Assembly (NCBI RefSeq): GCF_030064895.1
Contig: NZ_JASJEB010000039.1
Coordinates: forward strand, 1-32,255
Direction: 5' to 3'
From: Crocosphaera sp.
GTDB lineage: Bacteria > Cyanobacteriota > Cyanobacteriia > Cyanobacteriales > Microcystaceae
Length of the DNA: 32,255 nt
In this document: in pieces, positions 1 through 32,255 of the stretch
Numbering within the stretch: the first letter of the stretch is position 1
Layout of the letters: every line of letters starts with the position of its first letter
Translations under genes and position numbers: made by a program
Notes under the pieces: generated by a model
The model's input: the letters and a program-made list of their open reading frames with translations, nothing else
Told to the model about the DNA's origin: nothing
Databases searched by the model: none

Positions 1-366
1 CGTGAACGGAAACCAGTTCCTAATCCTTGGCATAAAGGTGACGTGGCTATGATTATGGTTAAAGATAATCCTGATTTACGGGGTAAAGGGGGTTGTTGGT
101 GCGTTATCACCGAAGTTCATGACTTTAGTTGTACTGTCCGCTTATGGGACGGCAATTACCAGGTAAAACCTGAGAATCTCAAGGAATTGTCTTACTCTAA
201 TGAACAGCAGGAGGAAGTGCGGAAATTGTGCGATCGCCTATCAAAATTGTATGACCCTAAGATAGAGGATACTGCTAAGGCTATATTAGCTAGTTTGGGG
301 AGAATAGACCGGCCTTGGTTGACGGAGTTTGAGGAGAAGGTGTTAAGAATGCTTGAAGAAAGTTAA
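1..366 (+). CDS. Conserved cyanobacterial protein, 5' end outside the window
   Basis: The reading frame is open from base 1, so the GTG at 43 is not a convincing start and the gene is probably cut by the window edge. The visible 121 residues have a compact region rich in Trp, Cys and Gly (WHKGD, GGCWCVITEV, CTVRLWDG), which looks like a small beta-barrel. A helical, charged tail follows (residues about 70-121). I do not recognise a named family. The C-terminal layout resembles conserved cyanobacterial proteins found near plasmid or accessory genes, but that is an impression only. A HIP1 site lies inside the gene. It is followed after 74 bases by the ribbon-helix-helix gene on the same strand, so the two could be co-transcribed. 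Confidence 0.6.
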   Translation, partial: RERKPVPNPWHKGDVAMIMVKDNPDLRGKGGCWCVITEVHDFSCTVRLWDGNYQVKPENLKELSYSNEQQEEVRKLCDRLSKLYDPKIEDTAKAILASLGRIDRPWLTEFEEKVLRMLEES

Positions 367-440
367 TGTTATGGACAAAGGTTACTTACTTAGTCACACG
401 GTTGCTAGTATATTAAAGAAAGACAATTGTGTAAAAGATT

Positions 441-662
441 ATGGGTAAGCCACAAATCGCCGTTAGGATGCCCCAACCCCTTTTTGATGAACTCAACACC
501 TATGTTGAGAAAACAGGCACGTCTAAAACTGATGTGGTCATTACTGCGATCGCCGAATACTTAGGATGCGCTGATAATGTGCCATTAAGTCAGAGGATGA
601 CTCAATTGGAACAAAAATTTGCTTCTCTCGAAGCCCAACTTAAAGCAGTCACTAAAACATAA
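441..662 (+). CDS. Ribbon-helix-helix (CopG/MetJ-type) DNA-binding protein
   Basis: A 73-residue protein. Residues about 4-10 (PQIAVRM) form a likely N-terminal beta strand, followed by two helices (about 13-25 and 29-42) joined by TGTSKTD. This is the classical RHH layout, in which the dimer strand enters the DNA major groove. The C-terminal residues 50-73 form a short charged coiled-coil. The gene ends 2 bases before the Pepco-like gene, which overlaps the caspase gene, so the three form a tight operon at the head of the diversity-generating retroelement. Autorepression of this operon is a reasonable inference from the fold and position. No operator palindrome was identified with confidence in the 74 bases upstream. 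Confidence 0.75.
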   Translation: MGKPQIAVRMPQPLFDELNTYVEKTGTSKTDVVITAIAEYLGCADNVPLSQRMTQLEQKFASLEAQLKAVTKT

Positions 663-664
663 TT

Positions 665-994
665 ATGTCAGAAGAAAAAGGTATTTGGATTATTCGAGAA
701 ACTGATGATAGTAAAACTTCTTCGGCTGGAGGAGGTTACTATGATGATTCTGAAGAAAATAGTCGAGGTAACTTTGTTAGTGCTAGTCGCTTAAAACAAA
801 ATGTACATGATTTTTTAGAAGTTATACAAGATGCTTTTTCTCAGGCAGAAAATACAACTATTGGAATAGAATTGTCAGAATTAGAATGTTCCATTGAAAT
901 TAATGGAAAGGGTCAAATTGGGATTTTAGGAACCGGTGGTGAAGCTGGAGCTAAAGGAGCCATTAAGCTAAAGTTTATTCGGAAAAATGTCTAA
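665..994 (+). CDS. Small Pepco-like (peptidase co-occurring) protein
   Basis: A 109-residue acidic protein. The N-terminal 35 residues are Gly, Ser and Asp rich and probably disordered. Residues about 40-60 form a helix (LKQNVHDFLEVIQDAF). The C-terminal part alternates strands and glycine turns: GIELSELECSIEING, then GILGTGGEAGAKGAIKLKF. This pattern matches what I know of the Pepco and Trypco small domains, which are encoded beside caspase- or trypsin-like effectors in bacterial conflict systems. The gene overlaps the caspase start by 8 bases, which implies translational coupling. Its role is unknown; inhibiting, chaperoning or relaying a signal to the caspase are possibilities. The family assignment is from memory of the motif and was not searched. 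Confidence 0.65.
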   Translation: MSEEKGIWIIRETDDSKTSSAGGGYYDDSEENSRGNFVSASRLKQNVHDFLEVIQDAFSQAENTTIGIELSELECSIEINGKGQIGILGTGGEAGAKGAIKLKFIRKNV

Positions 995-3248
995 AAATTG
1001 GGCAATTTGTGTCGGGATAAATCGTTATTATTTTCATCGTATTTTAAGCTGTGCGGTGAATGATGCCACAGAAATGAGCAAATTTTTTAAAGAGGCAAAA
1101 TTTGATAATGTTTATCTATTTACTGATAATTCAGATCCTATTCCTGATATGAGGAATGACTTTCCTTCTCAACCAATGTATGGCAATTTTTATTCTTGGT
1201 TGGGCTATAAATTCAAAAAAGATAAACCCTTATTAACATTGTCTGACAATCTTTGGTTTTTCTTTAGTGGTCATGGTTTGGAATATCGAGGACAACATTA
1301 TCTATTATTTTCTGATAGTAGTGGTGATCCAGAATATTTTGAACGTACGGCAATTCCTCTTAATGAAATTACTAATTATCTCCGTCGTTCGGGAGCAGGA
1401 AATATTATCATACTGCTTGATGCTTGCCGAGATTCTTCCTCGAAAAGTTCTAGTTTTGAATTATCTAAAGAACAGGGAATTATAAAAATATCTTCTTGTC
1501 AACCCAATAAGTTATCCTATGAAATTAAATCTTTAAATCATGGAGCATTTACTTTTGCTTTATTAGAATCTTTACGGTTACAAGGAGAGGGTAATTGTGC
1601 GACAGTAGAAAGGTTATGTAAGCGGTTAAGAACTAGGGTTAAACAGTTGGCTTTAGAACATCTAAAAAAAACACAAACTCCCTATGAAGCGTTGGAACCA
1701 GCAAGTAAATATCATTTACTTTTATTACCTGATTATATTCATCCTAATGACTCAGACTTAGCTCTATTAAAAGCTGATGCGTTAGACGCTGAATTTGTTA
1801 AACAAGATTTTACATTAGCTGAAACAATATGGACTCGTTTAATTAAATTTAAAACCAATGAAGCTTTACAGTCTTTATATAGAATTCGAGATAAAGTCAA
1901 AGAGCAATCATCAACACCTAATATCACCGAAGAAAGTCCATCTAATCCAGAAATAATCAGTGAAGAAATAGTTTCTAAATCTAAGGCTAAAGTAGATGAA
2001 ATAAGCCTCAAAATTTGCACATTTGAAGTTGTAACCATTGAACAAAATGAAGACCCTGGACTAGAAGGAGGGGGTTTAAAAGACACTCAACAAGATAATA
2101 AAGAACAAAGTAAAGAAAGTAAAAAAAATGATTCCGTTTCTTTTCAAAAAAACAATAGTCAACAAAAATCTCATCTTTTTCAATTTTCTGTGGCTACGAT
2201 TGAAAAAGAAATTAAAGAAAATCAAAATCTACTATCGAGGTTTTTACCAGGAGAAGAACAATGGGTTATTAATAAGCAACAAAAAGAAGCTCAAGGTTTT
2301 ATAGAAGAACTAACCCCAGAAATCAAATTAGAACTAATGAAAATCCCTGGTGGTACATTCTGGATGGGAACCGATGATGAAGAAATTGAGCGACTGGTTA
2401 AAAAGTTTGATAGAAATTGGTTTACATGGGAAAAACCCCAACATCAAGTAATCCTTCAACCTTTTTCTATGGGACGTTATCCCATCACACAAGGACAATG
2501 GAAAGCTATAGCCGAACGAACGGAACTTAAAGTTAATATTGATTTAGATACTGACCCATCCCGTTTTAAAGACGATCCTCCTCAACCCTCTTTAGAACCA
2601 GACGAAACCCCCAAAACCCGATGGGATAGACCCGTTGAACGAGTAAGCTGGTATCAAGCTCAAGAATTTTGCGATCGCCTCTCTAAACTAACTGGCAAAC
2701 CCTATCGTTTACCTACAGAAGCTGAATGGGAATACGCCTGTAGAGCAGCTATCACTGATCAATCATCAGTTACCAGTCAGGAGTTAACCCTAGCAGAATG
2801 GAATCAGAAGTATCAACAACCCTTTCACTTTGGGGATACCATCACAGGAGACTTAGCTAACTATCGTGCCACCTATACCTATGCTGATGAACCCAAAGGT
2901 GAATATCGTGAGCAAACAACCCCTGTGGGCTATTTTAAGGTAGCCAACGCCTTTGGTTTATACGATATGCACGGAAACGTCTGGGAATGGTGTCAAGACG
3001 ATTTTAAGGATAACTATGACGGTGCGCCTAGTGACGGTAGTGCTTGGCTTCAACCTCAAAATTATAATCCTGATAATCAGTCATATTCAGATAAAAATAA
3101 GGAAAATAAGCCAAAAAAAGTGATTCGCGGCGGTTCTTGGAACTACAATCCTTTCGATTGCCGTTGCGCCTACCGCCTCTACAGCTACGCGCGCGGCAGC
3201 GGCAGTAATGTCGGGTTTCGTGTTGTGAGTGGCCCCCCCTGGACTTAG
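987..3248 (+). CDS. Caspase-like peptidase fused to a C-terminal FGE/C-type-lectin domain; DGR target 1
   Basis: A 753-residue protein in three parts. Residues 1-250 are a caspase (peptidase C14, orthocaspase) domain with both catalytic residues present: His96 in FFFSGHG and Cys147 in LLDACRD. Residues about 250-440 are a charged, low-complexity linker. Residues about 445-753 are a formylglycine-generating-enzyme-like (FGE-sulfatase) domain of C-type lectin fold, with PGGTFWMG, YRLPTEAEWEYACRA, GLYDMHGNVWEWC and RGGSW. The last 40 residues (about 714-751) are encoded by variable repeat VR1. In DGR targets this fold displays variable ligand-contact residues and is usually not an enzyme. The likely role is a protease switched on or off by a diversified sensor. 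It is coupled to the Pepco-like gene and followed by avd. A duplicate FGE domain is encoded at 5564-6517. Confidence 0.92.
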   Translation: MSKNWAICVGINRYYFHRILSCAVNDATEMSKFFKEAKFDNVYLFTDNSDPIPDMRNDFPSQPMYGNFYSWLGYKFKKDKPLLTLSDNLWFFFSGHGLEYRGQHYLLFSDSSGDPEYFERTAIPLNEITNYLRRSGAGNIIILLDACRDSSSKSSSFELSKEQGIIKISSCQPNKLSYEIKSLNHGAFTFALLESLRLQGEGNCATVERLCKRLRTRVKQLALEHLKKTQTPYEALEPASKYHLLLLPDYIHPNDSDLALLKADALDAEFVKQDFTLAETIWTRLIKFKTNEALQSLYRIRDKVKEQSSTPNITEESPSNPEIISEEIVSKSKAKVDEISLKICTFEVVTIEQNEDPGLEGGGLKDTQQDNKEQSKESKKNDSVSFQKNNSQQKSHLFQFSVATIEKEIKENQNLLSRFLPGEEQWVINKQQKEAQGFIEELTPEIKLELMKIPGGTFWMGTDDEEIERLVKKFDRNWFTWEKPQHQVILQPFSMGRYPITQGQWKAIAERTELKVNIDLDTDPSRFKDDPPQPSLEPDETPKTRWDRPVERVSWYQAQEFCDRLSKLTGKPYRLPTEAEWEYACRAAITDQSSVTSQELTLAEWNQKYQQPFHFGDTITGDLANYRATYTYADEPKGEYREQTTPVGYFKVANAFGLYDMHGNVWEWCQDDFKDNYDGAPSDGSAWLQPQNYNPDNQSYSDKNKENKPKKVIRGGSWNYNPFDCRCAYRLYSYARGSGSNVGFRVVSGPPWT
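3126..3239 (+). repeat. DGR variable repeat VR1
   Basis: 114 bases that align without gaps to the template repeat at 5071-5184. By eye there are 15 differences, and every one falls at an adenine of the template (7 to T, 7 to G, 1 to C). All 84 non-adenine template positions are unchanged. This is the defining signature of adenine-specific mutagenic retrohoming. The repeat ends in a run of seven C, 9 bases before the end of the caspase-FGE gene. The next base is A in TR but T here, so the mutagenised tract may run one base further. Confidence 0.95.
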
Positions 3249-3320
3249 TTGCACTTTGCTCTGTTTTCCTTTTGCCCTTTGCCCTCCGGCCCAAAAAATG
3301 GGCTACTTTACAAAAGTTAA
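3240..3320 (+). promoter_or_regulatory. Conserved 3' flank of VR1 (candidate IMH region)
   Basis: From the stop codon to about 3320 this sequence is nearly the same as the flank of VR2 at 6509-6587. The first 25 bases from the TAG are identical, followed by scattered differences, and both end in TACTTTACAAAAGTTAATA. TR does not share it and diverges right after its seven-C run. In the studied DGRs the 3' end of VR carries the initiation-of-mutagenic-homing (IMH) element, while TR carries a variant. Position and asymmetry fit that role. A 5-bp hairpin (GCCCA, loop of five A, TGGGC) is present here but not in the VR2 copy. Confidence 0.6.
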
Positions 3321-3475
3321 TATATTAGAGATAAAAGGCAATAATTTGTGAGATTTGTTGAGGCAATTAACCCCCAAATTTCTGTCATAATGATCAATCC
3401 ATGCTCTCTAAGCATTTCTGCACTGAAGCAAAAAGTAAAGCAAAAAGTAAAAAGCATAAAGGACTATTAGTATCA

Positions 3476-3868
3476 ATGAATGAATTGCCAGTTATTCAGA
3501 AAAGTTATGATTTTGTGAAATGGTTTGTTCCCATTTTAAATAAACTTCCCCGTGACCATAAATTTTCCTTGGGGGATAGAATGATTACTGAACTTTATGA
3601 ACTATTAGAAGGACTATTAAAAGCCAGATACAGTAAAAATAAATTAACTCAGTTAGTCGACTTAAACAGCCAATTAGATATTTTAAGGTATCAAACACGC
3701 TTACTGTATGATTTTGAATTAATTTCAGTTAAACGCTATGAGTATATCAATCAGCAATTACAAGGGATTGGTATAGAATTAGGGGGATGGATTAAACAGC
3801 AAAAACAACAAAATGGTAAGTTAAGAGCTAATAATAATCATTATGAAGATATAGCCAATTTTAACTAA
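3476..3868 (+). CDS. avd: Avd, accessory variability determinant of the DGR
   Basis: A 130-residue four-helix-bundle protein that in known DGRs forms a pentamer, binds the reverse transcriptase and the TR-containing RNA, and is required for mutagenic cDNA synthesis. Recognisable family segments are ELPVIQKSYDFVKWFVPILNK, FSLGDRM, LYELLEGLLKARY, LDILRYQTRLLYDF and LQGIGIELGGW. I chose the ATG at 3476 because the family begins there and an AAAGGA lies about 12 bases upstream. The frame is open back to an ATG at 3401, but the extra 25 residues are lysine rich, come from a 12-base tandem repeat and are not like Avd. It lies between target 1 and the reverse transcriptase, 59 bases before the latter. 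Confidence 0.88.
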   Translation: MNELPVIQKSYDFVKWFVPILNKLPRDHKFSLGDRMITELYELLEGLLKARYSKNKLTQLVDLNSQLDILRYQTRLLYDFELISVKRYEYINQQLQGIGIELGGWIKQQKQQNGKLRANNNHYEDIANFN

Positions 3869-3927
3869 GTAGTAGCACATCAATAAACAGCTTACTTAAG
3901 CTATAATTGAAGTTTAGAGATTAAAAA

Positions 3928-5010
3928 ATGAAGCGAATCGGTAATTTATTTGATAAAATAACTGCATTTGAAAATTTATTAGAAGCATCAAAAAAAGCAC
4001 AATCAGGTAAGCGATATCGAGACAGTGTTTTAGAATTTAATCATAATTTAGAAGGGAACTTACTAAACATCCAAAAAGAACTTAGAAATCATACCTATCA
4101 ACCAGGGAAATATCGCACATTTAGGATTTATGATCCCAAACCCCGTTTGATTTCTGCTGCTCCTTATCGAGATAGAGTCGTTCATCATGCTCTTTGTAAT
4201 ATTATTATTCCTCCTATTGAAAAAAGATTTATTAAAGATTCCTATGCTAATCGAGAAGGTTATGGAACTCATCGCGCTTTAAAACGATTTATTGACTTTG
4301 CACGGAACAGCAAATATATCTTACAATGTGATATTAAAAAATATTTTCCTAGTATTGATCACGAAATTCTTAAATTGCAAATTCGTCGTTATCTAAAATG
4401 TAAAGATACATTGTGGTTGATTGATAAGATTATTGATAATAGTAATGAACAAGAGCTATTTATAGAGGTCTTTCCAGGAGATACCTTATCAACTGTCTTA
4501 GAAAGAAGAAAAGGACTTCCTATCGGTAACTTAACCAGTCAATTCTTTTGTAATCTTTACCTGAATAAATTTGATCATTTTGTCAAAGAACAACTGAAAG
4601 CTAAAAAATATTTAAGATACGTAGATGACTTTGCCTTGTTATCCGATGATTGGGATTATTTAGCATCAGCGAGACAAGAAATTGAGGACTATTTAACCAA
4701 ATTAAGATTAAAACTTCATCTTATTAAAACTCAATTATTTGAAACAAAACAAGGGGCAAACTTTTTAGGATTTAGGGTCTTACCTGATCAAGTTAGAGTT
4801 AGAAACGATAATTTAAGGCGATCTCGTATACGATTAAGACAGTTACAGTACGATTACCGTTATGGGCAAATCTCCTTAGAAAAGTTAGTACAAAGTTTGC
4901 AAAGTTGGGAAGCGCATCTGATGCACGGAAATACTTATCGATTGCGACGAGATATTTTTGAGACATGGAAGTTTCAGCGACAAGAGTGGCATTTCCCAAA
5001 GAAAATCTAA
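3928..5010 (+). CDS. DGR reverse transcriptase
   Basis: A 360-residue RT with the motifs of the DGR clade. The catalytic motif is YVDD at residues 231-234. Motif 4 reads [10 protein letters not shown] at 196-205, where DGR enzymes carry GxxxSQ in place of the QGxxxSP of group II intron RTs. Other motifs are RDRVVHHAL, the [11 protein letters not shown] strand holding the first catalytic Asp, and GANFLGFRV near 275. No maturase or endonuclease domain is present, as expected. The enzyme copies TR RNA with errors at adenines, acting with Avd. The gene is followed by 60 bases and then TR on the same strand, so one transcript could supply RT and template. The sequence appears intact. Confidence 0.95.
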
Positions 5011-5070
5011 AATTTGGTTCAGAAGTGGCCGTAACATCCGAAGATGAATAACGGGACAGGCATGAGAAAA

Positions 5071-5184
5071 CGCGGCGGTTCTTGGAACAACAATCCTAAC
5101 AATTGCCGTTGCGCCAACCGCAACAACAACAACGCGCGCGACAACAACAATAATGTCGGGTTTCGTGTTGTGAGTGGCCCCCCC
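5071..5184 (+). repeat. DGR template repeat TR
   Basis: 114 bases beginning CGCGGCGGTTCTTGG and ending in seven C. It has 30 adenines, 28 of them in 14 AAY codons when read in the target frame. AAY randomised at both adenines gives NNY, which encodes 15 amino acids and never a stop, the known design of DGR templates. Both VRs match it except at adenines. The template is read as RNA, so the open frame through it (from 5044 to about 5343) is a by-product of its origin and not a gene. Its 5' neighbour is the RT gene; its 3' neighbour is a structured region. Confidence 0.95.
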
Positions 5185-5340
5185 AGCACTCTTCTGTGCC
5201 AGAACTGGCAGGTGGGAATCTGTCGGGCGTGCCGAAGAAGAGTCCAGACTTGTTCCGGTGATGTGAAAACATCCAAAAATAACCCAGAGTCAGTTAGCCT
5301 AGTAGGTATTGCCGAAACGTTAGCTGGCTCTACTCTTTTA
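5185..5340 (+). ncRNA. Structured RNA segment 3' of TR (spacer-like region of the DGR RNA)
   Basis: Four helices can be drawn by eye. (1) 5188-5195 pairs with 5236-5243 (ACTCTTCT/AGAAGAGT, 8 bp). (2) Inside it, 5197-5201 pairs with 5206-5210 (TGCCA/TGGCA). (3) 5260-5264 pairs with 5269-5273 closing a GAAA tetraloop. (4) 5286-5298 pairs with 5319-5331 (13 bp with three G-U pairs), followed by a pyrimidine-rich stretch ending CTTTTA, possibly the transcript end. In the Bordetella phage DGR the spacer 3' of TR is structured and is needed for Avd-RT binding and priming of cDNA. The segment here has a similar position relative to TR, although RT lies upstream of TR in this locus. Function is inference; the pairings are seen. 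Confidence 0.65.
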
Positions 5341-5563
5341 TAGTAGGAGGCCGGAGGCAGGGGGTAAAAACCTTGCTACTATTAGGTTTCAGTTTTTCAA
5401 AATGTCCTAACTGCGTTGGCGGTTGCTATATTAGTGAGAAAAATGACTCAGGCGATCGCTTATTTCAAGCAGATTGACTGCCCTAATCTATGTGTCGACT
5501 CCTATAAATAAATGTTGTCTGGTTAACGCAAAACTTAATGCAAGAAATGTCTATATCTAAAAA
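5341..5563. other. Intergenic region between DGR RNA and target 2
   Basis: 220 bases without a gene. It has a purine-rich stretch just after the structured region, a HIP1 site near 5452 and an AT-rich lead into target 2. I see no confident sigma-70 promoter, so target 2 could be read through from the upstream operon or have its own unrecognised promoter. Confidence 0.5.
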
Positions 5564-6517
5564 ATGGCCACTAAATTAGTTATTAAAAAGGAACAACGAC
5601 AGGCAAGATACTATACAGAGGATTTAGGTGATGGCATCACTCTGGATATGATGGAAATTCCAGGGGATGAATTTATGATGGGAACCGACGACGCAGAAAT
5701 AGCCAGACTATGTAAAGAATACGAGGTAAATTATTTTCAATGGGAAAGTCCTCAACACAAAGTAACCGTTCCCAGGTTTTTTATGGGCAAATATCCCATT
5801 ACTCAGGCGCAATGGAAAGCGATCGCCTCTCGAACTGATTTAAAAGTCAACATCGACTTAAAAGAAGATCCCTCTCATTTCAAAGACCCTTATCAACAAG
5901 ACCAAGAAACCATAGAAAGATGGCTTAGACCTGTTGAACAAGTTTCTTGGTATGAAGCTGTTGAATTCTGTGAACGTCTGTCTAAACTAACAAAAAGGGA
6001 TTATAGGCTACCTAGTGAGGCTCAATGGGAATATGCTTGTCGTGCAGGGACAACCACTGCTTTCCATTTTGGTGAAACCATAACCACAGATTTAGCTAAC
6101 TACCGAGGAACAGACTTTGAATATGAGAAGAAAATTTATCCGGGCAATTATGGAAAAGGACCAAAAGGAATTTATCGAGAACAAACCACCCCTGTAGGCC
6201 ACTTTAAGGTAGCTAACGCCTTTGGTTTATACGATATGCACGGAAACGTTTGGGAATGGTGTCAAGACGATTGGCATGGTGATTATAAGGATGCACCTAC
6301 TGATGGTAGTGCTTGGCTTGATCCTCAAAATTCTAATCTTGATAATCAGTCAAATTTAGATGAAAGTAACGATAATGAAGCAACAAAGCTCATTCGCGGC
6401 GGTTCTTGGTACGACCTTCCTGACGATTGCCGTTGCGCCAACCGCTACATCAACCTCGCGCGCGACTACTACGATGATGTCGGGTTTCGTGTTGTGAGTG
6501 GCCCCCCCAGGACTTAG
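5564..6517 (+). CDS. Stand-alone FGE/C-type-lectin protein; DGR target 2
   Basis: A 317-residue protein consisting almost only of an FGE-sulfatase-like C-type-lectin domain, homologous to residues 445-753 of the caspase fusion. Shared signatures are MMGTDDAEI, FFMGKYPITQAQWKAI, RLPSEAQWEYACRAG, NAFGLYDMHGNVWEWC and LIRGGSW. The last 40 residues (about 278-315) are encoded by VR2. It has no signal peptide, membrane segment or effector domain, so it is probably a cytosolic variable binding protein. It could be a soluble partner, decoy or spare sensor for the caspase system. The ATG at 5564 is used because an earlier ATG at 5539 leads to a quick stop in another frame; the ribosome site is weak. 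Confidence 0.9.
   Translation: MATKLVIKKEQRQARYYTEDLGDGITLDMMEIPGDEFMMGTDDAEIARLCKEYEVNYFQWESPQHKVTVPRFFMGKYPITQAQWKAIASRTDLKVNIDLKEDPSHFKDPYQQDQETIERWLRPVEQVSWYEAVEFCERLSKLTKRDYRLPSEAQWEYACRAGTTTAFHFGETITTDLANYRGTDFEYEKKIYPGNYGKGPKGIYREQTTPVGHFKVANAFGLYDMHGNVWEWCQDDWHGDYKDAPTDGSAWLDPQNSNLDNQSNLDESNDNEATKLIRGGSWYDLPDDCRCANRYINLARDYYDDVGFRVVSGPPRT
6395..6508 (+). repeat. DGR variable repeat VR2
   Basis: 114 bases aligned without gaps to TR. There are 14 differences, all at template adenines (7 to T, 5 to G, 2 to C). Only one mutated codon (the fifth AAY, changed to GAT) has the same outcome in VR1, so the two targets were diversified independently. It ends in seven C and then the last codons of the gene, like VR1. 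Confidence 0.95.
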
Positions 6518-6587
6518 TTGCACTTTGCTCTGTTTTCCTCTTGCCCTTTGCACTCCGCGCCACAAATTGGGTACTTTACAAAAGTTA
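6509..6587 (+). promoter_or_regulatory. Conserved 3' flank of VR2 (candidate IMH region)
   Basis: This is the counterpart of 3240-3320. The 25 bases from the stop codon are identical and the similarity continues to GTTAATA at about 6587, after which the two loci differ. TR lacks it. It is interpreted as the target-side element that directs homing, duplicated with the target. Confidence 0.55.
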
Positions 6588-7056
6588 ATAATAAAGCCGT
6601 CTTTTGTGTATTAAATCTTTATGATTTTCCCATAGTAAAATTAGCACGGAAAACATTTTGATAATGGTCACAAAAAACCCCGTCAGAAGAGGAGGTGAAT
6701 AACAAGAGATAACGGTCAAAACTTTTAATAATTGATAATGTATTTATATTTTTTTTAAAGCTTATTGATATGAACTAACCGAATTTTGGGCAAACTAAGA
6801 ACAGATAACAACAAGTCACCAAATATAAAGACTTGCCCTTTAAAAATACCTTTAATAACCAAAATTCACTCTTATCTCTTATATCTGCTGCAAATCATTG
6901 ATTTTCTTCTTCTAACTCAGTTCTGAGTCGGGTTTTTGGTTTAAGGATGAAGCTGTCATCACCCATGAGGATGACTGTGTATTTATCCTTATAGGTGACG
7001 GCAAGAGTATTTTTACTCTTTATCTTGGTATATAACCAACTCAAGGAGTTATCAAA
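6588..7056. other. Intergenic region with a structured leader before a small peptide gene
   Basis: About 470 bases with no gene. The first 300 hold nothing I can name beyond an AGGAGGTGA ribosome-site-like sequence near 6690 with no usable start. From 6915 inverted repeats are dense: 6915-6919 with 6924-6928; 6942-6948 with 6985-6991 (7 bp) enclosing 6955-6960 with 6970-6975 (GTCATC/GATGAC); and 7003-7009 with 7014-7020 (AAGAGTA/TACTCTT, TTTT loop). They end 23 bases before the ribosome site of the gene at 7057. A start-less open frame (6916-7035) crosses the same bases and could instead be a gene remnant. Confidence 0.5.
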
Positions 7057-7209
7057 ATGAAACTTTCTACCCTCATCATCAACGCTGTTCTCGCTTTCAC
7101 CTTCCTCAATGGTAGTGTCCTCCTCTTAGACAAAATTGAAACTTCTTCTCTTTCTAATCCCTTCACCTCCAACATCGCAGAAATGCCAGAAAATGATAGC
7201 GATGTTTAA
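7057..7209 (+). CDS. 50-residue secreted or membrane peptide
   Basis: An ATG at 7057 follows AAGGAG with 8 bases between, a good ribosome site. The product starts MKLSTLIINAVLAFTFLNG: a single Lys, then about 20 hydrophobic residues, like a signal peptide or membrane anchor. A short acidic tail (MPENDSDV) follows. I do not recognise the family. It is preceded by a structured leader (6915-7020) and ends convergently with the broken gene on the other strand, overlapping its original stop region. It could be a small membrane protein, a toxin-like peptide or a leader peptide; the sequence does not decide. Confidence 0.5.
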   Translation: MKLSTLIINAVLAFTFLNGSVLLLDKIETSSLSNPFTSNIAEMPENDSDV

Positions 7210-7457
7210 AGCTCTTCAAGTCCTCTATCTTCGATAATATCCTTTAAATTCGCTTCTAAATCATTAAAAGCTTAATCTAAAGTTTTATAACTTGTTTTTC
7301 CTTCCCAGACCGTACCTCCTATATCTAAAACTCGGATAAAGGACTCACTCATTTCATCTTCTCCTATCTCAATCCAACCATGAGTTAACCAGAGTGTAAT
7401 ATTAGGATAAGTTCCTTCAAAATAACTATTAATTTTCATTTGTTGAGCCACGATCAC
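7206..7457 (-). pseudogene. Small conserved cyanobacterial protein with an in-frame stop
   Basis: On the minus strand the frame reads from GTG 7457 (or, more in line with the family, ATG 7439) through THGWIEIGEDE, SFIRVLDIGG and VWEGKTSYKTLD, then stops at TAA 7274-7272. The same frame continues as AFNDLEANLKDIIEDRG to a second TAA at 7208-7206. Related cyanobacterial proteins that I recall read LDEAF at this point, so the stop looks like one GAA-to-TAA change. The truncated 61-residue product may still be made. Function is unknown in the family. The 3' end overlaps the end of the gene at 7057-7209 on the other strand. Confidence 0.6.
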
Positions 7458-7541
7458 TGCATAATTATATTTGTAAGATGAATATTCGTATTTAGGGGGC
7501 TTTTGAGATGGAGATCGCTGGAAAGATCACTTTAACCGAAT

Positions 7542-7590
7542 GTCGGGCAGAATTCCCTAACGTTCTATAACTTAGGGATGAATGCCCGAC
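7542..7590. repeat. Left-end imperfect palindrome of the IS element
   Basis: GTCGGGCA (7542-7549) pairs with TGCCCGAC (7583-7590). TCCCTAA (7554-7560) pairs with TTAGGGA (7572-7578), with a symmetric 4x4 internal loop and an 11-base end loop. In the family such hairpins are read by TnpA on single-stranded DNA. No TnpA is encoded here, so movement would need one in trans. Confidence 0.75.
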
Positions 7591-7630
7591 CAATGAATAA
7601 ATCGCAAAGCGTCCACTTCCTATTGTCTTG

Positions 7631-7639
7631 TGCTATAAT
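7631..7639 (+). promoter_or_regulatory. Extended -10 promoter for tnpB
   Basis: TGCTATAAT is a perfect TATAAT preceded by the TGN of an extended -10. No good -35 lies 17 bases upstream. Transcription would begin near 7646, downstream of the ATG at 7578, so the gene's working start must be later. Confidence 0.55.
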
Positions 7640-7661
7640 TATATCACTAACTATACTTTCT

Positions 7662-8885
7662 GTGAAACCATTGTACAGAGCCGTAAAAGTCCGAATTTAT
7701 CCCAGATCAGAACAATCCCAAAAACTTAGTCAAGTCATGGGGTGTGCTAGATGGTGGTGGAATTATGCTTTGAATCTGTGCAATGAGACTTACAAGGAAA
7801 CAGGTAAAGGGTTGAGTCGGGTAGCTCTCAATAAAGTATTGCCAAAGCTCAAAAAAGAAGAGGAAACCGCATGGTTAAAAGAGTGTTACTCCCAGGTCTT
7901 GCAGTCAATTACTCTCAACTTGACAAAAGCCTTCAAAAACTTCTTTGAAGGTAGAGCTAAGTACCCAAGATTCAAGTCATATCATGGTAAGCAATCTTGT
8001 CAATACCCTCAGTATTGCTCAGTGGTTGATAAAGGAGTCAAAATTCCGCAAGTGGGGGTGATTAAAGCCTCTATCCATAGGTTATTTGACGGACAATTAA
8101 AGACTGTTACCATTACTAAAACACCAACAGGAAAATATTATGCTTCATTGTTGTTTGACACTGAACAAGAGACTCCTGAAGTAGTGACAAGTGGAAAAGT
8201 TACAGGAATTGATTTAGGGCTTAAAGACTTCTGTCTTACCCATAATGGTGAAAAAACATCGAAGTATGCTAACCCTAAACATCTAAAAAAACATGAGAAA
8301 AACTTAGCTAGAAAACAAGCCAAATTAGCCCGTAAGAAAAAAGGAAGTAAATCTAGAGAAAAAGCTAAAAAGCTTGTAGCTAGAGTTCACGAACGTATTA
8401 GCAATGCCCGTCAAGACTTTCTACACAAGTTATCAAGAAAAATTGTTGATGATAATCAGATAGTAGTCGTTGAGAATTTGAATATCAAGGGTATGGTTCG
8501 TAATCATAACTTAGCTAAAGCTATCTCTGATGTCGGATGGGGAATGTTTGTCAATTTCCTCGCTTATAAACTAGAGCAAAAAGGTGGTTTATTGGTTGAG
8601 ATTGATAGATGGTTTCCTAGTAGTAAAACTTGCTCTAATTGCCTATATCAGATGTCAGAAATGCCATTAGATATTAGGGAATGGACTTGTCCGAGTTGCG
8701 GTACACACCATGATAGGGATGAAAATGCGTCCAAAAATATTAGAGCAGAAGGCATCAGACAAATATCGGTCTTGGGAACCAGGACTGCTGCTGAAGGAGG
8801 GGAAATAAGACCGAAAGGTGGGCGTAAGTCTGTCTTGAGGCATTCCCCCGTGAGTTCAGAAGCCCCAACTTCAACGAAGCCTTAG
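7662..8885 (+). CDS. tnpB: TnpB, RNA-guided nuclease of an IS200/IS605-type element
   Basis: TnpB is the transposon-encoded ancestor of Cas12: it uses an omega RNA from the element's right end to cut DNA. The RuvC triad appears intact: Asp in GIDLGLKDF (codon at 8211), Glu in VVVENLNIKGM (8472) and Asp in HDRDENASKN (8718). A zinc ribbon, CSNC and CPSC, lies between the last two. The N-terminal OrfB helix-turn-helix region (RAVKVRIYP, GCARWWWNYAL) is present. The frame is open from ATG 7578, but that ATG lies inside the left hairpin and upstream of the likely promoter. GTG 7662 gives the usual family start, about 5 residues before RAVKVRIYP, and 407 residues. No ribosome site is clear. The stop falls inside the right hairpin. 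Confidence 0.9.
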   Translation: MKPLYRAVKVRIYPRSEQSQKLSQVMGCARWWWNYALNLCNETYKETGKGLSRVALNKVLPKLKKEEETAWLKECYSQVLQSITLNLTKAFKNFFEGRAKYPRFKSYHGKQSCQYPQYCSVVDKGVKIPQVGVIKASIHRLFDGQLKTVTITKTPTGKYYASLLFDTEQETPEVVTSGKVTGIDLGLKDFCLTHNGEKTSKYANPKHLKKHEKNLARKQAKLARKKKGSKSREKAKKLVARVHERISNARQDFLHKLSRKIVDDNQIVVVENLNIKGMVRNHNLAKAISDVGWGMFVNFLAYKLEQKGGLLVEIDRWFPSSKTCSNCLYQMSEMPLDIREWTCPSCGTHHDRDENASKNIRAEGIRQISVLGTRTAAEGGEIRPKGGRKSVLRHSPVSSEAPTSTKP

Positions 8886-8908
8886 CGGAGTAAGTTGGGG
8901 TAGTTCAC
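8750..8908 (+). ncRNA. Candidate omega RNA region at the right end
   Basis: In studied TnpB systems the guide RNA comes from the 3' end of tnpB and the right end of the element, and the guide is the flanking DNA just outside. Here the last coding part is G-rich and followed by the CCCCAACTT/AAGTTGGGG hairpin with a 20-base loop, ending at 8908. The 5' limit is a guess. By this logic the guide would begin at 8909 (CAATGGTCTC). Confidence 0.4.
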
Positions 8909-9647
8909 CAATGGTCTCTTGTTTCTGTGGAGTCATCTTTGGTTTTTAGCTTATCTCTTGATTTTCAATCTCGTAACTTTTCCAATTTTACTCAGAATCA
9001 GCAGTCAAATAATCCAGAAAATCACCACATTCATTAACTCCCATCTGGTCTACTTACCTATGGTTATTTTTAGTGGCATCATGGCAACATTTGGTAGTCA
9101 GTGGCCATTATTTGTCAATGGTCAAACACTGACCAATGATTGGGGCTATTTCACCTACAATTTATTCGCCTTCATTATTGGCTATCTGCTGTTTCTTGAT
9201 CAACGTTTAGGTAAAACCATTAATTCTAAATTACGATGGTGGATGTCTTTATTTCTAGGCAGTTCAGTAATTCGGTTGGTTCTTCTCGGCCAGTATCAAC
9301 TAGAAGGCTTTTATGGTGGTTCTCAATTAGGACGACATCTAGTTTGCTCCATAGTGACTGGAGTTCATACCTGGAGTGCAATCGCCTTTTTTCTGGCGTT
9401 AGCTCATCGCTATCTAGAAAATACCAATACAGATTTTTTGATTTACATGAAAAAGGCTTCATTACCCTTCTATATACTCCACTATCCTATCACTATAATT
9501 TTGGGTACATATATCAAACCACTAGGACTTGGGGTTTTGCCTGAATTCTTGTTGTTGTCGGTCTTAACTATCATTATAACGACTCTTGCCTATGAATTTC
9601 TCGTTAAACCTTGGCCTGTTGCTCAATCATTACTAGGACTCAAATAG
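8904..9647 (+). pseudogene. Acyltransferase-3 family (OpgC/MdoC-like) membrane protein, 5' half missing
   Basis: The frame resumes straight after the IS right end and runs to a stop at 9645-9647. The 240 or so residues hold about seven hydrophobic segments and begin at FLWSHLWFLAYLLIF, a motif that lies in the middle of acyltransferase-3 proteins. The first half, with the catalytic His region, is absent and is not found left of the IS element. This suggests a deletion along with, or after, insertion. The family transfers acyl groups to sugars at the inner membrane. A TTG at 8919 could begin a shortened product but has no ribosome site, so I treat this as a remnant. Confidence 0.7.
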
Positions 9648-9665
9648 TAAATTGACTGCTGACTG

Positions 9666-9694
9666 GTAGGGGTTTAGCAATACTAAACCCCTAC
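9666..9694. terminator. 12-bp perfect hairpin between convergent genes
   Basis: GTAGGGGTTTAG (9666-9677) pairs with CTAAACCCCTAC (9683-9694) around CAATA. It lies between the end of the acyltransferase remnant and the end of the glycosidase gene on the other strand, so it could terminate both. There is no T-run. The sequence is also of a kind that recurs in cyanobacterial genomes, so it may be a dispersed repeat. Confidence 0.6.
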
Positions 9695-9702
9695 GGATAA
9701 AA

Positions 9703-10986
9703 CTAACCTTTGATCTGGGGACGACTAACAGTAGTTGGAAAGATTTGTTTAAACATAAATTGACGTTCTTTGGGTGATTTTGGTCCAAAGTTCCAGAGAC
9801 TTTCGTAGAAGAAGAAAGAAACACCAGCAAACTTTTGATTACGGGTTGCTTTTACTTGGTCGTTGATACGCTGCATAGGAACGGGACGACCTTTTAAACC
9901 GGATAAAACCCCAACAGCGAAGGGGATACGTGCTTTCGCTTGTCGAACTTCGGGTTGATTAATTTCCCGTTGAAAATCTACCATATTTTGTCGATAAACT
10001 TGTAAGATTAACTCTTCAACGAGTCCTTTTCTTTCCCAACCAGACCAGTCTAAAAGAAAACAATTTTTTGAGAAGGTTTGAGGGTTAGGAGAAACAGAAA
10101 CCATAATATTAGGTTTTACTGCTTTAACTGCGGCAAAAACTTCTCCCATATATTCGGTAATTTTTTTTGCTCTCCAGTTAGTCCATTCTGTCCAAGCTGC
10201 ATTTTTAGCTAAACAATTATTACGTCCCATTTTTAGATAACTAGGTGTAGCCGGTGGACGTTTTCCATTATGTTCTTGTTGATAAAGTTGCACCGTAGCA
10301 TCATCATAACCAAAGTCAAAGGGAATACCAAAATGATCATCAACTTGAATACCATCAATGTCGTAGTTAGTAACAATTTCGATCAATAAATCTGTTAAAA
10401 ATTCTTGAACTTTAGGGTTAAAAGGACTTAACCAAACTCTTTCATGGGTATTGCCTTCTAACCACATTGTGCTGTTATCTTGTCGTTTAGTTAACCAGTC
10501 TGGATGACGTTTTGCTAACTCTGAGTCTTTGGGTGCCATAAATCCAAATTCAAACCAAGGAATAACAGACATTCCTTTTTCATGACCTTGTTCAACGGTT
10601 TCTTTAAGAATATCTCGACCCTGTAGGCCAGGTGTGGGGTCTAAATTTTTTCCGACAACGGATTGAGCAACTTGAGAAGGATATAAAGTATAACCCCAAT
10701 TCCAAACTGTAGGATACAAGGTATTAAAGTTAAGTTGAGAAAGAGTATTAATGCTTTCGGTTAGGGTTTTTGCGTCAAATAAAACTTCACTATCAACATT
10801 AGTCAACCACACTCCTCTAATTTCTGCTGGTTGCTCACGAGACTGGGCAGAAAAAGGAAGAGTAAAGGGAATTAAGCTTAAATAGATACCAAAGCAAACT
10901 AAAAAAATAATCCAACTTTGACGACCCCAACGACTACTAAATTTAACCAGTGCATTAGCACTTTTATCAAATAGGTTTTGTTTCAT
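9703..10986 (-). CDS. GHL10 family glycoside hydrolase-like protein
   Basis: A 427-residue protein with a positively charged N-terminus and one hydrophobic segment (about residues 24-48), consistent with a signal peptide or membrane anchor and a periplasmic enzyme. The body is a (beta/alpha)8 barrel of the DUF187/GHL10 (YngK-like) family: EIRGVWLTNVDS at the start, LNFNTLYPTVWNWG, GMSVIPWFEFGF, WLSPFNPKVQEFL, YDIDGIQVDDHFGIPFDFG with acidic residues at the usual active-site position, and ILQVYRQNM. Family members are thought to act on glycans such as peptidoglycan-related sugars, but substrates are little known. It is transcribed alone, and the 407 bases upstream contain repeats. Its length is normal and no defect was seen. 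Confidence 0.88.
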   Translation of the reverse strand: MKQNLFDKSANALVKFSSRWGRQSWIIFLVCFGIYLSLIPFTLPFSAQSREQPAEIRGVWLTNVDSEVLFDAKTLTESINTLSQLNFNTLYPTVWNWGYTLYPSQVAQSVVGKNLDPTPGLQGRDILKETVEQGHEKGMSVIPWFEFGFMAPKDSELAKRHPDWLTKRQDNSTMWLEGNTHERVWLSPFNPKVQEFLTDLLIEIVTNYDIDGIQVDDHFGIPFDFGYDDATVQLYQQEHNGKRPPATPSYLKMGRNNCLAKNAAWTEWTNWRAKKITEYMGEVFAAVKAVKPNIMVSVSPNPQTFSKNCFLLDWSGWERKGLVEELILQVYRQNMVDFQREINQPEVRQAKARIPFAVGVLSGLKGRPVPMQRINDQVKATRNQKFAGVSFFFYESLWNFGPKSPKERQFMFKQIFPTTVSRPQIKG

Positions 10987-11170
10987 AATTTTCAGTTCAA
11001 TTATAGAGCGGTAACAAAAAGGAAACAGAGGGTAGAATCTTCATTCTATAGCACTACGCATTGCATTATGGTTAGGACAGGACTTGATGAAGATTCCTCC
11101 TATTTCCGAATGACAGTTAAATATATGAACAATTTACTCACTAATTTTTCTACTGATATAGGGATTATTA

Positions 11171-11186
11171 CTATTGCGCAACAGTA
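11171..11186 (+). repeat. Direct repeat copy 1, candidate operator
   Basis: CTATTGCGCAACAGTA with central palindrome TTGCGCAA; identical to 11325-11340, 154 bases away start to start. Confidence 0.5.
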
Positions 11187-11324
11187 GTTAGAGAGATTTC
11201 TAGTACCTTCTATGATAATTTTTATGTCAAGAGAGGGGCTACTTCTGAGCATCGAATCGAAGTAAACCTCAATGTGTCTTATGTTATGATGTCGCATTGT
11301 ATCAGTTTTATTAGCAAATCATTT

Positions 11325-11340
11325 CTATTGCGCAACAGTA
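11325..11340 (+). repeat. Direct repeat copy 2, candidate operator
   Basis: CTATTGCGCAACAGTA, the second copy, 53 bases upstream of the lpxD start codon. It could be the binding site of a dimeric regulator or part of a small repeat family. Confidence 0.5.
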
Positions 11341-11393
11341 CAACCCGAAACTACGTCTACAGGGAAATAGCGTTATAAATAATTACTATAAAC

Positions 11394-12437
11394 ATGAAAT
11401 TTCAAGAAATCGTTGAAAAACTAGGTTCTTTAGTCACTGAACATAGTTTAAGCACTGATAAAGATAATAACCCCGATATTATAGGCGTTGCTGCTGTTAG
11501 TGAAGCCCAAGGAAAACAGTTAAGTTATATTGAAGGTCCCAAGTTTGCTGCGATGGTTTCCAAAACGGCTGCCAGTGCCTTGATTTTGCCCCGTGACGAA
11601 GGTTTACAGCAAGAAGCCACTCAAAAAGGTATTGCTTGGTTAGCTACCCCAGAACCCCGTTTAACCTTCGCTCACACAATTAAATTATTTTATAAACCTT
11701 TTCAGCCAAGCCCTAATATTCACGAAACCGCAGTCATTGATTCCAGTGTTACCCTGGGCAAAGATGTTTATGTTGGGCCCCATGTCATCATTCAACAGGG
11801 GGTAAAAATTGGCGATAATGCTTGTATTCAGGGTAATGTTGTCATTTATCCCGAAGTGAGTATCGGCGATCGCACCTTACTCCATGCTAATTGTACCATC
11901 CACGAACGGGCGCAAATTGGCAACGATTGCGTTATTCACAGTGGTGCCGTTATTGGTGCGGAAGGGTTTGGCTTCGTTCCTACCCGTGAAGGGTGGTTTA
12001 AGATGGAACAATCCGGTTATGTTGTCCTGGAGGATGGGGTAGAAATTGGCTGTAATAGTGCCATCGATCGCCCGGCTGTAGGAACCACTCGTATTGGCCG
12101 TAACAGTAAGATGGATAATTTAGTGCATATTGCCCATAACTGTCAAATTGGAGAAAATTGTGTCATGGCCTCTCAAGTTGGCTTAGCTGGTGGTGTTACC
12201 TTAGGTAAACGGGTGATTTTGGCTGGACAAGTTGGTATTGCAAACCAAGCAAAAATTGGGGATGGTGCGATCGCAACAGCACAAACCGGTATTCCCAGTG
12301 ATGTGGCCGCCGAGGAAATAGTATCAAGTAGTCCGGCTGTTTCCAATAAGTTATATTTAAAAGCATCTGCAATCTATAAAAAGCTACCGGAGATGTATCA
12401 AACCTTGAAAAGGTTACAGAAAAAATTAGAAGAATAA
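11394..12437 (+). CDS. lpxD: UDP-3-O-acylglucosamine N-acyltransferase (LpxD)
   Basis: LpxD adds the second acyl chain to UDP-3-O-acyl-glucosamine, the third step of lipid A synthesis, using acyl-ACP in the cytoplasm. The 347 residues show the family order: an N-terminal uridine-binding domain (to about 100), a left-handed beta helix of hexapeptide repeats (about 105-300; VGPHVIIQQGVKIGDNACIQGNVVIY and onward), and a C-terminal helix (YKKLPEMYQTLKRLQKKLEE). The catalytic His lies in NLVHIAHNCQIG (about residue 245). The AEGFGFVP insert typical of LpxD is present. Start at ATG 11394. It appears as a single gene here, followed by a glycosyltransferase remnant. Cyanobacteria vary in lipid A structure, so the acyl chain is not predictable. 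Confidence 0.95.
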   Translation: MKFQEIVEKLGSLVTEHSLSTDKDNNPDIIGVAAVSEAQGKQLSYIEGPKFAAMVSKTAASALILPRDEGLQQEATQKGIAWLATPEPRLTFAHTIKLFYKPFQPSPNIHETAVIDSSVTLGKDVYVGPHVIIQQGVKIGDNACIQGNVVIYPEVSIGDRTLLHANCTIHERAQIGNDCVIHSGAVIGAEGFGFVPTREGWFKMEQSGYVVLEDGVEIGCNSAIDRPAVGTTRIGRNSKMDNLVHIAHNCQIGENCVMASQVGLAGGVTLGKRVILAGQVGIANQAKIGDGAIATAQTGIPSDVAAEEIVSSSPAVSNKLYLKASAIYKKLPEMYQTLKRLQKKLEE

Positions 12438-12454
12438 GTTATCTCCTGCCTCCT

Positions 12455-12612
12455 TCAATGGGAATATTAGATAAGGTATTAACAGAAGACTCTTACAAGA
12501 GAATGCTTTGCGGTTACAAGCAGCTATCAAAAAAGCCGGTGGTGTTAGTCGAGCCATTGATATTGTAGAACAAGCTGTGTCTACTAGGAAACCTGTTATT
12601 GCTCAAAAATAG
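12455..12612 (+). pseudogene. Glycosyltransferase C-terminal remnant with a frameshift
   Basis: No long open frame exists here, but two adjoining frames read like the end of an MGT/UDP-glycosyltransferase: LDKVLTEDSYK in one, then ENALRLQAAIKKAGG, SRAIDIVEQAV and STRKPVIAQK to a stop at 12610-12612 in the other. Joining them needs one base change in length near 12499. The rest of the gene is missing; only about 50 codons remain between lpxD and the sulfotransferase gene. The family call is from the tail only. Confidence 0.6.
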
Positions 12613-12632
12613 TAATAAAATAAATAGAAAAT

Positions 12633-13607
12633 ATGCAATCTACAAATGCTCAGACTATTGCCGATCAACCTTATCTAAACTTACTATCAAAAGTAGATTT
12701 TAGCCCTATTTTTATTATGGGAGATCATCGCTCAGGGACTACTTTGTTATACAAAACTTTGGCGGCAACAGAGTGTTTTAACTATGTCAAAGCTTACCAT
12801 ATTATCAAATATGACGAACTTCTGTCTAATCATCTTAATCATACTGAAACTCAGAGGATTGAAGAATTAGCAGAACAGTTTAAATCTCTTGGTATTAGCG
12901 ATCGCACTATAGATAATGTTATTGTCACACCAGAATTACCTGAAGAATATGGATTTATTCTTAAGAATATTGTTGATGATGAGTCATATATCACTCCTAA
13001 GAATTTACTCGTTTTTCAACAGTTATGTAAAAAAATACAATTAACATCCGATTCCGCAAAACCTTTATTACTGAAAAATCCTTGGGACTTTCCACAATTT
13101 ATGTATGTAAAGGAGATTATACCTAATGCAAAATTTGTTTTTATTCATCGTCATCCCCTTCATGTTATTAATTCTAAATTAAAAGCCGTACGCATTTTGC
13201 TTTCTTCTTGGAACCCCTATACTGCTTTAATTGCTCAGTGGTACAGAACAATATTTAAAAATCCCTTTCAACGCTATTTATACCAACTATTATATTCTCA
13301 ATATTTCAACTTAGGAGTACGTCGAGTTACAGAAGAGTCTCTAAAATCAACTACATATTTTTTGCAAAATGTTGACTCATTATCTAGTCAAGATTACCTC
13401 TCCATCACATATGAAGATTTATGTCAAGAACCACAAAAAACTATCGAAAAAATTTTAGACTTTTTAGGATTAGAAGCACAAGAAACTTTGGATTATCAAA
13501 AATTAATCAAACCTCGTCCGATTAATTTATTACCAGAAGTCGAAAAAAACGCTCAAAAAATTCGTCAGCAATTACAGGCTTATTTTACTTATTATAACTA
13601 TAATTAA
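12633..13607 (+). CDS. PAPS-dependent sulfotransferase family protein
   Basis: A 324-residue protein with the two nucleotide-binding motifs of sulfotransferases. The 5' phosphosulfate loop is FIMGDHRSGTTLLY (residues about 27-40), and the 3' phosphate-binding segment is FVFIHRHPLHVINSKL (about 168-183). A C-terminal region (ITYEDLCQEPQKTIEKILDFLGL) is typical of Sulfotransfer_3 / Stf0-like enzymes. It would move a sulfo group from PAPS to a hydroxyl of a lipid, sugar or small molecule. The gene ends 14 bases before a condensation-fold acyltransferase on the same strand, so they likely form an operon. Substrate is unknown. The start at ATG 12633 gives the usual short N-terminal lead. Confidence 0.85.
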   Translation: MQSTNAQTIADQPYLNLLSKVDFSPIFIMGDHRSGTTLLYKTLAATECFNYVKAYHIIKYDELLSNHLNHTETQRIEELAEQFKSLGISDRTIDNVIVTPELPEEYGFILKNIVDDESYITPKNLLVFQQLCKKIQLTSDSAKPLLLKNPWDFPQFMYVKEIIPNAKFVFIHRHPLHVINSKLKAVRILLSSWNPYTALIAQWYRTIFKNPFQRYLYQLLYSQYFNLGVRRVTEESLKSTTYFLQNVDSLSSQDYLSITYEDLCQEPQKTIEKILDFLGLEAQETLDYQKLIKPRPINLLPEVEKNAQKIRQQLQAYFTYYNYN

Positions 13608-13621
13608 ACAGGAATAATTTT

Positions 13622-14950
13622 ATGTCATCAGTAGAAAGAAAACTCGGTTCAGTTGAAAATATTTTTCATATCATTCATGAACTTGGCGGCATGATAGATG
13701 TTAATATTGCTCGCATTGAAGGAGATATACAGCCTCATATTTTACAAAAAGCACTCTTATTACTACAAAACCGTTATCCTTTGCTTCGAGTTCGTATAAT
13801 TGACCTGGAGGATGGAGCTTATTTTAGTTCTGAAAATATACAAAAAATCCCCTTAAAGGTTATGACAAAAACTTATGAAAATCAATGGTTAGAAATTGCT
13901 GAATCAGAACTACACCAAAAATTTTCTCAAGGTTTCAATCCCTTATGTCGTATCACTTTACTTAAATCTTCTTTTCGGGATGGTATTAGTGAAATTATTG
14001 CTACTTTTCATTATTCTATTGCCGATGGTTTATCTTGTATGAACTTTATTGATAATCTCCTAATTTATTATCAGAAAATTGTTAGCCAAGAAGAAATATC
14101 TAATCCTAGTAGTTTAGCTTTTCCTCCTCCAATAGAACAAAATATAGATAAAAATTCAGTAAATTATAGTCAAACAGAAGATACAAAAAATGAAGATTCA
14201 TCAGATAGTCTAAGTCCTAAATTAATTCTCGAAAATGACGCTAAAATTAATGAAAGACGTACCCATATTATTAACAGAATCATTGACTCAAAAACTCTTT
14301 TAAATTTGAAAGAGCAATCTAGAAACCAAAAAACAACAATACACGGTGCTTTATGCGCAGCAATGTTGTTGGGAACCAAAACAATTTCAAATTTTGAAGA
14401 ACCGGTAAATTTATCTTGTAGTTCCAATATAAATTTACGCAAATATAGTCAACCAGAAATTGATATGAATAGTTTTGGTTGTTTTGTTTCTAGCGTAGAA
14501 AATATTTATACTTTAACAAAGAATATAAACTTTTGGGATTTAGCTAGAAACTGTAAAGAACAAATTGAGCTTAATAAAAACCAGACTATTAATAATCTAA
14601 TTAATGGTCAGAGATTCGCTAATTTTAGTAAATTAACACTGGAAAAAATGTTAGAGCAAAATTCCACAGGAAGAGTTAAAACAATGAACATTTCTAATCG
14701 TGGAAAATTTAACTTAGCCAAAAACTATGGTCAACTAAAAATAAAAGAAATTTATTTTACTGTGGGACAACATATTTTAGGACCTTGTCTTTGGTTGGGT
14801 GCAGTAACTTTTCATGACAAACTATGTTTGAGTTTTGCCCATGTCACCCCTTTAATCAGTTCTCAAACTATGAATAATTTTGCTGATAGTGTAGTAAGTA
14901 TTCTAGAAAAAGTTACTATTGGAGAATCTTTAAGTAAGGGAAATGGATAG
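13622..14950 (+). CDS. Condensation-domain-fold acyltransferase (PapA/alcohol acyltransferase-like) with altered active site
   Basis: A 442-residue stand-alone protein of the CoA-dependent acyltransferase / NRPS condensation superfamily. N-terminal features are LQKALLLLQNRYPLLRVRI and, at 130-136, the active-site motif, which reads HYSIADG where the family has HHxxxDG; the second, catalytic His is Tyr131 here. C-terminal features are VNLSCSSNINLR and an NRGKFNL segment resembling the family's latch/DFGWG area. Family members esterify alcohols or pass acyl groups between carriers. It lies directly after the sulfotransferase gene, so sulfated and acylated products such as sulfolipids are plausible. 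Loss of the His may mean low activity, a binding role or a different mechanism. Confidence 0.75.
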   Translation: MSSVERKLGSVENIFHIIHELGGMIDVNIARIEGDIQPHILQKALLLLQNRYPLLRVRIIDLEDGAYFSSENIQKIPLKVMTKTYENQWLEIAESELHQKFSQGFNPLCRITLLKSSFRDGISEIIATFHYSIADGLSCMNFIDNLLIYYQKIVSQEEISNPSSLAFPPPIEQNIDKNSVNYSQTEDTKNEDSSDSLSPKLILENDAKINERRTHIINRIIDSKTLLNLKEQSRNQKTTIHGALCAAMLLGTKTISNFEEPVNLSCSSNINLRKYSQPEIDMNSFGCFVSSVENIYTLTKNINFWDLARNCKEQIELNKNQTINNLINGQRFANFSKLTLEKMLEQNSTGRVKTMNISNRGKFNLAKNYGQLKIKEIYFTVGQHILGPCLWLGAVTFHDKLCLSFAHVTPLISSQTMNNFADSVVSILEKVTIGESLSKGNG

Positions 14951-14966
14951 TATCTCACTATCCATT
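14942..14966. terminator. 10-bp hairpin between convergent genes
   Basis: AATGGATAGT (14942-14951) pairs with ACTATCCATT (14957-14966) around ATCTC. It overlaps the stop codon of the acyltransferase gene and lies 8 bases from the end of the P450 gene on the other strand. There is no clear T-run; a bidirectional terminator is the simplest reading. Confidence 0.5.
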
Positions 14967-14973
14967 ATTGAGT

Positions 14974-16362
14974 TTATCGAGAAGTCATCTCCAAAACACG
15001 CTGATGTTGCGCTCGCTCTCCCTTAACAACCATTTCAACCCCTCCCTTGGGTCCCAATAAAGCACCCTTGCGTTTGGGTAAAACCGGTTGAGAATCAGCC
15101 ATTTGTAATTGCCAACGAGATAATACAGTGGTTAAGACCAGTTTCATCTCGAACAGAGCAAAGGCCATGCCAATACAGCGACGGTTACCACCTCCAAAGG
15201 GTAAATATTCAAAAGGAGTAAATTGACGTTCTAAAAACCTTTCTGGTTTAAATTTGTGGGGTTCAGGATATAAATCTTCTCGATGATGGGTCGAATAAAT
15301 GGAAGCTCTAACAAGGGTTCCTGGTTCTAAATCATAGCCCATGACTGGTAAGGGTGACTTGACCAGTCTGTTTAAGGTCGCCAAAACGACTGGATACATT
15401 CGCAAGGTTTCAGAACAAACAGCGTTCAAATAGGGAGCGCGAAAAATGGTGTTAGGGTCGGGGTTTTCCCCCAAACTATCTAATTCTTCCCTGAGTTTTT
15501 CTTGTACTTCTGGTAGATGATGAATCCAATATAAGGCCCAAGCTAAGGAAGTGGCCGTTGTTTCGTGGCCCGCAACTAACAAAGTCATCAACTCATCCCG
15601 TAATTCTTCATCTGTCATGGGTTCCCCTGCTTCATCCCTAGCAGCCATCATCAATGATAAAATATCGGTGCGAGACTCATCAGGGTTATCTCTACGTTCT
15701 TGAATTTCAGCGTATATTAGTTCGTCAACTTCTTGTCGTAACCTGAGAAAACGTCCCCAAGGACTCCATTCCCCTAAATCTTTTCTGAGGATGGGAAACA
15801 ACAGCATCATCGCCGAAACTAAAGGATTTATGGGATTCATAATTTTGAGCAGTTTTTCATTCAGTTGCTCATAAAGTTGTCCTTCTTCTAAACCAAATAC
15901 TGCTTTCAAAATTACCTTAAAGGAAATAGCTTGCATCGACGGTAACACAGAAAATGGCTCATCTATTTTCCATTCACCAATCACTTGTTCAGTAATCTTT
16001 TGAATTAGTTGACCATACTCTTGCATTCGTTCCCCGTGAAAAGGAGGGGTTAACAGTTTTCTTTGTCTTTGATGAGGCTTACCTTCTAAGGCTAACATTG
16101 ATTGCCGTCCCAATAAAGGTAATCGAATACCTGCTGGTTCCCCAGAGTCTAACTGCTTGGGAGTGCTGTTAAAAATAGTTTTAATTCCATTAGGGTTACT
16201 AATAAATACTTGGGGTTTAAAGACTGGACCAATTTTTAGAGTAAAAATATCACCATAGCGTTTACTACAATCTTCAAGATATTTAAGGGGGTTGGTCAAC
16301 CATTGATATGTTTGTATCCAGGGATGAGTTTTTGGCCCATTTGGTAGTTGATATTGAGTCAT
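14974..16362 (-). CDS. Cytochrome P450, CYP110-like
   Basis: A 462-residue soluble P450. The I-helix oxygen-binding motif is AGHETTATSLAW. The K-helix ExxR is SETLRMYP, and the heme-binding loop is PFGGGNRRCIGMAF with the axial Cys at about residue 396. The N-terminal section (LPNGPKTHPWIQTYQW) and PHQRQRKLLTPPFHGERM match the cyanobacterial CYP110 family, known to oxidise fatty acids, alkanes and terpenoids with ferredoxin as electron donor. No redox partner gene is nearby. It is convergent with the sulfotransferase/acyltransferase pair and could act on the same metabolite, but opposite orientation makes this weak. Intact by length and motifs. Confidence 0.93.
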   Translation of the reverse strand: MTQYQLPNGPKTHPWIQTYQWLTNPLKYLEDCSKRYGDIFTLKIGPVFKPQVFISNPNGIKTIFNSTPKQLDSGEPAGIRLPLLGRQSMLALEGKPHQRQRKLLTPPFHGERMQEYGQLIQKITEQVIGEWKIDEPFSVLPSMQAISFKVILKAVFGLEEGQLYEQLNEKLLKIMNPINPLVSAMMLLFPILRKDLGEWSPWGRFLRLRQEVDELIYAEIQERRDNPDESRTDILSLMMAARDEAGEPMTDEELRDELMTLLVAGHETTATSLAWALYWIHHLPEVQEKLREELDSLGENPDPNTIFRAPYLNAVCSETLRMYPVVLATLNRLVKSPLPVMGYDLEPGTLVRASIYSTHHREDLYPEPHKFKPERFLERQFTPFEYLPFGGGNRRCIGMAFALFEMKLVLTTVLSRWQLQMADSQPVLPKRKGALLGPKGGVEMVVKGERAQHQRVLEMTSR

Positions 16363-16409
16363 TTGAGTTAAACTGAAATTTATATCTTATTATACAAAAT
16401 TCTCTCAAA

Positions 16410-16749
16410 ATGAAATTACAGCAAATACTTCAAGAAAAACGAGAAACTATTTTCAAAATTGCTGCTCAACATGGTGCATTTAATATTCATATTTTTGCTT
16501 CTTTTGCTAGAGGGGAAGAAACCTCAGATAGTGATATTTGATATTGATTTTTTAGTAGAAATGGAATCAGGAAGAAATTTATTAGATAGAATTGGTTTGA
16601 TTCAAAACTTAGAAGATTATCTGGATTATAAAGTTTATGTAGCAACATTTCAGAGTTTATGAGACTATTTTCGAGAGAAAATTATTAAGGAGGCCATTCC
16701 TTTTTTAGCAATTAATAATTATTCGGTGAACAATTTAAAGAATATCTAA
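16410..16749 (+). pseudogene. MNT-domain nucleotidyltransferase (MntA-like) pseudogene
   Basis: ATG 16410 opens a frame reading KLQQILQEKRETIFKIAAQHGA, IHIFASFARGEETSDSDI and then stops. After a 7-base insertion that repeats GATATT, a shifted frame resumes at the expected IDFLVEMESG, RNLLDRIGLIQNLEDYL and KVYVATFQSL. It then meets TGA where the family usually has an Arg codon (CGA), and continues RDYFREKIIKEAIP-like. So there is one frameshift and one nonsense change. In intact relatives the G-S-x(9)-D-x-D motif binds ATP and the protein pairs with a HEPN toxin as a type VII antitoxin. No HEPN gene is found here. Confidence 0.75.
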
Positions 16750-16995
16750 TTCTTCTTCTGGTTGGTTCATTTCTTCTAAAGTTTGCCATCCAGGTTGCCA
16801 CAAAGAACGATCTTTAAATTGTTTTGCATTGATCCAAAAACGGACATTTGCATCACAAGAAGCTACCATTTCAGCAAATACAAACTTACCTTGATTTTTG
16901 CGGTTAACTACTTGAAAATGTCGCCATCCCCATGTCTTTTGTTTTGCTGTCCATTTTGAACCTAATAGGTGAGGAAATTTTTGCTTTTTGGCCAT
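16735..16995 (-). CDS. TIGR02450 family Trp-rich protein
   Basis: An 86-residue basic protein with the family core: PHLLGSKWTA, GWRHFQVVNRKNQGKFVFAEM, CDANVRFWINAK and RSLWQPGW. Six Trp residues lie in about 55 positions. It is a conserved small protein of cyanobacteria and some proteobacteria with no known function. The gene is divergent from the Na/Pi cotransporter gene (62 bases between starts), and its 3' end overlaps the tail of the MNT pseudogene on the other strand. ATG 16995 is the only sensible start. Confidence 0.85.
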   Translation of the reverse strand: MAKKQKFPHLLGSKWTAKQKTWGWRHFQVVNRKNQGKFVFAEMVASCDANVRFWINAKQFKDRSLWQPGWQTLEEMNQPEEELDIL

Positions 16996-17057
16996 TTTTT
17001 TAGTCCCGCAACAATCAAAGATATTTTTTAATTAAATAATATTACTCTAATTTTATC

Positions 17058-18215
17058 ATGATTCAACCCATTAATGAACAAATAACAGGAGAAAACAAGA
17101 AATTTCTCAAGTGGTTAGGGGTTATTATTTTAGTCTATTTCCTCATTGTTGCTGTTACTTTAATTAGTTCAGGTTTTAAGCTAAGTGTGGGAGAAAAAGC
17201 TGAAGAATTATTTACTTTTGCCACTAATCCTTTTGCTGGTTTAATTGTCGGAATTATGGCAACTGCTTTAATTCAATCATCGAGTACAGTTACTTCAATT
17301 ATAGTCAGTTTAGTTGCTGGTGGACTGCCTGTCAATATTGCTGTCCCGATGGTAATGGGTTCAAATCTTGGCACAACTATTACTAATACTATTGTTAGTT
17401 TAGGTCATATTGGTAACAAGGAAGAGTTTAGAAAAGCTTTTGCTGCTGCTACTATTCATGACTTTTTTAATCTGTTAGCTGTACTTATTTTTCTACCTTT
17501 AGAAATAAGGACACATTTTCTAGAAAAAACTGCTTTATTTTTGGCTCAATTTTTGAAAGGGAAAGATAGTCCCGATTTCAACGGATTTAATTTGATTGAA
17601 TTTATTACTGTTCCTGTACTTAAATTTATGAAACAAGTAACAGTAAATTTACCACAACCTTTTGATGGTATTTCTTTAATTTTGATCGGAATCATTATAA
17701 TTTTTGTTTCTATTTTCTACATTGGGAAAATACTCAAAAGCTTACTAATCAATCAAGCTAAAGGAATTTTAAAAACTGCTATGGGCAAAAATGCAGTTGT
17801 GAGCATTTTCTTAGGAACAATAGTAACTATTTTAGTGCAATCTTCTTCTACTACTACCAGTTTAATGGTTCCCCTAGCAGGAATCGGTTTATTAAGTTTA
17901 GAAGAAATTTATCCCTTTATTTTAGGGGCAAATATTGGCACTTGTATCACTGCATTATTAGCAGCAACTGCTGTTAGAGAAAATGCCATCGCATCTTTAG
18001 AAATTGCCCTAGTTCATTTTCTATATAATTTCTCAGGTGTTATAGTTATTTATGGTATTCCTCTGTTAAGAAATATCCCCATTTTCGGAGCTAAAACTTT
18101 AGCTTATATTGCCAGTGAAAAAACTTATTTAGCTTTGGTTTATTTGATAACTATTTTCTTCTTATTACCAATCATTATCTTAAATATTAGTTTTAGGTTC
18201 AATTTAAACCTCTAA
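17058..18215 (+). CDS. Na+/phosphate cotransporter family protein (NptA/YjbB-like)
   Basis: A 385-residue polytopic membrane protein of the Na/Pi-cotransporter II (SLC34-related) family. The two inverted halves each carry the signature: LIQSSSTVTSIIVSLVAGG with GSNLGTTITN in the first, and LVQSSSTTTSLMVPLAG with GANIGTCITA in the second. The QSSS motifs form the substrate and sodium site. About eight to nine hydrophobic segments are visible. It lacks the C-terminal PhoU-like domain found in some bacterial members. It may import phosphate with sodium; no pho box was recognised upstream. Confidence 0.9.
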   Translation: MIQPINEQITGENKKFLKWLGVIILVYFLIVAVTLISSGFKLSVGEKAEELFTFATNPFAGLIVGIMATALIQSSSTVTSIIVSLVAGGLPVNIAVPMVMGSNLGTTITNTIVSLGHIGNKEEFRKAFAAATIHDFFNLLAVLIFLPLEIRTHFLEKTALFLAQFLKGKDSPDFNGFNLIEFITVPVLKFMKQVTVNLPQPFDGISLILIGIIIIFVSIFYIGKILKSLLINQAKGILKTAMGKNAVVSIFLGTIVTILVQSSSTTTSLMVPLAGIGLLSLEEIYPFILGANIGTCITALLAATAVRENAIASLEIALVHFLYNFSGVIVIYGIPLLRNIPIFGAKTLAYIASEKTYLALVYLITIFFLLPIIILNISFRFNLNL

Positions 18216-18324
18216 ATTAATGGCCAGCTATTATACTAAGAAAAGAATGAAGAATGTTGAATTAGGGAACAACCTAACCTAAAGAGACTTCTAAACAACA
18301 ATAAGGTGGTGTGTTGAGGTAAAT

Positions 18325-19806
18325 ATGGCCAATAGTGTCAATAGAGTGTCTAAAGCTTCTGGTTTTAGACAGAATTCGGGATATTCTAAGTATAAATCTC
18401 CTAAATCCCGCAATAAAAAAGTAACAAGAAATCATTCCCAGAAAAAAGTACAAAAGAAGGTATTTAATCCTCTTTTGAGAGGATTATTATGGGGGATTAT
18501 CTTTGGTGGTACTGCTGTTTGTTCAGCCACATTTGGAGCAACTGTAGCCTTATTTAGTCCCCTTTCAGAACAGATTTTACCCCTAACCCAAAAGATAACC
18601 AACCCTTGGACGGACACCACCGAAACCCCTGAGACGGAGGAAAGTGAACCCGTCGTTGATAATACATTGCTACAATATAACTTGTCTCGTCCCATCAATC
18701 TTCTGGTCTTAGGAGTAGATCGTGTGTTAGATACTCCCCCAGGAAGTTTAGAAGGCTTTGGAGGACGCAGTGATACAATTTTAATCTTACGCTTCGATCC
18801 TGCGGATAAGTCCGTTAAAATGCTTTCAATACCCAGAGATAGTCGTGTCCATATTCCAGGGGTGGGTTACACTAAAATTAATGATGCCAACGTTCATGGT
18901 GGTCCTAGTTTAGCTGCTAGAACCCTGAGCAAAACCCTCAATGATGTGGCCATCGATCGCTATGTTCGAGTTACTACTGATGCGTTCACCGAATTAGTAG
19001 ATTTAGTGGGAGGGATAGAAGTATTTGTCCCCTATCAGATGGAATATGAAGACAAAACCCAAAACCTAAAAATTGACTTACCAGCAGGGAGACAAATTTT
19101 AAACGGGGAACAGGCCGAACATTTTGCACGTTTCCGCAAAGATGCTTATGGAGACATTGGCCGAGTACAACGACAACAAATATTACTCAAGTCCCTACGT
19201 CAACGTCTAACTAGCCCCACTATTATACCCCGTATTCCCCAGGCCATGGGATTAGTAGAAAAACATCTCGATACTAACCTTACTTGGGAAGAAATGCTGG
19301 CCTTGGTTAATTTTGGTCGACAAATCGAGCGAGATAAAGTACAAATGGTGATGTTACCCGGTCGCTTTAGCCAAGAAGATGAATTTGACAACCGTAGTTA
19401 TTGGGTTATGTCAAGAAGAGGACGGGATAAAGTTATGGAACAATATTTCGGGGTGAGTCCTCAATGGGAGTCTGGTCCTCGTCGTTCCCCTAACCGTGTT
19501 AGAATTGCTCTACAAAATGCTACTGATGATCCTGGCCTACTTAACCAAGTTCGGGAATATTTAGCAGAACAAGACATCCGTAATGTTTATACAATCAAAG
19601 ACTCACCCCAATTATTACGAGAAACAGAAATTGTCGTCCAAAAAGGGGACTTTGAAGCGGCAAATTACTTGCAAACAACTTTAGGAATGGGTAGAGTAGA
19701 AGCATCTTCTACAGGAGACTTAGACTCTCAATTGACCTTGCGTATTGGTTTAGATGCTAAGGACATGATCTTGGGAGATAGTTTCCTGAAGACTTCTCAA
19801 CCGTAA
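18325..19806 (+). CDS. LytR-CpsA-Psr (LCP) family ligase
   Basis: A 493-residue protein. A basic, Ser and Lys rich cytoplasmic tail (1-47) precedes one membrane helix (about 50-75) and a Thr/Glu/Pro linker. The LCP domain runs from about 120 to 300: LNLLVLGVDR-like start, GFGGRSDTILILRFDP, MLSIPRDSRVHIPG, TKINDANVHGG and ARFRKDAYGDIGRVQRQQ. The Arg and Asp residues that hold the polyprenyl pyrophosphate are present. A LytR_C domain (about 385-480) follows. LCP enzymes move glycopolymers from a lipid carrier to peptidoglycan or other acceptors at the outer face of the inner membrane. It lies 6 bases upstream of a pentapeptide-repeat gene, so the two are probably co-transcribed. Confidence 0.93.
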   Translation: MANSVNRVSKASGFRQNSGYSKYKSPKSRNKKVTRNHSQKKVQKKVFNPLLRGLLWGIIFGGTAVCSATFGATVALFSPLSEQILPLTQKITNPWTDTTETPETEESEPVVDNTLLQYNLSRPINLLVLGVDRVLDTPPGSLEGFGGRSDTILILRFDPADKSVKMLSIPRDSRVHIPGVGYTKINDANVHGGPSLAARTLSKTLNDVAIDRYVRVTTDAFTELVDLVGGIEVFVPYQMEYEDKTQNLKIDLPAGRQILNGEQAEHFARFRKDAYGDIGRVQRQQILLKSLRQRLTSPTIIPRIPQAMGLVEKHLDTNLTWEEMLALVNFGRQIERDKVQMVMLPGRFSQEDEFDNRSYWVMSRRGRDKVMEQYFGVSPQWESGPRRSPNRVRIALQNATDDPGLLNQVREYLAEQDIRNVYTIKDSPQLLRETEIVVQKGDFEAANYLQTTLGMGRVEASSTGDLDSQLTLRIGLDAKDMILGDSFLKTSQP

Positions 19807-19812
19807 TCTGTA

Positions 19813-20331
19813 ATGATAAAGTCAATTAAAGCCTTATTTTTTCCTTTTTTAACCCTAACTGCTCTAGTTTTAGTAGCCACAATTTGGATTTTACTAGATG
19901 CTCGTCCCGTTATTGCTCAGGATAACACAGTCAACTACACCTATGGTGATTTACAACAGCGAGACTTCTCCCATAAGGACTTAGAAAAGGGTGTATTCGC
20001 TGCTGCAGATATGCGAGAAGCCAATTTTGAGGGGTCAGATATCTCCTATGGCATTTTTACCGAAGGAATACTCTTAAAGGCGAATTTAAAAGGAGCTAAT
20101 TTAACTTCATCTCTACTCGATCGCGTAACCTTAGATTTTGCTGATCTCACTGACGCTATTTTAGTGGATGCGATCGCTACTCGGACCCGTTTTTATGATG
20201 CGATCATCACAGGGGCCGATTTTACAGATGCAGTGATCGATCGCTATCAAGTTTCTTTAATGTGCGAACGGGCCGAAGGGGTTAACCCGGTGACTGGGGT
20301 TGCAACTAGAGATAGTTTAGGGTGTCGTTAA
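19813..20331 (+). CDS. Exported pentapeptide-repeat protein
   Basis: A 172-residue protein. Residues 1-36 form a signal peptide (short basic start, hydrophobic core, then RPVIAQD as a likely cleavage region). Residues about 45-150 hold A(D/N)LxX-type pentapeptide repeats: LQQRDFSHKDLEKGVF, MREANFEGSDI, LLKANLKGANLTSSLL and FADLTDAILVDA. These form a right-handed square beta helix. The tail has two Cys (LMCERAEGVNP and DSLGCR) that may form a disulfide, as in thylakoid-lumen pentapeptide proteins. The target compartment, lumen or periplasm, cannot be told. Likely an operon with the LCP gene. Confidence 0.88.
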   Translation: MIKSIKALFFPFLTLTALVLVATIWILLDARPVIAQDNTVNYTYGDLQQRDFSHKDLEKGVFAAADMREANFEGSDISYGIFTEGILLKANLKGANLTSSLLDRVTLDFADLTDAILVDAIATRTRFYDAIITGADFTDAVIDRYQVSLMCERAEGVNPVTGVATRDSLGCR

Positions 20332-20404
20332 CGAAGTCTCCAACTCACCCACCCCTAACCCCTCCCAGGAGGGGAACGGATAAGGAAATTTTACCCAATC
20401 GTAG

Positions 20405-20471
20405 GGTGGGTTAGGTGCTGATTTGATTTTGATAAAAACATGGTAAGTTTTTCTTTGCACCGTAACCCACC
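20405..20471. repeat. Large inverted repeat with one bulge
   Basis: GGTGGGTTAGGTGC (20405-20418) pairs with GCACCGTAACCCACC (20457-20471), with one extra G in the right arm and a 38-base loop. The GTGGGTTA...TAACCCAC type is a common dispersed repeat in cyanobacteria. It lies between convergent genes and may also act as a terminator. Just after it, AATTAATAATTATTAATT (20483-20500) is a perfect 18-base palindrome. Confidence 0.6.
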
Positions 20472-20530
20472 ATTTACCGAATAATTAATAATTATTAATT
20501 GCTGAATAGTTAATCTTAGAAAAAAGAAGA

Positions 20531-21763
20531 TCAAGAGCCGGTTTTTGATTCAATTTTCAATGCTTCTTCTCTAGCTGCCTTAAATTTTGGTAGTGCTTGG
20601 GTGAGCATTTCATCATTAGCTGTTAAAGAAAGACGAAAATATTCTGGAATTTCTTGGGGAGTTCCAGGGAAGACAAATACTTGGTAATTAGTGGCTAATA
20701 ATTCTGCAAAAGCACCATCATCTTTCCAAGGAGATTTAACTAATAAAAAGAAGGTTCCTTGAGGGATATTAACTTCATAACCCATATTCTGTAATTCTGT
20801 TACCATACGATCCCTTTTTGCTTTTAATTTATCAAGGTTCAGGTCTAAGTTTTCTAAGTCTTCTAATGAGTATTGCATCAAAGCACTGGGAAAACACCAA
20901 CCAAAATATAGACTTTGTAATTGCTCAATGAATCTTCTTATTTCGGGACGGTTTGGCATAGTTTCAGGAAGAGCAATATAACCGATTCTTTGTCCTGGGG
21001 CCATCCAAGTTTTACTATAACCATAAACTAAAAAAGAATAAGGATAAAATTGGGTTGGACTCGGACATTCTTGGTTATCAAAGATAATACGGCTAAAGGT
21101 TTCATCGGAAATTAAATATATTGGTTTACCATAACGGTTAGAAGCTTCAGTTAATATATTTGCTAATTTTTCAAAGGTACTTGCAGAGAAAATTTTTCCA
21201 GTGGGATTATGGGGTGAATTAATTAAAATGGCGCGGGTTTTTTCTGTAATAGAATCAGCTATTTTTTCTAAATCTAAATCAAAGGTTTTAGCTTTTACTG
21301 GAATACCTATAGGATTAGCCCCTACTAACTGTATCATCTTACGATATCCCACCCAAGGAGGAAGATTGATAATAACTTGATCATCCTCTTCAACTAACAT
21401 TTTTAAACAGATTGCTAAACCGACAACTGTACCATTGGTCATAAAAATATCATCAGGTACAATAGATATACCTCGATGTTTCTTTAATGCTTTCGAGGCA
21501 ATTTCTTTCGTTTGAGGTAAACTTCCTTTATAGCCGTACCATCCTATTTTCTGGGGAATAGCATTGTTTTGTAGGGCTTCTACAAAGCCGGGTAAAGGCA
21601 TTTCATGGGAGTCTCCTAGTGTAAAATCAAGACTACCAGGTTCGTTTTTCAGACTCATATAAGTTGCTTTTTTATAAAATTCACCTATAGGAGTTTGAGA
21701 TTCAAAAATCTTGAGTAATTTAGGGGCAATAAGATGGGGAAGAAAAGCGTTTTTTTGATTCAT
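20531..21763 (-). CDS. PLP-dependent aminotransferase, class I/II
   Basis: A 410-residue fold-type I aminotransferase. The cofactor motifs are in order: NGTVVGLAI after the N-terminal arm, NLPPWVGYRKM, ILINSPHNPTG with the Asn that contacts PLP, LISDETFSR with the Asp that pairs with the pyridine nitrogen, YGYSKTWMAPGQRIGY with the Schiff-base Lys, and FRLSLTA with the carboxylate-binding Arg. It probably converts an amino acid and 2-oxo acid pair; the substrate is not evident. The N-terminal QTPIGEFYKKA and DSHEMPLPGF are unlike classic AspC enzymes. It is divergent from the amidase gene, with 108 bases between starts. Confidence 0.9.
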   Translation of the reverse strand: MNQKNAFLPHLIAPKLLKIFESQTPIGEFYKKATYMSLKNEPGSLDFTLGDSHEMPLPGFVEALQNNAIPQKIGWYGYKGSLPQTKEIASKALKKHRGISIVPDDIFMTNGTVVGLAICLKMLVEEDDQVIINLPPWVGYRKMIQLVGANPIGIPVKAKTFDLDLEKIADSITEKTRAILINSPHNPTGKIFSASTFEKLANILTEASNRYGKPIYLISDETFSRIIFDNQECPSPTQFYPYSFLVYGYSKTWMAPGQRIGYIALPETMPNRPEIRRFIEQLQSLYFGWCFPSALMQYSLEDLENLDLNLDKLKAKRDRMVTELQNMGYEVNIPQGTFFLLVKSPWKDDGAFAELLATNYQVFVFPGTPQEIPEYFRLSLTANDEMLTQALPKFKAAREEALKIESKTGS

Positions 21764-21871
21764 TTTTTTGCTTTAATAAAGGAGACAAAGTGATGGTTCT
21801 ATTTTTTTAGCTATCTGTATTTTAAAATTTGTTTCAAGTTAGTCAACAGTTACAAAAAACACATCTAAATA

Positions 21872-23245
21872 ATGAATTTAACATTTTTACCTGCTCATAT
21901 CTTAGCAAAAAGAATTCGTGAACGCCAAGTTTCTTGTCAAGAAGTTGTCACAGCTTATTTACAGCGTATTTCTCAATATAATCCTCGACTAAACGCCATT
22001 GTCACTTTAGATACAGAGCAAGTTTATCAACAAGGAAAAAAGGCGGATGAAACTTTAGCAAAAGGTGATATTATCGGACCTTTACACGGTGTTCCCATAA
22101 CCATTAAAGATAGTCTAGAAACTCAGGGACTGAAAACAACCTGTAGTTATGAACCTTTAGCTAATTATATTCCCCAAAAAGATGCAACTGTTGTTGCTAA
22201 ATTAAAAGCAGCCGGAGCTATTATTTTGGGAAAGACAAATACACCTAAATTAACAGCAGATTTTCAAACCAATAGTCCTTTATTTGGTAGGACAAATAAC
22301 CCTTGGAATTTAGATTATACTCCAGGAGGAAGTACAGGAGGAGGTGCAGCAGCGATCGCTGCTAGATTATCCCCTTTAGAGATAGGAAGTGACTTAGGAG
22401 GTTCCCTTCGTGTGCCGGCTCATTTTTGTGGAATTTGTGCCTTAAAACCTACAGAACATAGGGTTTCAACTTTTGGTCATATTCCCGAATTACCGGGTAA
22501 TCCTCGGACTATTAAACATCTACAAACCGTAGGACCTTTAGCTCACTGTATTGATGATTTACTGTTATGTTTATCTATCATAGAGGGGGTTGATATTCAA
22601 CAATCATGGGTAAGAGAATTTACTGAAATAATTGACCCCATTAAATCTTTAACATCTTTGCGTTTTGCGTGGATAAAAGGGATTGGAGACATTCCCAGTT
22701 GTTCAGAAACTAACCATGCTTTAGAAAGCTTAGGTTTATGCTTAACTGACTTAGGATGTCATGTTGAAAATAGTTCTCCTTCTAATCTTTATTTTAGTCA
22801 AAATTGGGAAATATATCAAACAATTTTGAGTTACGAATTTAGAGAATTTTCTCAAAAAGATAAATATGCAGGTTATAAAATGGCTTTGGAAAAACGGCAG
22901 ATGATTGTTGATAAGATAGAGCAGTTTTTTGATAACTTTGATGTTTGGTTAATACCGGTTGTTCCTATTCCTGCTTTTCCTCATTGTACCTCTGGTAGTG
23001 ACATAGAAATAGAGGGCAAAAAATACCCCTATCTTCAAGCAATTGGTGCTTATACAACCTTATTTAACTTAACAGGTCATCCCGTGGTTGTGCTACCCTT
23101 ACAGCTATCATCTCAAGGTTTACCAATTGGTGTTCAATTAGTGGGAAAAAGAGGTGCTGATATGAAGCTTTTAAATATTGCTCAAAAACTAAGTAAAATC
23201 ATTAATCATTTATCCTGTACCTTGGATCAAGAAACTAACAAATAA
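21872..23245 (+). CDS. Amidase signature family hydrolase
   Basis: A 457-residue protein of the amidase signature (GatA/FAAH-like) family. The Ser-cisSer-Lys triad is readable: Lys in GVPITIKDSLE, cis-Ser in PGGSTGGGAAA and nucleophile Ser in GSDLGGSLRVPAHFCGI. The motif has GGSTGG in place of the common GGSSGG, which keeps the catalytic first Ser. Usual length. The family cleaves amide bonds of diverse amides. GatA identity is unlikely because no gatB or gatC is nearby. It is divergently transcribed from the aminotransferase gene, so the pair might share a nitrogen-metabolism role, but that is only positional. Confidence 0.92.
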   Translation: MNLTFLPAHILAKRIRERQVSCQEVVTAYLQRISQYNPRLNAIVTLDTEQVYQQGKKADETLAKGDIIGPLHGVPITIKDSLETQGLKTTCSYEPLANYIPQKDATVVAKLKAAGAIILGKTNTPKLTADFQTNSPLFGRTNNPWNLDYTPGGSTGGGAAAIAARLSPLEIGSDLGGSLRVPAHFCGICALKPTEHRVSTFGHIPELPGNPRTIKHLQTVGPLAHCIDDLLLCLSIIEGVDIQQSWVREFTEIIDPIKSLTSLRFAWIKGIGDIPSCSETNHALESLGLCLTDLGCHVENSSPSNLYFSQNWEIYQTILSYEFREFSQKDKYAGYKMALEKRQMIVDKIEQFFDNFDVWLIPVVPIPAFPHCTSGSDIEIEGKKYPYLQAIGAYTTLFNLTGHPVVVLPLQLSSQGLPIGVQLVGKRGADMKLLNIAQKLSKIINHLSCTLDQETNK

Positions 23246-23329
23246 TTTTGAGCGACTTGAGAATACCTGGTGTACAATTAAAATACTATTTAAAATTATA
23301 GATTTTGGTTGTTTTTAAGTGTGATTATT

Positions 23330-24070
23330 ATGTATCAGACCGATGCTCTAAATGATCCGAAAAAAGTCCTCCCAACCATGTATGATCTCCCTAGTGAAGA
23401 TCCAGAGGAACCCGGTGTGCCAGATCAATATCACATTCTACAACCCCGACTCCTTGAATACACATTTCATCCTGCTAATTATCCCCCAGATGAAGTATTT
23501 ATTGCTACGGATATGAATCTTTATTATGATGTACGTCATACGGTTTGGTATAAGCGTCCAGACTGGTTTGCTGTGGTAGGAGTCGATCGCTTATATGAAC
23601 AACAGGATATGAGGTTAAGTTATGTGGTCTGGCAAGAAGGAATTAATCCCTTTGTGGTGGTAGAATTGTTATCACCAGGAACAGAAAAAGAAGACTTAGG
23701 ACAAACATTACGAAAAGCAGAAAATCCCCCTACTAAATGGGAGGTTTATGAACGCATTTTGAGAGTTCCTTATTATATTGTTTTTGACCGTTATAGCGAT
23801 CAATTAAAAGTATTTCAGTTAACCGGAAGTCATTACAGAGAATTAGAATTAATTGAATCTAGGATCTGGATGGAAGATATTGGCTTAGGGTTAGGACTTT
23901 GGCAGGGTTCTTATGAAGGGATAGAAAGGCTATGGTTACGGTGGTATGATCGTAATCGAAATTGGATTTCTACCCCTGAAGAAATAGCTGAACAGGAAAA
24001 ACAAAGGGCTGATAAATTAGCACAAAAACTAATCGATATAGGGATTGATCCAGAATCAATTTACAAATAG
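23330..24070 (+). CDS. Uma2 family protein (DUF820, PD-(D/E)XK nuclease fold)
   Basis: A 246-residue member of the large cyanobacterial Uma2/DUF820 family. It shows the restriction-nuclease-like core: YYDVRHTVWYKRPDWFAVV with the PD motif, INPFVVVELLSPGTEKEDLG with the Glu after a beta strand, and YERILRVPYYIVFDRY. The C-terminal tail EQEKQRADKLAQKLIDIG is the usual charged helix. The fold is known but the biological role is not. I use ATG 23330, because the upstream in-frame TTG at 23309 adds only seven residues not typical of the family. It lies 11 bases before the hydrolase gene, possibly one transcript. Confidence 0.88.
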   Translation: MYQTDALNDPKKVLPTMYDLPSEDPEEPGVPDQYHILQPRLLEYTFHPANYPPDEVFIATDMNLYYDVRHTVWYKRPDWFAVVGVDRLYEQQDMRLSYVVWQEGINPFVVVELLSPGTEKEDLGQTLRKAENPPTKWEVYERILRVPYYIVFDRYSDQLKVFQLTGSHYRELELIESRIWMEDIGLGLGLWQGSYEGIERLWLRWYDRNRNWISTPEEIAEQEKQRADKLAQKLIDIGIDPESIYK

Positions 24071-24081
24071 GATATATAACA

Positions 24082-25728
24082 ATGATTAACACTTATTTAT
24101 TACAACTATCTAAAGATGAATTGAGCAAACCTTTGAGTAAAAGAATTCCTTGTTCAATTGTATTTTATCCTACAGTTTTTTCTCTAGAAAAACCAGCGAT
24201 TATCTATTTACATGACTGGAATAAATATCCTTATACCGCATCAATTTGTTCTCTAGGTAAAGCATTAGCAAATCAAGGTTATGTTTTTATAAGTTTAGGG
24301 ATATATCGTCGGGGAGTAGAAGGTCAAATGATGGCTATTCCTGATAATGATATTGATGATATTGATCGAGGAATACAATATTTAAAAGGTAATGGTTGTT
24401 ATAATATTATTCTTATAGGTGAAGGAATTGGTGCTTTAGGTGTACTAAAATATCAATTAACTAAAGAGGATAATGATATAAAAGGAATTGTCTTAATTCG
24501 TCCTTTCCATAGTTTAGATAATTGGCTTAAAAATAAAATAGGGGAAACAAGATATGAAGGGATATTAGAAAAATATGCACCTGAAGTCATAGAAGGAAAC
24601 GAAGGGTTATGGGTTGATTTTAAAGTTCCTTATGTTGCAGAAGAATCTTTATTAATTTATCAATCTTATGAGTCTTGGTTATCTTGGTGGAGTCCTAATG
24701 CTGAAACAAAAATATCTGATTTATTGGCTGAAATATCAACCCCTGTTTTAGCAATTTCTCCCTTACAAGAAATAAATTCAAACAATATCAATACAACCAT
24801 TAAACATCTAGATGAAAATGAAACAGTAGAAACAGTTGTTGATTCTTGGATCAATAAATTAGAAGTTGATAAGACAGCTAATTTTCAGTTAGATGCAACA
24901 GAAATGATCCCAGTTAATGAGATTATTTCTGTTAAAACATCTGATAATCGTTCTTTAATTGGGTTACTGTGGGAAGATGATAGATGTCAGGAAAATAAGA
25001 CAATTATTATTCATGTTAGAGGAAAAACAGGAACCCCAATCACGGAACCTTTAACCTCACAAATGGCTGAAATTTATCTTAACAATAAGATAGCAACTTT
25101 AGTTATTGAATTACACAGAAGTGGTTATGGTGGTAGTCTGGAATCAGCAGCAGAAATGGATGTGGAAGATATTCATTCTTTTGTTCAATTTATGTTAAAA
25201 CGAGGCTACAAGCACATTATTTTATCTGGGCAAAGTTTAGGGAGTAATAGTATTATGCGCTATTGTGTTCAACATCCTCATCCGAATATAAAGGCCATGG
25301 TTCATTTTGCCCCCACTCAAGATGCTGCAACTTGGTTAATTAATCATCTGGGTTCTGATAGTTATAATAGTTTAGTAGAAGAAGCACAAAAAGCGATAGA
25401 AAATGGTCAAGTAAATTTAGGTTTAATTGGGAAACCACCATACGATAAAATGCTGTCTCCTCATCGTCCGAATGCTTGGTTATCTTGGTGGGGTCCTGAT
25501 GCAGATACTGCTAATTTAAAGACCATTTCTGAGGTAACGATTCCTATTTTGATGCTTTGTGGTAGTCAAGATTTTTTCAATGATCGAGAACGTCTTGATA
25601 CCCTCAAAGCAGCAGCAATTAATTCACCCCTTACGGATATTATTTGGTATGAGGGATGTGGACATAATTTTGCTAACTTTGAACAACAAGCAGCGAATGA
25701 TGTTGTTAATTGGTTAAAGAAATTGTAG
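24082..25728 (+). CDS. Tandem alpha/beta hydrolase, N-terminal half catalytically degenerate
   Basis: A 548-residue protein made of two alpha/beta hydrolase-like halves. In the second half (about 285-548) the nucleophile elbow is SGQSLGSNS (Ser near 383), the acid is in MLCGSQDFF and the His in EGCGHNFANF, a complete triad. In the first half (about 1-280) the elbow reads IGEGIGALG, with Gly in place of Ser. The halves share a repeated segment: WLSWWSPNAET with ISTPVLAISP near 199-225, and WLSWWGPDADT with VTIPILMLCG near 466-495. So this is an internal duplication with one copy inactivated, perhaps kept for lid or substrate binding. No signal peptide. Ends convergently with the methyltransferase gene. 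Confidence 0.8.
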   Translation: MINTYLLQLSKDELSKPLSKRIPCSIVFYPTVFSLEKPAIIYLHDWNKYPYTASICSLGKALANQGYVFISLGIYRRGVEGQMMAIPDNDIDDIDRGIQYLKGNGCYNIILIGEGIGALGVLKYQLTKEDNDIKGIVLIRPFHSLDNWLKNKIGETRYEGILEKYAPEVIEGNEGLWVDFKVPYVAEESLLIYQSYESWLSWWSPNAETKISDLLAEISTPVLAISPLQEINSNNINTTIKHLDENETVETVVDSWINKLEVDKTANFQLDATEMIPVNEIISVKTSDNRSLIGLLWEDDRCQENKTIIIHVRGKTGTPITEPLTSQMAEIYLNNKIATLVIELHRSGYGGSLESAAEMDVEDIHSFVQFMLKRGYKHIILSGQSLGSNSIMRYCVQHPHPNIKAMVHFAPTQDAATWLINHLGSDSYNSLVEEAQKAIENGQVNLGLIGKPPYDKMLSPHRPNAWLSWWGPDADTANLKTISEVTIPILMLCGSQDFFNDRERLDTLKAAAINSPLTDIIWYEGCGHNFANFEQQAANDVVNWLKKL

Positions 25729-25813
25729 CAACTAAAGTCAGAGTATAGCATAGGGATAATTTTGAAAAGATTAACATTTTTCCTACACTTTACCTTTTAT
25801 TGAAAAACTACAA

Positions 25814-26617
25814 CTATGATTGTTTCTTTGCAGTTACAAAAAAGACCCGTTTAACATTAGGAATATGACGGGGAGGTAATTTATTGATATACCTTCCAAA
25901 ATGAGCATTTTCATCTCCAGGTTGAACCACTGATGCTCTCCAACCATGATCAGCAAATAGGGTTTCTGGTTCATCAAAACCAGAACACCAATGTTGTCTA
26001 ATTTTAGTATCACCTTCTAATGATTTTCGGTTAACTAAGTCAGCAGCTATATAACTGTTTTTAGCACTCACATCAGAAATTGTTTTTAGGAGTTGATTAA
26101 CTTCGATTTCAGTTAAGTAATATAACAAACCTTCTAATAACCAAATAGAAGGTTGATCTTGACAATATCCTGATTCTAATAATAAATGAATCCAAGGAAA
26201 TCGTAAATCAGCTTTAATACTATGACAATTATTGTTAGGAGAAACATTTTGAAGTATAGTATTTTTATAATCTAAAACTTCTGGTTGATCAATTTCATAA
26301 ATATGGGTATTTTCTGGCAAATTTAAACGAAATGCTCTAGTATCCATTCCTGCACCCAAAATAATGATTTGATTACACTGAGAAGCTGACCTAATTAAAA
26401 AATCATCAAAGAAACGAGTACGAACAGGTATATAGGGTCTTCCTTTTTGTTTTGTGATGATATTTTTCTTAGGATCTAATGCTAAAAAAGCTTCTTCTCC
26501 TGCTAATTTTCTCGCATAGGGGTCTTTAAATAGAGCATTTTCTCGTTCTGTTTCTATTGCACGTTCAGCAGCAATTAATAATGAAGTAAAAGGAACAAAT
26601 TTTTTTATTTCAGACAT
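25814..26617 (-). CDS. SAM-dependent methyltransferase, LCMT/TIGR00027 type
   Basis: A 267-residue class I methyltransferase of the leucine carboxyl methyltransferase-like family. Markers are AERAIETERENALFKDPYARKLAG near the N-terminus, the SAM-binding IIILGAGMDTRAFRL, IYEIDQPEVLDYK holding the acidic residue that contacts the ribose, and IWLLEGLLYYLTE. Bacterial members methylate carboxyl or hydroxyl groups of small molecules such as polyketides. Its start lies about 35 bases from the end of the DUF3598 gene on the same strand, so the two form a likely operon. Length is normal. Confidence 0.9.
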   Translation of the reverse strand: MSEIKKFVPFTSLLIAAERAIETERENALFKDPYARKLAGEEAFLALDPKKNIITKQKGRPYIPVRTRFFDDFLIRSASQCNQIIILGAGMDTRAFRLNLPENTHIYEIDQPEVLDYKNTILQNVSPNNNCHSIKADLRFPWIHLLLESGYCQDQPSIWLLEGLLYYLTEIEVNQLLKTISDVSAKNSYIAADLVNRKSLEGDTKIRQHWCSGFDEPETLFADHGWRASVVQPGDENAHFGRYINKLPPRHIPNVKRVFFVTAKKQS

Positions 26618-26652
26618 AATAACTTAGTTTTTTGGGATAGTTTAAAATTCAA

Positions 26653-27396
26653 TTAATTTACAGGTGTAAATGTTTCAACGGTAAAATAACTCAATTCAGA
26701 TGCTTCATAATACACAATTCCTCGTTTTAGTAATTCATCATTAATTTGCCAATCAACTCCAATTAAAAACGATTGATTTTGCTCCACTATTTTGGGACAA
26801 GTGACGATAATATTATCGCCAAGGTCTTGTATTAAATAATCTTTATTCAATTCCTTGATTGATTTCCAATTAGTTTTTATTGGTTCAGAAATTACCTTGT
26901 CAGTCGTCATTTTTTGTAAACTTCCTATCCAGGTTTCATCAGCTTTTTTAAGTTCAGCATGGTTATTTTTATTTTGTTGAGTATCTTTATTATTCAAATA
27001 TTCGATTCCAGTCGAACTATATTGTAGTGTTCCAGTTTCATCATATCGAAAATAACAAAGCACTCGTTTATCTTCATATCGAAATCCAAATTCAAAAATA
27101 AAGATTGCATCAGGTTTCACTATTTTAGAACCCCAACAAAAGGTACTATCTAGGAATAAAGCACTGGTTTGAGGTTTTTTATAGATACCATAATTCTTAA
27201 CTTCATTAGTTCCATCACTATAAAATAATTCATCCTGATGGGTTATTTCACTTTGATCTTGATTCAGATGAAGATGAGTAATAACATCCCAAGTTCTAAT
27301 CACTTTACCCTCTGGAGAATAGCGTTTTTTGCTTCCTTTCCAATCTCCAGTATGATAATTACAGAAATTATCCCAATTTTTAAGTTGTATATTCAT
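26653..27396 (-). CDS. DUF3598 family protein, copy 1
   Basis: A 247-residue protein that I assign to DUF3598 by its start (NWDNFCNYHTGDWKGSKKRYSPEGKVIRTWDVITHL) and by similarity in layout to the gene at 29908-30696. The family is predicted to have a calycin (lipocalin-like) beta barrel, suited to binding a hydrophobic ligand. The second half (LIQDLGDNIIVTCPKIVEQNQSFLIGVDWQIND) corresponds to the DUF3598 C-terminal portion. No signal peptide or membrane segment. It probably shares a transcript with the methyltransferase gene and is divergent from the VOC gene, with 65 bases between. Confidence 0.8.
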   Translation of the reverse strand: MNIQLKNWDNFCNYHTGDWKGSKKRYSPEGKVIRTWDVITHLHLNQDQSEITHQDELFYSDGTNEVKNYGIYKKPQTSALFLDSTFCWGSKIVKPDAIFIFEFGFRYEDKRVLCYFRYDETGTLQYSSTGIEYLNNKDTQQNKNNHAELKKADETWIGSLQKMTTDKVISEPIKTNWKSIKELNKDYLIQDLGDNIIVTCPKIVEQNQSFLIGVDWQINDELLKRGIVYYEASELSYFTVETFTPVN

Positions 27397-27461
27397 AACA
27401 TTGTTCAGATAAAAATTGTTGACTATATTATAGTTGATATAGATTTTTTAGGTATTAATCA

Positions 27462-28478
27462 ATGACAAATCCATCCATTAGCGGATTATATGAAATTGCG
27501 ATCGGTATCACAGCAGCAGATGAAAGCAATTTAATCAATTATTGGGACAAGTTTGGGTTTACGGTTAATCTCTCTGGAAACCTGGATAGAGAAGCAACTA
27601 AAAAGTTGTATGGGGTTGATTCTAATGTTCGTTCTCTGCGTCTTGAGAATAAGGTCACAGATAGAAGTTTATTGCGTCTGATGATTTGGGATAACCCTGT
27701 GAATGAAGGATTAGGATTGAGTCCTTTAAAAGTAGTAGGAAGTCGTTGGGGAACATCTTTATGTTTAGATGTGTTTAATGTTGCTAATCATGCAGAAGAT
27801 GGCCAAGATATGGGACTTCCGATATATTATGTTCCTCCGCAACGCAATTTAATTAATCGTCCTGAAAATTTTACCCCATTTGCTCAAGCTAACCCCTGTG
27901 TTCATGAAATGGTTTTAATTCAACCTTTAACCCGACAAGTTATCTTTCAACGTCATGATTATCATCGGCCTAATTCTGGTATTGTTAATCCAGATTCTCA
28001 TTTTAAAGCATCTGAATTTGTTCATGCTGGACTCATTGTTGACTGTGAGGATGAAACGTTAGATTTTTATGATCAAGTCTTAGGATTAGTTCGTACTGTG
28101 GATAATGTTGAAAGTGGATATAGTCTCGCTTCTCGTAACATACTGGAGGTAAAAAAAGATAATCCTGATGAAAGAATGTTTAGCTATTATTTTATTGCTC
28201 CTGGTTATGACTTGAAAGAAAAAAATCAAGTTCAATCAGGCAATTTTGAAGTGTTACGTCTGGAAGGAAATTTAGAGAATAAGCAGCAATATTCTCGTCC
28301 TGGTTGTTTAGGAACATCTTTATATACTTTAAAAGTTACTGATATTGATTCATATCATCAAAAAGTTAGCAATAGTGAAGCAACAGAAATTACAGAAATT
28401 TTTGTTAATGAGTTTGCAGAAAAAAGCTTTTCTTTTGTTGCTCCTGATGGCTATTTTTGGACTTTATTACAAAGTTAA
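27462..28478 (+). CDS. Two-domain VOC (glyoxalase/bleomycin-resistance/dioxygenase) family protein
   Basis: A 338-residue protein with two vicinal-oxygen-chelate domains. The first (about 8-165) starts LYEIAIGITAADESNLINYWDKFGF; the second (about 185-335) starts EFVHAGLIVDCEDETLDFYDQVLGL and ends EKSFSFVAPDGYFWTLLQS. Candidate metal ligands are the His in FVHAGLIV and a late Glu or Asp, as in the family, but I cannot fix the set. VOC enzymes do isomerisation, dioxygenation or C-C cleavage, and some only bind ligands. It lies between DUF3598 and SDR genes, ending 10 bases from the SDR on the other strand. Confidence 0.75.
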   Translation: MTNPSISGLYEIAIGITAADESNLINYWDKFGFTVNLSGNLDREATKKLYGVDSNVRSLRLENKVTDRSLLRLMIWDNPVNEGLGLSPLKVVGSRWGTSLCLDVFNVANHAEDGQDMGLPIYYVPPQRNLINRPENFTPFAQANPCVHEMVLIQPLTRQVIFQRHDYHRPNSGIVNPDSHFKASEFVHAGLIVDCEDETLDFYDQVLGLVRTVDNVESGYSLASRNILEVKKDNPDERMFSYYFIAPGYDLKEKNQVQSGNFEVLRLEGNLENKQQYSRPGCLGTSLYTLKVTDIDSYHQKVSNSEATEITEIFVNEFAEKSFSFVAPDGYFWTLLQS

Positions 28479-28488
28479 ATATCTCAAT

Positions 28489-29325
28489 TTACTGTAAATG
28501 GAACCCCCCATCAATTGGTAAAGCAACTCCAGTAATAAAAGCAGCTTTAGGGGAACATAAAAAGGCAACAACTTGACCAATTTCTTGAGGTGAACACCAG
28601 CGTTGCATCGGTGTATTTTTAATTATTTTCTGCATCATTTCACTATCGACTCCACCAAATTTTTCGGTTACACTATTCCAAGCTTCTGTCTTCGTAAAAC
28701 CAGGAATAACAACATTAACATTAATCTGTCTTGCTGCTAATATTTTTGCGTAATATCTGGTTAAAAATTCCACCACAGTTTTCCCTGTTCCTGGCAAAAT
28801 ATAAGAGAGTTGTGGGGTTTGGTTCATATTACATCCAGGGGAAGAAGTTGCTACAATATAACCCTTGCCATCTTCCATATAATTAACCGCTTTTTCTACA
28901 CAACGAATAAAACATTTAGGGTAAACATTTTGATAATATTCGTATTGTGCCAGACTGGTAAAATTACCATCTGCTAATAATTGACGTTGTTGATCTGCTG
29001 CTGCTTGAGCTTCTTCTGATGCAGGAGTTGTCGTCATACCTAAGTATAAACCTGCATTGTGAACCAATGCTGTTAATTTACCGTCAAAATTGTTTTCTAA
29101 ACAAACAAAAAATTTATCAATTGTTTCTGCTTCAACAACATCACCTTTGACAGTATATACCTTGATTTTATATTCAGCTTCTAATGTTTTCTTGGCTTCC
29201 TTTGCTGCTTTTTCGTTACTATTAAACCCCAGAATCAAATGATATCCATCTGCGGCCAGTTGTTGAGAAATACCAAAACCGATACCACGAGTTCCTCCGG
29301 TGACAATTGCTACTTTTTGTGTCAT
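28489..29325 (-). CDS. Short-chain dehydrogenase/reductase with non-canonical active site
   Basis: A 278-residue classical-length SDR. The cofactor motif is VTGGTRGIGFG (residues 8-18), NAG is present (LVHNAGLY), and the end VALPIDGGFHL is typical of FabG-like enzymes. The usual catalytic Ser region (ATSSPGC) is present, but the YxxxK motif is not: the segment reads SYILPGTGKTVVEF, so four residues before the Lys is Pro, not Tyr, and the nearest Tyr is seven before. A 20-residue insert after the NAG region (SEEAQAAADQQRQLL) is also unusual. It may use another Tyr or have lost activity. Divergent from the Rieske remnant. Confidence 0.85.
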   Translation of the reverse strand: MTQKVAIVTGGTRGIGFGISQQLAADGYHLILGFNSNEKAAKEAKKTLEAEYKIKVYTVKGDVVEAETIDKFFVCLENNFDGKLTALVHNAGLYLGMTTTPASEEAQAAADQQRQLLADGNFTSLAQYEYYQNVYPKCFIRCVEKAVNYMEDGKGYIVATSSPGCNMNQTPQLSYILPGTGKTVVEFLTRYYAKILAARQINVNVVIPGFTKTEAWNSVTEKFGGVDSEMMQKIIKNTPMQRWCSPQEIGQVVAFLCSPKAAFITGVALPIDGGFHLQ

Positions 29326-29425
29326 AACTTTGAGATTTGTTGTGCAATAGAAGTTTATTATGTTCTTTAAGCTATATTATAGAGAGATTATCTTAATTTT
29401 TCATCCCTTACTTTAAAAATTACTG

Positions 29426-29876
29426 ATGACACTCGCTTCCAAGCAACCGATAACAGAACAAGTAACAGCAACTTCATTACTATCAGAAATAGAGGAGCAG
29501 TTTAACTGGAAAGAATGCTGGTATCCTGTAACATTTGTGCAAGACTTACCCAAAGATCGTCCTTATGCTTTTTCTTTGTATGATGAACCTTTCGTGTTAT
29601 TTAGAAATGAGGAAAAGCTGATCAAAATAATGTTCCAACGGTTGCTGATTTAGATGATTCTGCTGTTATTAGCTCAGACGTTGTAATGGATATTCCTTAC
29701 GATCAAACTTTTTTTATTGAAAATGTAATCGATCCTTCGCATATTTTTATCAGTCATAATGGCTCTATTCTTGGCCTAAATATTTTGTGGTTGCTGCCTC
29801 TCTGTTTTCCGTTGCTTTAGCGGTTGTCGCTGAACAAGTAAAAATTAAGTTTGAACGAGATTACACTCGTAATTGA
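29426..29876 (+). pseudogene. Rieske oxygenase (pheophorbide-a-oxygenase-like) pseudogene
   Basis: Three fragments in different frames read like one protein. Frame 1 from ATG 29426: FNWKECWYPVTFVQDLPKD, then DEPFVLFRNEEKL, stopping at 29653. From 29629 a second frame reads VADLDDSAVISSDVV, MDIPYDQTFFIENVIDPSHI and ISHNG. The last frame reads PKYFVVAASLFSVALAVV, a membrane helix, and AEQVKIKFERDYTRN to TGA 29874-29876. The whole 2Fe-2S Rieske segment (CxH and CxxH) and most of the catalytic domain are deleted. Intact relatives are membrane-bound oxygenases acting on tetrapyrroles or other ring compounds. It is flanked by SDR and DUF3598 genes. Confidence 0.75.
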
Positions 29877-29907
29877 GCAAATAATTCAAGTTTTTTGAGG
29901 AAATAAA

Positions 29908-30696
29908 ATGATCGATCTTAAAGAGAAAAACTGGCAACATTTTACCGATCAACATTTATATGATTGGCATGGTATTTGGACGCGATATACTCCCACAGGA
30001 GAAGTGATGGAGTCATTTCGTAGTCTGAGACATTTTGAAGGTAATGGTGACAATACAGAAATTTATCAGCTAAATCAATATATTTATGCTGAAGATGATG
30101 TTAAAGAACAAAGGTGGAATTTTAATCAGAAAGAAAATAGTTTATTGGATGGGATGTTTCATCCTCAAGCTGAGTTAATGCGGGGTTATTTCTTTCCTTC
30201 TGGTCATTCTATTTGGGCAACAACTCAGTTAAAATCAGAAGCTTATTTTGCAATGGAGTTATTTTTTAGATACCAAAGTCTCAGACATAGTGTTGGTATC
30301 GTTTATGATGACCAAGGAAATTTATTTAGAACTGCTAATATTCGAGAAGATTTCACTGGTTACCCTTCTTCCTATTGGTCAACAGATTTAGAACAATTAT
30401 CCCAACGAAATCTAAACAAAAATTGGCAAGGAACATCTATAAGCATTACTTCTAATTTAGAAATTTCTGAACCTATTTCTACTCAATTTAGTTGGGATAG
30501 GAAAGGACATAAATTCTTCTATTTACCTGATGGTGTTTCTATTAGCTGTCCCGAAAAAGTAACTGTAGGAACCTCTTTTGATTGTGTTGTTAATTGGTTA
30601 ATTAATGAAAGCGAAATGCAACAATTAATTCCCAGTTATGATGTAACAGGGAAGTTTCAATCTTTAACCCTTGAAAAATATGAGTTAAAACACTAA
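29908..30696 (+). CDS. DUF3598 family protein, copy 2
   Basis: A 262-residue protein with the DUF3598 start (NWQHFTDQHLYDWHGIWTRYTPTGEVMESFRSLRHFEG). The overall layout matches the gene at 26653-27396, including a late segment with ISCPEKVTVGTSFDCVVNWLIN (compare VTCPKIVEQNQSFLIGVDWQIN). The fold is predicted to be lipocalin-like, binding a hydrophobic molecule. A GAGGA ribosome site precedes ATG 29908. It follows the Rieske remnant by 31 bases on the same strand, so an intact oxygenase and this protein were probably once co-transcribed. It ends 10 bases from the SDR on the other strand. Confidence 0.82.
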   Translation: MIDLKEKNWQHFTDQHLYDWHGIWTRYTPTGEVMESFRSLRHFEGNGDNTEIYQLNQYIYAEDDVKEQRWNFNQKENSLLDGMFHPQAELMRGYFFPSGHSIWATTQLKSEAYFAMELFFRYQSLRHSVGIVYDDQGNLFRTANIREDFTGYPSSYWSTDLEQLSQRNLNKNWQGTSISITSNLEISEPISTQFSWDRKGHKFFYLPDGVSISCPEKVTVGTSFDCVVNWLINESEMQQLIPSYDVTGKFQSLTLEKYELKH

Positions 30697-30706
30697 TTAT
30701 AGCTTC

Positions 30707-31639
30707 CTAAACAAGGGTATCAGCATAAATAAACTGATATCCTTCTTGTTTAATTTTACTGTTATCAACCCTCGCATTTAAGGAACTAAAAGAAGGTTTA
30801 CTTTCGTCCCAATAAACTCTTTCTAATTGTTGGCGATCGCAGATTAAATTACACAACTCTTTGCTGTTCAATTTCATATCATTAACCAGGTTATAAACTC
30901 CATGACATCCTTTTTCATTCACAAATTCAATTCCCTTAACAATATCCTCTAAATGTATCCAAGCAACATAATTTTCTCCATTTCCTGGTAAGGTTTTCCC
31001 GGACATTCTTCCTAGTCTTTTATTTAACTCTCTACCTGGTCCATAAATACCTCCTAAACGTAACAAACAAACCTTAATATCTTCTCGTTTTAACCCTAAA
31101 ATAATGTTTTCTGCTTCCACTAAAACCTTGCCATAATCACTCTCAGTATCCAAAGGTGAATTTTCATCTACCCATTCCCCTTTTTTGTCTCCATAAACGG
31201 AACCACTGGTAAGATAAATAACCTGTTTAACTGTTGAATTATTGTTTAATAGATTAACTAAATTTTTCGCTGTGGGTATATAAGTTTGTTCATAAATTTC
31301 TGCACTAACTTGGCGATCGCTAATGGGTGCAATACTAACTAAAATTGTCTCTTGATCCTCTATAACTTTTTCCATTTCCTCTAAATTATTTCCATTCATA
31401 ACAATAGGATTATGAGTGATATTTTCTAATTCCGAAATTTTTTCCTCTCTGGTAGTAGTTCCTGTTACAATATAACCCTGTTGATACCAACAACTGGCCA
31501 CAGCTTTACCCACATAACCACAACCAATTACAGCTACTTTTTTACCTATTTTCTCTTTTTTTTGTTCACCAATAGGGGCAGAAGATAGAGAAGATATGTT
31601 ATTATTGTGTTTGAGATTTTGCTTATTTATAGTTTGCAT
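30707..31639 (-). CDS. NAD(P)-binding atypical SDR, YeeZ-like
   Basis: A 310-residue protein. The N-terminal 28 residues are Asn and Ser rich and precede the Rossmann motif VAVIGCGYVGKAVAS (about 34-48). Downstream are LTSGSVYGD, an ESDYGKVLVEAE segment, LRLGGIYGPGR and AWIHLEDIVKGI, which place it with extended/atypical SDRs like YeeZ. The Lys four residues after the catalytic-position Tyr is Leu here, as is common in atypical members that may only bind NAD(P). Substrate unknown. Two HIP1 sites lie within. It closes the DUF3598-VOC-SDR group by position but may be unrelated in function. Confidence 0.82.
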   Translation of the reverse strand: MQTINKQNLKHNNNISSLSSAPIGEQKKEKIGKKVAVIGCGYVGKAVASCWYQQGYIVTGTTTREEKISELENITHNPIVMNGNNLEEMEKVIEDQETILVSIAPISDRQVSAEIYEQTYIPTAKNLVNLLNNNSTVKQVIYLTSGSVYGDKKGEWVDENSPLDTESDYGKVLVEAENIILGLKREDIKVCLLRLGGIYGPGRELNKRLGRMSGKTLPGNGENYVAWIHLEDIVKGIEFVNEKGCHGVYNLVNDMKLNSKELCNLICDRQQLERVYWDESKPSFSSLNARVDNSKIKQEGYQFIYADTLV

Positions 31640-31849
31640 TCTGATAATTTTTTGTATTTTTTCTTAATATAACAAGACTTTTTCAGGATAGCAAAGATTA
31701 AAATCAATGATCTGCTAGTTTGTGCAATTTAAATAAAATAAGCTTATCTAATAATTTTTTATTTATTTAATATACTTATCAAAAGCTCATCGTTACAAAC
31801 GTTAACAAAATTTTCGTTTTTCCTGATTTTGCCCAAATTTGCCAGATTC

Positions 31850-31878
31850 TTGACTTTTGGTTAATTTCGTTTTATGAT
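31850..31878 (+). promoter_or_regulatory. Sigma-70-type promoter
   Basis: TTGACT (31850-31855) and TATGAT (31873-31878) are separated by exactly 17 bases, each one base from consensus. Predicted start near 31885. It is the best-formed promoter that I found in the window. Confidence 0.6.
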
Positions 31879-31884
31879 AGTAGT

Positions 31885-31960
31885 GCTATAGACTGGAAGT
31901 ATTGTAATCAAAAATATATGTAAGCCTTGAAACCTAGTTCCTGTCTAGGTTTTAATTTTT
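31885..31960 (+). ncRNA. Candidate small RNA of about 75 nt
   Basis: Bounded by the promoter at 31850-31878 and a terminator at 31928-31960, with no start codon followed by a useful frame inside. The 5' half is AT-rich and unpaired by eye. I do not recognise it as 6S, Yfr1 or another known cyanobacterial RNA. It could equally be an attenuated leader of a gene outside the window. Confidence 0.45.
31928..31960 (+). terminator. Intrinsic terminator
   Basis: AAACCTAG (31930-31937) pairs with CTAGGTTT (31945-31952) around TTCCTGT. Two more pairs (G-U and U-A) can be added at the base, followed by ATTTTT to 31960. Confidence 0.7.
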
Positions 31961-32255
31961 AGAGGTTTCTGCGATCGCTTCAAAATAAAGATATTTAACA
32001 AACTTTTTTGATTAGAACTAATCAACTATAAACAATAATTGTCAACCAGACTTTACAAAATAATAATTTATATGGTAAAGAGGATATTTGTTTTTACAAT
32101 GTAACCTGTAGGGGTTGATGCTGCTCCCAAAAACCTACCTAATATTCACTAAAGTTACTCATAATAGTATCTAAATTTCATAAATAAGTAGGTTATTGTG
32201 TTTAAAACCCTAATATGATACAATCAAACTCAACAGTTTTGGTCATTATCTCAAA

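Follow-up and report, generated by a model that had tools for sequence, protein, structure and literature searches.

A complete diversity-generating retroelement with one template repeat and two FGE-domain targets in Crocosphaera sp., and candidate target signals in its cyanobacterial relatives

We analysed a 32,255-nt stretch of a Crocosphaera sp. genome (assembly GCF_030064895.1, contig NZ_JASJEB010000039.1), here called the window, and find in it what we take, with a probability of roughly 93%, to be a complete diversity-generating retroelement (DGR) of the cyanobacterial lineage. All DGR parts are present, and the two VRs, which lie in a caspase-FGE fusion and in an FGE-only protein, differ from a single template repeat (TR) at template adenines only. 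The locus is a further instance of a known element type, cyanobacterial DGRs with orthocaspase-FGE targets having already been published. Comparison with related loci additionally points to a structured RNA at the template and to a distinctive junction and pyrimidine tract behind the VRs.

Gene organization and components of the locus

The genes follow the order Pepco, caspase-FGE target (VR1), Avd, reverse transcriptase (RT), TR and FGE-only target (VR2):

665-994, forward strand: Pepco-domain protein, 109 aa (Pfam PF24393, E 6e-23)
987-3248, forward strand: target 1, caspase-FGE fusion, 753 aa (Pfam)
3126-3240, forward strand: VR1, 16 A-directed changes over 115 bases (15 within 3126-3239)
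3401-3868, forward strand: Avd accessory protein (NF033474, 134.4 bits against a cut-off of 80; bAvd PF22296)
3928-5010, forward strand: DGR reverse transcriptase, 360 aa (PF00078)
5071-5186, forward strand: TR, from ungapped alignment to the VRs
5564-6517, forward strand: target 2, FGE-only protein, 317 aa (PF03781)
6395-6508, forward strand: VR2, 14 A-directed changes

The motifs of the RT are intact (a ten-residue motif and YVDD), and its best solved relative is PDB 8ub7 (E 4e-54; database title 'Reverse transcriptase'), which we take to be the BPP-1 RT and whose aligned motifs are GIPIGSLTSQ and YMDD, in keeping with the DGR patterns IGxLTSQ and YxDD; group II intron RTs score far lower (5e-16). 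Full-length cyanobacterial RTs are 57-69% identical to the RT of the window. Among the genomes of the nearest relatives none has a near-identical copy of the locus, the closest RT outside the Crocosphaera sp. genome being 69% identical. Sequence searches of the PDB returned no relatives of Avd or of the caspase part of target 1.

Target 1 combines a caspase (peptidase C14) domain at residues 4-233 with an FGE-sulfatase/C-type-lectin-type domain at residues 451-747, and its caspase sequence contains SGHG and DACR, presumably the carriers of the His-Cys dyad. The AlphaFold2 model of target 2 (mean pLDDT 81.5) matches PvdO (5hha) and the T. denticola variable protein 2y3c (E 5.5e-15) in Foldseek. 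Thus, as is characteristic of DGRs, the VR lies close to the 3' end of a target with a C-type lectin fold, as judged from the FGE-sulfatase domain and the 2y3c fold match. The Pepco gene lies directly upstream of the caspase-FGE gene and overlaps it, and Pepco is again found beside caspase-FGE targets in seven related loci (L028, L078, L079, L066, L067, L068 and L075). The variable targets are probably sensors of a conflict system, either anti-phage or cell-death. The genes of the VMAP ternary conflict system (VMAP, MoxR ATPase and vWA, flanking a DGR) do not border this element, whose neighbours are Pepco and caspase-FGE. PADLOC returned nothing at the locus beyond generic RT and caspase matches, and scans for promoters and terminators gave weak candidates in numbers close to those in shuffled sequence. 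The genome carries three DGR loci, namely the window locus and two sister loci, C177 and C39; the latter has EAD1-VMAP upstream.

Adenine-restricted differences between the template and both VRs

In the ungapped 114-base alignment the 30 adenines of the TR (5071-5184) take all 15 substitutions of VR1 and all 14 of VR2, whereas TR, VR1 and VR2 do not differ at any of the 84 non-A sites. Placement at random sites would yield such a pattern with a chance of 7e-11 for VR1 and 5e-10 for VR2. The preliminary description, which had called an adenine-directed DGR from this pattern, is thereby borne out, the A-only rule being joined by an Avd above the curated cut-off and a DGR-like RT. Its 114-base alignment stands as given, while the extent proved too short: the match continues for two bases, to TR 5186, and includes a further A to T change at VR1 3240, opposite TR 5185, bringing the differences before the junction to 30/30 at A. 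Over both VRs the 29 outcomes are A to T (14), A to G (12) and A to C (3). Both VRs are mutated at 6 sites, against 7 expected under independence, with an identical outcome at one of the 6, in agreement with the earlier view that each was diversified independently. The TR adenines fall at codon positions 1 (15) and 2 (15), with none at position 3, and the 14 in-frame AAY codons give 15^14 = 2.9e16 combinations, which upholds by arithmetic the suggested repertoire of order 10^16 per target. A search in which the adenines of the TR were set to N (102 bases, at most 3 mismatches) across the 188 contigs of the genome, which is 98% complete, recovered only the TR, VR1 and VR2.

Within the VRs the fourfold sites of the two targets agree at 18/18 positions, compared with 29/60 in the aligned upstream FGE domains, and on this basis both VRs have been overwritten from the TR. 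Together with the 84/84 agreement at non-A sites this also sustains the proposal that the element was active after the two targets separated. Next to the VRs, too, similarity exceeds that of the remaining sequence: in the 60 codons that precede them 9/11 fourfold sites and 149/180 bases agree, and the approximately 85 bases 3' of them are 91% alike, so that homogenisation or shared descent extends to some degree past the VRs. Read from sequence, the A-only pattern proves past activity of the DGR, not present activity.

A structured RNA at the 3' end of the template

A conserved structured RNA (R1) starts at the 3' end of the TR:

5181-5334, forward strand: R1, relative of Rfam RT-14 (covariation, Rfam search)
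5188-5194/5237-5243, 5198-5199/5231-5232 and 5205-5213/5218-5226, forward strand: R1 helices
5260-5263/5270-5273 and 5287-5299/5318-5330, forward strand: further R1 helices

Changes on both sides were observed in 31/40 base pairs, and two-sided-change cells number 179, against 48.8 +- 8.1 in shuffled alignments. The window RNA scores 46.0 bits (E 3.9e-5) with RF02921 (RT-14), below the gathering score of 48.1. Among 16 full-length cyanobacterial RNAs a permissive search gave a full-length match at the R1 coordinates in 7 and no match in 9, and only that of L059 passed the gathering score (50.1 bits). On these scores we consider R1 to be related to RT-14 and do not file it as a member. It is not a general DGR RNA: five non-cyanobacterial loci (L042, L048, L049, L050, L052) gave no match to R1 and none to any Rfam RT-n family. 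An apparently stand-alone RNA in genome G004 was likewise discarded, a contig end cutting the RT there.

Junction, pyrimidine tract and hairpin behind the VRs

The related loci were compared in two sets: 46 loci, of which 37 gave 46 VR/TR pairs (the other 9, without a VR by our criteria, stand outside the pair counts), and 17 loci, of which 16 had a VR, giving 21 pairs. In the window the region behind the VRs contains:

3241-3242, forward strand: VR1 junction GG, proposed IMH / IMH* discriminator (TR has GC at 5186-5187)
3249-3292, forward strand: pyrimidine tract after target 1 (sequence scan)
3289-3303, forward strand: weak hairpin behind VR1, 5 bp with a 5-nt loop (DNA fold -5.4 kcal/mol, z -2.1)
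6510-6511, forward strand: VR2 junction GG (TR has GC at 5186-5187)
6518-6561, forward strand: pyrimidine tract after target 2 (sequence scan)

In both VRs the first non-A difference from the TR is C to G at TR 5187, so that the IMH of the VR differs from the IMH* of the TR (GG versus GC), as is characteristic of DGRs. In 39/46 pairs of the first set and 17/21 of the second the first non-A difference is likewise a G in the VR and a non-G in the TR. Behind the VR a pyrimidine tract containing a 7-8-nt repeat is present in 39/46 and 21/21 cases respectively, the second scan having been run after the prediction had been noted; at other gene ends it occurs in 7/472. In the relatives the tract usually ends in a short GC hairpin, which is found behind 33/46 and 16/21 VRs (49/67 over both sets) against 22/467 other gene ends; in the window no clear hairpin was detected 3' of the tract behind VR2. 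An earlier view, from a 60-95 nt scan, that the tract replaces the hairpin was withdrawn when a 130-nt rescan found the hairpin behind most relatives' VRs; the tract is therefore additional. Nor is the tract a dispersed genome repeat (its 90-base stretch occurs at three places only, all behind VRs), an H-DNA mirror repeat or a complement of the structured RNA, neither mirror repeats nor pairing exceeding shuffled sequences.

Based on these observations we propose, at about even odds, a common cis-acting set for cyanobacterial DGRs, in which the RT-14-like RNA would mark the template, while the junction G and a tract of approximately 50-60 nt with its 7-8-nt repeat, usually with a GC hairpin, would mark the target. 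The tract would thus be a working homing signal, and the module of target, TR and RNA could outlive the RT or travel without it, being served in trans. We give somewhat less credence, though still an appreciable share, to a tract that has no part in homing and is carried along in the target cassette, whether as a feature of the 3' UTR or of termination or as an intergenic repeat of cyanobacteria. Tracts are kept behind the RT-less target orthologues L078, L079 and L084, the downstream VR of C39 has none and still shows 13/14 changes at A, and the lack of excess RNA pairing and mirror repeats also fits such a role. However, the tract is present at 33/38 VR gene ends against the 7/472 others, 4 of these 7 being themselves FGE targets of DGR loci; it appeared at all 21 VRs for which it was predicted beforehand; only 1/20 FGE paralogues, a VR-like one, has it; and its composition and 7-8-nt period are kept although the sequences differ.

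RT integrity and the adenine pattern in sister and related loci

In the first set mismatches fall on A in 541/563 cases where an RT is present (36 pairs) and in 101/137 where none is nearby (8 pairs), and in the second set in 282/316 (21 pairs). In the sister locus C177, also of the first set and with a split RT, only 21/35 are at A (2 pairs) and the A-only pattern is lost. Eight of 12 RNA-bearing loci without a nearby RT gave VR/TR pairs, 5 of the 8 with non-A changes; the remaining three (L067, L068, L072) show no non-A change and have no RT within about 5 kb, and genome-wide searches of the genomes of L067 and L068 (G239 and G111) found no DGR-like RT. An RT nearby is hence an incomplete predictor of the A-only pattern. 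Two second-set loci have an RT and yet are not A-only (L127, 11/27 at A; L125, 10/16), and in genomes G003 and G008 VR-like targets are kept while RT and RNA were not detected.

It is unlikely, if conceivable, that the window element is a recently silenced DGR, whose VRs were both diversified and became fossils when expression or a host factor was lost. Silenced or broken elements are common among these loci, as the split RT of C177 and the five orphan pairs with non-A changes indicate, and the hairpin behind the window VRs is weak or missing; against this, RT, Avd, TR and RNA are all intact and non-A differences are wholly lacking, the 30/30 changes at A contrasting with 21/35 in C177 (p 4e-5). 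Ordinary paralogy, with the three copies arising by duplication and diverging under positive selection on the protein, is ruled out as sole cause: the targets are indeed paralogues (168/262 FGE residues identical before the VRs) and the VR encodes a lectin-type binding face, but selection cannot restrict 29/29 changes to the adenines of a non-coding copy with 18/18 fourfold sites identical, and in FGE orthologues that lack a DGR the changes are mixed, the G003 copy having 18/37 at A.

Proposed mechanism and implications

For the DGR proposed here, we infer the functions of the RNA and of the tract, the sensor role and activity today. One transcript would span the TR and the structured RNA 3' of it; an RT-Avd complex may bind the latter, copying the TR to cDNA and misincorporating opposite template A. 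The cDNA would then take the place of the homologous VR in one or the other target, its point of entry being the junction at which G in the VR faces a different base in the TR; the pyrimidine tract, and the GC hairpin where there is one, would mark or open the target. Both the caspase fusion and the stand-alone FGE protein would, as a result, carry altered residues in their ligand-binding FGE/lectin-type domain. The locus places hypervariation on a caspase fusion, possibly a trigger of death or defence. The genome also offers a built-in control: of its three DGR loci, the one with a split RT no longer shows changes at A alone. Should the tract and the RNA prove functional, remote cyanobacterial DGR targets and templates could be found from sequence alone, and experiments on what makes a VR a target would become feasible in relatives that can be cultured, among them N. 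punctiforme, with a DGR reported to be active in culture (PMC12691664).

Comparison with known systems

We found no prior report, in the literature searched, of a covarying RT-14-related RNA starting at the TR 3' end, of the rule of G in the VR and non-G in the TR at the junction, or of the pyrimidine tract behind VRs. As far as the available parts of the papers go, cyanobacterial DGRs described previously (Vallota-Eastman et al. 2020, PMC7517822; Dore et al. 2024, PMC10907252, clade 5E) share with the window the RT group, Avd, a TR downstream of the RT, FGE/CLec targets and several targets per TR, and orthocaspase fusions and association with conflict-system domains are reported there. The window differs from these in combining an FGE-only target with Pepco and caspase-FGE, and the same parts of both papers contain no mention that we could find of the RNA, the junction G or the tract.

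With the BPP-1 DGR, as presented in the accessible portions of PMC3240598 and PMC12875486, the window shares A-directed TR-to-VR transfer, Avd and RT, a structured spacer RNA after the TR and a near-identical IMH / IMH* at the 3' end, and most of its relatives share a hairpin downstream of the VR (49/67 VRs). The TR of BPP-1 lies between avd and RT, whereas that of the window follows the RT. Hairpins of the BPP-1 type are 7-10 bp long and begin 4-34 bp from the VR; those of the window's relatives have 5-7 bp and lie mostly about 40-70 nt from the VR, behind the pyrimidine tract, and in the window itself the hairpin is weak or missing. In N. spumigena a strong TSS is reported 199 nt downstream of a DGR RT (PMC3610870, consulted in part). 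The N. punctiforme DGR, in what was available of PMC12691664, neighbours CHAT, MoxR and VWA genes where the window has Pepco-caspase; as in the window, one TR serves two targets, and in culture adenine mutation was seen in both, with high expression of TR RNA.

Organization of the DGR locus

The diversity-generating retroelement (DGR) comprises a reverse transcriptase (RT), an Avd protein, a template repeat (TR) with a structured RNA, and two target genes, each holding a variable copy (VR) of the template:

Features of the locus (coordinates, strand, description)
665-994, +, Pepco protein
987-3248, +, caspase-FGE fusion, target 1, holding VR1
3401-3868, +, Avd
3928-5010, +, RT
5071-5186, +, TR
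5181-5334, +, structured RNA
5564-6517, +, FGE-only protein, target 2, holding VR2

The closest solved structure to the RT is 8ub7 (E = 4e-54), followed by group II intron RTs (5e-16); in the alignment to 8ub7 a ten-residue stretch lies opposite GIPIGSLTSQ, and YVDD opposite YMDD. Its nearest named relatives are cyanobacterial (57-69% identity, full-length matches), and its identity to the RTs of non-cyanobacterial DGRs is 34-51%. The predicted structure of target 2 (mean pLDDT 81.5) matches the folds of PvdO (5hha) and the T. denticola variable protein (2y3c). An IS200/IS605-type TnpB (7578-8885), beside which no TnpA was noticed, adjoins the DGR, and the window also encodes a sulfotransferase (12633-13607), a condensation-domain protein (13622-14950), a P450 (14974-16362) and two DUF3598_N proteins on opposite strands (26653-27396 and 29908-30696) around an LCM-type methyltransferase region.

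Adenine-directed variation and overwriting of the VRs

TR (5071-5184) aligns without gaps to VR1 (3126-3239) and VR2 (6395-6508). Re-alignment over these 114 bases returned the counts of the preliminary description, 15 differences in VR1 and 14 in VR2, every one at one of the 30 adenines of TR, and the 84 non-A sites said to be unchanged are identical in all three copies; the chance of A-only placement is 7e-11 for VR1 and 5e-10 for VR2. The 3' limit first assigned to the repeats shifts slightly: the ungapped match over that span stands and continues to 5186, with one further A to T change in VR1, and ends at a junction at 5187, the first non-A difference, a C to G change common to both VRs. 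That each VR was diversified on its own is borne out by an overlap at chance level (6 mutated sites in common, 7 expected). The A-to-N form of TR occurs at only these three places in the genome (5.5 Mb, 188 contigs, 98% complete).

Synonymous sites indicate that both VRs were overwritten from TR, because fourfold sites of the two targets agree 18/18 inside VR, where all 38 third positions are identical, against 29/60 in the aligned FGE domains 5' of it. The flanks are unusually alike on both sides: 9 of 11 fourfold sites agree in the last 60 codons before VR, above the remaining upstream part, and the ~85 bases behind it are 91% alike, above the rest. Some exchange or common descent thus extends past the VR limits.

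A structured RNA linked to the template

The stretch 3' of TR is conserved among 26 aligned loci, for which RNAalifold gave 40 pairs, 31 of them changed on both sides. In an independent count 95.9% of cells were paired, against at most 46% in slid versions, with 179 double-change cells against 48.8 ± 8.1 in shuffles. A model of this RNA, R1, matched 34 of 49 sources, namely the 26 alignment members and 8 more (L054 is the same locus as L019; L045 and L046 are weak); it matched none of 5 non-cyanobacterial DGR loci, 6 other RT loci and 4 cyanobacterial loci (L033, L043, L047, L053). In L034, L038, L040 and L041 TR lies 5' of the RT, and since the RNA also precedes the RT there, it evidently belongs to TR.

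No Rfam family reached its gathering score in the window; RT-14 (RF02921), a relative of R1, matched there at full length with 46.0 bits (E = 3.9e-5), and was also matched in 6 of 9 further loci, once above gathering, and in 0 of 6 RNA-bearing loci lacking a nearby RT (orphan loci). Among 292 cyanobacterial genomes R1 was found in 27, the RT (E 1e-60) in 18 and both in 16. Twelve RNA loci have neither an RT nor Avd in their neighbourhood; an FGE gene adjoins the RNA in 11 of them, and Pepco with caspase-FGE is present in 4. In one genome (G050, L075; RNA at 5285-5444, minus strand) the caspase-FGE gene itself ends in a TR-like, A-rich sequence that passes straight into the RNA.

The adenine rule across genomes

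From 46 RNA-bearing loci, 37 yielded 46 VR/TR pairs and 9 none, mismatches being counted before the junction. With an RT present, 541 of 563 mismatches fall at A and 27 of 36 pairs have no other changes; with a split RT (C177, on another contig of this genome) the figure is 21/35, and with no RT within ~5 kb it is 101/137, 3 of 8 pairs being clean. A second set of 17 loci, drawn from the cyanobacterial genome scan and giving 21 pairs at 16 of them, has 282 of 316 mismatches at A and 13 clean pairs. Genome G003, in which neither a DGR RT nor the RNA was found, has a target 1 orthologue with 37 differences from the window TR, 18 of them at A.

L067 (G239) and L068 (G111) have Pepco, caspase-FGE, TR and RNA, with no DGR-like RT found genome-wide; their pre-junction differences are all at A (8/8 and 14/14), and between these two genera TR and RNA are 98-100% identical, the gene about 80-90%. 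Although PMC10907252 describes this DGR clade as nearly exclusively multicellular, the genus-mate that carries a DGR (L019, on contig C5 of G001) is recorded as 'Unicellular cyanobacterium SU3'.

The target site

A GG present in VR and absent from TR occupies RNA positions 6-7 in 33 of 46 pairs, and 6 further pairs have G at position 6 only, giving a junction G in 39/46; the second set has it in 17/21. Behind 39 of 46 VRs lies a pyrimidine-rich tract (a 40-nt stretch, at least 80% pyrimidine, at most 60 nt behind VR), as against 1.1% of random windows. It is present at 33/38 VR gene ends versus 7/472 others, 4 of these 7 (L035, L036, L043, L045) being FGE targets. In the second set, for which the prediction was recorded in advance, it was found in 21/21. 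Among 20 FGE paralogues of the genus, one of them (L116) cut at an internal stop, only the VR-like copy on C155 has it, and five VRs of non-cyanobacterial DGRs reach pyrimidine fractions of 0.53-0.68, none attaining 0.8. A periodicity of 7-8 and 15 nt runs through the tract, and neither mirror repeats nor complementarity to the RNA exceeded the level in shuffles.

Behind 33/46 and 16/21 VRs the tract is followed by a short GC hairpin with a stem of 5-7 bp and a loop of 3-5, compared with 22/467 other gene ends and 10/1340 shuffles. In the window it has 5 bp behind VR1 (-5.4 kcal/mol); no convincing hairpin was seen behind VR2. The idea that the tract substitutes for a hairpin was withdrawn, as most VRs have the hairpin behind the tract.

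Sister DGRs and remote targets

The same genome has two sister DGRs, C39 and C177. In C39 (RT 78% identical) EAD1-VMAP lies upstream, followed by Avd, RT, TR and an FGE-only target; we read two neighbours as MoxR-like and vWA-like genes, Pfam finding FGE only in the latter. In its two VRs 8/8 and 13/14 of the changes fall at A. The C177 RT is in two pieces, equivalent to residues 1-198 and 275-352 of the window RT; between them (L015, 7721-8086, minus strand) is a 23S_rRNA_IVP-family ORF with a pyrimidine/purine-rich repeat at its flanks. The C177 TR looks as if it had drifted since homing stopped, because its VRs fit the rule better against the genus-mate's TR (12/14 and 12/15 at A) than against their own (10/16 and 11/19). 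A NACHT-FGE gene on C28 (L117:2563-5835) and a kinase-like-FGE gene on C155 (L118:2622-4610) have VR-like 3' ends, with 13/16 and 15/25 mismatches to the C39 TR at A; both are likely remote targets of that TR, the C155 copy being older.

Comparison with known systems

DGRs, this clade and caspase-FGE targets have been described before, as have TRs that serve two targets and an active DGR in a relative. No description of the RNA, junction or tract was found in the literature searched, which is weak evidence of absence as most subscription papers were out of reach. When 24 targets from related loci were scanned with Pfam, caspase-FGE was detected in L028 (with Pepco beside it), L036 and L041; it also occurs in four orphan loci. 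PMC7517822 and PMC10907252 already describe FGE targets of the caspase type and put forward a role as antigen sensors within conflict systems; we propose that ligand binding by the variable domain would release the caspase.

In BPP-1, according to the accessible sections of PMC12875486 and PMC3240598, RT-Avd is brought in by a folded spacer RNA that follows TR, cDNA is primed at IMH* (at the 3' end of TR) by an adenine of that RNA, and a stem-loop behind VR increases efficiency, perhaps by holding the target open. Those sections name no counterpart for the cyanobacterial tract, a putative functional element. By analogy, R1 would be the counterpart of the spacer RNA, the junction G would be part of IMH, the VR equivalent of IMH*, and the GC hairpin would correspond to the BPP-1 stem-loop.
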